Assembly: GCF_017356245.1 (NCBI RefSeq)
Contig: NZ_JAFMZZ010000004.1
Location: 751,163-815,162, forward strand
Source: Bordetella petrii
GTDB taxonomy: Bacteria > Pseudomonadota > Gammaproteobacteria > Burkholderiales > Burkholderiaceae_B
Length of the DNA stretch: 64,000 nucleotides
Reading direction: 5' to 3'
How positions within the stretch are numbered: position 1 is the stretch's first letter; each line of letters begins with the position of its first letter. The notes under the pieces are model-generated. The model saw nothing but the letters and a program-made list of their open reading frames with translations, had not been told where the DNA came from and did not search any database. A program made the translations under genes and the position numbers. This document shows, piece by piece, positions 1 to 64,000 of this stretch.

Positions 1-482
1 AGGAACACCAGCGCGATGATGGGCAGCGGCCAGCCCATGGCGCGCCGCGTGCCTTCGAGCAGGCCGACGATGAGCACCGTGCCCATGAAGACGTCGAGCG
101 GCAACGGGTTGCCGACGCGGAAGGCCAGGTCGTCGAAGATGTACGGGATATACAGCACGCTGAAAGCCAGCGCGATGGCGATGATCCAGTCGTACAGCGG
201 CACGCCGCCCGGCGTCAGCAGGGTCGAGCGCGGCTCGCGCTGGTAATGGGCCTTGCTGAAGCCGAACACCAGGAAGATCAGGCTCAGCACGAAAGCCAGG
301 TGCACGCCGCGGTGGGTGGCCTCGCGCAGCAGGCCGAAGCCGGCCGTGTAATAGTGGAACAGCGAGAGCGACACCAGCAGGAACGAAACGATCCAGGTGG
401 CGGTCTTGGCCAGCGGCCGGAAGCGGATTTCAGAATCGAATTGTTCCGCCAGTTTCTGGGTCTTGTCGTGGTCGATTTCCAT
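1..482 (-). CDS. TRAP transporter permease, fused DctQM type (partial)
   Basis: This is the N-terminal part (about 160 residues) of a TRAP transporter membrane subunit; the rest lies beyond the window edge. It starts MEIDHDKTQKLAEQFDSEIR at 482 and contains several hydrophobic segments, including one near residues 26-46 and another near 60-75, then a GTRRAMGWPLPIIALVFL stretch typical of the fused 4TM/12TM permeases that work with TAXI-type binding proteins. The TAXI binding-protein gene lies directly upstream on the same strand, which supports the call. The two genes are separated by an intrinsic terminator, so the permease is probably made in smaller amounts than the binding protein. The substrate cannot be read from the sequence. 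Confidence 0.85.
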   Translation of the reverse strand, partial: MEIDHDKTQKLAEQFDSEIRFRPLAKTATWIVSFLLVSLSLFHYYTAGFGLLREATHRGVHLAFVLSLIFLVFGFSKAHYQREPRSTLLTPGGVPLYDWIIAIALAFSVLYIPYIFDDLAFRVGNPLPLDVFMGTVLIVGLLEGTRRAMGWPLPIIALVF

Positions 483-495
483 CGCCAGGCCTTAT

Positions 496-541
496 AAAAA
501 AAGCCGCGCGCCGGGCAGCCTGCCCGGCGCGCAGCGGGCTT
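496..541 (-). terminator. intrinsic terminator between TAXI protein and TRAP permease
   Basis: A perfect 12-bp stem (506-517 with 521-532, loop of three bases) is followed on the minus strand by a run of seven T residues (plus-strand A residues 496-502). It sits downstream of the TAXI stop and only about 14 bases before the permease start codon. The position suggests partial termination that sets the ratio of soluble binding protein to membrane permease. Confidence 0.85.
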
Positions 542-550
542 TGCAGCAAG

Positions 551-1513
551 TTACTTCAGCAGGCCTGCTTCTTTGTAGAACTTCTCGGCGCCCGGATGGA
601 ACGGAATGCCGGCGCCCTTGACGGCGTTTTCCTTGGTGATCAGCTTGCCCTTGGCGTGGCCGTTGTCCAGCATCTTGCGGGTGGCGTCGCTGTACATCGC
701 CTTGGTGATGTCGTAGACCGTCTGTTCCGACAGCTTGGTGGACGTGACCATCTGCGCGTTCACCGAGATGGTCTTCACTTCGCCGATGCCCTGGTACATG
801 CCGGCGGCGATGGTGTCGGGAGTGAAGAACTGCTGCTGGCTGCGCAGCTTGTCGATTTCCGGGCCGACGATGGGCACCAGCTCGATGCCCGCGCCGCTCG
901 AGGCCAGCTCGGCGATGGCGCCGGCGGGGGCGCCGCCCACGAAGAAGAAGGCGTCCAGACCGCCATCCTTGAGCTTGTCGCCGGCCTGGTTGGGCTTCAG
1001 GTATTCGGCGTCGATGTCTTTGTCGGTCATGCCGAAGGCGCCCAGGATCAGGCGCACGTCGACCAGGGTGCCCGAACCGGGTTCGTCCATGGATACGCGC
1101 TTGCCGCGCAGGTCGGCCACCGACTTGATGCCCGACCCCTTGCGCGCCACCAGGTGGATGCTTTCGGGGTACAGGGTGGCGATCAGGCGCAGGTTTTCGG
1201 CCTTGGGCTTGCCGTCGAACGTGCCGGTGCCGGTATAGGCCCAGTACGCCACGTCGGACTGCGTGAAGCCGGCTTCCAGCGAGCCGCCCAGGATGCCGTT
1301 GATGTTGGCCACCGAGCCGTTCGAGGCGACCGCCGTGGCGATCAGCTTGCCGGGCTGCGAGATGGCGTTGGCGATCATGCCGCCCACCGGGTAATAGGTG
1401 CCGGCCGTGCCGCCGGTGCCGATGCGGAAGAATTGCTGCGCGTGGGCGGGGCCGGCGGCGCCGGCCACGGCCAGCGCGACCGCCAGGGTCTTGATCCAGT
1501 TCTTCAAGGACAT
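551..1513 (-). CDS. TAXI family TRAP transporter solute-binding protein
   Basis: A 320-residue periplasmic solute receptor for a TRAP transporter. The start at 1513 gives a clear Sec signal peptide (KNWIKTLAVALAVAGAAGPAHA, cleavage after AHA), followed by the family hallmark FRIGTGGTAGTYYPVGGMIA, which places it in the TAXI rather than the DctP group. Later segments (GSGIKSVADLRGKRVSMDEPGSGT cut into pieces near residues 125-150, and the VDVRLILGAFG helix) match the two-lobed fold. An upstream in-frame extension was rejected because the signal peptide begins at the chosen ATG. It pairs with the fused permease immediately downstream. Known TAXI systems take up dicarboxylates or amino acids; no ligand can be assigned here. 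Confidence 0.93.
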   Translation of the reverse strand: MSLKNWIKTLAVALAVAGAAGPAHAQQFFRIGTGGTAGTYYPVGGMIANAISQPGKLIATAVASNGSVANINGILGGSLEAGFTQSDVAYWAYTGTGTFDGKPKAENLRLIATLYPESIHLVARKGSGIKSVADLRGKRVSMDEPGSGTLVDVRLILGAFGMTDKDIDAEYLKPNQAGDKLKDGGLDAFFFVGGAPAGAIAELASSGAGIELVPIVGPEIDKLRSQQQFFTPDTIAAGMYQGIGEVKTISVNAQMVTSTKLSEQTVYDITKAMYSDATRKMLDNGHAKGKLITKENAVKGAGIPFHPGAEKFYKEAGLLK

Positions 1514-1685
1514 GAGAGCTTCTCCAGATACGGCGCTGTCGATTGAGCACGCCTTTTGTGAATCCACGGATTTTGTCATGCGCGGCCGCGCCGCATGCCT
1601 AGGGTTTGCCTGGGGATACACTACGTTTTTCCGTGTGCCGCCCGGCGTCTGGCGGCCGGCATGTTCGTACGAAAAGGAAGCGCGC

Positions 1686-2825
1686 ATGGCTGCCTCTCCT
1701 GCTGCATCGATTCCGGCCCTGCCGCCCGCGGCCGCGCCGGGCGACCCGCTGGCGCGGGTCGACACGCCCAGCCTGGTGCTGGACCTGGATGCGTTCGAAT
1801 CGAACCTGCGCCTGATGCAGGCCTGGGCCGACCGGCATGGCGTGGCTTTGCGCCCGCATGCCAAGGCGCACAAGTGTCCCGAGATCGCCCGCCGCCAGCT
1901 GGCGCTGGGCGCGCGCGGCATTTGCTGCCAGAAGGTCAGCGAGGCCCTGCCGTTCGTGGCGGCGGGCATCGACGACGTGCACATCAGCAACGAAGTGGTG
2001 GGCCCGGCCAAGCTGGCGCTGCTGGCGCAACTGGCCCGCGTGGCGCGCGTCAGCGTGTGCGTGGACGACGCCGGCAACCTGGCCGACATCTCGGCCGCCA
2101 TGGCGCGCGCGCAGGCACAGGTTGATGTGCTGGTCGAGTTCGATGTGGGCCAGGGGCGCTGCGGCGTGCCCGATGCGGCGGCGGCCGTGGCCCTGGCGCG
2201 CCAGGCGCAGTCACTGCCCGGCGTGGTGTTCGGCGGGCTGCAGGCCTACCACGGCTCGGCGCAGCACGTGCGCGGCCACGCCGAACGCGCCGCGACGGCG
2301 GCCCGCGCGGCCCAGGCGGCCGCCGACTGCGCGCGCCAGCTGCGGGCGGCCGGCATCCCCTGCGACCGCATCACCGGCGCCGGGACGGGCAGCGCCGAGT
2401 TCGACGCCGCTTCGGGCGTATACACCGAGATGCAAGCGGGTTCGTACGCGTTCATGGACGGCGACTACGGGGCCAATGCCTGGTCCGGGCCGTTGGCTTT
2501 CCGCCACAGCCTGTTCCTGCTGGCCACGGTCATGAGCATGCCGGCCGCCGGCCGGGCCGTGGTCGACGCCGGGCTGAAATCCACCACCATCGAGTGCGGG
2601 CTGCCCCAAGTGGCCGGCCGCGCCGGGCTGCAGTATGCCGCCGCCAACGACGAGCACGGCGTGCTGAAAGTGGCCGCCGACGCGGCGCTGCGCCTGGGCG
2701 ACACGCTGCTGCTGATCCCCGCGCACGTCGATCCGACCTTCAATCTGCACGACAGCCTGGTGGCCTATCGCGGCGGGGTGGTCGAGGGCGTGTGGGACAT
2801 CGCCGCCCGCGGGTTCAGCCGATGA
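1686..2825 (+). CDS. DSD1-family PLP enzyme, D-threonine aldolase-like
   Basis: A 379-residue fold-type III (alanine racemase-like) PLP enzyme. The PLP lysine is expected in RPHAKAHKC at about residue 60, and the C-terminal metal site appears as HVDPTFNLHD, retaining the His-x-Asp pair that binds the divalent metal in D-threonine aldolase. The family cleaves D-beta-hydroxy amino acids (D-threonine, D-3-hydroxyaspartate) to glycine and an aldehyde, or dehydrates D-serine in some members. The ATG at 1686 was chosen because it follows a purine-rich AAGGAAG sequence; upstream in-frame residues overlap the divergent TAXI promoter region. The gene is alone on its strand up to the next aminotransferase. 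Which D-amino acid it uses is unknown. Confidence 0.85.
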   Translation: MAASPAASIPALPPAAAPGDPLARVDTPSLVLDLDAFESNLRLMQAWADRHGVALRPHAKAHKCPEIARRQLALGARGICCQKVSEALPFVAAGIDDVHISNEVVGPAKLALLAQLARVARVSVCVDDAGNLADISAAMARAQAQVDVLVEFDVGQGRCGVPDAAAAVALARQAQSLPGVVFGGLQAYHGSAQHVRGHAERAATAARAAQAAADCARQLRAAGIPCDRITGAGTGSAEFDAASGVYTEMQAGSYAFMDGDYGANAWSGPLAFRHSLFLLATVMSMPAAGRAVVDAGLKSTTIECGLPQVAGRAGLQYAAANDEHGVLKVAADAALRLGDTLLLIPAHVDPTFNLHDSLVAYRGGVVEGVWDIAARGFSR

Positions 2826-2829
2826 TCCG

Positions 2830-2856
2830 GCCGGCGGGGCGCACCGGCCCGCCGGC
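2830..2856 (+). terminator. GC hairpin after the D-threonine aldolase-like gene
   Basis: A 9-bp stem, GCCGGCGGG (2830-2838) with CCCGCCGGC (2848-2856), begins just after the stop codon. There is no T tract, so it may be a weak or Rho-assisted terminator or simply an mRNA 3'-end hairpin. Confidence 0.4.
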
Positions 2857-2924
2857 GGCAACCATACGGTGCTAAATTCTTTGTTTTCCACACCCCTTGT
2901 TTTTCCCATTCCGTAGGAACCGCC

Positions 2925-4118
2925 ATGGAATTCAGCCAGTTCAACGTCAACGCCCTGATGGAGATCACCTCCCGCCCGGACCTCGTGTTCGTGCGAGGCC
3001 AGGGCTCCTGGCTGGAAGACCATGCCGGCAAGCGATATCTCGACTTCGTGCAGGGCTGGGCGGTGAACACGCTGGGCCACTGCGCGCCCGAAATGAAGCG
3101 CGCCCTGCTCGAGCAGGCCGACAAGCTGATGAACCCTTCGCCGGCGTTCTATAACCAGCCGTCCATCGACCTGTCGCTGCGCCTGACCGGCGCCTCGTGT
3201 TTCGACCGCGTGTTCTTCGCCAACAGCGGCGCCGAGGCCAATGAAGGCGCCATCAAGCTGGCGCGCAAGTGGGGCCGGGTCAAGCGCAACGGCGCCTACA
3301 AGATCATCACCATGAACCACGGCTTCCACGGCCGTACCCTGGCCACGATGTCGGCCTCGGGCAAGCCGGGCTGGGACACCATGTACGCGCCGCAGGTCGA
3401 GGGCTTTCCCAAGGCCGAGCTCAACGACCTGGATTCGGTGCGCGCGCTCATCGACGGCCAGACGGTGGCCATCATGCTCGAGCCGGTGCAGGGCGAGTCG
3501 GGCGTCATCCCGGCCACGCCGGAATTCATGAAGGGCCTGCGCCAGCTGGCCGACGAACACCAGCTGCTGCTCATCGTCGACGAAGTGCAGACCGGCATGG
3601 GCCGCACCGGCTCGCTGTTCGCCTACCAGCAATTCGATGTGGTGCCCGACATCATGACCCTGGCCAAGGGCATCGGCGGCGGCGTGCCGCTGGCCGCGCT
3701 GCTGGCGCGCCAGGACGTCTGCGTGTTCGCGCATGGCGACCAGGGCGGCACCTACAACGGCAACCCCCTGATGGCCGCGGTGGGCGTGGCGGTGTTCGAC
3801 ACCCTGACCGCGCCGGGCTTCATGGACACGGTGCGCACCCGCGCGCAACAGCTGTCCGAAGGCCTGCTGGCCCTGTCGGCCAAGTGGGGCATGGGCGGCG
3901 AGCGTGGCATGGGCCTGCTGCGCGCGCTGATCCTCGACCGCGAAGACGGCCCGGCCATCGTCGAGGCCGCGCGCAAGCTCGAGCCGCAGGGCCTGCTGCT
4001 GAACGCGCCGCGCGGCAACCTGCTGCGCTTCATGCCGGCGCTGAACGTCAGCGAACAGGAAATCGCGCAGATGCTGTCGCAGCTCGACGGCGTGATCAGC
4101 GCGCTGCGCAAGGGCTGA
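2925..4118 (+). CDS. argD: acetylornithine / class III aminotransferase (ArgD-like)
   Basis: A 397-residue class III PLP-dependent aminotransferase. Recognisable features are FFANSGAEANEGAIKLARKW (PLP phosphate contacts), HGFHGRT, the LIVDEVQTGMGRTG motif with the PLP-binding Asp, and the Schiff-base lysine in TLAKGIGGG. Length and motifs match acetylornithine aminotransferases, which convert N-acetylornithine and 2-oxoglutarate to N-acetylglutamate semialdehyde and glutamate in arginine synthesis, often also serving N-succinyl-diaminopimelate. Other omega-aminotransferases share these motifs, so the precise substrate is inferred. The start MEFSQFNVNALMEI at 2925 follows GTAGGAACC. It is transcribed convergently with the acyl-CoA ligase, with a paired-hairpin repeat between them. 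Confidence 0.8.
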   Translation: MEFSQFNVNALMEITSRPDLVFVRGQGSWLEDHAGKRYLDFVQGWAVNTLGHCAPEMKRALLEQADKLMNPSPAFYNQPSIDLSLRLTGASCFDRVFFANSGAEANEGAIKLARKWGRVKRNGAYKIITMNHGFHGRTLATMSASGKPGWDTMYAPQVEGFPKAELNDLDSVRALIDGQTVAIMLEPVQGESGVIPATPEFMKGLRQLADEHQLLLIVDEVQTGMGRTGSLFAYQQFDVVPDIMTLAKGIGGGVPLAALLARQDVCVFAHGDQGGTYNGNPLMAAVGVAVFDTLTAPGFMDTVRTRAQQLSEGLLALSAKWGMGGERGMGLLRALILDREDGPAIVEAARKLEPQGLLLNAPRGNLLRFMPALNVSEQEIAQMLSQLDGVISALRKG

Positions 4119-4130
4119 GGCCGGATGTAG

Positions 4131-4225
4131 CCAGGTGTCAGGCTCCGCGGGTGCCTGACACCGAAGCGCGCAAAGGCGGCTTCAATCGTACGGTGTCTGA
4201 CACCCTGCGGGAGTCAGACACCTGC
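4131..4225. repeat. paired-hairpin intergenic repeat, copy A
   Basis: Two inverted repeats flank a 29-base spacer. The first has arms GGTGTCAGGC/GCCTGACACC (4134-4162), the second GGTGTCTGAC/GTCAGACACC (4192-4222). The spacer (4163-4191) is nearly the same as in the copy at 38984 and ends TTCAATCGTAC. It lies between two convergent genes, argD and the acyl-CoA ligase, where it could act as a bidirectional terminator. Confidence 0.85.
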
Positions 4226-4244
4226 GTATTAGGCACCTTGCTTA

Positions 4245-5867
4245 TTACAGCTGTGCCGCCTGGCCCCGCAGCACGAATTTCTGGATCTTACCGGTGGCGG
4301 TCTTGGGCAGCGGGCCGAACACCACGGTGCGCGGCACCTTGAAGCGCGCCAGGTGCTCGCGGCAATGCCGCAGCACGTCTTCGGCGGTGCAGTGCGCGCC
4401 TTCTTTCAGCGTGACGAACGCGCAGGGCGTTTCGCCCCAGTTGGGGTCGGGCCGCGCCACGACCGCGGCTTCCAGGATGTCGGGGTGCCGGTACAGCACG
4501 CTTTCGACTTCCACGGTGGAAATGTTTTCGCCGCCCGAGATGATGATGTCCTTGGCGCGATCCTTGATTTCGATATAGCCGTCGGGGTGCACCACGCCCA
4601 GGTCGCCTGAATGGAACCAGCCGCCGGCGAAGGCGTCCGCCGTGGCGTCGGGGTTGTGCAGATAGCCCTTCATCAGCGTATTGCCGCGCAGCACGATCTC
4701 GCCCATGGTCGCGCCGTCGGCCGGCACGGGCCGCAGCTGGTCGTCGACCACCTGCACGTGCTCGACGTTGAGCTTGCGCACGCCGATGCGCGCTTTCAGC
4801 GCGGCGCGCTCGGCCAGGGGCAGCGCGTCCCATTCGTCATGCCACGCGCAGCTGACCGACGGCCCGTAGGTTTCGGTCAGGCCGTACAGATGCGTGACGC
4901 CGACGCCCAGCCGTTCCATGGCCTCGATGACCGCGGCCGGCGGCGCGGCGCCGCCGGTCAGCGCCTGCACCGGGTGTGTGGCGCGGTGCTGCACCTGGGC
5001 CGGCGCGTTGATCAGCATGTTCAGCACCACCGGCGCGGCGCAGAAGTAGCCGACGCGATGGCGCCGGATGGCGTCGAAAATCGCCGCCGGCTCGACCCGC
5101 CGCAGGCAGATGCTGGTGCCCGCCAGCGCCGCCAGGGTCCATGGAAAGCACCAGCCGTTGCAGTGGAACATCGGCAGCGTCCACAGATACACGGCATGCG
5201 GCGGCATGCCGCAGGCCAGCACATTGCCGGTGGCGTTCAGGTAGGCGCCGCGGTGGTGGTAGACCACGCCCTTGGGGTTGCCGGTGGTGCCCGAGGTGTA
5301 GTTCAGGCAGATGCTCTGCCATTCGTCGGCGGGCCATTGCCACGCCGCGTCGGGCGGCTGCGCGGCCAGCCAGGCTTCGTATTCGGCGTCGCCCAGCGTG
5401 CCGTGTTCGCCCGCGTACTCCGCGTCTTCGATGCGCACCGTGCGCGGCGGCGCGGCCAGCCGGCCCAGCACGTCCTGCACCACGCCGGCGTATTCGCTGT
5501 CGTACAGCAGGACGGCGGCGCGGCCGTGTTCCAGGATGAACGCCAGAGTGGCGGCGTCTAGCCGGGTGTTCAGGGCGTTGAGCACGGCGCCTGCCATGGG
5601 CACGCCGAAATGCGCTTCGTACAGCGCCGGCACGTTGGGCGCCAGCACCGCCACCACGTCGCCGCGCTGCACGCCCCACGCCCGCAGCGCTGCCGCCATC
5701 TGCTGGCATCGCTGCCGCGTGGCGTGCCAGCTCTGGCTGCGATCGCCGTGCACCAGCGCCGGCCGTTGCGGATAGACTTCGGCCGCCCACTGCAGGAACC
5801 CCAGAGGCGTCAGGGGCACATGGTTGGCGGCGTTGGGCGGCAGTTCGTCGTGGGATGGGGCTGTCAT
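4245..5867 (-). CDS. AMP-forming acyl-CoA synthetase (LvaE-like)
   Basis: A 540-residue adenylate-forming enzyme that activates a carboxylic acid to its CoA thioester. The ATP-binding P-loop motif YTSGTTGNPKGVVYHHRG is near residue 185, PMFHCNGW near 230, YGLTETYG near 325, the hinge region GYIEIKDRAKDIIISGGENI near 430, and the catalytic lysine in KTATGKIQKF near the C terminus. The start at 5867 lies 13 bases after the stop of the upstream phosphotransferase, so the two are co-transcribed. With the SDR, acyl-CoA dehydrogenase and APH-type kinase upstream it makes a set like the lva (levulinate) genes, in which the synthetase makes the CoA ester of a 4-oxo acid. The actual substrate may be another medium-chain or hydroxy acid. 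Confidence 0.9.
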   Translation of the reverse strand: MTAPSHDELPPNAANHVPLTPLGFLQWAAEVYPQRPALVHGDRSQSWHATRQRCQQMAAALRAWGVQRGDVVAVLAPNVPALYEAHFGVPMAGAVLNALNTRLDAATLAFILEHGRAAVLLYDSEYAGVVQDVLGRLAAPPRTVRIEDAEYAGEHGTLGDAEYEAWLAAQPPDAAWQWPADEWQSICLNYTSGTTGNPKGVVYHHRGAYLNATGNVLACGMPPHAVYLWTLPMFHCNGWCFPWTLAALAGTSICLRRVEPAAIFDAIRRHRVGYFCAAPVVLNMLINAPAQVQHRATHPVQALTGGAAPPAAVIEAMERLGVGVTHLYGLTETYGPSVSCAWHDEWDALPLAERAALKARIGVRKLNVEHVQVVDDQLRPVPADGATMGEIVLRGNTLMKGYLHNPDATADAFAGGWFHSGDLGVVHPDGYIEIKDRAKDIIISGGENISTVEVESVLYRHPDILEAAVVARPDPNWGETPCAFVTLKEGAHCTAEDVLRHCREHLARFKVPRTVVFGPLPKTATGKIQKFVLRGQAAQL

Positions 5868-5880
5868 GGGGTGGCTCCGG

Positions 5881-6936
5881 CTAGGGCTGGCGGGCGGTTT
5901 CACGCTGGGCGGCCTGCCACCCCAGCTCGGCCAGGGGCGCCACGCGCGCGCCCATTTCGCGGGCGTCGTCGGCGGCGGCGTTGCCCGCCCGGGCGCGCGC
6001 GTACACGCCCTGCAGGATGGCGGCGATGCGGAAGAAGCTGTAGGCCAGGTAGAAGTCCCAGTTGGCCGGCGCGGCGATACCGCGCGCGCGGCAATAGGCG
6101 GCCACGAACGCGGCCTCGTCGGGGATGCCCAGCGCCGCCAGGTCCAGGCCGGCAATGCCGCGCCACAGGCTGGGCGGGATGCGCCAGCACATGCAGTGAT
6201 AGGCCAGGTCGGCCAGCGGGTGGCCCAGCGTGGACAGCTCCCAGTCCAGCAGCGCGATGGCGCGGGGCGCGTCGGCGGCGAACACCAGGTTGTCGATGCG
6301 GTAGTCGCCATGCACCAGGCAGACCTGGCCGTCGTCGGCCGGCAAGTGCCGCGGCAGCCAGTCGATCAGCGCGTCCATGGCGGGAATTGCCGCGGTCTCG
6401 GTGTCGCGGTACTGCCGGGTCCAGCGGGCGACCTGGCGCGCGTAGTAGTCGCCGGCGCGGCCGTAGTCGCCCAGCCCGGCTTCGCCGGGCGCCACCGCGT
6501 GCAGCGCGGCCAGCACCCGGCCCGCCTCGGCGTAGACGGCGCCGCGCTCGGACGGGTCCAGCCCCGGCAGGGCCGGGTCCATGAACACGCGGCCCTGCGC
6601 ATAGCTCATCAAGTAGAACGGCGTGCCGATCACGCCGCGGTCTTCGCAGTAGTGCAGCATGCGCGGCACCGGCACCGCGGTGCCGGCCAGGGCCGACATC
6701 ACGCGGTATTCGCGGTCCACCGCATGGGCCGAGGGCAGCAGCGCGCCGGGCGGCTGCTTGCGCAGCACGCGCAGCCCGCCGGCATCTTCCAGCAGGAAGG
6801 TGGGGTTCGACTGCCCGCCGGTCAGCGGCCGGACGCGCAGGCCGGCCGCGTCGCCCAGCCCCTGCGCCGCCAGGTAGGCCGCCAGCGCGGGCAGCCACTC
6901 GGGCTGCGCTGGCGGATGATGGCCGTGCGCGTTCAC
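5881..6936 (-). CDS. APH-family phosphotransferase, ACAD10/11- and LvaA-like
   Basis: A 351-residue protein of the aminoglycoside phosphotransferase/choline kinase fold. The Brenner motif CLVHGDYRIDNLVF carries the catalytic Asp and metal-binding Asn, followed by ALLDWELSTLGHPLADLAYH with the second metal-binding Asp. The start is a GTG at 6936 preceded by AGGAGG eight bases upstream. Close neighbours are an acyl-CoA dehydrogenase upstream and an acyl-CoA synthetase downstream. In vertebrate ACAD10/11 this domain is fused to an acyl-CoA dehydrogenase and phosphorylates 4-hydroxyacyl-CoA; in the levulinate pathway LvaA does the same as a free protein. That role is the best inference here; antibiotic phosphorylation is unlikely in this setting. 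Confidence 0.85.
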   Translation of the reverse strand: MNAHGHHPPAQPEWLPALAAYLAAQGLGDAAGLRVRPLTGGQSNPTFLLEDAGGLRVLRKQPPGALLPSAHAVDREYRVMSALAGTAVPVPRMLHYCEDRGVIGTPFYLMSYAQGRVFMDPALPGLDPSERGAVYAEAGRVLAALHAVAPGEAGLGDYGRAGDYYARQVARWTRQYRDTETAAIPAMDALIDWLPRHLPADDGQVCLVHGDYRIDNLVFAADAPRAIALLDWELSTLGHPLADLAYHCMCWRIPPSLWRGIAGLDLAALGIPDEAAFVAAYCRARGIAAPANWDFYLAYSFFRIAAILQGVYARARAGNAAADDAREMGARVAPLAELGWQAAQRETARQP

Positions 6937-6965
6937 TGGACTACCCTCCTGTCGCTGCGCGACTG

Positions 6966-6996
6966 CCTCCCCGAGGGAGGATTCGCCCTTCGGGCG
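6966..6996. repeat. tandem small hairpins between the dehydrogenase and kinase genes
   Basis: Two short GC hairpins lie side by side: CCTCCC/GGGAGG (6966-6980) and CGCCC/GGGCG with a TTC loop (6984-6996). A comparable double-hairpin stretch is found at 24084-24150. They may be mRNA processing or stability elements within an operon. Confidence 0.4.
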
Positions 6997-7007
6997 GCCG
7001 TGCGGGC

Positions 7008-8234
7008 TCATACCAGGGCCTTGCGCGGCGCGTCGGCGTCGTCCCAGCGCCAGTAGGCGTCGCCTTCGTCCATCAGGTAGCGCGCCAGCACCATCTTGTG
7101 CACTTCCGATGCGCCGTCGACCAGGCGCGCCTGGCGGGCGTAGCGGTAGATCCATTCCAGCGGCGTGTCTTTCGAATAGCCGCGCGCGCCATTGAGCTGC
7201 AGCGCGGTGTCCACCACTTTCTGCAGGGTTTCCGACACGACGATCTTGGCCATGGAGATTTCTTTGCGAGCGTAGTCGCCCTGGTCCAGCCGCGCCGCCG
7301 CGCGCATGGTCAGCAGGCGGCCGATCTCGATCTGCATGGCAGCGTCGCCCAGCAGCCACTGCACGCCTTCGCGCTCGGCCAGTTTCTGGCCGAAGCTGCT
7401 GCGCCGCCCCACGTAGTCGACCGCCACTTCCATGGAGCGGCGCGCCAGCCCCAGCCAGCGCATGCAGTGCGTCAGGCGCGCCGGGCCCAGGCGGATCTGC
7501 GTCAGCTTCAGGCCGTCGCCGATTTCCATCAGGCGGTTTTCGTCGGGGATTTCCAGGCCGTCGAAAATCAGTTCGCAATGGCCGCCGTGTTCTTCCGGCC
7601 CCATGATCGGAATGCGCCGCTCGATGCGCCAGCCCGGCTGGCCGGCATCGAACAGAAAGGCGCTGAGCCCTTTGCGCGCGTCGTCCGAGGTGCGGGCGAT
7701 CAGGATGAAGTGGCGCGCCACGCCGGCTCCGGTGATGAACCACTTGCGGCCGTTGATGATCCACTTGTCGCTCTGGCGGGTGGCCGTGGTGCGCATCATG
7801 GACGGGTCGGAGCCGCTGCCCGGGCTGGGCTCGGTCATCACGAACGACGAGCGGACCTTGCCGTCGATGATGGGCTGCAGCCAGCGGTCTTTCTGGTCGG
7901 GGCGGGCCACCTGCGCCAGCACGCGCATGTTGCCGTCGTCGGGCGCGGCCGCGTTGAAGGCCACCGGCCCGAAGATCGAGCGGTTCATTTCTTCGTAGCA
8001 GGCGGCCAGGCCGACCATGGGCAAGCCCTGGCCGCCGCGCTCGCGCGGCATCTGCAGGGCCCACAGGCCCGCCTCGCGCGCCTTGGCGCGTGCCTGTTCC
8101 AGCGCGGCCTCGGCGATATTTTCATGGGCGTCGAAATTGCCCGGGTCGGCTTCCAGCGGGATCAGTTCCTGGTCGACGAAGCGGCGCACGCGGCTCCGGT
8201 AGTCCTCCAGCTCGGGGGGCAGAGAAAAGTCCAT
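7008..8234 (-). CDS. acyl-CoA dehydrogenase, ACAD10/11- and LvaC-like
   Basis: A 408-residue FAD-dependent acyl-CoA dehydrogenase. The N-terminal helical domain (residues 1-125), a central beta domain with FVMTEPSPGSGSDPSMMRTTA near 140-160, and the C-terminal helical bundle ending in RQARLVDGASEVHKMVLARYL near 380 are all visible; the last carries the FAD/CoA contact region. The start at 8234 has GGAG seven bases upstream. Its longer N-terminal region and its neighbour, an APH-fold kinase, match ACAD10/11-type enzymes and LvaC, which eliminate phosphate from 4-phosphoacyl-CoA to make an enoyl-CoA rather than simply desaturating. That chemistry is inferred from the neighbourhood. Confidence 0.9.
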   Translation of the reverse strand: MDFSLPPELEDYRSRVRRFVDQELIPLEADPGNFDAHENIAEAALEQARAKAREAGLWALQMPRERGGQGLPMVGLAACYEEMNRSIFGPVAFNAAAPDDGNMRVLAQVARPDQKDRWLQPIIDGKVRSSFVMTEPSPGSGSDPSMMRTTATRQSDKWIINGRKWFITGAGVARHFILIARTSDDARKGLSAFLFDAGQPGWRIERRIPIMGPEEHGGHCELIFDGLEIPDENRLMEIGDGLKLTQIRLGPARLTHCMRWLGLARRSMEVAVDYVGRRSSFGQKLAEREGVQWLLGDAAMQIEIGRLLTMRAAARLDQGDYARKEISMAKIVVSETLQKVVDTALQLNGARGYSKDTPLEWIYRYARQARLVDGASEVHKMVLARYLMDEGDAYWRWDDADAPRKALV

Positions 8235-8283
8235 GCAGCATCTCCATGCAGTGCGCCGCCGGAAGGCGGCAATAAGCGAGGGT

Positions 8284-9045
8284 TCAAAGCGAACTGACCA
8301 GGTGGCCGCCGTCGACGTCGATGACCGAGCCCGTCATGAATGCCGACGCATCCGAGGCCAGCAGCAGCAGCGGTCCGTCCAGGTCTTGTGGCTGCCCCAG
8401 GCGGCGCTGCGGCACGCGCTTGATCAGCGCTTCGCCCGCCGGGGACGCAAAGAACTCGCGATTCAGGTCGGTGGCGATATAGCCCGGCGCCAGGGCGTTG
8501 ACGCGGATGCCGTGGCGGGCCCATTCCAGCGCCAGCGCGCGCGTCAGGTGCAGCAGGCCGGCTTTGGCCGCCGCGTAGGGCGCCACGTGCGAGGCCACGC
8601 GCTGTCCCAGGATCGACGCGATATTGACGATGGCGCCCGGCCGGCCTTCGGCGCGGAAATGGCGCGCGCTGGCCTGGGCCACGCGCCACGCGCCGTTGAG
8701 GTTGACGTCGATGAGATCGGTCCAGGCCTGCTCGGAGATGTCCAGCGCCGGCTCGCTGAGCGCGACGCCCGCGTTGTTGATCACGATGTCCAGCGGGCCG
8801 AGTTCGCCGGCGGCCGCGTCGATGGCGGCCTGCACGCTGTCGGGCCGGGTGACGTCCATTTGCACCACGCAGGCCCGGCCGCCCTGCCGGCCGATGGCCT
8901 CGGCCACCTCGCGGCCCAGCTCGGTGCGGCGCCCGCACAGCGCCACGCGCGCCCCGGCGCCCGCCAGCAGGCAGGCAAAGTGCCGGCCCAGCCCGCTATA
9001 GGCGCCCGTGACCAGCGCGGTCTTGGACTTCAGGTCTTCGAACAT
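8284..9045 (-). CDS. SDR family oxidoreductase
   Basis: A 253-residue classical short-chain dehydrogenase/reductase. It has the TGAYSGLG nucleotide-binding motif near residue 13, INNAG near residue 85, the catalytic Ser in NIASILGQRV and the YAAAK catalytic pair near residue 155, and ends with DVDGGHLVSS. The ATG at 9045 has GAGGAGAG in the right place, whereas an in-frame GTG at 9063 lacks one. The gene lies in the minus-strand catabolic cluster between the small AtuA-related gene and the acyl-CoA dehydrogenase. By analogy to LvaD it could interconvert a 4-oxoacyl-CoA and 4-hydroxyacyl-CoA; a 3-hydroxyacyl-CoA dehydrogenase role is an alternative. Confidence 0.9.
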   Translation of the reverse strand: MFEDLKSKTALVTGAYSGLGRHFACLLAGAGARVALCGRRTELGREVAEAIGRQGGRACVVQMDVTRPDSVQAAIDAAAGELGPLDIVINNAGVALSEPALDISEQAWTDLIDVNLNGAWRVAQASARHFRAEGRPGAIVNIASILGQRVASHVAPYAAAKAGLLHLTRALALEWARHGIRVNALAPGYIATDLNREFFASPAGEALIKRVPQRRLGQPQDLDGPLLLLASDASAFMTGSVIDVDGGHLVSSL

Positions 9046-9068
9046 CGATCTCTCCTCACTCACTGGCT

Positions 9069-9425
9069 TTAATCTGTTTTTGGTCCGCGCAGGAGCGGTG
9101 CCAATGCATCGGGCACCTCGAGTTCCAAACGTAACACAGCGCTGGCCAGGGCCTTGCCATAGTTGTCGATCGCCAGGCTGCGCGACACGCCGCCGCCCAG
9201 GGCGCCTTCCAGCACGAAGTTCAGCACGCCCAGGCCGTCGACCTCGTAGCGCGTGATGGCGCCGCGCACCGCGGCTTCGTTATAGACCGTGCGCAGCGCA
9301 TCGGCCGTGACGGCCTGCTTGATGTACGGATAGAACGCGGGCTCGTAGGCGATCACCGCAATGTTCGAGGTGTTGCCCTTGTCGCCCGAGCGGGTGTGCG
9401 CGACGCGCCGCAAACTGACTCGCAT
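9069..9425 (-). CDS. AtuA-related C-terminal domain protein
   Basis: A 118-residue protein beginning MRVSLRRVAHTRSGDKGNTS, the signature of the small domain that normally forms the C terminus of AtuA (acyclic terpene utilisation) proteins. Here it is a separate gene starting 10 bases after the AtuA stop codon, so the two are translationally linked and probably form a complex. No catalytic function has been proven for the domain as far as I know. Its fixed pairing with AtuA suggests a subunit in processing an acyl-CoA intermediate. Confidence 0.8.
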   Translation of the reverse strand: MRVSLRRVAHTRSGDKGNTSNIAVIAYEPAFYPYIKQAVTADALRTVYNEAAVRGAITRYEVDGLGVLNFVLEGALGGGVSRSLAIDNYGKALASAVLRLELEVPDALAPLLRGPKTD

Positions 9426-9435
9426 GATGTTGCTC

Positions 9436-10794
9436 CTAGACGAATTCGACGGCGCATTGCACCGAGTTGCGCGGCACCAGGGTGGACCACAGGCCGATCA
9501 CTTCGCGCACCCGGTCCTGGTGGGGCACGCGCTTGCCGGTGGAGGCCAGGCCGCAGACCGCCATGCCGTCGACTTCGCGGCCGATTTTCTCGGCCTGCGC
9601 GCGGGTGGCGCAACGCGCCGCGATGCGCACGGCGATCTCGGCCGGCTCGCAGGCCGGCGCGGCCGACGCGGCGCCGTGCACCGCGTTGACGCCGATGAAG
9701 TCGATGCGCAGGTCGTCGGCCTGCAGCCCGGCCAGGCGCAGCCGCTCGCGCAGAATGGTCTCGGCCAGCCGGGCCTTGCCCAGGCAGCCCGGGCCGGCGA
9801 AGAAGAACATGTCTTCGCCAATGTAGCCCTCGGTGCAGCCCATGGAAACCTTCAGCGTATCGGTGCGCGGGTGGCCCGAGATGTCGCCGACGCGCACCCG
9901 GTCGGGCCCCGCCTGTTCCAGGCGCGCGGTGGTGAAGTCCACCACCACGTCGGGCGTGATGTAGCGGGCCGGGTCGTGCACCTCGTAGAACATCTGTTCC
10001 TTTACCGTGCGCAGATCGATGCAGCCGCCGGTGCCGCTGACCTTGCCGATCTCGGCCGTACCGTCCGCCTCGACGTCGGCATACGGAAAGGCCAGGTTCC
10101 AGGGCTCGGGCACGTCTTTGTAGCCGGGGTCGCCGAAATAGCCGCCGGTGACCTGCGCGCCGCATTCCAGCAGGTGGCCGATGCCGCTGCCCTGCCCCAG
10201 CCGCGCCCAGTCGTCGGCGTGCCAGCCGAAGTGGTGCATCATCGGCGCCAGGAACAGCGACGGGTCGGCTACGCGGCCGGTGATGACGATGTCGGCGCCC
10301 TGGTCCAGCGCCCGCACAATGGCCTCGGCGCCCGCGTAGGGCTCGGCCGAGATCAGCGTACTGGCCACCGACGCCACGGGCGCGCCGCTTTCCATGATGG
10401 ACAGCCCGCCGGCCGCGATGCTGGCGCTGAGGTCGGTGGCGCTGACGGCGGCCACCCGGGCCTGCTTCCAGCCGGCTTCGGCGCACAGCTCGGCCACGCG
10501 CCGCGCCGCGGCCAGCGGATGGATCCAGCCCTGGTTCGAGACAATGCGCGTGCCGTTGGCCATGCAGTGCGGCAGCACCGCGCGCATGCGGTCGTCCAGC
10601 CACGTGTCGTAGCCCGGAAAGGCCGGGTCGCGGCGCTTGCGCACCTGGGCGGCCGATACGGTGGCTTCGGCCATGGTCTCGAAGCACAGAAAATCCAGCG
10701 CGCCGCGCTCGGCGTTCCAGCGCGCGGGGTCGATGCGGTCGCCCCACCAGCCGGCGCCCGAGCCGATGCGCAGCCTGCCTGCTTTGTCGTTCAT
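9436..10794 (-). CDS. AtuA family acyclic terpene utilisation protein (DUF1446)
   Basis: A 452-residue protein of the AtuA/DUF1446 family, with features such as RIGSGAGWWGDRIDPA at the N terminus, CFETMAEATVSAAQ near residue 35, and GADIVITGRVADPSLFLAPM near residue 170. AAAGGAG lies ahead of the ATG at 10794. AtuA is needed for citronellol/geraniol degradation in Pseudomonas, but its reaction is not settled; homologues occur widely in CoA-dependent catabolic clusters. Here it is followed by a separate small AtuA domain, an SDR and an acyl-CoA dehydrogenase, and preceded by a Bug binding protein. No geranyl-CoA carboxylase is in this cluster, so terpene breakdown itself is not shown. Confidence 0.85.
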   Translation of the reverse strand: MNDKAGRLRIGSGAGWWGDRIDPARWNAERGALDFLCFETMAEATVSAAQVRKRRDPAFPGYDTWLDDRMRAVLPHCMANGTRIVSNQGWIHPLAAARRVAELCAEAGWKQARVAAVSATDLSASIAAGGLSIMESGAPVASVASTLISAEPYAGAEAIVRALDQGADIVITGRVADPSLFLAPMMHHFGWHADDWARLGQGSGIGHLLECGAQVTGGYFGDPGYKDVPEPWNLAFPYADVEADGTAEIGKVSGTGGCIDLRTVKEQMFYEVHDPARYITPDVVVDFTTARLEQAGPDRVRVGDISGHPRTDTLKVSMGCTEGYIGEDMFFFAGPGCLGKARLAETILRERLRLAGLQADDLRIDFIGVNAVHGAASAAPACEPAEIAVRIAARCATRAQAEKIGREVDGMAVCGLASTGKRVPHQDRVREVIGLWSTLVPRNSVQCAVEFV

Positions 10795-10824
10795 GTCGGT
10801 CTCCTTTGCGATGCCGGTTGCCGT

Positions 10825-11802
10825 TTATTGCGGCTGGATGCCCGCCTTGGCGATGACCTGGCGCCATTTTTCGGTGTCGGCGCGGATGGTGGCGCCGAAG
10901 GCCTGCGGCGTGCCCGCCACCGGGATCGCGCCCAGGTTCTCGACCTGGCGGCGCGTGCCGGGCTCGGCCAGCGCCTCGGCCACGGCCGACTGGATGCGCG
11001 CCACCACGGCGGCCGGCGTGCCGGCCGGCGCCAGCAGGCCGAACCACGCATTGACTTCATAGCCCGGCAAGCCGGCCTCGGCCACGGTGGGCACGTCGGG
11101 CAGCAGGGGCACGCGGGCGCTGGTGGTCACCGCCAGCGCCCGGACGGCGCCGGCGCGGATCTGCCCCATGGCCGAAGGCAGGTTGTCGTACATGATCTGC
11201 ACCTGGCCGCCCAGCAGGCCGGTCATGGCGGGCGCCGAGCCCTTGTACGGTACGTGGCGGATGTCCACCTTGGCCATGCTGTTGAACAGCTCGCCCGACA
11301 GGTGCGGCGAGCCGCCCAGGCTGGTCGAGGCAAAGTTCAGCTGGCCCGGCTTGCGGCGCGCCTGTTCGATCAGCTGTGCCACCGTGGCAATGCCCAGCCC
11401 GGGGCTGGCCAACAGCACGTTGGGGGAGTTGGCCACCAGCGTTACCGGCGCGAAATCGCGCGCCGGGTCGTACGGCACCTGCTTGTAGATGAACTGGTTG
11501 GTGACCTGGGTGCCCAGGGTGCCCATGACCAGCGTGTAGCCGTCGGGCTGCGCCCGCGCCACGGCGGCCGCCCCGATGCCGCCGCCCGCGCCGGGGCGGT
11601 TTTCCACCACCACGTTCTGGCCCAGGCGGCTGCCGGCGGCATGCGCGACCAGGCGCGCCAGCAGGTCGGTGGTGCCGCCGGGCGGAAACGGCACGATCAG
11701 CGTGATGGGGCGGGCGGGCCACGCCGGCGCCGCCTGGGCGTGCGCCGCGGGCGCTATCGGCAGCGCCAGGCCGGCGGCAAGAAGAATCGCGTATCCACGC
11801 AT
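10825..11802 (-). CDS. Bug-family tripartite tricarboxylate transporter binding protein
   Basis: A 325-residue periplasmic binding protein of the TctC/Bug family. A signal peptide (MRGYAILLAAGLALPIAPAAHAQA) precedes the family start WPARPITLIVPFPPGGTTD, and typical later motifs are VVENRPGAGGGIGAAAVARA and GYTLVMGTLGT. No TctA/TctB membrane genes are nearby, so it is an orphan receptor, as is common in Bordetella relatives. It is embedded in the operon, 30 bases before atuA, suggesting that it delivers the substrate of this pathway or senses it. Confidence 0.9.
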   Translation of the reverse strand: MRGYAILLAAGLALPIAPAAHAQAAPAWPARPITLIVPFPPGGTTDLLARLVAHAAGSRLGQNVVVENRPGAGGGIGAAAVARAQPDGYTLVMGTLGTQVTNQFIYKQVPYDPARDFAPVTLVANSPNVLLASPGLGIATVAQLIEQARRKPGQLNFASTSLGGSPHLSGELFNSMAKVDIRHVPYKGSAPAMTGLLGGQVQIMYDNLPSAMGQIRAGAVRALAVTTSARVPLLPDVPTVAEAGLPGYEVNAWFGLLAPAGTPAAVVARIQSAVAEALAEPGTRRQVENLGAIPVAGTPQAFGATIRADTEKWRQVIAKAGIQPQ

Positions 11803-11826
11803 GGGTATCTCCTGGTGAACGGGGTG

Positions 11827-13950
11827 TCAGGCGGCGGGAGGCGCGTCTGGCGCGGCCAGCTCGACCAGGGCGTCCACCGCCACTGCGCCCTGGCCTTGCG
11901 CGCCCACCAGCACCGGGTTGACGTCTATGGACGCCAGGCGGCCGCCGGCCGCCAGCGCGCAACGCCCCAGCAATACCGCCTGTTCGGCCAGCGCTTGCGC
12001 ATCGGCGGGCGGATCGCCGCGCACGCCGGCCAGCAGCGTGCCGATGCGCAGGCCCCGCAGTTTGTCGATGACCTCGTCGGCGCTGAAGGGCGGCAGCAGC
12101 AGCGCCACGTCCTGCATGGCCTCGACGTACTTGCCGCCGCTGCCCACCATGACCACGGGCCCGAACACCGGGTCGTGGCGCATGCCCAGGGCGCACTCGT
12201 GCAGCCCGGCGTGCATGCGCGCCACGATCCATTCCGCGTCGTCCACGCCCAGCCTGGCCAGCGCCTGCGCCTGCCGGGCCAGCGCGGCGCGCAGCGCCTG
12301 CTCGTCGTCCAGGCCCAGCGCCACCAGGCCGTGTTCGGATTTGTGGGGCAGGCGCGCCGAGCAGGCCTTCAGCGCCACCGGCGCGCCGATGGCGCGCCAG
12401 GCGGCCACGGCGGCGTCGGCATCGGCGCAGCGGGCATGCCCGGCCACCGCCAGGCCCTGGCTGGCCAGCAGCGCCAGGCTTTGCGCCTCGGACAGAAACT
12501 GCTGCCGCGAGGGCGGCAGGCTGCACGGCGCCGGGTCCGGCCAGGTTACGGGCGGGCGGCTGTGCCAGCGGTGCAGGCGATACAGGGCGGCCAGCGCGTC
12601 GGCCGCCTGCTGTTCGTCGGCATAGACGGCCACGCCGCGCGCGCGGAATGCCGCCGCCACGTTGTCCTGCCATGCCACCACCGCCACCGGCCGGGCCGCC
12701 GCGGCGGCGAAGCTGGCCGTGTCGGCCGCGAAGGTGGCCACGTCATAGCCGCGCCCGGCCACCGGAATATCGATCAGGAACATGTCGGCGGCCGGGTCCG
12801 CGGCGATCACCGGCAGCACTTGCCCGAACAGTCCGTTGTTCGACAGCAGCGCCGCCGTGATATCCACGGGATTGACGGTAGAGGCGAAGCCGGGCAGCAG
12901 GCTGTCCAGTTGCCGCTGCGTGGCCTCGGCCAGCGGCGCGACCTGCAGGCCGCGTTCGACCGCGGCGTCCGAGGCCAGCACGCAGCTGGCGCCCGAATTG
13001 CTGACTGCCACCACGCGCGGCCCTTGCGGCAGGGGGCCGCGCAGCGCCAGCTCGGCGAAGCGCACCAGCTCTTGCGGATCGCGCGCGCGCAGAATGGCAT
13101 GGCGCTCGAAATACGCGTCCACCGCCCGGTCTTCATTGGCCATGGCGCCGGTGTGCGACGCGGCCGCGCGCGCGCCGGCTTCCGAGCGGCCCGCCTTCAC
13201 CGCGATCAGCGGCACGCCGCGCTCGCGCGCCAGCGCCGCCGCATCGGCCAGCGCGCCCGCATCCTGCAGCGATTCCAGGTACAGCAGCACGATGCGCACT
13301 TCCGGATCGCGCAGCACCGCGCAGGCCAGTTCCGCCACCGTGACGTCGGCCTCGTTGCCGGTGGCGTGCACGTGGCGCACGCCCAGGCCGCGCTGGCGCA
13401 GCAGGCCGTACACCATCGCGCCCATGCCGCCGCTCTGGCTCAGCACCGCCACCGGGCCATCGGCCGGCGCCACTTCCAGGAACATGGTCGAGAAGCTGGC
13501 GATGGCGCCGTTGCCGAAGTTGGCCAGGCCTTGCGAGTTGGGCCCCACGATGCGCATGCCGGCCGCGCGCGCGCGCGCCGTCATGGCGTCCTGCAGCGCC
13601 CTGCCGGCATCGCCGGTTTCAGAAAACCCGGCCGAGATCACGATGGCGGCGGCCACGCCCAGCTCGGCGCAGCGGTCCACCGCCTGCACGGCCTGCTGGC
13701 CCGCCACGGCCACGATGGCCAGGTCGGGCGCCGCGGGCAGCGCATCCAGGCTGGGCCAGGCGCGTTCGCCCTGCACTTCGGCGCGTTGCGGGTTGATGGG
13801 GTACAGCGTGCCCGCGTAGCCGTGCCGCCGCATGTAGTAAATGGGCCGCCCGCCGATCTTGTCGGGATTGTCGGACGCGCCGACGATGGCGATCGAGGCC
13901 GGATCGAGCAGCCGGTCCAGGCCGTCGCGCGGGGGGGATGCAAATGCCAT
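11827..13950 (-). CDS. ADP-forming acetate/acyl-CoA ligase family protein
   Basis: A 707-residue fused alpha-beta NDP-forming acyl-CoA synthetase. The N-terminal CoA-binding domain begins RLLDPASIAIVGASDNPDKI, a middle ligase-CoA domain contains the phospho-histidine region AASHTGAMANEDRAVD near residue 275, and the C-terminal ATP-grasp domain contains APVALKACSARLPHKSEHGL and ends with a SIDVNPVLV motif. Such enzymes interconvert acyl-CoA + ADP + Pi and acid + CoA + ATP, or in some catabolic clusters activate aromatic and branched acids. The cluster also has an AMP-forming synthetase, so two distinct acids or two pathway steps may be served. The gene lies 24 bases upstream of a Bug protein gene. 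Confidence 0.9.
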   Translation of the reverse strand: MAFASPPRDGLDRLLDPASIAIVGASDNPDKIGGRPIYYMRRHGYAGTLYPINPQRAEVQGERAWPSLDALPAAPDLAIVAVAGQQAVQAVDRCAELGVAAAIVISAGFSETGDAGRALQDAMTARARAAGMRIVGPNSQGLANFGNGAIASFSTMFLEVAPADGPVAVLSQSGGMGAMVYGLLRQRGLGVRHVHATGNEADVTVAELACAVLRDPEVRIVLLYLESLQDAGALADAAALARERGVPLIAVKAGRSEAGARAAASHTGAMANEDRAVDAYFERHAILRARDPQELVRFAELALRGPLPQGPRVVAVSNSGASCVLASDAAVERGLQVAPLAEATQRQLDSLLPGFASTVNPVDITAALLSNNGLFGQVLPVIAADPAADMFLIDIPVAGRGYDVATFAADTASFAAAAARPVAVVAWQDNVAAAFRARGVAVYADEQQAADALAALYRLHRWHSRPPVTWPDPAPCSLPPSRQQFLSEAQSLALLASQGLAVAGHARCADADAAVAAWRAIGAPVALKACSARLPHKSEHGLVALGLDDEQALRAALARQAQALARLGVDDAEWIVARMHAGLHECALGMRHDPVFGPVVMVGSGGKYVEAMQDVALLLPPFSADEVIDKLRGLRIGTLLAGVRGDPPADAQALAEQAVLLGRCALAAGGRLASIDVNPVLVGAQGQGAVAVDALVELAAPDAPPAA

Positions 13951-13977
13951 GAAGACTCCTGTGGCAAAGGGGCTTCA

Positions 13978-14064
13978 GGTGTCTGGCTCCGCAGGTACCA
14001 GACACCTTTCTGTTGGGAGAGCCGGTGCATGCTTCGGTGTCTGGCACCTGCGGAGCCAGACACC
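13978..14064. repeat. paired-hairpin intergenic repeat, copy B
   Basis: Two inverted repeats, GGTGTCTGG/CCAGACACC (13978-14006) and GGTGTCTGGC/GCCAGACACC (14036-14064), are separated by 29 bases. Read on the opposite strand the spacer starts GAAGCATGCACCGGC, resembling the spacers of copies A and E, so this copy is inverted relative to them. It lies between two same-strand genes of the catabolic cluster. Confidence 0.85.
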
Positions 14065-14072
14065 CGGCCGTA

Positions 14073-15044
14073 TCAATTGACGGTGGCGCCGGAGACCTTG
14101 ACCACTTCCGCCCATTTGCGGATTTCGTTGTCCAGGAACTGCCCGTACTCGGCCGGCGTCATCCAGTCGGCGTCGAAGCCCTGTTGCGCGAATTGCTTCT
14201 GCAGGTCGGGGCGGCCGAGCACTTTGCGCAGCGCCGCGCTCAGTTTCTGCACCACGGCCTCGGGCGTGCCGGCCGGCGCCATCAGGCCGTTCCAGGCCGT
14301 GGCCTCGTAGCCGTCCAGGCCGGACTCGGCCACGGTGGGCACGTCGGGCGCGGCGGGCGAACGCGCGGCGCTGGTGACGGCCAGCGCGCGCAGCTTGCCG
14401 TCTTTCACGTAGGGCATGGACGACAGCATGGTGTTGAACATGATGTCGGCCTGGCCGCCCATCACGTCGGTCATGGCCGGCGCGCTACCGCGGTACGGCA
14501 CGTGCACCATGCGGATGCCGGCCATGGTGTTGAACAGCTCGGCCGACAGGTGCGTGGACTGCCCGTTGCCCGACGAGGCGAAGGTCAGCTTGCCGGGCGA
14601 CGCCTTGGCCAGCGCGATCAGCTCGCCCACGTTCTTGGCGGGCAGGTCGGGGCGCGTCACGATCACCAGCGGGCCCTTGGTCAGCAGCGAGATCGGCGCG
14701 AAGCTCTTGCGCGTGTCATAGCCCAGGTTCTTGAACAGCGACATGTTGATGGCGTGCGCCGTGGTGGCCAGCAGCAGGGTGTAGCCATCGGGCGCGCTCT
14801 TGGCCACCAGGTCGGCACCGATATTGCCGCCCGCGCCCGAGCGGTTGTCGACGATGACCGTCTGGCCGAGTTCGTCGCCCAGCCCTTGCGCTACAGAGCG
14901 CGCGACGATGTCGGTGGGGCCGCCCGGCGGATAGGGCACCACCAGGGTAACGGGCTTGTCCGGCCACGCCGCGGCGGCGGCCGCGGCGTGGGCCGCCAGG
15001 GCGAAAGCGGCCAGGGCGGCGCGCCAGGTAGTGATTGCAGGCAT
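14073..15044 (-). CDS. Bug-family tripartite tricarboxylate transporter binding protein
   Basis: A 323-residue TctC/Bug protein. An alanine-rich signal peptide (ITTWRAALAAFALAAHAAAA) precedes WPDKPVTLVVPYPPGGPTD; IVDNRSGAGGNIGADLVAKS and GYTLLLATTAHAINMSL are the usual ligand-pocket loops. No membrane partner genes are present. It is the second Bug gene of this cluster, downstream of the thiolase/DUF35 pair and upstream of the ADP-forming ligase, from which it is separated by a paired-hairpin repeat that may split the operon into differently expressed parts. Confidence 0.9.
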   Translation of the reverse strand: MPAITTWRAALAAFALAAHAAAAAAAWPDKPVTLVVPYPPGGPTDIVARSVAQGLGDELGQTVIVDNRSGAGGNIGADLVAKSAPDGYTLLLATTAHAINMSLFKNLGYDTRKSFAPISLLTKGPLVIVTRPDLPAKNVGELIALAKASPGKLTFASSGNGQSTHLSAELFNTMAGIRMVHVPYRGSAPAMTDVMGGQADIMFNTMLSSMPYVKDGKLRALAVTSAARSPAAPDVPTVAESGLDGYEATAWNGLMAPAGTPEAVVQKLSAALRKVLGRPDLQKQFAQQGFDADWMTPAEYGQFLDNEIRKWAEVVKVSGATVN

Positions 15045-15121
15045 GAGTCTCTCCTCCGTCCTCGCGGGACGTTATTGTTGGTTGGGGTGGTGGGAAGTAA
15101 GGCCGCCGTCGCGGCCGCGCA

Positions 15122-15475
15122 TCAAGGCGGGCGGCACGCCTCGAACTTGAGCAGCGTCCGGCCGTTCAGCTCGGCCGCGCGGCCGCTGACCGCCTGGCCG
15201 ATGGCGATGCCGGCGTCGGCATGCCCCATCAGCGTCACGTCTTCCCGCAGGCGCACCAGCACCAGCACATAGGGCGCCAGCGCGCGCCACTGCGGGTCGG
15301 GCGCGCGGTGCACTTCGCTGCGGGCGATCACCACGCCAGCGCCCGCGGCGCGGCGCCAGCGCAATGCCGTGCCGCCGCAGGCCGCGCAGGCGTAGGGGCG
15401 CAAGGCCCACCAGGCGCCGCAGCCGTCGCAGCGCTGCAGGTCGAGAGGGTGCCGGGCGTGCGTGGCCGGGTTCAT
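15122..15475 (-). CDS. DUF35 OB-fold protein with zinc ribbon, thiolase partner
   Basis: A 117-residue protein with a rubredoxin-like zinc ribbon (CDGCGAWWALRPYACAACGG, four cysteines, residues 16-34) followed by an OB-fold-like region (YVLVLVRLREDVTLMGHADA). This is the DUF35 architecture found beside thiolase-like proteins. Its ATG overlaps the stop codon of the thiolase gene by four bases (ATGA), indicating coupled translation and an obligate complex. In steroid side-chain degradation, DUF35 proteins or domains bind the thiolase-like aldolase Ltp2 and are needed for activity; a similar accessory role is inferred. Confidence 0.85.
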   Translation of the reverse strand: MNPATHARHPLDLQRCDGCGAWWALRPYACAACGGTALRWRRAAGAGVVIARSEVHRAPDPQWRALAPYVLVLVRLREDVTLMGHADAGIAIGQAVSGRAAELNGRTLLKFEACRPP

Positions 15476-16626
15476 GCCGCGCCCTCGGCTTGCAGCACCA
15501 GGCTGACGTGCGCGGACAGCACGCCGCCGTCGGCATGCACCAGCGCGCGGCGGCGCGGCGCGATCTGGCGTTCGCCGGCGCGGCCCGCCAGCTGGTTGCA
15601 GGCCTCGACCACGTGGGCCAGCCCGCCGGCCACGCCGGAATGGCCGAACGACAGCAGGCCGCCATGGGTGTTCAGGGGCAAGGGGCCGGCGGCCGCGAAG
15701 TCGCCGCGCCGCAGCCGCGCTCCCGCGCCGCCGCGCGGCGCGTAGCCCAGTTCTTCCAGCAGCATGATCAGAGTGATGGTGAACGAGTCGTAGATCGCCA
15801 GATAGTCGATCTGGCCGGCGTCCACCCGCGCCTCGGCCAGGGCGCGGGCGCAGGCGCGCGCGGCGCCGGTATCCAGCACGTCGCGCATGGCCGACAGGTG
15901 CTGGTGGCGGTGCGCCTGGCCGCCGCCGGCGACCCGCACCGGGCCTTCGTCGGCGCTGAGCACCAGGGCCGCCGCGCCGTCCGAGATGGGGCAGCAGTCC
16001 AGCAGATGCAGCGGCGTGGCAATCGGCCGCGAGGCCAGCACCTGCTCGACCGTGATGGGTTCGCGCAGATGCGCATGCGGGTGGCCGGCGGCGTTGTGGC
16101 GCATCAGCGCGGCGAAGCCGGCCATGGCGTCGCGGTCGGTGCCGGTGCGGTGCATGTAGGCCGAGGCCAGCAGCGCGTAGTAGGCGGGCACCGAGGCGCC
16201 GTTGGGCACTTCGGTATCGGCCTCGCCCACCTGCGCCAGCGTCTGGATGGAGGTGTCGACCGCCTGGCCGGTCAGGCGGTTTTCGCCGGCCACCACCAGG
16301 ATGCGCCGGCAGGTGCCGGCGCGCAGCAGTTCGCGCGCCAGCATGACCATGGCCGCGCCGGTGGCCCCGCCCATCTGCATGCCGTGGGCATAGCAGGGGT
16401 CCAGGCCCAGTTTCTCGCTGAGCAGCGTGCCCAGCATCAGGTGCGGAAAGGTGGTGGCATAGCCGCACAGCACGCCATCGATGTCGGCGCGCGCCAGGCC
16501 CGACTGCGCCAGGGCGCTGTTGGCCGCCTCGGCCATCAGGTCCAGCGCGCTCGCGCCCTCGTGGCGGCCGAAGCGCGTGGTGGCCGCGGCCTGCACATAG
16601 GCGCGCCGGTGATCGCGGTCAGGCAT
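15472..16626 (-). CDS. thiolase-fold protein without catalytic cysteine (SCP2/Ltp2-like)
   Basis: A 384-residue thiolase-superfamily protein. The position that carries the nucleophilic Cys in true thiolases reads HGMQMGGATGAA (residues 81-92), with Gly87 where CxSG would put Cys. The C-terminal His motif is retained in altered form (NTHGGLLSFGHSGVAGG), and the final CxGGG motif is missing. This pattern fits non-thiolytic members such as the steroid aldolase Ltp2, which works with a DUF35 partner; the DUF35 gene overlaps this gene directly. It probably performs a retro-aldol or similar C-C cleavage on a branched acyl-CoA. It overlaps the upstream IclR gene by eight bases. Confidence 0.88.
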   Translation of the reverse strand: MPDRDHRRAYVQAAATTRFGRHEGASALDLMAEAANSALAQSGLARADIDGVLCGYATTFPHLMLGTLLSEKLGLDPCYAHGMQMGGATGAAMVMLARELLRAGTCRRILVVAGENRLTGQAVDTSIQTLAQVGEADTEVPNGASVPAYYALLASAYMHRTGTDRDAMAGFAALMRHNAAGHPHAHLREPITVEQVLASRPIATPLHLLDCCPISDGAAALVLSADEGPVRVAGGGQAHRHQHLSAMRDVLDTGAARACARALAEARVDAGQIDYLAIYDSFTITLIMLLEELGYAPRGGAGARLRRGDFAAAGPLPLNTHGGLLSFGHSGVAGGLAHVVEACNQLAGRAGERQIAPRRRALVHADGGVLSAHVSLVLQAEGAA

Positions 16627-17389
16627 GCGGCAGCCACGCGCGTTCGATTTCGCGTGCCTCGTGTGACAGTGCCTGCGCCAGTTCCTGCTCGCGCGATTCG
16701 ATGCGTTCGTTCAGCGCGGCCACGCTGAGCGCGGCGATCGCCCGACCGCTGGGCCCGCGCACGGCCACGCCCAGGCCCCCCATTTTTTCCACCACCACGT
16801 CCAGCAGCATGGCGTGCCCCAGGCTGCGCGCGCGCTGCGCGGCCAGGTCCAGGTCGCGCTCGGGATAGCGCGGGTACCTGGCCGCCAGGCGCTGCCGCAC
16901 CATGGGCAGCACCGCGCGCGATTCGAATTCATCCAGCGTCGACAGCAGCGCCAGGCTGCCGGCTCCCACGCCCAGCGGCCGGCGGCTGCCCACCTGCAGG
17001 TAGTTGGCGCGGATGGGGTAGTCGCCAAAGCACAGGTCCACGCAGACGGATTCCCAGCCCATCGGCAGCGACAGGATGACCGTGTCGCCGAAGCGGCGCG
17101 CCAGCCGGATCAGGGCCGGCCGCGCCAGCCCGCGCAGGTCCAGGCCGTCGACCATGGCATGGTGCATGGCATACACCTGCGGGCCCAGCATGTAGTGCTT
17201 GCTGACCGGATCCCGTTCGACGAAGCCCTCGGCTTCCAGGTCTTTCAGGATGCGCCGCGCCGTGGAAATATCCAGCGCGGCGCTTTGCGCGATATCGGTC
17301 AGCCGGTGCACGCGCCGGTCGGACAGGCTGGCCAGCACGCGGCAAGTCTTCTTCGTGGCGGAAACAGCGGTGGCGTCTTGCGATGGCAT
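16619..17389 (-). CDS. IclR family transcriptional regulator
   Basis: A 256-residue IclR-type regulator. The N-terminal winged helix-turn-helix (residues 10-65, RRVHRLTDIAQSAALDISTA) is followed by the ligand-binding domain (residues 80-250). The start MPSQDATAV at 17389 was preferred to in-frame codons further upstream because the HTH begins about ten residues later, as usual; no clear ribosome site helps. The gene ends inside the thiolase gene, so regulator and first pathway genes form one transcript. It most likely senses an acid or CoA ester of the downstream pathway and controls the 4245-17389 cluster. Confidence 0.88.
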   Translation of the reverse strand: MPSQDATAVSATKKTCRVLASLSDRRVHRLTDIAQSAALDISTARRILKDLEAEGFVERDPVSKHYMLGPQVYAMHHAMVDGLDLRGLARPALIRLARRFGDTVILSLPMGWESVCVDLCFGDYPIRANYLQVGSRRPLGVGAGSLALLSTLDEFESRAVLPMVRQRLAARYPRYPERDLDLAAQRARSLGHAMLLDVVVEKMGGLGVAVRGPSGRAIAALSVAALNERIESREQELAQALSHEAREIERAWLPHA

Positions 17390-17560
17390 GGATAGGGCGG
17401 GGCCGGTTCTGAGGAACACGGCCACAAGATAGAAAGGCGGGGCGGCAGCGGTAAAGTTGCAGCGCAACAAATTTTCGTCCAGCGACAATGCGGCCGCCCG
17501 TCCGGCCCCGCCGGGTGTTATTCCAAGGCGGGCGCGGCGCGGCGCAGGGGCGCCAGGCGC

Positions 17561-18547
17561 CTATCGCGACGTCAGTCCGGCCGCTTTCACGACGCCGGTG
17601 TATTTCGCCACTTCCGCTTCGAGGTATGCCGCGAATTCGTCGGGCGAACGCAGGTCGGGCGCCGCGCCGATCTGGCGCAGCTTCTGTTCCATGTCGTCCG
17701 ATTTCATGATCGCCGCCATGGCGCCGCGCAGGCGCTGCAGCACCGGCGCGGGCACCTTCGCCGGCACGAACACCGCGAACCAGGCGCTGACTTCAAAGCC
17801 CGGCATGCCGCTTTCGGCCACGGTCGGCACATCGGGCAGCAAGGCGCTGCGCTGCAGGCTGGTGACGGCCAGCGCGCGCAGCTTGCCCTCGCGGATGTGG
17901 GGAACCGAGGTGGTCTGCAGGTCGAACATCAGCGGCACGTGGCCCGCCATCACGTCCACCAGGGCCGGCGCGCTGCCGCGGTACGGCACGTGCACCAGGC
18001 GGATGCCGGCGGCGTTGGCCAGCATCTCGCCGGCCAGGTGGTTGGACGTGCCCGGGCCGGCAGACGCGTAGTCCAGCGTGCCCGGCTGCTTCTGCGCCGC
18101 GGCGATGACGTCCGCCAGCGTGTGGAACGGCGAACCGGGCGGCGTGACCAGCACGAACGGCGTCGACGCCACGGGCGCCACCAGCGCGAAGTCGCGGATC
18201 GGGTCGTAGCCGACCTTGTTGATTGCCGGGTTGATGGCGTGCGAGCTGACCGTGCCCAGCAACAGCGTGTAGCCGTCGGCCGGCGCCTGGGCGGCAAAGT
18301 GCGCCCCTATCGCCGTGCCCGCGCCGCCCTTGTTTTCAACGACCACCGGCTGGCCCAGTTTTTCGCCCAGCTTCTGGCCGATGGCCCGCGCCAGGATGTC
18401 AGCGGAACCGCCCGCCGGATAGGGCACGACCAGCGTGATGGAACGCACGGGAAAATCCTGCGCCGCGGCCTGCCCCGCGGGTGCGGCGAGCAGCATACAG
18501 GAGGCGATCGGCGCAATCAGTCGGCACAGTGGGTTCATGCGATTCAT
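17561..18547 (-). CDS. Bug-family tripartite tricarboxylate transporter binding protein
   Basis: A 328-residue TctC/Bug protein. Its signal peptide (CRLIAPIASCMLLAAPAGQAAAQ) precedes FPVRSITLVVPYPAGGSADILA, with VVENKGGAGTAIGAHFAAQA as the second loop. The ATG at 18547 (MNRMNPLC) or that at 18538 could be the start; the signal peptide is complete with either. It lies downstream of a LysR regulator gene in the same orientation and upstream of iclR, with 171 unremarkable bases between this gene and iclR. The regulator neighbour suggests a substrate-inducible orphan receptor. The ligand is unknown. Confidence 0.88.
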   Translation of the reverse strand: MNRMNPLCRLIAPIASCMLLAAPAGQAAAQDFPVRSITLVVPYPAGGSADILARAIGQKLGEKLGQPVVVENKGGAGTAIGAHFAAQAPADGYTLLLGTVSSHAINPAINKVGYDPIRDFALVAPVASTPFVLVTPPGSPFHTLADVIAAAQKQPGTLDYASAGPGTSNHLAGEMLANAAGIRLVHVPYRGSAPALVDVMAGHVPLMFDLQTTSVPHIREGKLRALAVTSLQRSALLPDVPTVAESGMPGFEVSAWFAVFVPAKVPAPVLQRLRGAMAAIMKSDDMEQKLRQIGAAPDLRSPDEFAAYLEAEVAKYTGVVKAAGLTSR

Positions 18548-18662
18548 CCGTCATGGGTGGCATTCCATTGCTGGGCGATGATCTTGATTCGCGTCAAATG
18601 CTCCCAAGTAACAACCCGCTTGTCTAATACCGTTCAAGCGGGCCGCTGATACGCCGCGCGAA

Positions 18663-19568
18663 TCACGCCGCCGCAGGCTTGGCCGGGCCCAGCGCGCTGG
18701 CCAGGAAGGCCTGGATAACGGGGTTGTCATTGGCGGCGGCGTGGGCGAACAGCAACTGATAGCTGGGCGGATTGCGCGTTTCGGCAATTTCCAGAAAGCT
18801 GACCTCGGACATATGCAGGCGGCGCATGGCAGAGGGCACCAGCGCGACGCCCAGCCCGCCCGCCACCAGGGTCAGGATGGCCTGCATCTGCGAGGCCTCC
18901 TGGACGATCCGCGGCATGAAGCCCGCGGCCTGGCAGGCGCCCAGCAGCGCGCCGGCGAAACCCGCGCCCTCGGCCGCCGGAAAAGAAACGAACGACTCCC
19001 CCGCCAGCTCTTTCATTTTTACCTTCTGGCGCCGGGCCAGCGCATGCCCGACGGGGACTGCGATGACGAAGTGCTGGGACTGCAGCGCCACCAGCTCGAG
19101 CCCTTGCGAATCGTAGACCGGCCCCACCAGCAGCGCGAGATCCGTGTGGCCGTTCTGCAGGTCTTCCAGCTGGCGCCGTGTGGTCTCGGCCGTGAGCGTC
19201 AGCTGCACAGTGGGGTAGTCGCGCTGGAAGCGCTTGAAGATCTCGGGCAGTACATCGAGCGCGGCGCTGGGAACGAACGACAGGCGCAGCGCGCCCTCCA
19301 GCCCGCTGCCGGTGCGGCGGGCGCGCTCGCGCGCCTGTTCGACAAACTGCAGCAGGCGTATCGCGTCCCGGTAGAACACCTTGCCGGCGGCGGTCAGCCG
19401 TACATGGTGCTTGCTGCGATCGAGCAGCGCCGTGCCGATGTCGGCTTCCAGATGCTGCATCGCGGTTGAAAGCGGCGGCTGCGACATGTGCAGCCGCTCG
19501 GCCGCGCGGCGAAAGTTGAGCTCTTCGGCGACGACGACAAACTGGCGAACCAGGCGGAGTTCGAACAT
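18663..19568 (-). CDS. LysR family transcriptional regulator
   Basis: A 301-residue LysR regulator. The N-terminal winged HTH (MFELRLVRQFVVVAEELNFR, then AAERLHMSQPPLSTAMQHLE) is canonical, and the effector domain begins near residue 90. The start at 19568 gives the usual LysR N terminus; in-frame ATGs up to 21 bases upstream would add a few residues. It is divergent from the ferritin-like/RidA/hydrolase operon, with the promoter region 19569-19713 between, the classical arrangement for LysR control of the divergent operon. It could also control the Bug gene downstream. Confidence 0.9.
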   Translation of the reverse strand: MFELRLVRQFVVVAEELNFRRAAERLHMSQPPLSTAMQHLEADIGTALLDRSKHHVRLTAAGKVFYRDAIRLLQFVEQARERARRTGSGLEGALRLSFVPSAALDVLPEIFKRFQRDYPTVQLTLTAETTRRQLEDLQNGHTDLALLVGPVYDSQGLELVALQSQHFVIAVPVGHALARRQKVKMKELAGESFVSFPAAEGAGFAGALLGACQAAGFMPRIVQEASQMQAILTLVAGGLGVALVPSAMRRLHMSEVSFLEIAETRNPPSYQLLFAHAAANDNPVIQAFLASALGPAKPAAA

Positions 19569-19713
19569 GGGCGCCCCCATAGGCATGGCCGCGGGTTGGC
19601 AATATCTAGCACGAATCACGTAGCAATGTAAATAGTATTGGATGTATCAAGGCAGCTTTCCTAGCATGGCTGTTGCGCGGCTTCTTCCTGTTTCCACTCA
19701 AGGACCTCATCAG

Positions 19714-20622
19714 ATGCAACCGTCCCTGCTCGAAGAAATCCCCCAGGTTCCCAATCCCTATCCGGTGGTGGCCACCGTCGAATATCCGGAAGTCTGGCGC
19801 CTGTGCACGCAGGCACGGGATCTCGCCTGGGATCCGGTTGCCGATATCGATTATTCGGATCTTGCCCAGGCGGACCTGCCCGACGAAGTGCGCGCGGCCG
19901 GCGCCGAGTGGTGGAGCCTGCGCGCCTGGATGGAGCACGGCGCCACCCCGTACGGGGCCGAGCGCCTGCGCGAAGCGATTTTTTCGCATCAGCCGTTCGA
20001 GGTGAAGCAGCACATCACCAACTTCATCGCCGAAGAACTGCGCCACCACGAGGCCAGCTTCCGCATCGCCGAGCATCTGAACGGCTACGAGGCGACCCCG
20101 CGCGCCGACTACTTCAAGGACATCATTCCGCGCTTCCACGACGAGAAAGACGAGAAGGCGATGAGCTTTTACGCAAGCCTGTCGGTCAATACGCTGTTCG
20201 AGCAGCTGTCGGGCGAACTGCTGCAGGCGCGCTACGAAAACGCGCGCTTCGCCTCCATACGCGAGGCCTGCCGGCTCATCCTGCGCGACGAGGCGCGCCA
20301 CATCCAGTTCGGCCGCATCATCATGCGCCGCTTCTTTTCTGAACTGCCCGCCGAAGAAAAGCGCGTGATCGGCGACAAGGTGGCCAAGAAGCTGCGGGGC
20401 AGCCTGCTCAACGGCGTCTACGCCGTGGTCAGCCTGCCCGACGACGAGCGCGCCCGGTCCGGGCGCAAACGCGCGCTGGCCGCCGAATACGGCCTGGGCG
20501 CCACGCACCCCGACGACGAACTGGCGATCATCCGCAAAGGCCTGGACCAGATCCGCGAAGACGTGGGCGCCTACGGCATCGAGATCCCGCGCGTGCCCGA
20601 AATCGACGACTGTGCGCAGTAA
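19714..20622 (+). CDS. ferritin-like diiron protein (possibly AurF-like oxygenase)
   Basis: A 302-residue helical protein with two diiron-ligand motifs, EELRHHEASFRIAEHL (near residue 106) and RDEARHIQFGRIIMRRFF (near residue 192), that is, two Glu/Asp-Glu-x-x-His half-sites as in ferritin-like diiron oxygenases. Spacing and C-terminal features resemble the AurF-type N-oxygenase group, but this cannot be settled by eye. The ATG at 19714 follows AAGGA at proper distance. It leads a three-gene operon with RidA and an alpha/beta hydrolase and diverges from a LysR gene. Together these suggest oxidation of a nitrogen-containing compound followed by imine/enamine and amide or ester hydrolysis. Confidence 0.7.
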   Translation: MQPSLLEEIPQVPNPYPVVATVEYPEVWRLCTQARDLAWDPVADIDYSDLAQADLPDEVRAAGAEWWSLRAWMEHGATPYGAERLREAIFSHQPFEVKQHITNFIAEELRHHEASFRIAEHLNGYEATPRADYFKDIIPRFHDEKDEKAMSFYASLSVNTLFEQLSGELLQARYENARFASIREACRLILRDEARHIQFGRIIMRRFFSELPAEEKRVIGDKVAKKLRGSLLNGVYAVVSLPDDERARSGRKRALAAEYGLGATHPDDELAIIRKGLDQIREDVGAYGIEIPRVPEIDDCAQ

Positions 20623-20632
20623 GGGGCGCCCC

Positions 20633-21031
20633 ATGCCGAACCGCGTCATCGCGCCCGCGGGCATCGCCCCGCCTCTGGGGCCCTACAGCATGGCCATTGC
20701 GTCCGACGGGCCGGGCACCTGGCTGCACATCGCCGGCCAGGTCGGCATCGGCCCGGGCGGCGCGCTGCTCGACGGCTTCGAGGCGCAGGCCCGCCAGGCC
20801 TGGTCGAACCTGGCGGCCGTGCTGGCCGAGGCCGGCATGCAGATGCAGCATCTCGTCAAGGTCAACACCTACCTGACCCGCGCGGCTGACGTGCCGCTGC
20901 TGGGGCCGGTGCGCGCCGCCTTCATGGGCGAGGCCAGGCCGGCATCGACCCTGGTCATTGTGCAGGCGCTGGCGCAGCCGCAGTGGCTGGTGGAAGTCGA
21001 GGCCGTGGCCTTCCTGCCCGCCCCCGCCTGA
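20633..21031 (+). CDS. RidA family protein (enamine/imine deaminase-like)
   Basis: A 132-residue RidA/YjgF/UK114 protein. The start region PAGIAPPLGPYSMAI, the central LHIAGQVGIGPGG and the motif LVKVNTYLTRAADVP are characteristic. The family's catalytic Arg is expected in VRAAFMGEARPASTLV, where EARPASTLV is the usual substrate-binding signature. ATG at 20633 is preceded by AAGGGG, 10 bases after the stop of the diiron protein gene. RidA members hydrolyse 2-aminoacrylate or other imines and enamines. Operon placement suggests a dedicated pathway role rather than the general housekeeping paralogue. Confidence 0.88.
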   Translation: MPNRVIAPAGIAPPLGPYSMAIASDGPGTWLHIAGQVGIGPGGALLDGFEAQARQAWSNLAAVLAEAGMQMQHLVKVNTYLTRAADVPLLGPVRAAFMGEARPASTLVIVQALAQPQWLVEVEAVAFLPAPA

Positions 21032-21045
21032 CCTGAAGAGGCATC

Positions 21046-21942
21046 ATGACGGCGCGCCCCGAGCCGCTGACCCGGCGCCTGCGCGAGATCGGCGCCCGCT
21101 GGCAGCAGGATATCCGCGCCGCCGGCGATGAAACCAAGGCGCTGTACCTGCCCTTGCTGGCGCAGGCGCCCAAGAGCGGCGTCGAGGCCGTGCGCGACCT
21201 GGCTTATGGAGATGATCCGCGCCAGACGCTCGACGCATACCGGCCGGCCGGGGCGCGCAATGCCCCGGTGGTTGTCTTCGTGCATGGCGGCGCCTTCATC
21301 CGGGGCGCCAAGAACATCAACGCCGAAATGTACGCCAACGTGGCCACGTGGTTCGCCCGCCATGGCTGCGTGGGCATCAACATGGAGTACCGGCTGGCGC
21401 AGCAGGCGCCGTATCCCGGCGGCGCGGCCGATGTCGCGCTGGCCTGCCGCTGGCTGGCGCGCCACGTCGGCGCGCTGGGCGGGGATGCAGGCCGGATCTG
21501 CCTGGTCGGCCATTCCGCCGGCGGCACCCATGTCGCGACCTGGGCGTGCGACCCGCTGTGCGGGCTGCCGCCCATCAACGTACGATGCGCCGTGCTGGTG
21601 TCGGCGCGGCTGAAGGCCGACGTTCTGCCGGCCAACCCCAATGCGCCGGGCGTGGCGGCCTACTTTGGCCCGGACCCGGCCTGCCACGGCCCGCGCTCGC
21701 CGCTGGCCCATGCCGCGCGCGCGCCCTTGCCGGTGCTGGTGGCCAATGCCGAGTTCGAGAATCCGCTGCTGGACCTGTACGGCCTGGAGTTCGCGCTGGC
21801 GCTGGGCCGGGCGCGCGGCGCGGCGCCCCTGCACATCGCCCTGCCGGACCACAACCATGTATCGATCATGGCCCATTTCAATACGCCCGAGCAGTGGCTG
21901 GGCGAGCAGGTGCTGGCGTTTTTCGAGCGCTCGTGCCGTTGA
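21046..21942 (+). CDS. alpha/beta hydrolase (HSL/arylformamidase-like)
   Basis: A 298-residue alpha/beta hydrolase. The oxyanion-hole motif VFVHGGAFIRGAKN (near residue 75), the nucleophile elbow VGHSAGGTH (near residue 159) and the C-terminal catalytic His in LPDHNHVSIMAHF define the triad. The HGG oxyanion motif and size match the hormone-sensitive-lipase/arylformamidase group. It starts 14 bases after the RidA stop and ends the operon. It likely hydrolyses an ester or amide produced by the upstream enzymes. It is convergent with mccA, with only about 39 bases between stops. Confidence 0.85.
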   Translation: MTARPEPLTRRLREIGARWQQDIRAAGDETKALYLPLLAQAPKSGVEAVRDLAYGDDPRQTLDAYRPAGARNAPVVVFVHGGAFIRGAKNINAEMYANVATWFARHGCVGINMEYRLAQQAPYPGGAADVALACRWLARHVGALGGDAGRICLVGHSAGGTHVATWACDPLCGLPPINVRCAVLVSARLKADVLPANPNAPGVAAYFGPDPACHGPRSPLAHAARAPLPVLVANAEFENPLLDLYGLEFALALGRARGAAPLHIALPDHNHVSIMAHFNTPEQWLGEQVLAFFERSCR

Positions 21943-21981
21943 CGGCCGGCCGGCGGGCGCCTGGCCGGCCGCCGGCCCGCG

Positions 21982-24018
<2,037 letters not shown>

Positions 24019-24083
24019 CCAGTCGGAATTGCTCGTTAACTTCAGCGGTGCTGCGGTTTTGCAGCAACCTTATCGGGGGCGCC

Positions 24084-24150
24084 GCGGATCCGGCTTCGCC
24101 GGTCCGCCAGCGCCGCCCCCTTGAGGGGGACGCGCGCAGCGCGCCGGGGG
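24084..24150. repeat. GC-rich hairpin cluster between carboxylase subunit genes
   Basis: The 142-base gap between the two carboxylase genes holds consecutive hairpins: GCGGA/TCCGC enclosing CCGGC-TTC-GCCGG (24084-24107), a CCCCC-TTGA-GGGGG stem around 24115-24129, and a GCGCGC-AGC-GCGC stem after it. Such a structure inside an operon may protect the upstream mRNA or lower expression of the last gene. It resembles the small hairpin pair at 6966. Confidence 0.5.
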
Positions 24151-24160
24151 TGGGGCCTGC

Positions 24161-25768
24161 TCACATGCGGAACACGCCGAAGCGGGTGTCTTCGATGGGG
24201 GTATTGAGGGCCGCCGACAGCGCCAGGCCCAGCACGCGGCGCGTGTCGGCCGGCGCGATGATGCCGTCGTCCCACAGGCGCGCCGTGGCGTAGTACGGAT
24301 GGCCTTCGTGTTCGTACTGAGCGCGGATGGGCGCCTTGAAGGCCTCTTCTTCTTCGGCCGACCACTGCCCGCCCTTGGCCTGGATGCCGTCGCGCCGCAC
24401 GGTGGCCAGCACGCTGGCGGCCTGCTCGCCGCCCATGACCGAGATGCGCGCGTTGGGCCACATGAACAGCAGGCGCGGCGAGTAGGCGCGCCCGCACATG
24501 CCGTAGTTGCCGGCGCCGAACGAGCCGCCGATCAGCACCGTGAACTTGGGCACGTTGGCGGTGGCCACCGCGGTCACCATCTTGGCGCCGTGGCGCGCGA
24601 TGCCCTCGTTTTCATACTTGCGGCCCACCATGAAGCCGGTGATGTTCTGCAGGAACACCAGCGGGATCTTGCGCTGCGCGCACAGTTCGATGAAATGGGC
24701 GCCCTTCTGCGCCGATTCCGAGAACAGGATGCCGTTGTTGGCCACGATGCCCACCGGCATGCCGTGGATGTGCGCGAAACCCGTGACCAGCGTGGTGCCG
24801 AAGCGCGCCTTGAATTCGTCGAAGTCCGAGCCGTCGACGATGCGGGCGATGATCTCGCGCACGTCGTAGGGCTTGCGCGTGTCGGCCGGAATGATGCCGT
24901 TGAGCTCGGCCGGGTCGTAGCGCGGCTCGCGCACCGGGGCCAGCGCCAGCGGCACGGGTTTCTGGCGGTTCAGGCGCGCTACTGCGCCGCGCGCCAGCTG
25001 CAGCGCGTGCAGGTCGTTGGCGGCCAGGTGGTCGGCCACGCCCGACAGGCGCGTGTGCACGTCGCCGCCGCCCAGGTCTTCGGCGCTGACCTCTTCGCCG
25101 GTGGCGGCCTTGACCAGCGGCGGGCCGCCCAGGAAGATGGTGCCCTGGTTGCGCACGATGATGGACTCGTCGCTCATGGCCGGCACATAGGCGCCGCCGG
25201 CCGTGCACGAGCCCATCACCACCGCGATCTGGGCGATGCCCTGCGCCGACATCACGGCCTGGTTGTAGAAGATGCGGCCGAAGTGGTCGCGGTCGGGAAA
25301 CACTTCATCTTGCTGCGGCAGGTTGGCGCCGCCCGAATCCACCAGGTACACGCACGGCAGGCGGTTCTGCGCGGCGATCTCTTGCGCCCGCAGGTGCTTC
25401 TTGACGGTCATGGGGTAGTACGTGCCGCCCTTGACCGTGGCGTCGTTGCAGACGATGACACATTCGGTGCCCGAGATGCGCCCGATGCCGGTAATGACGC
25501 CCGCCCCGGGCGCCGCGCCGTCGTACATGCCGTGGGCGGCCATGGGCGACAGTTCCAGGAACGGGCTGCCCGGATCGATCAGGCGCTCGACGCGTTCGCG
25601 CGGCAGCAGCTTGCCGCGCGCCACGTGTTTGGCGCGCGCGGCTTCGTTGCCGCCCAGCGCGGTCTGCGCCAGCTGGCGGGCCAGGTCGTCGAGCTGCGCC
25701 TGCATGGCGCGCGCATTGTCGGCATAGTCTTGCGAACGCGGATTGATGCGGGATTCGATGGTGGGCAT
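24161..25768 (-). CDS. liuB: methylcrotonyl-CoA carboxylase carboxyltransferase subunit (beta)
   Basis: A 535-residue acyl-CoA carboxyltransferase, the exact size class of methylcrotonyl-CoA carboxylase beta. Motifs include [35 protein letters not shown] (first crotonase-like half, acyl-CoA oxyanion hole) and [20 protein letters not shown] in the second half. The start [15 protein letters not shown] at 25768 is the normal N terminus; an in-frame extension to 25885 runs through a repeat element and was rejected. It transfers CO2 from biotin to 3-methylcrotonyl-CoA to give 3-methylglutaconyl-CoA. The other genes of this operon are isovaleryl-CoA dehydrogenase, AceK, a thiolase and the biotin subunit. 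Confidence 0.93.
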
Positions 25769-25786
25769 GAAAGCTTTTCCTATGCG

Positions 25787-25930
25787 TGTCTGACTCCCGA
25801 AGGGTGTCTGACACCATCCAACTTTGATCCAGGCACCAGGCTCCCGAAGGGTGCCTGGCACCGAGGTGTGCGCATTGCGGTGCAAACCAGATTCGGTGGG
25901 TGTCTGACACCCTTCGGGAGTCAGACACGC
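25787..25930. repeat. hairpin intergenic repeat, copy C (expanded)
   Basis: A 140-base version of the intergenic repeat with three GTGTCTGAC- or GGTGCC-type units. The clearest hairpin is GTGTCTGAC/GTCAGACAC (25900-25928); a second is AGGCACC/GGTGCCT around 25831-25856; the first unit at 25787 is degenerate. It lies inside the leucine operon between the thiolase and the carboxyltransferase gene, both on the minus strand. Confidence 0.8.
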
Positions 25931-25937
25931 CAGGGGG

Positions 25938-27119
25938 TTACACCATCTCGATCGCCATTGCCACGGCTTCGCCGCCGCCGATGCACAGCGTGGCCACGCC
26001 GCGCTTGCCGCCGGTCTTGCGCAGCGCGCCCACCAGCGTGGCCACCAGGCGGGCGCCCGATGCGCCGATGGGGTGGCCCAACGCGGTGGCGCCGCCGTGC
26101 ACGTTGACCTTCTCGTGCGGCAGCTTGAAGTCGTTCATGGCGGCCATGGCCACCACGGCGAAGGCTTCGTTGATTTCGTACAGGTCCACGTCTTCGGCCT
26201 TCCAGCCGGTCTTGGCGAACAGGTTCTTCAGCGCGCCGACCGGCGCGGTGGTGAACCAGCCCGGCTCTTGCGAATGCTGGCTGTGGGACACGATGCGGGC
26301 CAGCGGCTTGATGCCCAGCTCTTCGGCGGTAGAGGCGCGCATCAGCACCATGGCGGCCGCGCCGTCGGAAATCGACGAGGAATTGGCGGCGGTGACGGTG
26401 CCGTCTTTCTTGAAGGCCGGCTTCAGGGTGGGGATTTTTTCCGGCATGGCCTTGGTGGGCGCCTCGTCGGTGTCGACTACCGTGTCGCCCTTGCGGCCGG
26501 CCACCGTGACCGGGGCGATTTCCCATTTGAAGCTGCCGTCTTCGGTGGCGGCGCGCGCGCGGCGCAGCGATTCGAGCGAATAGGCGTCCTGCTGCTCGCG
26601 CGTGAAGCTGTACTTGGCGGCGCAGTCTTCGGCGAACACGCCCATGGCCTTGCCGCGGTCGTAGGCGTCTTCCAGGCCGTCGAGCGCCATGTGGTCGTAC
26701 ACGGTGGCGTGGCCGTAGCGGTAGCCCTGGCGGCCCTTCAGCATCAGGTAGGGCGCGTTGCTCATGCTTTCCTGGCCGCCGGCCACCACCACGCGGGCCG
26801 AGCCGGCCGCCAGCAGGTCGTGGCCGAACATGGCGGCCTTCAGGCCCGAGCCGCACACTTTATGGATGGTGGTGCACGCCACGCCCAGCGGCAGGCCCGC
26901 GCCCAGCGCGGCCTGGCGGGCCGGCGCCTGGCCCTGGCCGGCCTGCAGCACGTTGCCCATGATGACTTCGTCGACCTGCTCGGGCTTCAGGCCGGCGCGT
27001 TCGACAGCGGCCTTGATGGCAACCGAGCCCAGTTCGTGGGCGGCCAGGCCGGACAGGCTGCCCAGCATGCCCCCCATGGGCGTGCGGGCAACGGAAACGA
27101 TGACGACGGGATCAGACAT
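25938..27119 (-). CDS. acetyl-CoA C-acetyltransferase (thiolase)
   Basis: A 393-residue degradative thiolase with all catalytic residues: nucleophilic Cys in [17 protein letters not shown] (near residue 90), His in [11 protein letters not shown] (near 350) and the second Cys in [12 protein letters not shown] (near 380). It converts acetoacetyl-CoA and CoA to two acetyl-CoA (or the reverse). Acetoacetate is an end product of leucine breakdown, which explains its place between AceK and the carboxylase genes in the operon. The contrast with the cysteine-less thiolase-like protein at 15472 is clear. Confidence 0.93.
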
Positions 27120-27152
27120 GATTGACTCCTGGAAAGCAAAGGGGGACTGGCG

Positions 27153-28991
27153 TCACGATGCGGCGAGGCGCCGCGGGGCGCTGCCGGGGCGCAGCCGCCT
27201 GTCGGTATCGTACGGGAAAAATTCTTCGATCCGGCCCTGCGCCACATGCGCGCGGCAGGCCTGCCACCACTCGGGCTGCAGCAGGTCGGCGTGATGCCGC
27301 AGGAAGGCCCGCCGCACGCGCGGGTCGCCCAGCAGAAAGCGCTCGAACTCTTCGGGAAACACATCATTGGGGCCCACGGCGTACCAGGGCTCGCTGGCCA
27401 GCTCGGCCTCTTCGTTGGGAGCGGGCGGAATGCGCCGGAACTGCATTTCAGTCATGCGCTGGATTTCGTCGTAGTCGTAGAACACGACACGGCCCAGCCG
27501 GGTGACGCCGAAGTTCTTGTACAGCATGTCGCCCGGGAAAATATTGGCCGTGGCCAGCTGCCGGATGGCGTCGCCGTACTCGCGCACTGCCTGCTCCAGC
27601 AGCGGCTCGGGCGCGTGCTGCAGGTACAGGTTCAGGGGCGTCATGCGGCGCTCGATGTACACGTGGCGGATCACCACCGTGTCGTCGTTTTCTTCCAGCA
27701 GGCTGGGCACGCGCTGGCGCAATTCGTCGAGCAGCGCCGGCGCGAAGCGCGCGCGCGGCAGGGCCACCTGCGAGTATTCCCAGGTGTCGGCCATGCGGCC
27801 CACGCGGTCGTGCAGCTTCACCATCTGGTACTTGCGGCGCACCGTGGCGTGGTCGATGCCGTCTTTGTCGATGCGGTCTTTGATCAGCTTGAACACATAC
27901 GGGTACGACGGCAGGGTGAACACGCACATCACCATGCCCTTGATGCCGGGCGCGATGTCGAAAGCGTCGCGCGAATGCGCCAGGTGGTGCAGGAAGTCGC
28001 GGTAGAACAGCGTCTTGCCCTGCTTCTGCAGGCCGATCATGGTGTACAGCTCGGCCTTGGGCTTGCGCGGCACCAGGCTGGACAGGAAGCTCACCACCGC
28101 GGCCGGCGTTTCCATGTCCACCAGGAAGTACGCGCGCGTGAAGCTGAACAGCGTGCTCAGGTCGTCGGCGCCCAGCAGCAGGGCATCCAGTTCGATCTGG
28201 CCCGCGGCATTGCGCGCCAGCGCCACGGCGAAGGGGTGCACCGTGCCCTGGTTGATCAGGCGGCCGACGACATAGGCGCCCTTGTTGCGAAAGAACAGCG
28301 AGCCCAGCACCTGCACCTGGCAGTCGGAAGCCAGCCGCCGGCCCAGCTGGCGCGGCCATTGGGCGCGCAGCTGGCGCACCGCCGCGCGCGCCAGCAGGCG
28401 GGTGTCGCGCGGCAGGTCGGCATAGGCCGCCGCCAGGCCGAAGTCGGCCACCATGCGGATCAGGCTCTTGCGCAGGCCTTCGGTCAGGGGGTAGTACACG
28501 CGGTACGACGGAATGCGGCTGTCCAGGTAGTCGGTGGCCACCGCCGGGCGCACGAACAGGAAATCGTTGTGGAAGTAGTCGCGGTGCAGGATGCGGCACG
28601 ACACCGAATTGAAAAACGTCTCGGCGCATTCGGGCTGGCGGTGGCCCGCCAGCAGGCTCACGAACTGCTGCTTCACGTCTTGCCAGAAGACGGTCTGGGC
28701 CGGCGTCAGGCCGGCCGCGTCTTCGGGCGCCGCCGAGTGCCGCAGCGCCTGGCGCAGTTGCGTGGCGCATTCGCGCACGCGCATGTCGTAGTATTCGATG
28801 CGCTCGCGCGACAGCTGCTGTATGCCATGCCAGTCGCCCGATTCGAACAGCGCCTTGGCGCGCTGCGCGCTGTAGCGGAACAGCGCGTAGTGGCGGTCGA
28901 AGCCGGCCAGGATCTGGCGGGCGACCTCCAGCGGCTGCGGCTGGGGCGCCGGAGCCGGTTCGATGCGCTGGACGTCGCCGTGGTAGATCAT
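27153..28991 (-). CDS. aceK: isocitrate dehydrogenase kinase/phosphatase
   Basis: A 612-residue AceK protein. Recognisable regions are the N-terminal regulatory part, the kinase-like core with GIKGMVMCVFTLPSYPYVFK (near residue 345, ATP-binding region) and the FYDYDEIQRMTEM segment (near residue 490) carrying metal-binding acidic residues. It phosphorylates and dephosphorylates isocitrate dehydrogenase, diverting carbon from the TCA cycle to the glyoxylate shunt. Unusually it lies inside the leucine catabolic operon, 21 bases after isovaleryl-CoA dehydrogenase, instead of with aceBA. Since leucine yields only acetyl-CoA and acetoacetate, coupling to the glyoxylate shunt makes metabolic sense. 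Confidence 0.95.
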   Translation of the reverse strand: MIYHGDVQRIEPAPAPQPQPLEVARQILAGFDRHYALFRYSAQRAKALFESGDWHGIQQLSRERIEYYDMRVRECATQLRQALRHSAAPEDAAGLTPAQTVFWQDVKQQFVSLLAGHRQPECAETFFNSVSCRILHRDYFHNDFLFVRPAVATDYLDSRIPSYRVYYPLTEGLRKSLIRMVADFGLAAAYADLPRDTRLLARAAVRQLRAQWPRQLGRRLASDCQVQVLGSLFFRNKGAYVVGRLINQGTVHPFAVALARNAAGQIELDALLLGADDLSTLFSFTRAYFLVDMETPAAVVSFLSSLVPRKPKAELYTMIGLQKQGKTLFYRDFLHHLAHSRDAFDIAPGIKGMVMCVFTLPSYPYVFKLIKDRIDKDGIDHATVRRKYQMVKLHDRVGRMADTWEYSQVALPRARFAPALLDELRQRVPSLLEENDDTVVIRHVYIERRMTPLNLYLQHAPEPLLEQAVREYGDAIRQLATANIFPGDMLYKNFGVTRLGRVVFYDYDEIQRMTEMQFRRIPPAPNEEAELASEPWYAVGPNDVFPEEFERFLLGDPRVRRAFLRHHADLLQPEWWQACRAHVAQGRIEEFFPYDTDRRLRPGSAPRRLAAS

Positions 28992-29012
28992 GGCAATGGG
29001 CGGCCGGCGGGA

Positions 29013-30191
29013 TCAGGCCGTTTCGGCGTACAGTTCGCGGCCGATCAGCATGCGGCGGATCTCGCTGGTGCCCGCGCCGATTTCATACAGCTTGGCGTCG
29101 CGCCACAGGCGCCCTGTGGGGTATTCGTTGATGTAGCCGTTGCCGCCCAGTATCTGCACGCCTTCGCCGGCCATCCAGGTGGCTTTCTCGGCGGTGTACA
29201 GGATCAGCGCGGCGCAGTCTTTGCGCACCTGGCGCACGTGCTCGGCGCCGAGCTGGTCCAGGTTCTTGCCCACGGCATAGCAGAAGGCGCGGCTGGCCTG
29301 CAGGGTGGTGTACAGGTCGGCCACCTTGCCCTGGATGAGCTGGAATTCGCCGATGGCCTGGCCGAATTGCTTGCGGTCGTGGATATAGGGCACCACCACG
29401 TCCATGACGGCCTGCATGATGCCCAGCGGCCCGCCGGACAGCACGGCGCGCTCGTAGTCCAGGCCGCTCATCAGCACCCGCACCCCGCCGTTGACCTGCC
29501 CCAGCACGTTTTCTTCGGGGATTTCGCAGTCCTGGAAGACCAGTTCGCCGGTGTGGCTGCCGCGCATGCCCAGTTTGTCGAGCTTTTGCGCCACCGAGAA
29601 GCCCTTGAAAGACTTTTCCACCAGGAACGCGGTAATGCCGCGCTGGTGGGCGGCCGGATCGGTCTTGGCGTACACCACCAGGGTGTCGGCGTCGGGGCCG
29701 TTGGTGATCCACATCTTGGTGCCGTTCAGCACGTAGCGGTCGCCCTTTTTGTCGGCGCGCAGCTTCATGCTGACCACGTCGGACCCGGCGCCCGGCTCGC
29801 TCATGGCCAGCGCGCCCACGTGTTCGCCCGAGATCAGCTTGGGCAGGTAGCGGGCCTTTTGTTCGGCCGTGCCGTTGCGGTTGATCTGATTGACGCACAG
29901 GTTCGAATGGGCGCCGTACGACAGGCCCACCGACGCGCTGGCGCGCGAGATTTCTTCCATGACCACCATGTGCGCCAGGTAGCCCAGGTTGGCGCCGCCG
30001 TATTCTTCGCCGGCGGTCATGCCCAGCACGCCCAGTTCGCCGAACTTGCGCCACAGGTCCATGGGGAACTGGTCGCTGCGGTCGACTTCGGCGGCGCGCG
30101 GCGCGATCTCGGCCTGCGCGAAAGTGCGCACCGCATCGCGCAGCATGTCCAGGTCTTCGCCCAAGTCGAAATTCAAACCGGGAAGATTCAT
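29013..30191 (-). CDS. liuA: isovaleryl-CoA dehydrogenase
   Basis: A 392-residue acyl-CoA dehydrogenase that oxidises isovaleryl-CoA to 3-methylcrotonyl-CoA. Key features are [16 protein letters not shown] (near residue 130), [17 protein letters not shown], and [15 protein letters not shown] near residue 250. The last carries the catalytic Glu in the position specific to isovaleryl-CoA dehydrogenases, unlike the C-terminal Glu of short/medium-chain enzymes. [19 protein letters not shown] is at the C terminus. It is the first gene of the leucine operon and lies about 113 bases downstream of a perfect LiuR-like palindrome. Confidence 0.94.
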
Positions 30192-30303
30192 CGAAGTCTC
30201 CGTAAGAGTGTGTGCTTACATTCAGGCGCCCGGGGCAGGCCGGGCCGGCGGCCGCATCCATGATGCGCCGCGGCGCACGCCCAGGCAATGCAGGAACTCA
30301 ATA

Positions 30304-30323
30304 TTACGTTTACGTAAACGTAA
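30304..30323. promoter_or_regulatory. LiuR-like operator upstream of the leucine operon
   Basis: A perfect 20-bp palindrome, TTACGTTTACGTAAACGTAA, in the divergent region between isovaleryl-CoA dehydrogenase and the M20 amidohydrolase. The 16 bases 30309-30324 (TTTACGTAAACGTAAA) recur unchanged before the MerR-type regulator gene at 33499. MerR-family LiuR regulators of leucine degradation bind palindromes of this sort. Confidence 0.9.
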
Positions 30324-30394
30324 AGTAGACTCGGGTTTTCCCCTAGCAAAAAACCTGCGCCCACTTGTTTGACCATGCAAGAATTTGAAGGTTA

Positions 30395-30407
30395 CCTGTC
30401 TGACAGG
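30395..30407. promoter_or_regulatory. short palindrome upstream of M20 amidohydrolase gene
   Basis: CCTGTC-T-GACAGG, 41 bases before the GTG start. It may be an operator or chance; no second copy of it was found nearby. Confidence 0.3.
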
Positions 30408-30447
30408 CTGGCCTTGCAGGCCTGCCGCCCACCTGGAGGAACCTGCC

Positions 30448-31626
30448 GTGATCGAGCTCGCCGACCTGGATGAGATTGTTGCGCTGCGGCGCGATATCCA
30501 TGCCCATCCCGAACTGGCCTACGACGAGCACCGCACCGCCGGCCTGGTAGCCGAACGGCTGCGCGCCTGGGGCATCGAGACCCATACCGGCATCGGGGGC
30601 ACGGGCGTGGTGGGCGTGCTCAAGGCCGGCGCAGGCGGCCGCGCCATTCTGCTGCGCGCCGACATGGACGCCCTGCCCATCCAGGAAGCCAACGATTTCG
30701 CGCACCGCTCGCGCCACGACGGCAAGATGCACGGCTGCGGCCACGACGGGCATACCGCCATGCTGCTGGCGGCCGCCCGCCACCTGCAGCAGGCCGGCGG
30801 CTTCAACGGCACGGTCTACGCCGCGTTCCAGCCGGCCGAGGAAAACGGCGGCGCCGGCGCCCGCGCCATGATCGAGGACGGGCTGTTCGAGCGTTTTCCA
30901 TGCGAGGCGGTGTTCGGCATGCACAACTGGCCCGGCCTGCCGGCCGGCAGCTTCGGCGTGTGCAGCGGTCCGATGATGTCGGCCGCCAATGCTTTCAAGA
31001 TCACGGTAACCGGCCGCGGCGGCCACGCGGCCGCGCCGCAGGATTGCGACGACCCGGTGCCGGCGCTGCTGGCCATCGGCCAGGCGCTGCAGACCATCCT
31101 GACCCGCAGCAAGCGCCCCCTGGATGCCGCCGTGGTCTCGATCACGCAGTTGCAGGCCGGCAATGACGTCACCAACATCATTCCGGGCACGGCCTGGCTG
31201 GGCGGCTCGGTGCGCGCCTACAGCGACGCCGTGGTCGACCTGATCGAGCGCCGCATGAACGAACTGGCCGGACCCATCGCGGCGGCCCATGGCTGCCGGG
31301 CCGAGGTGTACTTCGAGCGGCGCTACCCGGCCCTGGTGAATACGCCCGATGAAACCGCCTTCTGCCTGGAGGTGATGCGCGGCGTTGCGGGCGCCGGCCG
31401 GGCCAGCGTCATCGAACCGGCCATGGCCTCGGAAGACTTCGCCTTCATGCTGCAGGCCAAGCCCGGCTGTTATGTGTTCCTGGGCAACGGCGACGGCGAA
31501 CACCGGCTGGCCGGGCACGGCCTGGGGCCCTGTTCGCTGCACAACGCCAGCTATGACTTCAACGACAGCCTGATCCCGGTGGGGGCTTCCTATTGGGTGC
31601 GGCTGGCGCAGTGCTATTTGAAGTAA
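30448..31626 (+). CDS. M20 family amidohydrolase / hippurate hydrolase-like
   Basis: A 392-residue M20D peptidase-family amidohydrolase. Metal-ligand motifs are visible: HAHPELAYDEHRTA at the N terminus, ADMDALPIQE, MHGCGHDGHTAMLL (near residue 100), the catalytic/metal Glu in FQPAEENGGAGARAM (near 135) and a later MHNWPGLPAGSFG. The GTG start at 30448 follows CTGGAGGA with seven bases spacing; in-frame codons upstream lack such a site. Family members release amino acids from N-acyl, hippurate or indole-acetyl conjugates. It diverges from the leucine operon and may share its promoter region, so deacylation of an N-acyl-leucine is conceivable but unproven. A Bug gene follows. Confidence 0.9.
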   Translation: MIELADLDEIVALRRDIHAHPELAYDEHRTAGLVAERLRAWGIETHTGIGGTGVVGVLKAGAGGRAILLRADMDALPIQEANDFAHRSRHDGKMHGCGHDGHTAMLLAAARHLQQAGGFNGTVYAAFQPAEENGGAGARAMIEDGLFERFPCEAVFGMHNWPGLPAGSFGVCSGPMMSAANAFKITVTGRGGHAAAPQDCDDPVPALLAIGQALQTILTRSKRPLDAAVVSITQLQAGNDVTNIIPGTAWLGGSVRAYSDAVVDLIERRMNELAGPIAAAHGCRAEVYFERRYPALVNTPDETAFCLEVMRGVAGAGRASVIEPAMASEDFAFMLQAKPGCYVFLGNGDGEHRLAGHGLGPCSLHNASYDFNDSLIPVGASYWVRLAQCYLK

Positions 31627-31648
31627 ATGAGGCATTGACCAGGTGTGG

Positions 31649-31683
31649 CCAGGTGTCAGGCACCTGCGGAGCCTGACACCTGG
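31649..31683. repeat. single-hairpin intergenic repeat, copy D
   Basis: A 13-bp inverted repeat, CCAGGTGTCAGGC/GCCTGACACCTGG, with loop ACCTGCGGA. It matches one half of the paired-hairpin repeats; the spacer and second hairpin are missing. It lies 22 bases after the M20 amidohydrolase stop. Confidence 0.8.
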
Positions 31684-31740
31684 CAATACCGCGCCGCGCC
31701 CCAGCATTTGTTGTTCATTGCGTTTTCCACCGGAGCCGTC

Positions 31741-32727
31741 ATGACCAGAACTGCCATGCTGTCGAGATTCGCCCACGCCCTGGCTATTGCCGCCGTCGCC
31801 ACCCTTGCCGCTGCCGCCCAGGCCCAGCCCGCCTGGCCGGGCAAGACCCTGACCCTGGTGGTGCCCTACACCGCCGGCGGCACCAACGACACCCTGGGCC
31901 GCACCCTGGGCGAGGTGCTGCGCGCCATGCACGGCACCGCCACCATCATCGAGAACAAGCCCGGCGCGGGCGGCAGCGTGGGCGCCGACGCCGTGGCGCG
32001 CGCCAAGCCCGACGGCGCCACGCTGCTGCTGGCCTCGACCAGCCCGCTGACGATCTTCCCCAACCTGGTGAAGACGCCGTACGACCCCATGAAAGACCTG
32101 GTGCCGGTGGCCAGCGTGGCGGTCGGCCCCGTGGCCATCCTGGCCACCAAGGCGCTGCCGGTGCGCAGCTTCGCCGAACTGGTCGACTACGCCAGGAAGC
32201 ATCCGGGCAAGGTCACCTTCGGCGTGCCGGGCGTGGGCACCGTGGCGCACATCGGCATGGCCGACCTGAACAAGCAGGTGGGCATCGACATGCTGCAGGT
32301 GCCCTACCGCGGCGGCAGCCAGGCGGTTTCCGACGGACTGGGCGGGCAGGTCGACTTGCTGGTGGTCAATACCGACATCACCTTGCCGCACGTGCAGGCC
32401 GGCACCCTGACGCCGCTGGCGGTGATGGCGCCGCAGCGGCTGGCGCCGTGGCCGCAGGTGCCCACCATGGCCGAACTGAAGCTGCCCGGCATCCGCTATT
32501 TTTCGAATTTCGCGCTGTTCGCGCCGGCCGGGGTGCCGCCCGAGGTCATGCACGCCATGCTGGACGAAATCGGCAAGGCGCTGGCCAGCCCGCAATTCCA
32601 GCAGATGCTGGACAAGAATTTCATGCAGCCCGGCACCGGAATGGGCCAGGACTTCATCGAACAAGTGCGCGCCGACTACGCCAACAACCAGCGCGTCATC
32701 CGCGACAACCACATCCGCGTGCAGTAG
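31741..32727 (+). CDS. Bug-family tripartite tricarboxylate transporter binding protein
   Basis: A 328-residue TctC/Bug protein with a signal peptide (MLSRFAHALAIAAVATLAAA, cleavage near AQAQ), then WPGKTLTLVVPYTAGGTNDT and IIENKPGAGGSVGADAVARA. The ATG at 31741 was chosen because the signal peptide begins there. It follows the M20 amidohydrolase gene on the same strand after a hairpin repeat, suggesting that it could capture the conjugate or acid handled by that enzyme. No TctAB genes are present. Confidence 0.9.
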   Translation: MTRTAMLSRFAHALAIAAVATLAAAAQAQPAWPGKTLTLVVPYTAGGTNDTLGRTLGEVLRAMHGTATIIENKPGAGGSVGADAVARAKPDGATLLLASTSPLTIFPNLVKTPYDPMKDLVPVASVAVGPVAILATKALPVRSFAELVDYARKHPGKVTFGVPGVGTVAHIGMADLNKQVGIDMLQVPYRGGSQAVSDGLGGQVDLLVVNTDITLPHVQAGTLTPLAVMAPQRLAPWPQVPTMAELKLPGIRYFSNFALFAPAGVPPEVMHAMLDEIGKALASPQFQQMLDKNFMQPGTGMGQDFIEQVRADYANNQRVIRDNHIRVQ

Positions 32728-32736
32728 CGCCGCGGT

Positions 32737-33069
32737 TCAGCCGTGGCGCGGGCCGGCCATGATCAGCGCCATGCCGGCCAGGCACAGGCCCACGCCGGCC
32801 CAGTCGGTGGGGGCCGGCCGCACGCCGTCCACCGCCCACAGCCACAGCAGCGCCATGCTGACATACACGCCGCCGTACGCCGCATAGACCCGGCCCGAGG
32901 CGGTGGGGTGCAAGGTCAGCAGCCAGGCGAACAAGGCCAGGCTGAGCGCGGCCGGCACCAGCAGCCAGGCCGAATGCCCCTGCTTCAGCCACAGGTACGG
33001 CAGGTAGCAGCCCATGATCTCGGCCACGGCGGTCAGGGCGAACAGGCCCAGGGTATGCAGCAGGGGCAT
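32737..33069 (-). CDS. ynfA: YnfA family (UPF0060) small membrane protein
   Basis: A 110-residue protein with four transmembrane helices (about residues 5-25, 33-52, 62-80 and 90-107). The sequence [13 protein letters not shown] and [12 protein letters not shown] are YnfA/UPF0060 signatures; the family is related in fold to small multidrug resistance proteins. It is 37 bases downstream of the MerR-type regulator on the same strand and could be in the same transcript. Function is not established by the sequence. Confidence 0.9.
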
Positions 33070-33106
33070 GATGGTTCGGGCCGGCCGGGGCAGCCGGCCG
33101 CCATGG

Positions 33107-33484
33107 TCAGGGTTTCTGCGCCAGCAGCAGCTGGCACTGCCGTTCTTGTTCGGCGATTTCCGCCAGCGTGTCGTCGATGTCGCGGCGCTGCTGTTCCAGC
33201 ACGGCGCGATGCTGGGCCAGCACGTCGAGATACTGCCGCAATTGCGTCGCGCTGTCGCCCGGGCCGTCGTACATATCGATCAGGGCGCGGATCTCGGACA
33301 GCTGCAGCCCCAGCCGCTTGCCCCGCAGCGCCAGTTTCAGGCGGGTGCGGTCGCGCGCGCCGTACACGCGGTTGCGGCCATCGCGCCCGGGGCTGACGAT
33401 GCCCTGGTCTTCGTAGAAGCGGATGGTGCGCGGCGTGATATCGAACTCGCGCGAGAGTTCGGAGATCGTCCAGGTAGGCGGCAT
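33107..33484 (-). CDS. liuR: MerR family regulator, LiuR-like
   Basis: A 125-residue MerR-type regulator. The HTH ([20 protein letters not shown]) and second helix region ([20 protein letters not shown]) are at residues 4-45, and a C-terminal coiled coil (about 75-115) mediates dimerisation. There are no conserved metal-binding cysteines, so a metal sensor is unlikely. Fifteen bases before its ATG is a 16-bp sequence identical to that upstream of isovaleryl-CoA dehydrogenase, indicating that it is the regulator of the leucine operon and of itself. The LiuR assignment rests on this shared operator and family. Confidence 0.88.
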
Positions 33485-33498
33485 GCGAGGTTTGGCAG

Positions 33499-33514
33499 TT
33501 TACGTAAACGTAAA
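33499..33514. promoter_or_regulatory. LiuR-like operator upstream of the regulator gene
   Basis: TTTACGTAAACGTAAA, identical over 16 bases to positions 30309-30324. It lies between the regulator start (33484) and the divergent metallo-hydrolase gene (33559), so it can control both. Confidence 0.88.
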
Positions 33515-33558
33515 TTATGATGGCCTGGAACAATCGTCAAGCCTATCCGAGAGTATTC

Positions 33559-34617
33559 ATGAATCCCAACGAGCACCAATTGCAGTATCCCTGGGGCGAT
33601 GAGCAGCCCGAGCCCGGCCGTGCCCGGCAGGTGGCCGACGGCGTGAAATGGATCCGCATGCCGCTGCCCTTCGCGCTGGACCACATCAACCTGTGGCTGC
33701 TGCGCGACGAGCTCGACGGCCGCCAGGGCTGGACGGTGGTCGACTGCGGCATCAGCCGCGACCCGGTCAAGGCGCTGTGGGAAGAGGTGTTCGCCAATGA
33801 GCTCGAGGGCCTGCCCGTGCTGCGCGTGCTGGTCACCCACATGCACCCCGACCACGTCGGGCTGGCGCACTGGCTGTGCGAACGCTGGAATGCCCCGCTG
33901 TGGATGAGCATGACCGACTTCATGGTGGGCACGCTGTGGTCGTCGCGCCGCGGGGGCTCGGGCCCCAACGGCCAGGCGGCGGTCGAGCACTTCGCCCGCC
34001 ACGGCCTGACCGACCCCGACGCGCAGGACCAGATCCGCCGCCGCGCGGGCTACTACCCCGACCTGGTGCCGGCCATGCCGGCGCGCTATACCCGCCTGCT
34101 GCACGGCGACCAGGTCGCCATCGGCGGGCGCGACTGGCGCGTCATCGTCGGGTACGGGCACGCGCCCGAGCATGTGTCGCTGTTCAGCCCAGGGCTGGCC
34201 ACGCTGATCTCGGGCGACATGGTGCTGCCGCGCATTTCCACCAACATCAGCGTGTTCGACTACGAGCCGGATTCCAACCCCCTGCCCCTGTACCTGGATT
34301 CGCTGGACCGCTACGCCGATTTGCCGGACGATACGCTGGTGCTGCCCTCGCACGGGCGCCCGTTCAAGGGCCTGCACCAGCGCATCGCCCAGCAGCACCA
34401 GCACCACGCCGAGCGTCTGGCCGAAGTGCTCGAGGCCTGCGCGCAGCCGCAGTCCACGTCCGACATCGTGCCGGTGCTGTTCAAGCGCAAGCTCGACCTG
34501 CACCAGCTGACCTTCGCCATGGGCGAGGCGCTGGCCCACCTGCACGCGCTGTACTTCGCGGGCAAGGTCGCGCGCCGCACCGGCGACGACGGCATCGTGC
34601 GCTTTACCGCGCGCTGA
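33559..34617 (+). CDS. MBL-fold metallo-hydrolase
   Basis: A 352-residue metallo-beta-lactamase-fold protein. The dinuclear metal motif THMHPDHVG is at residues 93-101 (His94, His96, Asp98, His99), a further ligand His is in VGYGHAPEHVSLFSP, and the metal-bridging Asp is in LISGDMVLP. A C-terminal winged region (LDLHQLTFAMGEALAHLHAL) resembles the LACTB2/glyoxalase-II-like group. It diverges from liuR with the LiuR operator between, so it is probably part of the leucine regulon and may hydrolyse an acyl-CoA or other thioester; that function is inferred from position only. Confidence 0.88.
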   Translation: MNPNEHQLQYPWGDEQPEPGRARQVADGVKWIRMPLPFALDHINLWLLRDELDGRQGWTVVDCGISRDPVKALWEEVFANELEGLPVLRVLVTHMHPDHVGLAHWLCERWNAPLWMSMTDFMVGTLWSSRRGGSGPNGQAAVEHFARHGLTDPDAQDQIRRRAGYYPDLVPAMPARYTRLLHGDQVAIGGRDWRVIVGYGHAPEHVSLFSPGLATLISGDMVLPRISTNISVFDYEPDSNPLPLYLDSLDRYADLPDDTLVLPSHGRPFKGLHQRIAQQHQHHAERLAEVLEACAQPQSTSDIVPVLFKRKLDLHQLTFAMGEALAHLHALYFAGKVARRTGDDGIVRFTAR

Positions 34618-34658
34618 ACGGCCGCGGCGCCGGCGGGCGCCGCGCGGGCGCCGTGCGC

Positions 34659-36839
34659 CTAGAACTTCAGGCTGGCGCTCAGGCTGTAGGTGCGCGGGTC
34701 GCCCGCCTTCACGTAGTCGCTCGACTGGTACAGCCAGTAGCGCTTGTCGGTGACGTTGTTGATGCCCGCGCGGAAGGTGGTTTCGTAGCCGTAGATGCGC
34801 GTGTCGTACGTGGCGCCGATGTTCAGGATGGTGTAGTCGTCCACTTCGACCTTGTTCGACGCGCCCAGCATGGTGGCGCCGGTGTATTTCGCGTCGGCCC
34901 GCAGCTTCAGGCCCGGCAGCTGCGGCACCGCGTACGAAACCTGCGCGGCGGCGACGAACTTCGGCGCCCCCGCGACCCGGTTGCCCACGAAGTCGGAACC
35001 CTTCTTGTATTCCGAATCCAGCAGCATCAGGCTGCCGCCCACGTTCCAGTAGGTGGCCACGCGGGTCGATGCGCTGAGCTCCAGCCCCTGGAAGATCGAC
35101 TTCCCGTCCTGCACCAGTTCGTTGGACGCGTTGGCGTATTCCGATTTCTTCTCGATGCGGAACAGCGCCGCGGTGGCCGCCCAGTCTTCATGGCCGGTCT
35201 TGATGCCCAGCTCGTACTGCTTGCTCTTGAGCGGGTCGAGCAGTTCTCCCTCGTTCGCATACGGGTTGCCCACCGACGAACCCGGCTCCAGCGATTCGAT
35301 ATAGCTGGCGTAGGCCATCGTCTGCGGCGTGAAGTTGTACATCAGCGCCACGGTCGGCGTTACCACGCCGTTCTTCTTATAGCTGGAAGACTGCGCGCCG
35401 TCCGGGTCGAAGCCCACCTGCTCGTAGTTCGTGTAGCGCAGACCGCCCAGCACCGACCAGCCGCCGGTCAGGTCGATGGTGTCGCTGGCGAACAGGGCCT
35501 TCTGCGTGATCTCGGCGGCGCGGTACAGATCCAGGCTGCCGTCGCTGTAGTACGTGTTGGTGTTCTGCGAGTACAGATTGCCGATGCCCTGCAGCTGGTA
35601 CACGCCGTTGGAACTGTAGTCGTTCTTCTGCTTCTGCCACGATGCGCCGATCACCACCTGGTGCTTCAGGGCGCCGGTATGGAACCGGCCTTCCAGCATG
35701 GCCTGCCACTGGTTGTAGGCATAGGCCTCGCCGTAGTCCGAGCGGTAGTCCTGGTAATTGCCGGCCTGGTCCTGCAGGAACAGCACCGATTCGTTGCGGC
35801 GCGTGCGGGTGGTGTTGTAGGTGTAATCTGTGCGCAGCGACCAGTCGGGCGCCAGCTGGTATTTCAGGCCGGTGGAGTAGTAGCGGAACGCGTTGTCGGC
35901 ATACGGGCCTTCGCCCACCAGCTTGCTGTTGTCGTTGCGCACGGGCGACGGCAGTTCGGCGCCCGCCATCGCGCCTGCATAAATCGTCGGTTCCTGGCCG
36001 ACCACGTTGCGGTCCTGGTAGATCGACTGGAAGTCCCAGGTCAGTTTGTCGGTCAGGCGCGCGTCCAGCGCCAGCGAGGCTGCCGTCTGGTACAGCGAGC
36101 CATTGTTGTAGATATTGCCTTCGGTGTGCGTCACGTTAAGCCGGTAGCCGAACCGGTCGTCCTCGCCGGCGCGCCCGCCCAGGTCGACGTGCCCGCGCAG
36201 CAGGCCCTTCGACACGTAGCCCATCTCGACGCTGCGCAGCGGCTCGTCGGTGGGCCGCTTGGTGACGTAGTTGACCAGCCCGCCCGGCGAGCCGAACCCG
36301 TACATGAAGCCCGAGGCGCCCTTGAGCAGGTCGATCTGCTCGAAATGGTCGTAGGGCAGGGCCGTGACATAGCTGAGGAACGGCTTGCCGTCGATGCGGT
36401 ACGAGTTCTGCCAGTCCAGCGGCAGGCCGCGCACGCTCAGATAGCTGGCCCACGCGCCATACGACGCGCTGTTGTCGGTTGCCGAGGCGTCCAGGGCGAA
36501 CACGTCGCCCAGTTTATTGACCTGCCGCTCCTGGATATCGGCCGCGGTGACCACGGTGGTGGAAAACGGCGTTTCCAGCTGGCTGCGGTTGCCCAGCGCG
36601 CCGGTATTCACGGGCGCGGCCAGGTGTTCCAGGGTGTCGTCCACCGGCGCGGCCTGCACCGTCACGGCGGGCATCTGGGCAACATCCTGGGCGCTGGGCG
36701 CGCTGCCGGCCTGCGCCGCCTGGGCATATGCGCCCGGGGCATAGGCGGCGCCCAGCGCCAGGGCCAGTACGGTAGGGGTAACGGCAAACCGTGCCGGCCT
36801 GCGGGCACGGCGCATCCTTGTGGAAACAAAGCGGACCAC
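34659..36839 (-). CDS. TonB-dependent siderophore receptor
   Basis: A 726-residue outer-membrane receptor. A signal peptide (residues 1-40, ending PGAYAQ) is followed by the plug domain (ETPFSTTVVTAADIQERQVN, then YLSVRGLPLDWQNSYRIDGK and GASGFMYGFGSPGGLVNYV). The beta-barrel ends in the C-terminal Phe typical of outer-membrane proteins (SLSASLKF). There is no extra N-terminal signalling domain, so it is a simple transporter. The start is a GTG at 36839 with GGAG upstream. A Fur-like box lies 46 bases upstream. It likely imports a ferric siderophore (FhuE/FpvA type); no biosynthesis or ABC genes for it are adjacent. Confidence 0.92.
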   Translation of the reverse strand: MVRFVSTRMRRARRPARFAVTPTVLALALGAAYAPGAYAQAAQAGSAPSAQDVAQMPAVTVQAAPVDDTLEHLAAPVNTGALGNRSQLETPFSTTVVTAADIQERQVNKLGDVFALDASATDNSASYGAWASYLSVRGLPLDWQNSYRIDGKPFLSYVTALPYDHFEQIDLLKGASGFMYGFGSPGGLVNYVTKRPTDEPLRSVEMGYVSKGLLRGHVDLGGRAGEDDRFGYRLNVTHTEGNIYNNGSLYQTAASLALDARLTDKLTWDFQSIYQDRNVVGQEPTIYAGAMAGAELPSPVRNDNSKLVGEGPYADNAFRYYSTGLKYQLAPDWSLRTDYTYNTTRTRRNESVLFLQDQAGNYQDYRSDYGEAYAYNQWQAMLEGRFHTGALKHQVVIGASWQKQKNDYSSNGVYQLQGIGNLYSQNTNTYYSDGSLDLYRAAEITQKALFASDTIDLTGGWSVLGGLRYTNYEQVGFDPDGAQSSSYKKNGVVTPTVALMYNFTPQTMAYASYIESLEPGSSVGNPYANEGELLDPLKSKQYELGIKTGHEDWAATAALFRIEKKSEYANASNELVQDGKSIFQGLELSASTRVATYWNVGGSLMLLDSEYKKGSDFVGNRVAGAPKFVAAAQVSYAVPQLPGLKLRADAKYTGATMLGASNKVEVDDYTILNIGATYDTRIYGYETTFRAGINNVTDKRYWLYQSSDYVKAGDPRTYSLSASLKF

Positions 36840-36884
36840 GTCGAGTTCTCCAGAAAGGGCAAAAGGATGAGTTTTTAACGCAAA

Positions 36885-36899
36885 TGAGACATCTTCTCA
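36885..36899. promoter_or_regulatory. Fur-like box upstream of siderophore receptor
   Basis: TGAGA-CATCT-TCTCA within AAATGAGACATCTTCTCAAA, matching the TGAGAATNATTCTCA form of the Fur consensus at 11 of 14 specified positions, in the AT-rich leader of the receptor gene. Confidence 0.6.
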
Positions 36900-36986
36900 A
36901 ATGCATTAACAATCTCAGGCAATTTGCGGCTTGCGCCTGTCTGAAGAAATAGAAGCAGCGTGCTCGCGCCGGCAGGCGCGCCGCAG

Positions 36987-37613
36987 CTAGCGGCTGGCTG
37001 TAGCCAGCCGCACGGCCAGCCCCAGGAACACCACGCCCGCCAGGCGGTTGAGCCAGCGCGAGGCGGCCGGCGAGCGCTGCAGAAGCTGCCCGAAGGTGCC
37101 CGAAAAGAAGGCAATGGCGCCGAACACCAGCAGGGTCGACACCATGAACACCGCCCCCAGCTCGACGATCTGCAGGCCCACCGGCCCGTGCGCCGGCGAG
37201 GTGAACTGCGGCAGGAAGGCAAAGAAGAACAGCAGCACCTTGGGGTTGGTCAGGTTCATGATGATGCCGCGCCGGTAAAGCGCGCCGCGCCCCAGCGGCG
37301 CCGGCCGTTCGGCCTGGGCCGGCCCGCCGCGGGCGCGCAGCGCCTGCCAGGCCAGGTAGGCCAGGTAGGCGGCGCCCACCAGTTTCAGGGCCGTGAACGC
37401 GTGCGGCGAGGCCGCGAACACCGCCGCCAGGCCGGCGGCCACGGCCGCGGTATGGCCCAGCAGCCCGGTGCACAGGCCCAGCACTACGAACATGCCGGCC
37501 GAACGGCCCCACATGGCCGACTGCATCAGCACGAACAGATTGTCGGGGCCGGGCGTCAGGGCCAGCAGGATGGCAATGCCGAAGAAGGCAAGCAGCGTGT
37601 CGAAAGGCAGCAT
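36987..37613 (-). CDS. LysE family translocator (amino acid exporter)
   Basis: A 208-residue RhtB/LysE-type membrane protein with about six hydrophobic helices. It has the diagnostic ALTPGPDNLFVLMQSAMWGR near residue 15 and the second-half motif GIIMNLTNPKVLLFFFAFLP near residue 115. The ATG at 37613 gives the normal N terminus before the first helix. Family members export basic amino acids, homoserine/threonine or other small metabolites. It is divergent from a cystathionine-lyase-like gene with 168 bases between, so sulphur-containing or homoserine-type substrates are possible. Confidence 0.9.
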   Translation of the reverse strand: MLPFDTLLAFFGIAILLALTPGPDNLFVLMQSAMWGRSAGMFVVLGLCTGLLGHTAAVAAGLAAVFAASPHAFTALKLVGAAYLAYLAWQALRARGGPAQAERPAPLGRGALYRRGIIMNLTNPKVLLFFFAFLPQFTSPAHGPVGLQIVELGAVFMVSTLLVFGAIAFFSGTFGQLLQRSPAASRWLNRLAGVVFLGLAVRLATASR

Positions 37614-37781
37614 GGCAAAGGCGGCCGCGCGCCGGGCGCATGCCATCGGGGGAAGCTGAAGGGGCTTCAAGCGTACTGCGCGCGGGCCGCGCGTGGCAAT
37701 CGGCGCGGCCCGCGCCCGCAGGCGCGGCGAATCTCCTAATATCGGGGTTCCGATCTACTTGCCGCTTCCTGTTGCACCGCC

Positions 37782-38972
37782 ATGGACAAAGACCAAGCCC
37801 CGCATATCGATACGCTGCTGCAGCACACCGCCACCGCGCCGTTCAACCCGCAAACCGGCTCGGCGCCGGTCAACCTGCCGTCGATGCGCGCCAGCACCGT
37901 GCGCTTCCAGAGCCTGGACGCCCTGGAAGCCACCCAGCGCCGCAAGGCCGGCGGCGAGCGGGCGGCCACGTACGGGCGCATGGGCATGGACACGCATGCC
38001 GCGCTGGAGCAGGTGTTTCGCGAACTCGAAGGCGGCACCCATGCTTACCTGGCCTCGTCCGGCATGGCGGGCATCACCATGGTGATGGCCTCGCTGCTGT
38101 CGGCGGGCGACCACGCCCTGGTGGCCGACTGCGTCTACGGGCCGGTGTACGAACTGGATGCGGCGCTGCTCAAGCGCATGAACATCGAGCTGACCTATTT
38201 TTCCGCCGGCGACGACCTGGAAACCCTGGTGCGGCCCAACACCCGCCTGGTGTACGTGGAATCGCCCGGCTCGCTGCTGTTCCAGATGCTCGACCTGCCC
38301 GCCCTGGCCGGCTTCGCGCGCCGCCACGGCCTGGTGCTGGCCTGCGACAACACCTGGGGCTCGGGTTATGTGTACCGGCCGCTGCAGCTGGGGGCGCAGG
38401 TGTCGGTGGTGGCCGGCACCAAGTATGTGGGCGGGCATTCCGACCTGATGCTGGGCGCGGTGGTCACCAACGATGCCGGCGTGGCCCAGCGCCTGAACCG
38501 CACGCAGTACGCCATGGGCTATTCGGTTAGCGCCGACGACGCCTGGCTGGCGCTGCGCGGCGTGCGCACCCTGCCCATCCGCATGGCGCAGCATGCGCGC
38601 CATGCCCTGCAGGTGTGCGAGTTCCTGGCGACGCGCCCTGAAGTGGCGCGCATCTACCACCCGGCCTGGCCGGACGACCCGGGGCACGCGCTGTGGCAGC
38701 GCGACTGCACGGGCTCGAACGGCATGCTGGCCGTCGAGCTGCGCCTGTCGCCCGAGGCCTCGCGCCGCTTCGTCGACGCGCTGCGCCTGTTCGGCATCGG
38801 TTTTTCGTGGGGGGGATTCGAGAGCCTGGTGCAGTGGGTCACGCCAGGAGAACTGGCGCGCCACTGCTACTGGGCGGGGGGCGAGCATGCCCTGGTGCGC
38901 CTGCACATCGGGCTGGAAGACCCGCGCGACCTGATCGCCGACCTGGCGCAGGCCCTGCAGGCGGCCGCCTGA
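37782..38972 (+). CDS. metC: cystathionine beta-lyase-type PLP enzyme
   Basis: A 396-residue Cys/Met-metabolism PLP enzyme. Features are YGRMGMDTHAALEQVFRELE, AYLASSGMAGITMVMASLLS, the Asp of LACDNTWGSGYVYRP and the PLP lysine in VVAGTKYVGGHSDLMLGA (near residue 210). The C-terminal IGFSWGGFESLV is typical of MetC rather than cystathionine gamma-synthase. It cleaves cystathionine to homocysteine, pyruvate and ammonia in methionine synthesis. The gene is convergent with dsbA across a paired-hairpin repeat. Confidence 0.9.
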   Translation: MDKDQAPHIDTLLQHTATAPFNPQTGSAPVNLPSMRASTVRFQSLDALEATQRRKAGGERAATYGRMGMDTHAALEQVFRELEGGTHAYLASSGMAGITMVMASLLSAGDHALVADCVYGPVYELDAALLKRMNIELTYFSAGDDLETLVRPNTRLVYVESPGSLLFQMLDLPALAGFARRHGLVLACDNTWGSGYVYRPLQLGAQVSVVAGTKYVGGHSDLMLGAVVTNDAGVAQRLNRTQYAMGYSVSADDAWLALRGVRTLPIRMAQHARHALQVCEFLATRPEVARIYHPAWPDDPGHALWQRDCTGSNGMLAVELRLSPEASRRFVDALRLFGIGFSWGGFESLVQWVTPGELARHCYWAGGEHALVRLHIGLEDPRDLIADLAQALQAAA

Positions 38973-38983
38973 AAGCAGGGAGC

Positions 38984-39071
38984 AGGTGTCTGACTCCGCA
39001 GGTGTCAGACACCGAAGTGTGCAGAGGCTATCTCAATCGTACGGTGTCTGCTACCTGCGGAGCCAGACACC
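38984..39071. repeat. paired-hairpin intergenic repeat, copy E
   Basis: Two inverted repeats, GGTGTCTGAC/GTCAGACACC (38984-39013) and GGTGTCTG/CAGACACC (39043-39071), flank a 29-base spacer that begins GAAGTGTGCAGAGGC and ends CTCAATCGTAC, nearly the same as copy A. It lies between the convergent metC and dsbA genes. Confidence 0.85.
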
Positions 39072-39091
39072 TGGCGATACCCGGGCGCGCC

Positions 39092-39724
39092 TTACTGCTG
39101 GCGCGCCATGGGGATGAGCTTGTCGATTTCTTTCAGCGCGCCTTCGTAGCTGTTGCCGGCCAGCGCGGGCGAGGTCAGGTACTTGCCGCCCACGCCGAAC
39201 GACGGCGTGCCGTCGATGTTGTACGCCTGGGCCAACTGGTCGGCGCGCTGCACCTGGGTCTGCACGCTGAACGAATCGAAGATCGAGTCGAACTTGGCGC
39301 GGTCCACGCCCTGCTCGGCCGCCCAGTCGCCCATGGCCTTCTTGTTGAACAGGCGCTTGTGCTCGACGTGCATGGCGGTGAACACCTTGGAATGCAGGTC
39401 GGGGCGGTTCAGCGTTTGCAGGGTGTAGTACAGCTGCTGCAGCGGCTTCATGCTGGCGTTGAAAGCGATGGGCACCTGCTTGACCACCACGTCGGACGGC
39501 GCCGTCTTGGCCCAGGCTTCGACCATGGGTTCCATGGTGGCGCAGTGCGGGCAGGTGTAGGCGAAGAACTCCAGCACCTCGATCTTGCCCGGCGTGTCGG
39601 ACGGCAGCGGCGGATTGATGGCGACATACTGCTGGGCGCCCTGGGCCTGGCTGGCCGGCGCAAACAGGGTGGACGCGGCCAGCGCCGCGGCGGCGGCAAG
39701 GCGGGTAAGCATGGAGAACTGCAT
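39092..39724 (-). CDS. dsbA: thiol:disulfide interchange protein DsbA
   Basis: A 210-residue periplasmic thioredoxin-fold oxidoreductase. A signal peptide (residues 1-27, ending ASQAQG) precedes the active site [19 protein letters not shown], with CPHC as in classical DsbA, and the cis-Pro segment is [14 protein letters not shown]. It introduces disulfides into exported proteins and is re-oxidised by DsbB. It is the last gene of the argS-SPOR-dsbA series. Confidence 0.93.
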
Positions 39725-39797
39725 CGGGCGTGTTCCTGAGTGAAGTTACGGGTACAGACCAGCGTTATCAAGCATTAGTTCAATTGGCGGCCGGCCG

Positions 39798-40454
39798 CTA
39801 TTGGCGCACCACCGCCGATTCGATCTTGTTCTCGCCCAGCAGGCTGCGGGCGCGGTTCATGTCGTCCAGCCGCGCGAACGGACCGACCCGCACGCGGTTG
39901 ACCTGCATGCCATTGACCTCGGCGCGTTGCACCGCCACGGGCAGCCCCAAGAGCAGGATGCGCGCCTTCAGGCCCTCGGCGTCTTCCAGCACGCGGTATG
40001 CGCCGGCCTGCAGGAAATACTTGCCGGAAGCCGGCGTGGCCGCGCGGGCCGGCGGCGCAGCCGGGGCGGCCGGCGCCTGGGGCTGCGCCCCGGGCGGCAG
40101 CGTGGCGATCAGGGCGCCCAGTTCGTCGGACTGGCCCTTGGACGGCGCCGGCGCGGCGGGCTGCACACCCGGCAGCGGCGCGGGAGCCGTGGCGGTGGGG
40201 CCGCTGGGCGGCGTGCCGGCCGCGCCATCGCGCCCGTACAGCCCCTGGTTGGGGTCGGGAGCCTGGCGCGGATCGGGCAGCTGGGTGCGGTCGGCGTCGC
40301 GGGTGGCGCGGTCGACGAACGGCATGGGCGCCTTGGTGACGTAGAACGCCACGACCGCTGCGATGATCAGGCCGATCAGCAGGCCGGCCAGGGCGCCGTA
40401 CAGAGTGCTGCCGCGTTGTTTGGGTTGACGGGACGATTTGCGTTTGGTTGCCAT
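39798..40454 (-). CDS. SPOR-domain membrane protein (FtsN-like)
   Basis: A 218-residue single-pass protein: a positively charged cytoplasmic tail (MATKRKSSRQPKQRGS), one membrane helix (LYGALAGLLIGLIIAAVVAF), a long Pro/Ala-rich periplasmic linker (residues 60-145), and a C-terminal SPOR peptidoglycan-binding domain (FLQAGAYRVLEDAEGLKARI to the end). SPOR proteins bind denuded glycan at the septum, so a cell-division role is likely. It lies 10 bases after argS on the same strand, an arrangement common in betaproteobacteria. Confidence 0.9.
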   Translation of the reverse strand: MATKRKSSRQPKQRGSTLYGALAGLLIGLIIAAVVAFYVTKAPMPFVDRATRDADRTQLPDPRQAPDPNQGLYGRDGAAGTPPSGPTATAPAPLPGVQPAAPAPSKGQSDELGALIATLPPGAQPQAPAAPAAPPARAATPASGKYFLQAGAYRVLEDAEGLKARILLLGLPVAVQRAEVNGMQVNRVRVGPFARLDDMNRARSLLGENKIESAVVRQ

Positions 40455-40464
40455 GGGGTGCAGC

Positions 40465-42150
40465 TTACATCCGTTGCGGGGCGGACACGCCCAGCAGCGC
40501 CAGGCCGTTGGCCAGCACCTGCCGCGTCGTGGCGGCCAGGCGCAGGCGGGCCAGCTTCAGGGATTCGTCGTCGACCAGCACGCGCTCGGCGTTGTACCAG
40601 GCGTGGAAGTCGGATGCGCAGTCGCGCAGCCAGAAGGCGATGTGGTGCGGCGCCAGTTCTTGCGCGGCCTGCGCCACGATCTGCGGGAAGCCGGCCAGCC
40701 GCTGCATCAGCGCGAATTCGGAGGGCGCCGTCAGCAGGGCGGCGTCGGCCTGCGCGATGCGGGCGTCGTCGGCCCCGGCGTTGGCGATCATCGAGCAGAT
40801 GCGGGCGTGGGCGTACTGGATGTAGTACACCGGGTTCTCGTCGCTTTTCGACAGCGCCAGGTCGATGTCGAACACGAATTCGGTGTCGGCGCGGCGCTGG
40901 ATCAGGAAGTAGCGCACCGCGTCGCGGCCCACCCAGTCGATCAGGTCGCGCAGGGTGACATAGCTGCCGGCGCGCTTGGAGATCTTGACCTCTTCGCCGC
41001 CGCGCATCACCTTCACCATTTTGTGCAGCACGTATGCGGGGTAGTCTTTGGGAATGCCCTCTTCCAGCGCCTGCAGGCCGGCGCGCACGCGCGCCACGGT
41101 GCCGTGGTGGTCGCTGCCCTGGATGTTCACGGCGTGGTGGAAGCCGCGTTCCCATTTGGCCTTGTGGTAGGCCACGTCGGGCACGAAATACGTGTAGCCG
41201 CCTTCGCTCTTGCGCATGACGCGGTCTTTGTCGTCGCCGGTGCCCAGTTCGGTGGTGCGCAGCCACAGCGCGCCGTCCTGCTCGTAGGTGTGGCCCTTGG
41301 CCACCAGCGCCTGCACGGTCTGCTCGACCCGGCCCGAGGTGTACAGCGAGCTTTCCAGGTAGTAGTTGTCGAAAGCCAGGCCGAAGGCCTGCAGGTCCAG
41401 GTCTTGTTCGCGGCGCAGGTAGGCCACGGCGAACACCCGGATGTCGTCCAGGCTGTCGACGTTGCCGGTGGCCGTGACGGCCGCGCCGTCGGCCGCCTGC
41501 AGGGTCTTGCCGGCGATGAAGTCTTGCGCGATGTCGACGATGTAGTCGCCCTTGTAGCCGTCGGCCGGGTAATCGGGCGAATCGGGGGCGATGCCGCGGG
41601 CGCGCGCCTGCACGCTGACGGCCAGGTTCTGGATCTGGTTGCCGGCGTCGTTGTAATAGAACTCGCGGGTGACATCCCGGCCGGTGGCCGTGTACAGGCG
41701 GCAAATGGCGTCGCCCAGCGCCGCCTGGCGGGCATGGCCCACGTGCAGGGGGCCGGTGGGGTTGGCCGACACGAATTCGACCAGCACCTTTTCGCCCGTG
41801 GCGGCGGCGCGGCCGTAGGCCTCGCCCTGCTCGGCCACGGCCTGGACGACCGCCTGGCGGGCGGCCGCGGTAATGCGGAAATTGATGAAGCCCGGGCCGG
41901 CGATCTCGGCGCTTTCGACCAGGGCGCGCGCCGCGGTTTCGGCCATCAGGGCGTCGACGATGCCCTGGGCCAGTTCGCGCGGGTTGCGGCGCGCGGGCTT
42001 GGCCAGCTGCATGGCGACGTTGGTGGCCACGTCACCGTGGGCGGCGACCTTGGGGCGCTCGAGCAGCACCTGGGCCTGGGCATCGGGCAGCACGCGCGCG
42101 ACGGCGGCCTGGATCAGCGAAATAAGTTGTTGTTGTTGCTCGGGGAGCAT
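40465..42150 (-). CDS. argS: arginyl-tRNA synthetase
   Basis: A 561-residue class I aminoacyl-tRNA synthetase. The N-terminal additional domain (residues 1-110) precedes the HIGH motif in [18 protein letters not shown] (near residue 132); a KMSKS-like sequence appears as [12 protein letters not shown], and the C-terminal anticodon-binding domain ends with [12 protein letters not shown]. It charges tRNA-Arg. A small coiled-coil protein gene lies 7 bases upstream, and the SPOR and dsbA genes follow. Confidence 0.97.
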
Positions 42151-42157
42151 GGAGGAA

Positions 42158-42418
42158 TCAGAAGAAGGTTTTGAGGATCAGCGACAGCACGCCGGCCAGC
42201 ACGACGCCCATCATCCATTTCAGCAGCACGACATCGGTCTGGACTGCGGTCAGGGCGTCTTTGGTGGCCAGGGAGCCAACGGCGCGCACCAGGTCGTTCT
42301 TGGTGGCCAGCCGCGTGTCGATCAGCCGGGCCTGTTCTTCGGCCAGCACTTCGGCCTGCCCCAGGGGCATGCCCGCGGCGGTCAGCCGTTTGACGAAATT
42401 ATGCGTGTCGAAAACCAT
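42158..42418 (-). CDS. small coiled-coil protein with C-terminal membrane helix (DUF1640-like)
   Basis: An 86-residue protein: N-terminal [20 protein letters not shown], a helical middle rich in E/Q/A likely to form a coiled coil (residues 20-60), and a C-terminal membrane helix ([19 protein letters not shown]). The layout is that of the DUF1640/CCDC90-like family. The ATG at 42418 was preferred to a GTG nine bases upstream. It is 7 bases from argS and probably co-transcribed. Role unknown. Confidence 0.7.
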
Positions 42419-42602
42419 GGTATTCACGGGAATATCCTAGATCATAGCGTGATTTGGCGTGTTTTCCCCTGCCGGCCCGGCATCCGGCCGCTGGCGGGGC
42501 GGGTCTGGCCCCGGGGGTGGCAGGCATGCTCGTATCCTGCCATTGGCGTCGGCCCGCGCATTGGGGTAGTGTATGGAAGTATCTATTCAGGGAGCCCGCA
42601 AT

Positions 42603-42953
42603 ATGCTCATCAAGTTCCATTCCAAGGCGGTCGCCGAGATCCTGATGCTGTCGCAGAATGCCGCCCCGCTGCTGCGCGCGGCCGGCAAGTCGTTCGGCGA
42701 CGATGTCCCCGAGCGCGGCGTGTTCACCTGCGAGCAGCTGCAGGCGGCCATCGACGGCATCGAGGCGGCCGTGGCCGCCGACGACCGCGCCCACGCCGGC
42801 GATGACGGCGACGCCGACCACCACGACAAGTCGCTGCATCCCGTGACGCAGGGCGTCGAGCTGCACCAGCGGGCGTTTCCGCTGCTGGACATGATGCGCC
42901 GCTCGCTGGCCGAAGGCGCCGACGTCACCTGGGAAGCCTCCAAGGGCTGGTAG
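42603..42953 (+). CDS. DUF1840 family protein
   Basis: A 116-residue cytoplasmic protein starting MLIKFHSKAVAEILMLSQNA, which I recognise as the DUF1840 family of betaproteobacteria. A central acidic His/Asp-rich patch (AHAGDDGDADHHD, residues 68-80) could bind metal, and the C terminus (LLDMMRRSLAEGADVTWEAS) is conserved in the family. It is divergent from the argS operon and has no known function. Confidence 0.7.
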   Translation: MLIKFHSKAVAEILMLSQNAAPLLRAAGKSFGDDVPERGVFTCEQLQAAIDGIEAAVAADDRAHAGDDGDADHHDKSLHPVTQGVELHQRAFPLLDMMRRSLAEGADVTWEASKGW

Positions 42954-42961
42954 GCCGGCAA

Positions 42962-42977
42962 TGTCGCAGGTGCGACA
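42962..42977. promoter_or_regulatory. inverted repeat between two small genes
   Basis: TGTCGCA-GG-TGCGACA, 7-bp arms, 64 bases before the next ATG and 9 bases after the DUF1840 stop. The loop is too small for a hairpin, so it is more likely an operator. Its binding factor is unknown. Confidence 0.35.
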
Positions 42978-43040
42978 GTCTCCGGCGCCCCGGCGCAGCA
43001 TACTGGCGCCACGTTTTCTTACACCTTACGGAGGCCTGCC

Positions 43041-43358
43041 ATGCGCAGCGACGTGACTGTCATATTCGACACCCGGCGGACCGTCGATCTGTCTGTGGAC
43101 GTGGCGCCTTCCCCGCAGGCCGCCAGCGACGCGCGCGACTGGTTCGAGGCCGCCTGGGACACGCTGGGCTGCGAGCCGCTGCGGCCCAGCGGCAAAGTGC
43201 TGCTGCTGGACAAGATCATGGGCGTGGCCGATGCGCTGGGCTACGACGTGCTGACGTCCGACGCCAAGGAAAGCCGCGAGTTCGCCCAGCACGCCGCCCT
43301 GGCGCTGGACAAGCCGCGCATCATCGTCGACCTGCCGGGGCTGTCGGTCGGCTATTGA
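43041..43358 (+). CDS. hypothetical small protein
   Basis: A 105-residue soluble protein that I do not recognise. It begins RSDVTVIFDTRRTVDLSVDV (a possible beta hairpin), has a Trp-containing helix (ARDWFEAAWDTLG) and ends with IIVDLPGLSVGY. ACGGAGG precedes the ATG at good distance, the codon use matches neighbours, and its stop codon lies in a symmetric terminator, so it is a real gene. A nearby inverted repeat upstream may regulate it. Confidence 0.65.
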   Translation: MRSDVTVIFDTRRTVDLSVDVAPSPQAASDARDWFEAAWDTLGCEPLRPSGKVLLLDKIMGVADALGYDVLTSDAKESREFAQHAALALDKPRIIVDLPGLSVGY

Positions 43359-43400
43359 ACCGCGCCGGCCCGGGGGCGGCGTCCGCCCCCGGGCTGGTTC
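43357..43400. terminator. bidirectional hairpin between convergent genes
   Basis: A perfect 12-bp stem, GCCCGGGGGCGG (43368-43379) with its complement (43383-43394) and a 3-base loop, flanked by a further matching GAACC/GGTTC pair at 43357-43361 and 43396-43400. The stop codons of both convergent genes lie at its base. No T tract is present. Confidence 0.65.
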
Positions 43401-44364
43401 ATTGCGGCGCGATGCCGGCCGTCTGTATCAGTTCGCGCAATCGCGCGATGTCGCTGGCGATCAATTTCCCGAAGGCTTCGGGCGTGCTCCAGGTGGGCTG
43501 CGCGGCCTGCGCCTGCAGCGCCTGAACCACCCCGGGGTCGGCCAGCGCCTGGCGCACCGCGCCATTCAGCAATGCGATAGCCGCCGGGGGCGTGCCCGCC
43601 GGCGCCACCAGCCCCAGCCAGGCCGAGAAATGGTAGCCCGGCAGCGTTTCCGCCACCGTGGGCACGCCGGGCAAGAGCGGGCTGTGGGCCTCGCCCGTGA
43701 CGGCCAGCGCCCGCAGGCGCCCCGACTGGATGTGCGGCAGCGCCACCGCCAGGCTCTCGAACGACAGGTCGATCTGCCCGCCCACCAGGTCTTTCATGGA
43801 CGGCGCGCTGCCCTTGTAGGCCACGTGCGTGGTCTTGATGCCGGCCATGCTGTCGAACAGCTCGCCGGACAGGTGCATCGATGTGCCCACGCCGGCCGAT
43901 CCCCGGTTCAGCTTGCCGGGGTGCGCGCGGGCGTAGCTGATCAGTTCGCCCAGCGTGCGCGCCGGCACCTGCTGCGGGTTCACCACCACCACCAGCGGGT
44001 AGGTGACCAGCATCGAGATCGGGGTGAAGTCCTTGATCGCGTCGTAATTCAGGTGCTTGTACAGCGACGGATTGGCGCCATGGGTGCTGATGGTGCCCAT
44101 CAGCAGCGTATAGCCGTCGGGCCGGGCCCGGGCGGCGGCGGCCGCCCCCAGGCTGCCGCCGCCGCCCGCGATGTTCTGCGCCACGACCGGCACGCCCAGT
44201 TCGGCCGACATGCGCTCGCCCACGACGCGCGCGGTCTGGTCGGTGGGGCCGCCGGCGGCCGCGCCCACGATGATGTGGATGGGTTTTTCGGGATAGCCGG
44301 CCTGGGCCAGCCAGGGAGCCGCGGCCAGCGCCGCGGCGGCCAGGAATGCTTGGCAGGTTTTCAT
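43399..44364 (-). CDS. Bug-family tripartite tricarboxylate transporter binding protein
   Basis: A 321-residue TctC/Bug protein. The signal peptide (MKTCQAFLAAAALAAAPWLA) precedes YPEKPIHIIVGAAAGGPTDQ; the usual PY/F-PxGG pocket sequence is changed to GAAAGGPTD, which may alter ligand choice. The ATG at 44364 begins the signal peptide; a longer in-frame reading is antisense filler. It is the last gene of the nine-gene operon from 50923 and follows another Bug gene after 23 bases. The two are quite different in sequence, so they may recognise different ligands. Confidence 0.9.
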   Translation of the reverse strand: MKTCQAFLAAAALAAAPWLAQAGYPEKPIHIIVGAAAGGPTDQTARVVGERMSAELGVPVVAQNIAGGGGSLGAAAAARARPDGYTLLMGTISTHGANPSLYKHLNYDAIKDFTPISMLVTYPLVVVVNPQQVPARTLGELISYARAHPGKLNRGSAGVGTSMHLSGELFDSMAGIKTTHVAYKGSAPSMKDLVGGQIDLSFESLAVALPHIQSGRLRALAVTGEAHSPLLPGVPTVAETLPGYHFSAWLGLVAPAGTPPAAIALLNGAVRQALADPGVVQALQAQAAQPTWSTPEAFGKLIASDIARLRELIQTAGIAPQ

Positions 44365-44387
44365 GGCAATGTCCTTGGCGGGGCCGT

Positions 44388-45392
44388 TCAGTTGGGCTTG
44401 ATGTGGGCGGTCTGGATGACCTGCCGCGCGCGGGCGGTCTCGGCCTTGATGAAGGCGGCGAACTGGTCGGGCGGGCCCGGCCGTTCGATCACGCCCAGCG
44501 CGTCCAGGCGCGCCTTCATGGCGGGTTCGTCCAGCGCGGCGCGCACGTCGTGGTTCAGGCGCGTCACGATGGCGGCCGGCGTGCCGGCCGGCGCCACCAG
44601 GCCCCACCAGACGGCTTCTTCATAGCCGGGCAGGCCCGCCTCGGCGGCGGTGGGCACATCGGGCAGGATGGCCAGGCGCTGCGGGGCGGCCACCGCCAGC
44701 GCGCGCAGGCGGCCGGCCTTGATGTGCTGCGCGGCCTCGGCCGGGTTGACCGCCATGTACGAAATGCGTCCGCCCAGCAGGTCGGTCATGGCGGGCGCGG
44801 CGCCGCGGTACGGCACGTGCAGCACGTCGATGCCGGCGGCGATCTTCAGCGATTCGCCGGCCAGGTGCGACGAACTGCCGTTGCCGGAACTCGCGTAGCT
44901 GAGCTTGCCCGGCGACTTGCGGGCGGTTTCCAGCAGCTCGCGCAGGCTGTGTATGGGCGAATCGGCGGGCACCACGATCATCAGCGGCGCATAGCCGATC
45001 TGCGCCACCGGCGCGAAGTCGCGCAGGCCATTGAAGCGCAGGTCCGGATACAGCGAATTGTTGGTGGCCAGCGAGTTGGCCGCCATCAGCAGCGTGTAGC
45101 CGTCGGGCGCCGCGTGGGCCGCGGCTTCCATGCCGATGTTCGAGCCGGCGCCCGGCTTGTTCTCGATCAGGATGGGCTGCCCGACGCGCGGCGCCAGGTA
45201 CTGGCCGGTCAGGCGCGCCAGGGCGTCGACCGCGCCGCCGGCGGTATAGGGCACGATGATGCGCAGGGGCTGCGACGGCCAGGCGGCGGCCTGGACGGCG
45301 CCGCCCCACAGGGCCAGGGTGGCCGCCAGCGCGGCCAGCAGCCGCTTGCCGGCCGGCAGACGGCCGGCCGTGGGGGAAATCAGTGTGAACAT
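44388..45392 (-). CDS. Bug-family tripartite tricarboxylate transporter binding protein
   Basis: A 334-residue TctC/Bug protein. A long signal peptide (about residues 1-36, ending GGAVQAAA) precedes WPSQPLRIIVPYTAGGAVDA and LIENKPGAGSNIGMEAAAHA. It lies 45 bases after the isomerase gene and 23 before a second Bug gene, all on the minus strand and within the TetR-flanked operon. It probably captures the substrate of this pathway. There is no membrane component nearby. Confidence 0.9.
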   Translation of the reverse strand: MFTLISPTAGRLPAGKRLLAALAATLALWGGAVQAAAWPSQPLRIIVPYTAGGAVDALARLTGQYLAPRVGQPILIENKPGAGSNIGMEAAAHAAPDGYTLLMAANSLATNNSLYPDLRFNGLRDFAPVAQIGYAPLMIVVPADSPIHSLRELLETARKSPGKLSYASSGNGSSSHLAGESLKIAAGIDVLHVPYRGAAPAMTDLLGGRISYMAVNPAEAAQHIKAGRLRALAVAAPQRLAILPDVPTAAEAGLPGYEEAVWWGLVAPAGTPAAIVTRLNHDVRAALDEPAMKARLDALGVIERPGPPDQFAAFIKAETARARQVIQTAHIKPN

Positions 45393-45437
45393 GTCTGTCT
45401 CCTGTATGGCGCATGCGCGCCTTGTCTTGTGGCCCGG

Positions 45438-46256
45438 TCAGGCGCGGTCCAGCGCCAGGCAGCGCTGCACGCATAGCCGGGTAACGTCGGCCGGGTCGCG
45501 TTCCCACCAGTCGGTCGAGAAAATCTCGACTTCATAGGGGCCGCGATAGCCGTTTGCTTCCAGGCGGCGCACCAGCCCGGCCACGTCGGCCGCGCCGTCG
45601 CCGACCATGGCGCGGTCGGTCACGGGATGGCGGGTGGGCACGCGCCAGTCGCACAGCTGCACGGTGGACACGGCAGCCAGGTAAGGCGGGGCCAGGTAGG
45701 TGTGCAGGTCGGGGTCCCACCAGCAATGGAAAACATCCAGCACCACGCTGGTGGCCCCGCCCAGGGCCTGGCACAGGCGGTGGGCCTGCGCCAGGGTGTT
45801 GACGCAGCCGCGCTCGGCCGCGTGCATGGGGTGGAACGGTTCGATGCCCAGGCTGACGCCGGCCTGGCGGGCGAAGGCCGCCGCATCCTGCAGCACTTCG
45901 AACAGCCGGCCGCGCGCGTCCTGCAGGCTGGCATGCGCGCCCATGCCCCCGCCCACGAACACCACGGTGGCCGCGCCGATCGCGGCCGCCTCGTCGATGG
46001 CCCGCCTGCAGTCTTCCAGCGCCGCGTGCGGCCCTCGCGCATCCAGCTGCGCCAGGTCGCCGGCCTTGCATAGCGACGGCACCCGCAGCCCGGTGTCGCG
46101 CAGCAGGCGGCGCGCCTGCGGCAGCCCGCATTCGGCGAGCTTGTCGCGCCACACGCCGATGCCGCCCACGCCCTGCCGCGCATAGCCCTGCGCCGCTTCG
46201 GCCAGCGACCAGCGCGGCGTGGTGATCTGGTTGATGGCCAGGCGTTGCGGTTCCAT
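45438..46256 (-). CDS. sugar phosphate isomerase/epimerase-like TIM-barrel protein
   Basis: A 272-residue xylose-isomerase-like TIM barrel (AP endonuclease 2 superfamily). It starts LAINQITTPRWSLAEAAQGY and has barrel-strand motifs such as ATVVFVGGGMG, VSLGIEPFHPM (metal Glu), VVLDVFHCWWDP (Asp, His), VQLCDWRVPTRHP and GYRGPYEVEIFS (C-terminal Glu). Metal ligands Glu, Asp, His and Glu are all in the expected places, so it is likely an active metal-dependent isomerase, epimerase or dehydratase. Its reaction is unknown; operon neighbours suggest a small keto or hydroxy acid substrate. Confidence 0.85.
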   Translation of the reverse strand: MEPQRLAINQITTPRWSLAEAAQGYARQGVGGIGVWRDKLAECGLPQARRLLRDTGLRVPSLCKAGDLAQLDARGPHAALEDCRRAIDEAAAIGAATVVFVGGGMGAHASLQDARGRLFEVLQDAAAFARQAGVSLGIEPFHPMHAAERGCVNTLAQAHRLCQALGGATSVVLDVFHCWWDPDLHTYLAPPYLAAVSTVQLCDWRVPTRHPVTDRAMVGDGAADVAGLVRRLEANGYRGPYEVEIFSTDWWERDPADVTRLCVQRCLALDRA

Positions 46257-46273
46257 GGGCGTGCCCCGCCGGC

Positions 46274-46570
46274 CTAGGCCAGCACGTCGCAGATCGTGAT
46301 CTGGCGGCTGACGATCCAGTCTTTGTAGGTCTCGCGCACGAACTTCAGGCCCGAGTTCTCCATGTGGTCGTCCAGCGCCGCGCGGCTGGTGTAGGCCTCG
46401 ACCAGGAACACCTTGTGCGGCTCGTCGTCGGGCAGCAGCACGTCGAACTGCAGGCATTCGCTTTCGCGCCGCGCGGTGCGGCTGGCGTGGCCGTGCATGA
46501 TGGTCAGGAACTTGTCGCGGTGGTCCGGCTTGATTTCGAACTCGACCACCAGCATTACTTTCTTCGTCAT
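46274..46570 (-). CDS. antibiotic biosynthesis monooxygenase (ABM) domain protein
   Basis: A 98-residue dimeric ferredoxin-like alpha/beta barrel protein: MLVVEFEIKPDHRDKFLTIM, then ESECLQFDVLLPDDEPHKVF and LVEAYTSRAALDDHMENSGL, all typical of ABM/YgiN-like proteins. The start at 46570 has AAAGGAG upstream; a longer in-frame reading to 46591 lacks this. Family members include quinol monooxygenases and enzymes acting on quinones or small metabolites without cofactor. It lies 17 bases upstream of the isomerase gene within the operon. Confidence 0.85.
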   Translation of the reverse strand: MTKKVMLVVEFEIKPDHRDKFLTIMHGHASRTARRESECLQFDVLLPDDEPHKVFLVEAYTSRAALDDHMENSGLKFVRETYKDWIVSRQITICDVLA

Positions 46571-46600
46571 CACAGTCTCCTTTGGTAGCAAGGCAAGGGG

Positions 46601-47392
46601 TTATCCGCGCAGCGCATCGATGTTGCGCACCTGCGCCACGCGTTCGATGTATTCCTGCGGCGGGGCCTGGTACAGCAGCTTGCGGCTGACGTGCACGCCG
46701 GTCAGCTGGCGCATGGCGACGGCCAGTTCGGCCGCCTTCACCAGCAGCCGGTAGCAGTCCAGCAGCGGCACGCCGTCGACCTCGAAAATGCCGCGCTGCG
46801 CCAGCAGGCTGGTGGACGGGCCGGCGGGGATGACCACTTCGGCGCCCTGGGCGATGCAGCGGCGGCTGGCGGCCAGAATCTGCGCCACGCAGTCGTCGCC
46901 CAGCGCCTGGTCGGTGAACACGGCATCGAAGCCGCGGATGTTGTCGAACTCGATGCCCTCGACGCTGCTCAGGCGGTCGCGCAGGCCGTAGCCGATGGGT
47001 ATTTCGCGATAGCGCGGCACCATCTTCATGTTGGGCACCACCAGGCCGAAGCGTTCGCCCATGGTGCAGGCATGGAAACAGCACACTTCCATGAATGACA
47101 CGACCGGGATGTCCATGATTTCGCGCAGCTCGACCAGGGCCGGGTCCAGCGAGTTGGCCAGCACGAAGGCGTCGTACCCGCCTTCTTTGCGGATGCGCAG
47201 TGCGTTGTCGATGATTTCGCGCACGTCGTAGTTCCAGAACAGGCGGTACTGATCGCCCAGGGCGCCCTGCCGGGTGCCGCGCACCTCGACCTGCGTGTCG
47301 GGGGCGGCGGCGCTGTCGCACAGGGCCTGCGTGGCCGCGATGAAATGCTGCATGCCTGTTTCCGAGGACACCAGCTGATACCAGAGTTTCAT
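46601..47392 (-). CDS. Asp/Glu racemase-superfamily protein lacking both catalytic cysteines
   Basis: A 263-residue protein of the Asp/Glu/hydantoin racemase fold, with the two halves IRKEGGYDAFVLANSLDPAL and AQGAEVVIPAGPSTSLLAQR occupying the places of the two catalytic motifs. Active racemases have Cys in each (CFGD-like and GCAG-like); here the sites read Asn80-Ser81 and Pro189-Ala190. Cysteines exist elsewhere (residues 104-105, 109) in FMEVCCFHACTMGERFG. Proton abstraction by two cysteines is thus impossible, and it may be a decarboxylase-, isomerase- or hydratase-like relative, or a ligand-binding protein. It lies between capA-like and ABM genes. Confidence 0.8.
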   Translation of the reverse strand: MKLWYQLVSSETGMQHFIAATQALCDSAAAPDTQVEVRGTRQGALGDQYRLFWNYDVREIIDNALRIRKEGGYDAFVLANSLDPALVELREIMDIPVVSFMEVCCFHACTMGERFGLVVPNMKMVPRYREIPIGYGLRDRLSSVEGIEFDNIRGFDAVFTDQALGDDCVAQILAASRRCIAQGAEVVIPAGPSTSLLAQRGIFEVDGVPLLDCYRLLVKAAELAVAMRQLTGVHVSRKLLYQAPPQEYIERVAQVRNIDALRG

Positions 47393-47452
47393 GATGAGGA
47401 TTCCTGTCAGTGGAAAGAAATGCGCCGTGGCGCGCCGGTTTGCCGGCGGCCC

Positions 47453-48796
47453 TCAAGGGCCGCGCAATACGCAAGCGTGTTCATCCAGCCGCAGCCGCGT
47501 GCCGTGGGCGCGGCTGCAGGCCTCGACCTTGGCCAGCAGCCGCATGCCGTCGGCGTTGCGGGCCAGGTGGGGCACGCCGGTGGGCGCGCCCTGCCCGGGC
47601 TGCCACAGCGTGACCGGATGGATGTCGAACGAGGGCGGCCCCTGCCGGTGCAGCGACAGCCGCAGCAGCAAGGCTTCCCAGTAGTCGGGCCGCTGGAAGA
47701 AGCCGGCGCGCTCGCGGCGCGTCTGGTAGGCCTGCGCCAGCGTGGCGTCGCGCATGGCATAGGCTTCCAGGAAGTCGGCCGGCTGGCGCGGATACAGGTA
47801 CGGCTGGAACACGAAGGCGCCGATGCCGTAGAAAATGGGCCGCCCCTGCCAGATCTCGACGGCGCGCACGCCGTGTTCGCCGTGGCCGATGACCGCGTCG
47901 GCGCCCGCCTCGATGGCGCGCCGGCAGGCGGCCACGGCGAACGCGGCGGGGTGCTGCGGGTCGCTGTCGTATTCGTGGGTGTGCAGGCAGGCCACCACGA
48001 AGTCCGCCTGTGTGCGGGCCTGCCGTATGCTGTCTTCCAGGTCGCGCAGGTCGTCCGGGGCGGGCCAGGACAGCGTGCCGCAGCCGTCGGAGCGGATGAA
48101 TTCGGCGCCGAAGAACGACAGCCGGTCGGCGTCCGCGGCGCCATGCTCGCGGTTGTAGTCGCGGGCCAGGGCGCGTTCGCGGTGCCGGCCCTGCGCCTGC
48201 GCCGGCAGCTGCGCGGCGATGCGCCGCAGCGCATCGAAGGCGGCGGCATCCACGCGGTACGCCGTGCCGAAGCGCAGCGGCGCCATTCCCGGGCGCCCGG
48301 GCAGCCCCACGCCGTGCCGCCCGGCCCGGGCCGGCGGCAGGTACGACGACGAAGCCGCCACCACCGCCAGCCGCCCGGCCGGCGTGTCCACACAGGCCGG
48401 CTGGCGGGCCGCGGCCAGGTCGGGGCCGGTGCCGGCCTGCGCGATGCCCAGCCGGCGCAGCGTATTCCAGGTGCTGGTCAGGCCGGCATCGCCGTAGTCG
48501 CCGGCATGGTTGTTGGCGGTGGACAGCACATCCATGCCCAGCCACCGCAGCTCGTCGCCCAGGCCGGCCGGCGCGCCGGCCCACGCGCCCGGCGCCTCGG
48601 CGGCGCCCGGCATATCGCCGTCCAGCAGCAGGCATTCCAGGTTGCCCAGGCGCACATCCGCGGTGCGCAGCATGTCCACGGCATCCAGAAATGCCGGGTG
48701 CTGCTCGCCGCGCAGCGCCGCGCCCAGGTACAGGTCGCCCACGGCGGCCAGGGTCAGCGCGCCGGCGGGCGCCGGGTCGGCCTGGCGCTGTTTCAT
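47453..48796 (-). CDS. CapA family metallophosphatase-like protein
   Basis: A 447-residue cytoplasmic member of the CapA/PgsA family (metallophosphoesterase fold). It has AVGDLYLGAALRG (metal-binding Asp), RLGNLECLL, STANNHAGDYGDAGLTSTWN, VACLHTHEYD and VIGHGEHGVRAVEIW, so the Asp, Asn-His and His ligands of the fold are present. Unlike CapA of capsule loci it has no signal or membrane anchor and is within a small-molecule catabolic operon. It overlaps the upstream cupin gene by four bases, so it belongs to the same unit. A hydrolytic function on a phosphoester or other linkage is inferred; poly-glutamate synthesis is unlikely. Confidence 0.82.
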   Translation of the reverse strand: MKQRQADPAPAGALTLAAVGDLYLGAALRGEQHPAFLDAVDMLRTADVRLGNLECLLLDGDMPGAAEAPGAWAGAPAGLGDELRWLGMDVLSTANNHAGDYGDAGLTSTWNTLRRLGIAQAGTGPDLAAARQPACVDTPAGRLAVVAASSSYLPPARAGRHGVGLPGRPGMAPLRFGTAYRVDAAAFDALRRIAAQLPAQAQGRHRERALARDYNREHGAADADRLSFFGAEFIRSDGCGTLSWPAPDDLRDLEDSIRQARTQADFVVACLHTHEYDSDPQHPAAFAVAACRRAIEAGADAVIGHGEHGVRAVEIWQGRPIFYGIGAFVFQPYLYPRQPADFLEAYAMRDATLAQAYQTRRERAGFFQRPDYWEALLLRLSLHRQGPPSFDIHPVTLWQPGQGAPTGVPHLARNADGMRLLAKVEACSRAHGTRLRLDEHACVLRGP

Positions 48797-49179
48797 GGTT
48801 CGCCCTGCTCGCCGCGCGCGAAGAACGGCCGGCCATCGTCGAACAGATTGGGCCGGTTGAATATCGACAGGAACACGGCGCCCTGCGGCGCGTGGGCGAT
48901 GTGGCGGTTGCCCGCGGGCCGCCAGACGAAGTCGCCCGCGCTGGCGCTGCCTTCATCGTCGACCAGCGTGCCTTCCAGCATGTAAGTCATTTCCAGGGCC
49001 GTGTGTTCGTGGCTGGGCACCACGGCGCCCGGGGCCAGCTTGAACAGGATGGTCGAGCGCCCGGCCTCGTCCTGGTACAGGATCTTCATTTCGATGCCGT
49101 CGAAATCCGTGGGCTGCCAGGGCATGCTGGCGGCCGCGACGAATCGGGAACGGTATTCCGGTGCATTGATGATCGGCAT
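48793..49179 (-). CDS. cupin domain protein
   Basis: A 128-residue single-domain cupin. The metal-binding motif VPSHEHTALEMTYMLEGTL (two His, one Glu, at about residues 55-63) and the second motif GDFVWRPAGNRHIAHAP (His near residue 95) are complete, so it can bind a metal. The N-terminal region resembles ChrR-type cupins. Stop and start overlap the CapA-like gene by ATGA. Possible roles are a dioxygenase, an isomerase or a small-molecule-binding accessory. Confidence 0.85.
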   Translation of the reverse strand: MPIINAPEYRSRFVAAASMPWQPTDFDGIEMKILYQDEAGRSTILFKLAPGAVVPSHEHTALEMTYMLEGTLVDDEGSASAGDFVWRPAGNRHIAHAPQGAVFLSIFNRPNLFDDGRPFFARGEQGEP

Positions 49180-49192
49180 GAGTCAGTCCGCG

Positions 49193-50041
49193 CTAAGGGG
49201 TGGGAAAAGAAAAGCGCCGCACCTGGAAGGGCCGGTCGTGCGCCAGTGAAGGCAGGCAGGCGCGCGTGCGCGCCGCGGCGTCCAGGTCCAGGTCGCACAG
49301 CAGGATGCCGGGGGCGTCGCCCGCTTCGGCCGCCACCGCGCCCCAGGGATCGACCACCAGCGAATGCCCATACGTGTGCCAGCGGCCGGGATGCTCGCCG
49401 CAGGTGGCGGCGGCGGCGACGTAGCAGCCGTTCTCGATGGCGCGGGCGCGCAGCAGCGCATGCCAGTGCGCGCCGCCGGTTTCCAGCGCGAATGCCGAAG
49501 GCACGCACAGCAGCACGGCGCCGGCCTGCGCCAGCGCGCGGTACAGGGCCGGAAAGCGCAGGTCATAGCAGATGCTCAACCCCACCGGCCCCCAGGGGGT
49601 CTCGGCCAGCGCCGCGTGCGCGCCCGCCTGGTAGGCGCGCGATTCGGCGATTTCGCGGCCGTCGGGCAGGCGGGCGTCGAACAGGTGCACCTTGTCGTAC
49701 TGCGCGGCGATGCGTCCGGCGTCATCGAGCAGGATGCCGCGGTTGGCCAGCTTTTCCGACGGCGGATCCAGCCTGACGGTCAGGCTGCCGGCCAGCAGCC
49801 AGACGGCGTGCTCGCGGGCGCAGTCCTGCAGGGCCCGCAGCGCCGGATGCGCGTGCATGCCGGCGGCGGCCTGCGCCATGGCGCGGCCGCTGCGGTCCAG
49901 GAAGGCGGCGAATTCCGGCAGCATCACCAGCTGCGCGCCGGCGGCCGCGGCTTCGTCCACGCGGGCGCGTATGGCGCGCAGATTGGCGTCCATGTCATTG
50001 CCGGGGCACAGCTGGACGCAGGCGATCCTGAGCATGGCCAT
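49193..50041 (-). CDS. carbon-nitrogen hydrolase (nitrilase superfamily)
   Basis: A 282-residue nitrilase-superfamily amidase. The catalytic triad is clear: Glu43 in LVMLPEFAAF, Lys117 in AQYDKVHLFD and Cys158 in VGLSICYDLRFPALY. The sequence context resembles Nit1/omega-amidase-like enzymes that hydrolyse small amides such as deaminated glutathione or 2-oxoglutaramate. Its start (ATG at 50041 or six bases later at 50035) is three bases after the BKACE stop, and the cupin follows after 13 bases. It probably hydrolyses an amide intermediate in this pathway. Confidence 0.9.
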   Translation of the reverse strand: MAMLRIACVQLCPGNDMDANLRAIRARVDEAAAAGAQLVMLPEFAAFLDRSGRAMAQAAAGMHAHPALRALQDCAREHAVWLLAGSLTVRLDPPSEKLANRGILLDDAGRIAAQYDKVHLFDARLPDGREIAESRAYQAGAHAALAETPWGPVGLSICYDLRFPALYRALAQAGAVLLCVPSAFALETGGAHWHALLRARAIENGCYVAAAATCGEHPGRWHTYGHSLVVDPWGAVAAEAGDAPGILLCDLDLDAAARTRACLPSLAHDRPFQVRRFSFPTP

Positions 50042-50044
50042 GGC

Positions 50045-50923
50045 TTACCGCGCCGCCAGCCCGAGCCGCTGGCGCGCCTGCGCCGGCGTGGCCAGGTCGC
50101 GGCCCAGCGCGGCGGCAATGCCGGCCGCCTTCTCGACCAGTTGCGCGTTCGATTGCGCCTGCACGCCCTTGTCCAGGTAGAAATTGTCTTCCAGGCCGAC
50201 GCGGATCTGGCCGTCCAGCAGCAGCGCCTGCGCCACCATGGGGAACTCGTGCCGCCCGATGCCGAAGGCGGCCCATACCGCGTCGCGGCCGATGGCATTG
50301 CGCAGCAGCAGCATGGTTTCGGTAGTGGCCGGCGCCCCCCACGGGATGCCCAGCGCGAACTGGAAGATCGAGTCGGCCGCGATGATGCCGTCGGCGATCA
50401 TCTTGTTGGCCAGCGCCAGGTGCCCGGTGTCGAAGATTTCCAGTTCGATCTTCACGCCGGCCGGAATGGCTGCCGCGATGGCCTGAATCTGGCTGGCGGT
50501 ATTGACCAGCGCGCCGGCGCCGAAATTCACCGAGCCCATGTCCAGGGTGCAGATTTCGGGCCGCAGTTCGGCCACATGGCGCACCCGTTCCTGCGGGGGG
50601 CGCACGTTCGAGCCGGGCGCCGCGCCGTTGGTCTGGTCCAGCGCGGGCACATAGCGCGCGCCCGGGCCCGTAGTCAGGTTGACGATGACGTCCGAGCCGC
50701 TGTCGCGAATGCGCTGCACGACTTCCCGGTAGTGCTCGACGGCCATGCTGGGTTTGCCGGTCTGCGGATCGCGCACGTGGATGTGGACGATGGCGGCCCC
50801 TGCCCGCGCCGCCTCGACCGAAGCCTGGGCGATCTGGCGCGGCGTGACGGGCAGCTGGGGGTATTTGGCGGCCACGTCGTCTCCGCCCGTGACGGCACAG
50901 GTCAGGATCACTGGATCGCTCAT
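50045..50923 (-). CDS. BKACE family beta-keto acid cleavage enzyme
   Basis: A 292-residue DUF849/BKACE protein, related to 3-keto-5-aminohexanoate cleavage enzyme (Kce). The Zn-binding HIH is in AAIVHIHVRDPQTGKP (His47, His49), and other family motifs are SDVIVNLTTGPGARYVP, EICTLDMGSVNFGAGALVNT and VKIELEIFDTGHLALAN. These enzymes cleave a beta-keto acid with acetyl-CoA to give acetoacetate and an acyl-CoA. It is first in the operon, has GGAGAG before the ATG, and an operator-like palindrome 17 bases upstream of the start. Confidence 0.92.
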   Translation of the reverse strand: MSDPVILTCAVTGGDDVAAKYPQLPVTPRQIAQASVEAARAGAAIVHIHVRDPQTGKPSMAVEHYREVVQRIRDSGSDVIVNLTTGPGARYVPALDQTNGAAPGSNVRPPQERVRHVAELRPEICTLDMGSVNFGAGALVNTASQIQAIAAAIPAGVKIELEIFDTGHLALANKMIADGIIAADSIFQFALGIPWGAPATTETMLLLRNAIGRDAVWAAFGIGRHEFPMVAQALLLDGQIRVGLEDNFYLDKGVQAQSNAQLVEKAAGIAAALGRDLATPAQARQRLGLAAR

Positions 50924-50939
50924 GCTTGTCTCTCCGAAT

Positions 50940-50959
50940 TAAAACAATCGATTGATTTA
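50940..50959. promoter_or_regulatory. near-perfect palindrome before the BKACE operon
   Basis: TAAAACAATCGATTGATTTA, symmetrical at 18 of 20 positions, centred on CAATCGATTG. It lies between the operon ribosome site and the AT-rich promoter region, facing the TetR gene; a TetR dimer site is the simplest reading. Confidence 0.65.
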
Positions 50960-51247
50960 TTTTTTGGGCGTGTTGAGCGGAAAATCCCGGCTCATCTGCC
51001 GCGTTATTAAATTGAATCCTAGTATTTGCGATAAATTACGGCAAGCAGTTTTTGAAATAAGAGACTTTTGTTTATAATTTCTATCCAATAGGTCGGAATT
51101 CTATGGAATTGTTCGATAAGACCCTGATAAAAAATAAACAGTTGTTTTAAATCGGGCCCGAATGGCCCTGTAAGATGCCGAAGCCGCTATAACCGTCCCT
51201 GTGCGGCCACGCGCCCACTCGTACCCTTCGTTGTTGCTGCCACTTTC
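50960..51247. promoter_or_regulatory. AT-rich divergent promoter region, no gene
   Basis: This and the adjoining palindrome form the 324-base gap between the BKACE operon and the TetR gene, the longest gene-free stretch in the window. About 50990-51150 is clearly richer in A and T than its surroundings, with runs such as TTATTAAATTG, TTTGTTTATAATTTC and GATAAAAAATAAACAG. I found no plausible reading frame or RNA gene in it. It most likely holds promoters in both directions and binding sites for a nucleoid protein or the TetR regulator. Confidence 0.55.
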
Positions 51248-51958
51248 ATGAACACTTCGAAGCCGGCCTCCGAGGCCGCCCTTGCCGCCGTACCCGCCAA
51301 AGCCCGCACCGCCCTGGGCGAGCAGACGCGCACCGAGATCCTGGACGTGGCCGAGACAATCTGCGCGCGCGAAGGGTTCGAGGGGCTGTCCATCCGCGCC
51401 ATCGCGAATGTGGCGGGCGTGAACGTGGCGGCGATCAGCTACTACTTCGGCTCCAAGCGCCAGCTGTTCGAGGCCATGTTCCGGCGCCGCGTGGTGCCGG
51501 TGAACGAAGAGCGCCTGGCCATGCTCGGCCAGTGCCGGCTGCGGCAGGGCGGCGACTACCTGAAAAGCGTGATCCGCGCCTTCATCACGCCGCCCATGAA
51601 ACTGACCGACTTTGTCGACCCCAGCGGGCGTCCGGCGCTGGTGGTCATGCAGTTCCTGGCGCGTGTGTTCGCCATGCCGGGTGAAGACGCGTTCTTGCTG
51701 GAGTACTACGAGCCGGTGCGCAGCCGCTTCGTCGAGGCCCTGTGCCAGGGCTTGCCCGACTTGCAGCTAGAGGACGTCATCTGGCGCTACAACCTGATGG
51801 TGGGCGCGCTGATCTACGCCATGGCGGGCACGGTGCGCATGACGCGCGTGCCGCAGGCGTTTCCCGACAGCGCGCCGCATGCTCCGGCCTCGGCCGACGA
51901 GGCCATCGGCCAGATGGTGCGGTTCTTGAGCGCGGGCATGCGCGCGCCCAAGGCCTGA
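51248..51958 (+). CDS. TetR/AcrR family transcriptional regulator
   Basis: A 236-residue TetR-type regulator. The HTH domain is at about residues 30-80 (RTEILDVAETICAREGFEGL, SIRAIANVAGVNVAAISYYF, GSKRQLFEAMF); the C-terminal helical domain is of the type with a DUF1956-like motif. It is divergent from the nine-gene BKACE operon and probably represses it through the palindrome at 50940. The last genes on the other side (Ugp-type permease) are convergent, so they are not likely targets. Confidence 0.9.
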   Translation: MNTSKPASEAALAAVPAKARTALGEQTRTEILDVAETICAREGFEGLSIRAIANVAGVNVAAISYYFGSKRQLFEAMFRRRVVPVNEERLAMLGQCRLRQGGDYLKSVIRAFITPPMKLTDFVDPSGRPALVVMQFLARVFAMPGEDAFLLEYYEPVRSRFVEALCQGLPDLQLEDVIWRYNLMVGALIYAMAGTVRMTRVPQAFPDSAPHAPASADEAIGQMVRFLSAGMRAPKA

Positions 51959-51965
51959 GCAGGCC

Positions 51966-52766
51966 CTAGCGTATCCCGGCGCGCATGAACGACTGCACGA
52001 ACTGCCGCTGGAACAGCAGGAACCCCACCAGCAGCGGCGCGGCCGACAGCAGCGTGGCTGCCGTGATGACCGACCAGTCGATGCCCTGGTCGGTGGCGGC
52101 GAACACCTGCAGGCCCACGGTCAACGGCCGCGACTCCACCGAGTTGGTGATGATCAGCGGCCACAGGAAGTTGTTCCAGTGGTGGCTGACCGATACCAGG
52201 CCATAGGCCACATAGATGGGCCTGGCCAGCGGCACGTACACCTTCATCAGCACCTGCAGCGGCCCGGCGCCTTCCACGCGCGCGGCTTCTTCCAGCTCGC
52301 GCGGCACGGTCTTGAAGGTTTGCCGCAGCAGGAAGATGCCGAAGGCCGAGGCGAAGTACGGCAGGCCCACCGCGAACACCGTATCGCGCACGCCCAGCAG
52401 GCTCATCGAGCGGTAGTTTTCCACCAGCAGCACATCGGGCATGATCATCAGCTGCAGCAGCACCAGCATGAAGACCAGGTCGCGCCCGCGGAATTCGAAG
52501 CGGGCGAAGGCATAGCCCGCCAGGGTCGACAGCACCAGCTGCGCCGCCAGCACCATGGTGACCAGCATGAAGGTGTTCAGGAAATAGCGCGGGAACGGCG
52601 CCGCGTGCCAGGCGCGGCTGAAGTTCTCGAGCGTCAGGGGGGCCAGCAGGTCGAAGCGGGTGGCGTAGGCGGGGGGATGGAACGCGGCCCAAAGCGCATA
52701 GGCCAGCGGCAGTATCCATAGCAGGCCAAGCAGCCAGGCGCCCAGGGTGTCGAGCTTGCGGGTCAT
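51966..52766 (-). CDS. ABC transporter permease, UgpE/MalG-type
   Basis: A 266-residue inner-membrane permease with about six helices. The EAA motif that contacts the ATPase is EEAARVEGAGPLQVLMKVYVP cut here at residues 160-180 (EEAARVEGAGPLQVLMKVY). It begins with its ATG overlapping the stop codon of the first permease (ATGA). It is the last gene of the operon ATPase - binding protein - permease - permease. The family imports sugars or glycerol-3-phosphate; here linkage to a phosphodiesterase and a shared operator favour an organophosphate. Confidence 0.9.
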   Translation of the reverse strand: MTRKLDTLGAWLLGLLWILPLAYALWAAFHPPAYATRFDLLAPLTLENFSRAWHAAPFPRYFLNTFMLVTMVLAAQLVLSTLAGYAFARFEFRGRDLVFMLVLLQLMIMPDVLLVENYRSMSLLGVRDTVFAVGLPYFASAFGIFLLRQTFKTVPRELEEAARVEGAGPLQVLMKVYVPLARPIYVAYGLVSVSHHWNNFLWPLIITNSVESRPLTVGLQVFAATDQGIDWSVITAATLLSAAPLLVGFLLFQRQFVQSFMRAGIR

Positions 52767-53638
52767 TGGTAGTGCGTCCTGCGGTCGAGCCAGCGGAACT
52801 TCACCAGCGCGGTGACGGCCAGTATCAGCAGCAGCACCACGGTCAGCGTGGCCGCGTATGACGTGTCCCAGAAACTGAAGCCCACCTGGTAGATGTAGAA
52901 CAGCAGCAGCGTGCTGGCATTGTCGGGCCCGCCGCGCGTCATCACCACCACGTGGTCGACCAGCCGGAAGGCGTTGATCAGCGCGTTGACCAGCACGAAC
53001 AGCGTGGTGGGCATCAGCAGCGGCCACAGCACGCGCCGGAAGTACTGCCAGCGCGAGGCGCCTTCCAGCAGCGCCGCCTCGCGCAGCGAGGGCGAGACGG
53101 TCTGCAGGGCGGCCAGGTAGAAAATCATGAAGAAGCCGGCTTCTTTCCAGATGGTGACGACCATCAGCGCCGGCAGGGCTGTGTCGCGGCTGCCCAGCCA
53201 GTTCGGGCCGGCCGCGCCGAACCAGTGCATGACCTGCGCGATCAGGCCGTACTGCGGGGTGTAGAAGAACAGCCAGATGTTGGCCACGGCCACCATGGGC
53301 AGCACGGTGGGCGTGAAGTAAGCCATGCGCAGGAAACCGCGGCCGGCCAGGTTGCGGTTGACCCACAGGGCCATGACCAGCGCGATGGCGATCGACAGGG
53401 GGATGGTGCCCAGCGCGAACCACAGGTTGTTCCAGAGCGCCTGCCAGAACACCGGGTCGTCGCGCATCAATGCGTAGTTTTCCAGCCCCACGAAGCGCGC
53501 CGGCCGGCTGCCCCGCGGGGTGGAAAAAAAGCTGTGCCACAGCGTGGCCAGCGCCGGGTAGTGCGTGAACGCGGCCAGCAGCACCAGGGCCGGCAGCAGC
53601 AGCAGCCAGCCATACACCGCCTGCAGGGACCGGTTCAT
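52763..53638 (-). CDS. ABC transporter permease, UgpA/MalF-type
   Basis: A 291-residue permease of the carbohydrate-uptake 1 class. About six membrane segments are visible, the first at residues 10-30 (YGWLLLLPALVLLAAFTHYP). The EAA loop is REAALLEGASRWQYFRRVLW near residue 180. It follows the binding protein gene after 12 bases and overlaps the next permease by four. Together the two permeases make the heterodimeric membrane channel. Confidence 0.9.
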   Translation of the reverse strand: MNRSLQAVYGWLLLLPALVLLAAFTHYPALATLWHSFFSTPRGSRPARFVGLENYALMRDDPVFWQALWNNLWFALGTIPLSIAIALVMALWVNRNLAGRGFLRMAYFTPTVLPMVAVANIWLFFYTPQYGLIAQVMHWFGAAGPNWLGSRDTALPALMVVTIWKEAGFFMIFYLAALQTVSPSLREAALLEGASRWQYFRRVLWPLLMPTTLFVLVNALINAFRLVDHVVVMTRGGPDNASTLLLFYIYQVGFSFWDTSYAATLTVVLLLILAVTALVKFRWLDRRTHYQ

Positions 53639-53650
53639 CGCCCCGGCGCC

Positions 53651-54946
53651 TTAGCGGTAAGCACGCAGGATGCGGTCGGCCTCGCGCTGCGCGTCGGCCA
53701 TGGCCTGCTGCGGCGTCTTCGAGCCGGTCAGCATGGCCTGCAGGGCGTCATTCAGCGACTTGGTCACGCGCTGGTTCTCGTGGGTGGAGAACTCGGCCAC
53801 GCTGACCGACAGCTGGTCGCGCGCCACGGTGGCGGCGGGTACTTCGGCGGCGTACTTCTTCATCTTGTCGGTTTCCCACGCCGCCGGCGTGACGGCCACG
53901 TAGCCGGTGGCGATGCTCCAGTCGGCCGCGCGTTCCGGCGTGGTGGCCCACTGCGCGAACTTCAGCGCGGCCGCCTGCTGCTCGGGCGTGCCGCTCTTGA
54001 AAATATAGAAGTTGCCGCCGCCGGTGGGGCTGCCGCCGCGCTTGGCCTTGGGCATCATGGCCACGCCGAACGGGAAGTCGGCGTTCTTGCGGATGTTGGT
54101 CAGGTTGCCGGTGGTGGTCCAGACGATGGCCGCTTTCTTTTCCAGGAAGTCCTTGGGCGTGGTGCCCCAGTCGACCGTGCCGCGCGGCATCACCCCGTGC
54201 TTGGCCGACAGGTCGTTCCAGAACTGCGCCGCCTCGATCACCGCGGGTTTGTCCAGGTACACCTGGTTGCCTTCCTCGTTCATCAGGATGGCGTCGTTGG
54301 GCGTGGTCAGGGCCTGGAACAGCCAGTACGCGAATGCGCCGCCCGACGGGATCTTGATGCCCCACTGCGTGACGTTGCCGGACGCATCTTTCTTGGTGAG
54401 CTTCTTGCTGTAGTCGACCAGCTCGTCCCAGGTGGCGGGGGCGTGTTCGGGGTCCAGGCCGGCCGCCTTGAACAGGTCTTTGTTGTAGTACATCACGATG
54501 GTCGAGCGCTGGAACGGCACGCCCCACACGTGGCCGCCAGTGCGGCTGTTCTGCATGAAGGCGTCGTAGAACCCGCCCAGCCATTTCTTGTCGGCGTCGG
54601 ACTTGGCCAGCCCGTCGACGGGCACGATGGCGTCTTCGTCGATGAGCGTGAACATGTCGGTCGACAGCAGCACCGCCAGCTGCGGCGGCGTGCCGCCCTT
54701 CAGCGCGGTCAGGGCCTTGGCGATGGAGTCCTGGTACGAGCCGGCGTAAATGGGCTTGATGTCGATGCCGGGGTTGTCTTTCTCGAACGCCGCGACCATG
54801 TCGTCGACGATCTTGGTAATGGGGCCGCCCACGGCCACCGGGTAGTAGAACTCGACTTCTACGGGCTTGTCCTGCGCATACAGCGGCAGCGAGAAAAAGG
54901 CGCCGGCCAGGGCGGCTGCCAGGGCTTTGAGGGCGATGCGTCGCAT
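53651..54946 (-). CDS. extracellular solute-binding protein, UgpB-like
   Basis: A 431-residue family-1 binding protein. Signal peptide (residues 1-25, LKALAAALAGAFFSLPLYAQ) and the mature start PVEVEFYYPVAVGGPITKIV resemble UgpB, whose mature chain similarly starts VEFWHSMEG or a related form; PIYAGSYQDSIAKALTALKG matches the UgpB-type second strand and VPFQRSTIVMYYNKDLFKAA the hinge. The true start is MRRIALKA at 54946. UgpB binds glycerol-3-phosphate or glycerophosphocholine; the ligand here may be related. Confidence 0.88.
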   Translation of the reverse strand: MRRIALKALAAALAGAFFSLPLYAQDKPVEVEFYYPVAVGGPITKIVDDMVAAFEKDNPGIDIKPIYAGSYQDSIAKALTALKGGTPPQLAVLLSTDMFTLIDEDAIVPVDGLAKSDADKKWLGGFYDAFMQNSRTGGHVWGVPFQRSTIVMYYNKDLFKAAGLDPEHAPATWDELVDYSKKLTKKDASGNVTQWGIKIPSGGAFAYWLFQALTTPNDAILMNEEGNQVYLDKPAVIEAAQFWNDLSAKHGVMPRGTVDWGTTPKDFLEKKAAIVWTTTGNLTNIRKNADFPFGVAMMPKAKRGGSPTGGGNFYIFKSGTPEQQAAALKFAQWATTPERAADWSIATGYVAVTPAAWETDKMKKYAAEVPAATVARDQLSVSVAEFSTHENQRVTKSLNDALQAMLTGSKTPQQAMADAQREADRILRAYR

Positions 54947-54957
54947 GATGGCTTTTC

Positions 54958-56031
54958 CTAGAGGGAACCGGCGCCGGAGCGCCCGGGGGTGGAGATGACC
55001 GCCGTGTCGGCGGCGAAGAAATGCTGGTGCTCGGGCCGCCACGACAGGCCCAGCGCGTCGCCGGCGGTGGCGCGCAGGTGTCCCGCCACGCGCACGGCCA
55101 CGCCGCTGCTGTTGCCCATGCGGCACACCACGATGGAATCGGCGCCGAAGTACTCCACGCTTTCCACGCTGGCGGGCCGTCCATCGGCATCGATGCGTAT
55201 GTGTTCGGGGCGCACGCCCAGGCGCGCCGCGCCGGGCGGCGCGTGCGGCACGGGCGCATCCCGCAGGCCGTCGATGACGTGCGCGCCGCCCTGCTCGGCC
55301 AGGCCGATCAGGTTCATGGGGGGCGTGCCGATGAAGCGCGCCGCGAACTCGGTGGCGGGCCGGGCATACAACCCGTCGGGCGTGTCCAGCTGCTCGATGC
55401 GGCCGTTGCGCAGCAGCACCACCTGGTCGGCCATGCTCATGGCTTCGGTCTGGTCGTGCGTGACATACACCATGGTGATGCCCAGCGCCTGCTGCAGGGC
55501 GCGGATCTCGCGCCGCATGTCGTGGCGCAGCTGCGCGTCCAGGTTCGACAGCGGTTCGTCCATCAGGCACACCGGCGCTTCGGAAATGACCGCGCGGCCC
55601 AGCGCCACGCGCTGCTGCTGCCCGCCCGACAGCTGCGAGGGCTTGCGGTCCAGCAGCGGCGACAGGCCCAGCAGCTCGGCCACGCGCTGCAGGCGGCGCG
55701 GGTAGTCGGCCGCCGGTTCTTTACGGACCTTCAGGCCGAACAGGATGTTCTCGCGCACCGACAGATGCGGGAACAGGGCATACGACTGGAACACCATCGA
55801 GATATGGCGCTGCGACGGCGGCAGGAGGGTAACGTCGCGGTCGCCGATGCGGATGCGGCCCGAGGTGGGCGTGTCCAGCCCCGCGATCATGCGCAGCGTG
55901 GTCGACTTGCCGCAGCCCGACGGCCCCAGCAGCACGGTGAAGCTGCCCGCGGGCGCGGTGAAGCCGACGCCCTGGATCGCGGCGGCCTCGCCATATTGCT
56001 TGGTCAGGTCTTCCAGGATGAGCGTGGACAT
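54958..56031 (-). CDS. ABC transporter ATPase, UgpC/MalK-type
   Basis: A 357-residue ABC ATPase with C-terminal TOBE regulatory domains. Walker A is GPSGCGKST (near residue 37), Q-loop VFQSYALFPH, signature LSGGQQQRVALGRAV (near 134), Walker B CLMDEPLSNLD and the switch His in VTHDQTEAMS. The C-terminal region from residue 240 carries the MalK/UgpC regulatory part (GVRPEHIRIDADGRPASVES). It is the first gene of the Ugp-type operon, preceded by the operator at 56074. Confidence 0.92.
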   Translation of the reverse strand: MSTLILEDLTKQYGEAAAIQGVGFTAPAGSFTVLLGPSGCGKSTTLRMIAGLDTPTSGRIRIGDRDVTLLPPSQRHISMVFQSYALFPHLSVRENILFGLKVRKEPAADYPRRLQRVAELLGLSPLLDRKPSQLSGGQQQRVALGRAVISEAPVCLMDEPLSNLDAQLRHDMRREIRALQQALGITMVYVTHDQTEAMSMADQVVLLRNGRIEQLDTPDGLYARPATEFAARFIGTPPMNLIGLAEQGGAHVIDGLRDAPVPHAPPGAARLGVRPEHIRIDADGRPASVESVEYFGADSIVVCRMGNSSGVAVRVAGHLRATAGDALGLSWRPEHQHFFAADTAVISTPGRSGAGSL

Positions 56032-56073
56032 GGTTATTGGATATGTAATGTCAGGCTGTCATTCTGGCGGCAA

Positions 56074-56089
56074 ATGAAATCCTTTTCAT
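56074..56089. promoter_or_regulatory. LacI-type operator upstream of Ugp-type operon
   Basis: ATGAAATCCTTTTCAT, 43 bases before the ATPase start. It equals the site at the LacI gene (61812-61827, read on the minus strand) in 15 of 16 positions, so both operons are probably controlled by that regulator. Confidence 0.8.
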
Positions 56090-56135
56090 TCTGCGGTGCA
56101 AACATGACGCCGCCGTGTCAGGGCCGGGGCCCCGG

Positions 56136-56957
56136 TCATTCGTCGATCAGGGTTCCGCCTTCATGAAAGGGGTACGGGCCCGCATAGGCGCCGATGTAGG
56201 CGTGGTGCGTCACCAGCGCGCCCTCGCGCCATTCGTGCAGATGAAAGCCCGGCGGCTCCATCACGAAAGCCGAGGGCCCGTCGGGCCGCAGGTCCAGCGC
56301 CACCTGGTGGGCCGGGCCGGGGCAGGTCGAGGCCACGGTGCCGCCGAAACGCCGGAAAATGGTGCGGTGCAAATGGCCGCACAGGATTCTTTCGACATTC
56401 GGATGCGCCGCCACGATCTGTTCCAGCTCGGCCGCGCCCTCCAGCAGGCCGATGGCGTCCATGTGGGCGATGCCGGTGGCGAACGGCGGATGATGCATGG
56501 CAATGGCGGTGGGGCGGCCGGGCTGTTCGGCCAGGCGTTCGCGCAGCCATTGCAGCCGCCGCGCGCACAGCGCGCCGTGGCTTTGCATGGGCACCACGGT
56601 GTCCAGCATCAGCAGGCGTAGCGGATGGTCTTCCACTGTGTACTGCACATAATCGTCCATGTCCCGCAGGTAGCGGTGCGCGGGGAAGGCGGCCACCAGC
56701 TCTGCGCGCGCGTCGTGGTTGCCCGGCATCAGGAAGTACGGCGCGCGCAGGCCGTCCAGCATGCCTTTCAGGTGGGCGTATTCCTGCGGGCGCCCGAAGT
56801 CGGTCAGGTCGCCGCTGATGATCACCAGCGTGGGCGCGGGGTCCAGCCGGTTCAGTGCATCGATGGCCGGCGGCAGGTAGCGGTCGGTCTCGACCACGCG
56901 ATAAGCCTTCTGGCCCGGCATGCGGATATGCAGGTCAGTGATCTGTGCGATAAGCAT
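56136..56957 (-). CDS. GpdQ/CpdA-like metallophosphodiesterase
   Basis: A 273-residue class III cyclic-nucleotide/glycerophosphodiester phosphodiesterase. All metal motifs are present: IAQITDLHIR (Asp8, His10), VIISGDLTDFG (Asp), MPGNHDARAEL (Asn, His), AMHHPPFATG (His) and CGHLHRTIFR (His, His). There is no signal peptide, so it acts in the cytoplasm. It lies between the two ABC operons, 69 bases after the AfuC-like ATPase gene, and probably is the last gene of the LacI operon. It may hydrolyse an imported glycerophosphodiester, feeding glycerol-3-phosphate or glycerol to metabolism. Confidence 0.9.
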   Translation of the reverse strand: MLIAQITDLHIRMPGQKAYRVVETDRYLPPAIDALNRLDPAPTLVIISGDLTDFGRPQEYAHLKGMLDGLRAPYFLMPGNHDARAELVAAFPAHRYLRDMDDYVQYTVEDHPLRLLMLDTVVPMQSHGALCARRLQWLRERLAEQPGRPTAIAMHHPPFATGIAHMDAIGLLEGAAELEQIVAAHPNVERILCGHLHRTIFRRFGGTVASTCPGPAHQVALDLRPDGPSAFVMEPPGFHLHEWREGALVTHHAYIGAYAGPYPFHEGGTLIDE

Positions 56958-57026
56958 GATGAGAAATATCCCGAATCAACAAGGCGCGGCACGGCAGCGT
57001 GCCGCAAGCAGCAGGCCAGGGCCCGT

Positions 57027-58037
57027 TCATGCGTGGCCGCCGGGGGCGCCGGCCGGCCCGGGGGCCACCACGACGCTGACGGTTTCGCCCGCCGCGTGGC
57101 CGCTGTGGGCGGGCGCCACCACGGGAAAGCGCTGGCCGTCGTCCAGCCCGATTTCATAGCGCACCGAGCCGCCCAGGAAAAAACGCGCCAGCACGCGCGC
57201 GGGCAAGGCGCCGGCGCGCGCCGGCTCCAGCCGCGCTTCGTGCGGGCGGAACGCCAGGCTGCCGGCGCCCGCCACCAGCACGCCGCCCTGCAGCCCCGCC
57301 TGCACGCGGCACAGGGTGCCCAGGAACTCGGCCACGAAATCGCTGGCCGGCTCGCGGTACAGGGCCTCGGCCGTGCCCACCTGCTCCAGGTGCCCGGCCG
57401 ACATGACGGCAATGCGGTCGCCCAGCATCATGGCCTCGTCCTGGTCGTGCGTGACGATTACCGTGGTGACGCGCAGCTGGCGCAGCATCTGGGCCAGCTC
57501 GACACGCAGGTGCTCGCGCAGCTTGGCGTCCAGCGCGGTCAGCGGTTCGTCCAGCAGCAGCACGCGCGGCTCGATGGCCAGGGCGCGCGCCAGCGCCACG
57601 CGCTGCCGCTGGCCGCCGGACAGCTGGTCGACGCGGCGGTCGGCAAAGCCCTCCAGCCGCACCAGCGCCAGCAGCTCGCGCGCGCGCCGGTCGCGCTCGG
57701 CCGCGCCTACGTCGCGCACGCGCAGGCCATAGACCACATTCTGCGCCACCGACATGTTGGGAAACAGCGCGTAGCTCTGGAACACTACGCCCACGCCGCG
57801 CGCTTCGGGCGGCAGCGCCGTGACCTCATCGTCGCCGAAGCGGATCGACGCGCCCGCGTCGGCCTGCTCCAGGCCGCATATCAGGCGCAGCAGCGTGGTC
57901 TTGCCGCAGCCCGACGGACCCAGCAGCGCCAGCGTCTCGCCGCCCCGCACTTGCAGGTCGATGGGCTGCAGGGCGCGCGAGCCGTCCGGCCAGGTCTTGG
58001 CGCAGCGGGTCAGGGTAATGGCAACAGGGTCGGTCAT
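57027..58037 (-). CDS. ABC transporter ATPase (FbpC/PhnT/PotA-type)
   Basis: A 336-residue ABC ATPase. Walker A GPSGCGKTT (near residue 40), Q-loop VVFQSYALFPN, signature QLSGGQRQRVALARAL, Walker B VLLLDEPLTALD and HDQDEAMM are all present, and a C-terminal TOBE region follows from residue 270. Its ATG overlaps the stop of the permease gene by four bases. With two permeases and a binding protein it forms an importer related to Fe3+ (FbpC), 2-aminoethylphosphonate (PhnT) and polyamine (PotA) systems. The phosphodiesterase gene follows. Confidence 0.9.
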   Translation of the reverse strand: MTDPVAITLTRCAKTWPDGSRALQPIDLQVRGGETLALLGPSGCGKTTLLRLICGLEQADAGASIRFGDDEVTALPPEARGVGVVFQSYALFPNMSVAQNVVYGLRVRDVGAAERDRRARELLALVRLEGFADRRVDQLSGGQRQRVALARALAIEPRVLLLDEPLTALDAKLREHLRVELAQMLRQLRVTTVIVTHDQDEAMMLGDRIAVMSAGHLEQVGTAEALYREPASDFVAEFLGTLCRVQAGLQGGVLVAGAGSLAFRPHEARLEPARAGALPARVLARFFLGGSVRYEIGLDDGQRFPVVAPAHSGHAAGETVSVVVAPGPAGAPGGHA

Positions 58038-58855
58038 GATGACGGGATCCGGGTAGAGGCAAGGCGGGACGGCCGGTCGCCGCGCGCGGCCAGCCACTGC
58101 AGCCCCACCAGCAGCGGCACCAGCATCAGCAGGAACACCAGCGTGTAGGCCGAGGCGATCTCCAGCCGCATCGAGGCGTAGCTGTCGGCCAGGCCGACCG
58201 GCAGGGTCTTGGTCAGCGGCGTGTGCAGCAGCCAGGTCAGGTTGAATTCGCCGATCGACAGCGTCAGCACGGTAAGCGCGCCGGTGACGATGCCGGATGC
58301 GGCATTGGGCACCACGATCTGCAGGAAGCGCTGCGTGCGCGACGCGCCCAGCGTGGCGGCGGCCTCGTCCAGCGTGGCCAGGTCGGCGCCGCGCATGCTG
58401 GCGCGCGCGGCGCGCACCATGAACGGCAGGGTGAACAGCACGTGGCCGATCACAATGAACCAGATGCTGCCGCGCAGGCCGCGCACCGTGCCCCACGACA
58501 CGATCAGCGCCAGCGCCGAGGCCAGGCCGGGCACGGCCACCGGCAGCGTCAGCAGTTCTTCCAGCGCGCGCGCCAGCCGGCCGCGATACAGCGTCAGCAC
58601 CCAGGCGGCCGGCACGCCCACCACGGTGCAGATGGCCAGCGTCAGCAGCGCCACCGCGAACGAGCGCCAGATGGTGTCGGCATACAGCGACCACACTTGC
58701 CCGACCCAGCGCAGGGTCAGGCCGCTGGACAGGCCCACGAAGTAGTTCTTGGTCAGGCCGGCCAGCACCGACAGCACCACCGGCCCGATCAGGAAGGCCG
58801 CCACCGCCAGCGTAACGGCCAGGCCCAGGCGGGTGTCGGTCTTGGAAGCGTTCAT
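58034..58855 (-). CDS. ABC transporter permease (PhnV/PotC-type)
   Basis: A 273-residue membrane protein with about six helices. The first is at residues 12-35 (LAVTLAVAAFLIGPVVLSVL); the EAA loop is LDEAAATLGASRTQRFLQIV near 190. It starts MNASKTDT at 58855, 28 bases after the other permease, and overlaps the ATPase start by four bases (ATGA). The preceding in-frame extension was discarded because of the normal N terminus here. Confidence 0.88.
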   Translation of the reverse strand: MNASKTDTRLGLAVTLAVAAFLIGPVVLSVLAGLTKNYFVGLSSGLTLRWVGQVWSLYADTIWRSFAVALLTLAICTVVGVPAAWVLTLYRGRLARALEELLTLPVAVPGLASALALIVSWGTVRGLRGSIWFIVIGHVLFTLPFMVRAARASMRGADLATLDEAAATLGASRTQRFLQIVVPNAASGIVTGALTVLTLSIGEFNLTWLLHTPLTKTLPVGLADSYASMRLEIASAYTLVFLLMLVPLLVGLQWLAARGDRPSRLASTRIPSS

Positions 58856-58883
58856 GCCGGCATCCTTTGCGTGTTGGCGGTTC

Positions 58884-59699
58884 CTAGCCCGCCGCGCCCA
58901 GGCGCGCGCCGGCCAGGCTGTGCGCCACGTACAGCACGGCCCAGGTGGCCAGGCCCAGCACAATCGACAGGGCGGCCGCCACGGGAATGTTGGCGTAGTT
59001 GGTGAACTCGTTGTAGATGGTGATGGGCAGCACGTCGATCTGGGTGGCCAGGGTGAAGGCGGTGCCGAAGGCGCCCATGCTGGTGGCGAAGCTCATGGCG
59101 CCCGCGCCGATCAGGGCCGGCGTCAGGGCCGGCAGCTCGATGTCGACAAATCGCCGCCATGGGCTGGCCCCCAGCGTGCGCGCCGCTTCCAGCAGGCTGG
59201 CATCGACCTGTTCGGCCGCGGCCGCCAGCACGCCGATGCAGCGCGGCAGCGAAAAATACAGGTAGCCCAGGAACAGCCCGCCCATGCCGTACGCGAACAC
59301 CATGCGTTCGCCCGCCAGCCAGTCGGTAAGGTTGCCGATGACGCCCTGGCGTCCCGCCAGCAGAATGATCAGGAAGCCCACCACCACGCCGGGAAACGCC
59401 AGCGGAAACATCAGCAGCGACATCAGCAGCCGCCGTCCCCGGAAATCGCGGTGCCAGGCCAGGAAGCGGCCCACCGGCAGCGCCAGCAGCAGCGTGGCCA
59501 GCGTGGCGGCCAGCGACAGCGCCACCGTGTTGAACAGGCTGACCCAATACTGCGAGCGGGTCAGCACCGTCAGGTAGGCCGACTGGCCGTTCTTGATCTC
59601 GGCGCCGACCAGCGCCAGGCCAGCCATCGGCAGCAGCCAGAACGCCAGGAACAGCGTCGCCGCGGGCACGGCGAACCAGATCCATCCGCGGCGGGCCAT
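58884..59699 (-). CDS. ABC transporter permease (PhnU/PotB-type)
   Basis: A 271-residue membrane protein with about six helices, beginning MARRGWIWFAVPAATLFLAF. The EAA motif LLEAARTLGASPWRRFVDIE is near 165-185. It follows the binding protein gene after 45 bases and precedes the second permease. Its family transports polyamines, iron or phosphonates. Confidence 0.88.
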   Translation of the reverse strand: MARRGWIWFAVPAATLFLAFWLLPMAGLALVGAEIKNGQSAYLTVLTRSQYWVSLFNTVALSLAATLATLLLALPVGRFLAWHRDFRGRRLLMSLLMFPLAFPGVVVGFLIILLAGRQGVIGNLTDWLAGERMVFAYGMGGLFLGYLYFSLPRCIGVLAAAAEQVDASLLEAARTLGASPWRRFVDIELPALTPALIGAGAMSFATSMGAFGTAFTLATQIDVLPITIYNEFTNYANIPVAAALSIVLGLATWAVLYVAHSLAGARLGAAG

Positions 59700-59744
59700 G
59701 TCAGCGTCCTCGGGTCCGCGCCGGGGCGGCGTGCGCCGGCCGCA

Positions 59745-60755
59745 TCAGTTCACCTCTTGCGCGTAGCGCTGCGAGAACGCGCGCTGGCCGGCCGCCATCT
59801 TGCCGTAATCCACCGTGCCGACGCGGGCGTACTCGGAAGCGGGCAGGAATTTCTTCTGCGCCTCGGCCGACATGGCTTCCGGCCGCACCGGGCGCAGGAA
59901 GGCATTGGCCCAGATCGCCTGGCCCTGGTCCGACAGGGTGAAATCCAGCACCTTCTTGCCGTTGTCGGCGTGCGGCGCCCCGGCCACCAGGCTCATCACG
60001 TAAGGCACGGCAATGGTGCCTTCGGACGGAATCACGAACTCGACGTTGCTGCCGTCCTTGTACTTGGCGCGGTAGGCGTTGAAGTCGTAGTCGATCAGGA
60101 TCGGAATCTCGCCCGACAGCACCCGCGCGTAGGCGGTCTGCTTGGGCACGATGGGATTGTTGGCGGACATTTTCTTGAACCAGTTCAGCGCCGGGCCGAA
60201 GTCGTCCAGCGTGCCGCCCATGGCGCGGTTGATGGCCACCGCGCCGGCGTAGCCGACAAAGGCCGAGGCCGGGTCCAGGTAGCCCACCATGCCGCGGTAT
60301 TCCGGCTTGAGCAGGTCGGCCCACGAACGCGGCACCGGCTTGCCGCCCAGCGCGTCGACGTTCACCATCAGGCCCAGCGCGCCCGAATGGATGGCGAACC
60401 ACTTGCCGTCGGGGTCTTTCATGCCCGCGGGAATCTGGTCCCAGTGCTGCGGCCGGTAGGCCTGCACCAACCCGTCCTGCGCGGCCTGGATGCCGAACGT
60501 GACGCCGTAGTACACCACGTCGGCCACCGGGTTGCCTTTTTCAGCGGCGATCGAGGCCAGCGACTGGCCCGAGTTTTTATTGTCGGCGGGCACATTGATG
60601 CCGGTGGCCTTTTTGATGGCCTTCAACTGGGTGCCCCAGTCGGCCCATTCAGGCGGACAGTTGTAGCAGATGGCGTTTTGCGCCTGCGCCGCGGCCCCGG
60701 TCAGGGCCAGGGCCAGCGCGGCCGCGCGCAGCGCGGTGCGGATGAGCGGTTTCAT
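59745..60755 (-). CDS. ABC transporter substrate-binding protein (AfuA/PhnS-type)
   Basis: A 336-residue family-1 binding protein with signal peptide (residues 1-25, ALRAAALALALTGAAAQAQ). Mature start NAICYNCPPEWADWGTQLKA includes two Cys four apart (CYNC), probably a structural disulfide. ADVVYYGVTFGIQAAQDGLV and WFAIHSGALGLMVNVDALGG mark the AfuA/PotD-like fold. The ATG overlaps the LacI stop by four bases (ATGA), so regulator and transporter are translationally coupled. The ligand could be an organophosphate or phosphonate ester; iron is less likely because the usual tyrosine pair is not obvious. Confidence 0.88.
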   Translation of the reverse strand: MKPLIRTALRAAALALALTGAAAQAQNAICYNCPPEWADWGTQLKAIKKATGINVPADNKNSGQSLASIAAEKGNPVADVVYYGVTFGIQAAQDGLVQAYRPQHWDQIPAGMKDPDGKWFAIHSGALGLMVNVDALGGKPVPRSWADLLKPEYRGMVGYLDPASAFVGYAGAVAINRAMGGTLDDFGPALNWFKKMSANNPIVPKQTAYARVLSGEIPILIDYDFNAYRAKYKDGSNVEFVIPSEGTIAVPYVMSLVAGAPHADNGKKVLDFTLSDQGQAIWANAFLRPVRPEAMSAEAQKKFLPASEYARVGTVDYGKMAAGQRAFSQRYAQEVN

Positions 60756-61813
60756 GATGAACGTTTCCTTATGAGGGGAACAGCAGAGGCGACGGCGGTG
60801 GCGGTGCCGCCGTCGACGATGCGGTGCGGCAGACGCACCGATGTGGCGGCGCCGCCGTCTTGCAGGCGCGCCAGCAGCAAGGCGCAAGCCGTGGCGCCGA
60901 TCTCGCGGCTGGGTTGCTGCACCGTGCTCAGGGGCGGCACCATCAGCGCGCCGATGCTGACGCCGTCGAACCCGCATACCGCGATGTCGTCCGGCACGCG
61001 CACGCGCAGCGCGGCCAGTTGCGCAATGACCGAGGCCGCCAGCAGGTCGTTGGAACAGAACAGGGCCGTGGGCGCGTCGCCGCGCGCCAGCAGCTTGCGC
61101 AGCAGCGGCGCGCTGGATTCGGTATGGGCCGCCATGGCCAGGTGCGCCACGGCGGGCAGGCCCAGCTCGCGGGCGCAGGCCTGCGCGCCCTGCAGGCGGC
61201 GGCGCGCCCGGTCGGAGGCGGGCAGCGGCCCGCTGACGAACGCGATGCGCCGATGCCCCAGCGCGGCCAGGCGCGCCACCATTTCGTGGGCGGCCGCCTT
61301 GTTGTCGACCGACACGAACGGATGCGAGCCGGACTCGTTGTAGGCCAGGATGTGCGGCATGCCGGCCGCGTCCAGCGCCCGCAGCGTGGCATTGCGGGCC
61401 GGGTTGCCCACGGTAAGGATCAGGCCGTCGATCTGATGGTCGATCAGCGCCTGCACCGATTCCGCCTCGACCGACGGGTCGTAGCCGGTGATGCCCATCA
61501 TCACGCTGTAGCCGGCCGCGCGCGCATGCTGCTCGGCGCCTTCGAAGCAGTCGGCGAATACCGGGTTGGCCAGGGTGGGCAGCAGCAGCCCGATGGTGCG
61601 CGTGCGCCCGGCGCGCAGGCTGCGGCCCACGCGGTTGGGGCGAAAGCCGCTGCGCTGCGCCACGGCCTCGATGCGGGCCCGCGTTTCGGGGCGCAGCAGT
61701 TCGGGCTGGTTGAACGCGCGCGACACGGTGGCCGGCGATACGCCGGCCTTGCGGGCGATTTCCAGAATCGACGGACGGTGCGGCGGTTTGTCGGGCACGG
61801 CAGTTTCACCCAT
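60752..61813 (-). CDS. LacI family transcriptional regulator
   Basis: A 353-residue LacI/GalR regulator. The DNA-binding HTH is SILEIARKAGVSPATVSRAF followed by the hinge (RPETRARIEAVAQRSGFRPN), then a periplasmic-binding-protein-like effector domain starting TIGLLLPTLANPVFADCFEG. It is the first gene of the operon with the AfuA-type importer; its start overlaps a 16-bp palindrome. A nearly identical palindrome stands before the Ugp-type operon, so this protein probably represses both and itself until an imported sugar- or glycerol-type ligand appears. Confidence 0.92.
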   Translation of the reverse strand: MGETAVPDKPPHRPSILEIARKAGVSPATVSRAFNQPELLRPETRARIEAVAQRSGFRPNRVGRSLRAGRTRTIGLLLPTLANPVFADCFEGAEQHARAAGYSVMMGITGYDPSVEAESVQALIDHQIDGLILTVGNPARNATLRALDAAGMPHILAYNESGSHPFVSVDNKAAAHEMVARLAALGHRRIAFVSGPLPASDRARRRLQGAQACARELGLPAVAHLAMAAHTESSAPLLRKLLARGDAPTALFCSNDLLAASVIAQLAALRVRVPDDIAVCGFDGVSIGALMVPPLSTVQQPSREIGATACALLLARLQDGGAATSVRLPHRIVDGGTATAVASAVPLIRKRSS

Positions 61814-61827
61814 GAAAACGATTTCAT
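61812..61827. promoter_or_regulatory. LacI-type operator at the regulator start codon
   Basis: ATGAAAACGATTTCAT, a palindrome with central CG as in LacI-family sites (outer arms ATGAAA/TTTCAT), overlapping the ATG of the lacI-type gene on the minus strand. Confidence 0.8.
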
Positions 61828-61855
61828 TCTAGGGGTAAAGCATGACAGCCAGATG

Positions 61856-61876
61856 TCACGAGATACGGTATCGTGA
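61856..61876. promoter_or_regulatory. inverted repeat in lacI-amidase intergenic region
   Basis: TCACGA at 61856-61861 is complementary to TCGTGA at 61871-61876, with an inner GATAC-GTATC element overlapping it. It may be an operator for the amidase gene or an activator site for the LacI operon. Confidence 0.4.
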
Positions 61877-62045
61877 TTTTGTCGCCACGCCAATCAAAAC
61901 TGGTGGTGCGGCGCCGCAAGCCGCGCCAGCTGCGCGCCGCGCGCCATGCGCCGGCGGGCGGCCCGCGGTGGTTGTGGCAACGCAATAACTGTCACCGGCA
62001 GGCGTTATACAAGAAAAGATGCTGCAGATGCAGGGGTATGGGGCA

Positions 62046-63341
62046 ATGGCTGTAGAACTGAACCGCTTGAGCGCGACACAGGCCGCGCAATTGTTGGCGC
62101 GCCGCGAACTCGGCGCCGAGCAGCTGCTGCGCGCGTGCTTCGCGCGCATCGAGCAGCGCGACGACGCCGTGCGCGCCTGGGCCGCGCTCGACAAGGCGCA
62201 GGCGCTCGAACAGGCGCGCGCGCTCGACCAATCCGCCACGCGCGGCGTGCTGCACGGCCTGCCGTTCGGCGTGAAAGACATGTTCGCCACCTGGGACCTG
62301 CCCACCTGTTACGGCTCGTCCATCTACGAAGGCCATCGCCCGCCCCTGGACGCGGCCGCGGTGGCGCTGTGCCGCGAAGCCGGAGCGCTGGTGGCGGGCA
62401 AGACCGTCACCACCGAGTTCGCCACGTTCCAGCCGGGCCCCACGCGCAATCCGCACAATCCGGCCTATACGCCCGGCGGCTCGTCCAGCGGCTCGGCGGC
62501 GGCCGTGGCCGACTGCATGGTGCCGTTCGCGCTGGGCACCCAGACGGCCGGCTCCATCATCCGCCCGGCGGCATACTGCGGCGTGGTGGGCTACAAGCCG
62601 TCATTCGGCCGCGTGGCGCGCGCCGGCCTGAAAAGCCTGGCCGACACGCTGGACACCGTGGGCGGCTTTGCCCGCAGCGTCGACGACATCGCCCTGTTCG
62701 CCTCGGTGCTGCTGCGCGATCCGGCCCTGCGCGAACTCGGCTACGACGCCCGCCCGCGCATCGGCATGTACCGCACCTTGCAGTGGCGCCACACACTGCC
62801 CGAAACCCGCAAGGCGTACGAACTTGCCGCTAGCGCACTGTCGCGCGCCGGCGCGCAGATCAGCGAACTGGAACTGCCGCCCGACTTGTGCGCGCTGGTG
62901 CAGGTGCATGCCGACATCATGAGTTTCGAAGCCGCCCAGTCGCTGGCTTTCGAGCGTACCCGCCATGCCGCCAGCCTGAGCGGCTCGCTGCAGGCGCTGC
63001 TCGAGGCCGGCTGCCAGATCAGCGCCGACGAGCACCGCGGCAACCTGGCGCGCGCCGCCCAGGGGCGCGCCCGGGCCGAGCCGTGGTTCGACGACTACGA
63101 CATCCTGCTGGCGCCCAGCGCCAGCGGCGAGGCGCCTTTCATCGACCAGGGCACCGGCGACCCGCAGTTCTGCCGCGTGTGGACGCTGTTCGGCTGCCCC
63201 TGCGTGCACCTGCCGTTCGACACGGGCCCGCAGGGCCTGCCGGTGGGGCTGCAGGCCGTGGGCCGGCCCGGCGACGACCACCGCACCCTGGCCATCGCGC
63301 GCTGGGTGCTGAACGTGCTGCGGCCCGAGGTCGATGCCTGA
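62046..63341 (+). CDS. amidase (amidase signature family)
   Basis: A 431-residue amidase-signature enzyme with the Ser-cisSer-Lys triad: Lys77 in LPFGVKDMF, the cis-Ser in YTPGGSSSGSAAAV (about residue 147) and the nucleophile Ser170 in GTQTAGSIIRPAAY. It hydrolyses amides to acids and ammonia. The ATG at 62046 follows AGGGG; an in-frame ATG at 62019 would add nine residues and cannot be excluded. It stands alone, divergent from lacI and convergent with leuA. Glutamyl-tRNA amidotransferase subunit A is a relative but partner genes for it are not present. Confidence 0.9.
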   Translation: MAVELNRLSATQAAQLLARRELGAEQLLRACFARIEQRDDAVRAWAALDKAQALEQARALDQSATRGVLHGLPFGVKDMFATWDLPTCYGSSIYEGHRPPLDAAAVALCREAGALVAGKTVTTEFATFQPGPTRNPHNPAYTPGGSSSGSAAAVADCMVPFALGTQTAGSIIRPAAYCGVVGYKPSFGRVARAGLKSLADTLDTVGGFARSVDDIALFASVLLRDPALRELGYDARPRIGMYRTLQWRHTLPETRKAYELAASALSRAGAQISELELPPDLCALVQVHADIMSFEAAQSLAFERTRHAASLSGSLQALLEAGCQISADEHRGNLARAAQGRARAEPWFDDYDILLAPSASGEAPFIDQGTGDPQFCRVWTLFGCPCVHLPFDTGPQGLPVGLQAVGRPGDDHRTLAIARWVLNVLRPEVDA

Positions 63342-63413
63342 CACTGAGCATGGCGTGGCGCATCAGGGCGTCAGGGGTCTGGCGCCTGCGGGCGCGCGCG
63401 GAATTCAATCGCG

Positions 63414-63447
63414 AAAATAAAAAGGCCCGCCGGGTAAGGCGGGCCTT
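63414..63447 (-). terminator. intrinsic terminator of leuA
   Basis: A 10-bp perfect stem, AAGGCCCGCC (63422-63431) with GGCGGGCCTT (63438-63447), loop of six bases, followed on the minus strand by TTTTTATTTT. It begins about 19 bases after the leuA stop. Confidence 0.9.
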
Positions 63448-63465
63448 CGTGCCTGGGAACGCGGA

Positions 63466-64000
63466 TCACGCGGCCTGGGCGGTCTCGCTGTCGGTGGTGG
63501 CGGCCACGCCGTTGGCCAGGTGCCGGTTCACGGCGCTGAGCACGGCCTGGAACGATGCGGTGACGATGTCGCGGTCGATGCCCACGCCGAAGCCGGTGGC
63601 CGAATCGCCCACCCGCAGTTCGACATAGCTGGCCGCGCGCGTGTCGGTGCCGGTGCCAATGGCGTGCTCGTGGTAGTCCATGATGCGCACGGGTACGTCC
63701 AGCGCCGCCACGAACGCCGAGATCGCGCCGTCGCCGCTGCCGGTTACCACGCGGCGCTCGCCGTTGTAGTCCAGTTCGACCTGGATGCTGAATTGCTTGC
63801 CCTGTCCGGCGGCCGGGTCGCCATCGATGCGGTGGCGCACCAGCTTCCAGGGGCTGTGCTGCTCCAGGTACTCGCGGTTGAAAATGGTGTGTACGTCATC
63901 GGCCGTGACTTCGCGCCCCGTTTCATCGGTGACGCGCTGGATGGCGCGGCTGAATTCGATCTGCAGGCGGCGCGGCAGTACCAGGCCGTGCTCTTGTTCG
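63466..64000 (-). CDS. leuA: 2-isopropylmalate synthase, C-terminal part (partial)
   Basis: The last 177 residues of LeuA are in the window. They include [40 protein letters not shown] and the dimer/regulatory domain [35 protein letters not shown], then [20 protein letters not shown], typical of the long-form enzyme in which this domain binds leucine as feedback inhibitor. It makes 2-isopropylmalate from 2-oxoisovalerate and acetyl-CoA. The catalytic TIM barrel lies outside the window. A strong terminator follows. Confidence 0.93.

Follow-up and report, generated by a model that had tools for sequence, protein, structure and literature searches.

BsfD, a DUF849 protein of flavophos biosynthesis (PDB 9ZSC), is an acetyltransferase that performs no cleavage, and its marks are an extra Arg and a Phe in place of a Tyr reported to be essential in BKACEs (PMC12871164). 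The lasso-peptide epimerase MslH (PDB 8GQ9) has D11, E44, N87, H88, D91, H259, H261, and H295 as its metal and catalytic residues (PMC10406935), and the operator of Pseudomonas PsrA has the core motif AAAC(N2-4)GTTT (PMC13104628). Relatives of all three proteins are brought together in the window, i.e., the whole 64 kb stretch of Bordetella petrii DNA analyzed here, which contains nine minus-strand open reading frames (43399-50923) and, on the opposite strand, a TetR gene (51248-51958). In agreement with the initial annotation, no pathway combining these genes turned up in the literature searches. The features are as follows:

43399..44364, minus strand, Bug/TctC extracytoplasmic solute receptor 2 (Pfam PF03401, 242 bits)
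44388..45392, minus strand, Bug/TctC extracytoplasmic solute receptor 1 (Pfam PF03401, 261 bits)
45438..46256, minus strand, xylose-isomerase-like TIM barrel (Pfam PF01261, 114 bits; 3qc0, 229 bits)
46274..46570, minus strand, ABM-domain protein, LsrG-like (Pfam PF03992, 53 bits; LsrG 2gff, E 2e-5)
46601..47392, minus strand, Asp/Glu/hydantoin racemase-fold protein (Rac) with neither catalytic cysteine
47453..48796, minus strand, CapA/PGA_cap-fold protein of MslH type (Pfam PF09587, 159 bits), a candidate metal-dependent epimerase
48793..49179, minus strand, single-domain cupin, ChrR-like (Pfam PF12973, 76 bits; 3-His-1-Glu site H57, H59, E63, H93)
49193..50041, minus strand, carbon-nitrogen hydrolase, Nit1/omega-amidase-like (Pfam PF00795, 184 bits; Glu-Lys-Cys triad kept)
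50045..50923, minus strand, BKACE-family (DUF849) enzyme (Pfam PF05853, 317 bits, cut-off 24.8; F164, R90; metal ligands H47, H49, E245)
50939..50956, no strand, candidate operator site B, degenerate, directly upstream of the BKACE ribosome-binding site
51133..51150, no strand, predicted operator site A, containing AAACN4GTTT at 51136-51147
51248..51958, plus strand, TetR-family regulator, PsrA-like (Pfam PF17939 and PF00440; best NCBIfam model PsrA, 94.7 bits)

The BKACE and TetR genes are divergent, with 324 AT-rich bases between their starts. Downstream of BKACE, the gaps are of 3 bases (BKACE-nitrilase), 13 (nitrilase-cupin), -4 (cupin-CapA, an ATGA overlap), 60 (CapA-Rac), 27 or 30 (Rac-ABM, depending on the ABM start codon, most likely the ATG at 46570), 17 (ABM-TIM barrel), 45 (TIM barrel-Bug1), and 23 (Bug1-Bug2). 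These coordinates agree with the initial description of nine unidirectional genes with gaps of 3 to 60 bases and one ATGA overlap; its ten family assignments are all confirmed by Pfam above the curated cut-offs, and its proposal of one operon beneath a divergent TetR gene is supported. No RNA family reached the gathering score in 42500-52500, 5 terminator-like sites were found vs. 5.2 expected, and a consensus promoter scan returned no promoter-like site in 43000-52000. No module gene codes for the membrane part of a transporter, and none of the nine belongs to a CoA ligase or NAD enzyme family. Recent foreign origin was rejected, as the GC content (71% vs. 69% for the window) gives no sign of it, and a search for plasmid carriage of Rac gave zero matches at 1e-30 among 72,556 records. 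The Ugp-type ABC genes that follow TetR were also rejected as module members: they adjoin it in Bordetella sp. BOR01 too and have no match in loci L006-L010.

The ten genes very probably form one regulated module, judging from their sequences, because the set is conserved and PsrA-type boxes recur before the Pigmentiphaga units. The same gene order is found in Bordetella sp. BOR01, the complete set of ten is arranged in two divergent units in five Pigmentiphaga-type genomes, and in Allopusillimonas the set is split and a second TetR copy is present; since the ten families thus co-occur elsewhere, the possibility raised earlier that their homologues are never clustered in other genomes falls away. 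Rac is at least 79% identical at seven loci, six of which hold the ten families together, while the seventh holds them as two units ~10 kb apart. At L008, the module is flanked by the genes for S-adenosylmethionine synthetase and diaminopimelate epimerase, members of gene clusters that are present at 5/5 such loci. This type of CapA protein occurs in 9 of 268 genomes of the family, each time with Rac and the TIM barrel adjoining it, while Rac was found at none of the 21 loci fetched for other CapA-family matches and in none of eight wider stretches around CapA relatives. Rac matches at 1e-60 occur in 6/399 genomes of the order, including the own genome and Allopusillimonas, and at 1e-100 in 1/399 genomes of another family; the stretches around the five other Rac matches (L106, L119, L121, L122, L123) do not hold the module. 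BKACE matches at 1e-100 were found in a single one of 398 genomes of the phylum, the own genome. At 1e-70, BKACE relatives were present in 7 of the 18 genomes reached through L011-L029 and exceeded 60% identity only in Allopusillimonas, near whose module ABC permease matches of ~24-30% identity were not counted.

The regulator resembles PsrA of Pseudomonas (PMC13104628) as its best NCBIfam match and in the AAACN4GTTT box, but its 94.7 bits lie below the cut-off of 300 of that model (NF053516), and its proposed target here is this module. The operator core is present at 51136-51147 in predicted site A, without the outer G/C of the published motif. This is the one exact match to AAACN4GTTT in the whole window, located in the intergenic region (expected 0.05), and site A agrees with the Allopusillimonas palindrome at 15/18 positions vs. 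12/18 for site B, a score that is reached elsewhere in the window too. The near-palindromic operator that the initial annotation placed between TetR and the operon is real (50937-50962) and overlaps candidate site B, but site A is the better one. In Pigmentiphaga, TetR copies and boxes are found at both halves of the set, and in 5/5 Pigmentiphaga-type loci the box ahead of one unit is preceded by TATAAT, with a near match ahead of the other unit; the Bug1 unit of Allopusillimonas shows no clear box. Apparently, the module is run by one repressor. The second match of L020 (4374) and the L011 match (7897) both fall within genes and were left out of the operator count. Exact box matches also occur in L055 and L070, and the leader at site B resembles, by eye, the Pigmentiphaga box before Bug1.

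Residues of the BKACE-family enzyme were placed by alignment to 9ZSC, 3C6C, and 2Y7D. The His/His/Glu metal ligands H47, H49, and E245, shared with BsfD and with canonical BKACE/Kce (PDB 2Y7D), are kept in the 120 best of 7897 relatives (120/120). By alignment to 2Y7D, F164 stands at the position of the active-site Tyr (Tyr145 of CcaKce), so that the canonical Tyr is absent, and the loop after strand three is longer than in the canonical enzyme and, as in BsfD, carries an Arg (R90). Phe and the extra Arg occur together in all 120 best relatives of 7897 (window protein included), and the pair, with the insertion after strand three, is found in 14/14 loci at 46% identity or more, whereas both BKACE paralogues of the own genome have the Tyr and lack the Arg. 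The initial statement that BKACE cleaves beta-keto acids sits poorly with a protein that lacks the Tyr of characterized BKACEs and bears both BsfD marks (PMC12871164), and the automatic name “3-keto-5-aminohexanoate cleavage protein,” borne by many relatives of the Phe/Arg branch, may be misleading. In the family tree, a 22-row Phe clade (support 97/96) to which the window protein belongs also holds BsfD, in a sister branch with 3C6C (90/83) apart from the branch of the window protein; inter-branch forks have supports of 81-90 and long branches are present. The Bordetella protein groups with rhizobial proteins and not with those of Pigmentiphaga, so the parts of the module need not share one exact substrate. 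BsfD also differs in its setting, a phosphonate biosynthetic cluster, whereas none of the nine genes here belongs by Pfam to a phosphonate-biosynthesis family. The Phe/Arg branch of DUF849, comprising at least the 120 best relatives, would thereby gain a catabolic setting.

The nitrilase scores 211.7 bits against the deaminated glutathione amidase model NF043013, below its cut-off of 500, and shares its Glu-Lys-Cys triad with the 9/9 relatives compared. The cupin site is invariant in all 15 aligned proteins (window included), and its match to the acetylacetone-cleaving enzyme 3BAL, of the kind that cleavage of a diketone by the cupin would call for, was too weak to retain (E 0.11). In S. meliloti pAK76, adjacent BKACE, nitrilase, and cupin genes are 70, 53, and 69% identical to those of the window, but an IclR regulator and MmgE/PrpD stand upstream, and transhydrogenase, ABC transporter, and dehydrogenase genes downstream.

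The label of CapA-like metallophosphatase given initially holds for the family but not for the closest relative, which is the epimerase MslH among both NCBIfam models (NF038314, 215.3 bits, below the cut-off of 700) and solved chains (8gq9, 190 bits over residues 14-437). The eight MslH residues all have equivalents (D21, E54, N96, H97, D100, H272, H274, H308), kept in 7/7 module loci, and on this ground the protein is likelier to be an epimerase than a capsule enzyme; no signal peptide was seen by eye. Unlike MslH (PMC10406935), it is encoded in an operon without lasso-peptide genes. Rac was described earlier as devoid of cysteines; it does contain cysteines and lacks them only at the two catalytic positions, where a profile alignment places N80 and A190 (the first site perhaps off by one, with still no Cys at 79-82). 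Both catalytic cysteines of the allantoin/hydantoin racemases (PDB 3QVJ, 5LFD) are thus replaced, and at the place of C188 of arylmalonate decarboxylase (motif in PMC4996985) Rac has, aligned by eye, an Ala. The presumed metal set of the TIM barrel is E139, D174, Q200, and E243, with Gln, in 7/7 module copies, where solved relatives carry His. D-tagatose 3-epimerase-like TIM barrels have a Glu-Asp-His-Glu set, which the window protein does not match.

Breakdown of a small acid is very probably the task of the cassette, with an atypical representative of a known family of acetyl-CoA enzymes taking part. In the pathway proposed, a small chiral organic acid would be bound by the Bug receptors on the outer side of the cytoplasmic membrane, and the MslH-like epimerase, cysteine-less Rac, TIM-barrel isomerase, and LsrG-like ABM protein, whose folds are recognizable, would rearrange it inside with little need of cofactors. 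The nitrilase-fold enzyme, with its intact triad, would hydrolyze an amide or lactam, and the BKACE-clade enzyme would combine the beta-keto acid so formed with acetyl-CoA, either through BsfD-like acetyl transfer or through cleavage. The cupin would catalyze a step close to these two, as the three genes BKACE, nitrilase, and cupin form a cassette elsewhere too. TetR, by analogy with PsrA, would sit on the AAACN4GTTT boxes at the promoters until released by a pathway acid or acyl-CoA. That a BsfD-type enzyme acetylates the beta-keto acid with loss of CO2 to give a 1,3-diketone, which the cupin then splits with oxygen, is a distinctly improbable refinement; if true, the same logic of building up and then breaking down could extend to other Phe/Arg-branch members of DUF849. 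Through the module, MslH-like metal-dependent epimerases and cysteine-less racemase-fold enzymes would also gain a probable role in catabolism. As a sharply bounded conserved set whose regulator, boxes, and promoters are testable together, it should allow its substrate to be found by screening.

Taken whole, a single catabolic module repressed by a PsrA-type TetR and following the proposed pathway is the explanation we lean towards, with modest confidence. That BKACE is instead a true cleavage enzyme, and that the nitrilase releases from an amide the beta-keto acid whose canonical cleavage is the last step of the pathway, is possible but doubtful. The Pfam match and intact metal ligands speak for it, as does 3C6C, which was deposited as a cleavage enzyme and has Phe at the Tyr position (without the Arg), so that Phe alone may not exclude cleavage; the consistent Phe and Arg of the 120 best relatives, set against Tyr and no Arg in the own paralogues, argue the other way. 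In the survey of DUF849 as far as it is retold in PMC4922564, one group (G7, 139/725) was inactive on all tested substrates. The nitrilase is the next gene to BKACE orthologues (~60% identity or more) in 5/5 lineages seen, which agrees with canonical cleavage and keeps alive the amide half of the substrate initially suggested, one of both amide and beta-keto acid character; six BKACE relatives at ~47-55% identity have no nitrilase within their flanks.

It is rather improbable that the module detoxifies or salvages a natural product of peptide-like or lactam type, the alpha carbon of an amino acid being the target of the MslH-like protein: besides the MslH similarity itself, this reading can draw on other CapA-family genes, which in Sinorhizobium medicae adjoin genes for an amidase and an ABC transporter and in Haladaptatus have D-aminoacylase, alanine racemase, and creatininase-family genes in the vicinity, but these relatives are only ~31-34% identical and the module contains no peptidase. 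Bug receptors, moreover, usually serve small acids. As for two or more unrelated operons lying side by side by chance, BKACE, nitrilase, and cupin are indeed not accompanied by the other module genes in the 25 kb covered of S. meliloti pAK76, and Pigmentiphaga and Allopusillimonas keep the two halves as separate units; yet these ten families come together again in differing layouts, TetR copies and boxes accompany both Pigmentiphaga halves, and, because the set is kept in rearranged order elsewhere, chance adjacency appears very unlikely.

Linkage is also suggested in Variovorax sp. PBS-H4, Hydrogenophaga sp., and Bradyrhizobium sp. NP1, on the basis of equal-sized contigs compared by eye, which point to a shared contig without proving it, a shared chromosome not being adjacency. 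At least eight sizes are common to the Rac and BKACE matches listed (best 120 each), and of the 20 CapA proteins, at least seven share a contig size with a listed Rac protein and at least five with a listed BKACE protein. In 12 of 29 loci, a racemase-fold gene and a Bug gene are no more than 300 bases apart, so that this pairing is common outside the module.

The nine open frames run on the minus strand from 50923 to 43399 in the order BKACE (a DUF849-family enzyme), nitrilase, cupin, CapA-fold protein, Rac (a racemase-fold protein with neither catalytic cysteine), ABM, TIM barrel and two Bug solute receptors. They are separated by gaps of 3 to 60 bases, and an ATGA overlap joins the cupin and CapA genes. 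With the divergent TetR gene they make up a module whose ten families were all confirmed by Pfam (10/10), so that the frames and domains bear out the arrangement described in the initial annotation. The TetR-BKACE intergenic region spans 324 bases and has a GC content of 43%, vs. 69% for the window. The limits of the module are clear, since the left neighbor gene (43041-43358) and the right-hand Ugp-type ABC genes both converge on it.

Conserved co-occurrence of the families in other genomes, proposed as a check by the initial annotation, was indeed found. When genome contigs were scanned once with an alignment of 30 Rac sequences, 25 loci emerged, seven of which have a Rac identity of at least 79%. 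Gene order in Bordetella sp. BOR01 (L005) is identical to that of the window. The five Pigmentiphaga-type loci (L006-L010), of which three come from Pigmentiphaga records, one from an Alcaligenaceae record and one from a Burkholderiales record, carry all ten families in a two-unit arrangement: one unit, of BKACE, nitrilase and cupin, points away from TetR, and in the other TetR heads a codirectional row of Bug, CapA, Rac, TIM, ABM and Bug genes, in that order. Allopusillimonas soli (L011, apparently on one contig with L068 and L095) keeps TetR, Bug, CapA, Rac, TIM, ABM, Bug and cupin in one place; its BKACE and nitrilase genes are found at a distance of about 10 kb, next to a second TetR gene (51% identity). 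The remaining 18 loci have Rac identities of 55-65% (72% for one fragment) and, in stretches of which some are only 3-5 kb, gave no relatives of CapA, TIM, ABM, BKACE or nitrilase at 1e-4; one of them, from Ramlibacter (L020), groups Rac, Bug, TetR and cupin. The module is thinly distributed among genomes.

Seen from CapA, a copy at ≥52% identity occurs in 9 of 268 genomes of the family, and Rac and TIM adjoin it in all nine. Rac was found neither within flanks of about 1.5 kb at 21 loci of other CapA-family matches (loci from 30 of the 47 matching genomes were covered in all) nor in wider stretches around eight CapA relatives (L060-L067). Of the 8000 candidates scored from a large protein collection (those sharing most words), 20, counting the window's own protein, reach at least 50% identity and the next stands at 37%; because of this drop, the module CapA type forms, as judged from sequence identity, a discrete group. 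The module of one Pigmentiphaga-type locus (L008) has an S-adenosylmethionine synthetase gene on one side and, on the other, a helicase-like frame and then a diaminopimelate epimerase gene; the synthetase and epimerase genes belong to clusters found in 5/5 such loci. Another (L007) has a phage-integrase-type gene farther along from the module.

The best NCBIfam model for TetR is PsrA, a Pseudomonas regulator (94.7 bits, below the cut-off of 300), whose published site is C/G-AAAC-N2-4-GTTT-G/C (PMC13104628). The 64-kb window has a single AAACN4GTTT match, at 51136-51147 (0.05 expected). An 18-base operator consensus was derived from Allopusillimonas and not from the window; the TetR-BKACE interval there contains a pair of near-perfect palindromes. 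The best window score against it, 15/18, was equaled in 1 of 2000 shuffled versions of the intergenic region. The features concerned are:

51248-51958, plus strand: TetR gene, opposite in direction to the nine-gene row
50939-50956: candidate second site just upstream of the BKACE start, degenerate (12/18, a score also reached elsewhere in the window)

The near-palindromic operator noticed initially overlaps this candidate site. In all five Pigmentiphaga-type loci a box lies upstream of Bug1, between TATAAT and the ribosome-binding site; the corresponding spot before BKACE holds a close variant of it (AAAC, four bases, GTAT). These predicted boxes have the layout of a repressor acting over both units. 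Against such two-unit control count the Bug1 unit of Allopusillimonas, where no convincing box was found, and a consensus promoter scan of the window, which found nothing in 43000-52000.

BKACE orthologues of about 60% identity or more have the nitrilase gene after them in each of the five lineages that were seen, namely Bordetella, the Pigmentiphaga group, Allopusillimonas, Caballeronia sp. NK8 and S. meliloti pAK76; in pAK76 the cupin gene comes after both. No nitrilase match was found within the flanks of six BKACE relatives at about 47-55% (L101-L105, L112). The pairing supports, without proving, an amide-bearing intermediate common to both enzymes, and partly backs the amide character initially ascribed to the substrate. 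The Caballeronia surroundings comprise an NMT1-type ABC transporter, SDR, aldehyde dehydrogenase, 3-hydroxyisobutyrate-dehydrogenase-like protein, MmgE/PrpD and IclR. On the S. meliloti plasmid (L107, 11992-17249), proton-translocating transhydrogenase genes come after BKACE, nitrilase and cupin.

Alignment to solved relatives places Phe164 of the window BKACE at the position of a Tyr thought to be catalytic in characterized BKACEs, and reveals a longer loop after strand three; Arg90 corresponds in position to Arg91 in BsfD, the acetyltransferase of flavophos biosynthesis. According to the preprint on BsfD, this enzyme transfers acetyl to 3-OBPn, giving 2,4-dioxopentylphosphonate without cleavage; its Phe, like CoA movement, is possibly important for the altered chemistry, and its Arg, near the phosphonate, is described there as unique among characterized members (PMC12871164). 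Phe and Arg occur together in all 120 relatives listed of 7897 found (window's own included) and in 14/14 loci at ≥46% identity; the two BKACE paralogues in the window's own genome have the Tyr and lack the Arg. One solved structure whose deposition names a cleavage enzyme, 3C6C, shows the Phe with no such Arg, which runs against a simple reading of this pair. In a 25-row tree all Phe proteins fall in one clade (97/96), and BsfD and 3C6C fall in a sister branch to the window BKACE, with moderate support between branches and long branches present. The window BKACE clusters with proteins from rhizobia (99/96), apart from those of Pigmentiphaga, so the gene was probably exchanged between lineages. 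A DUF849 survey, as retold in PMC4922564, had one group (139/725 proteins) inactive on every substrate tried.

The module is very likely one regulated unit. In the proposed scheme, a small chiral acid would be caught by the Bug receptors and converted to one form by the isomerase-type enzymes and the MslH-like epimerase; the nitrilase would open an amide or lactam, after which acetyl-CoA chemistry by the BKACE-clade enzyme and cupin would complete the route, and a product or acyl-CoA would lift TetR off its boxes. This order of steps is tentative and rather doubtful; unit and order taken together stand slightly above even chances. The module is of a familiar kind, an uncharacterized catabolic operon, and the novelty lies in the conserved gene set, in its operator logic and in the context given to a non-canonical DUF849 branch. 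The initial view that no described pathway has this set agrees with searches of open full texts, a literature mostly without subscription journals, in which no paper describing it was found.

Each of three more racemase-fold paralogues in the window's genome (L002, L003, L004) has a Bug receptor gene at a distance of 67-209 bases, and the two gene types lie within 300 bases of each other in 12 of 29 loci. Elsewhere in this genome (L070, 8484-8495), AAACN4GTTT recurs as an exact match, with a racemase-fold paralogue and a Bug gene at about 2 kb; this may be a second site for the same regulator. One genome, whose genus seems to be Pigmentiphaga (L064, 8724-13139), has a CapA relative (34%) lined up with genes for a 2-hydroxyacid dehydrogenase, a TauD-type dioxygenase and a Bug receptor; this is another MslH-like protein in what is probably a catabolic operon. 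Tandem pairs of cysteine-less racemase-fold genes, perhaps encoding two subunits, occur in L012, L013, L014 and L015 (59-62% and 64-65% to the window Rac). The Ramlibacter locus (L020, 3540-13445) has, in one direction, Rac, Bug, TetR, cupin, SDR, ABC transporter genes, a second Rac, an NMT1-type receptor and a TPP enzyme, with a TTCAAACN4GTTTGA box ahead of the first Rac.
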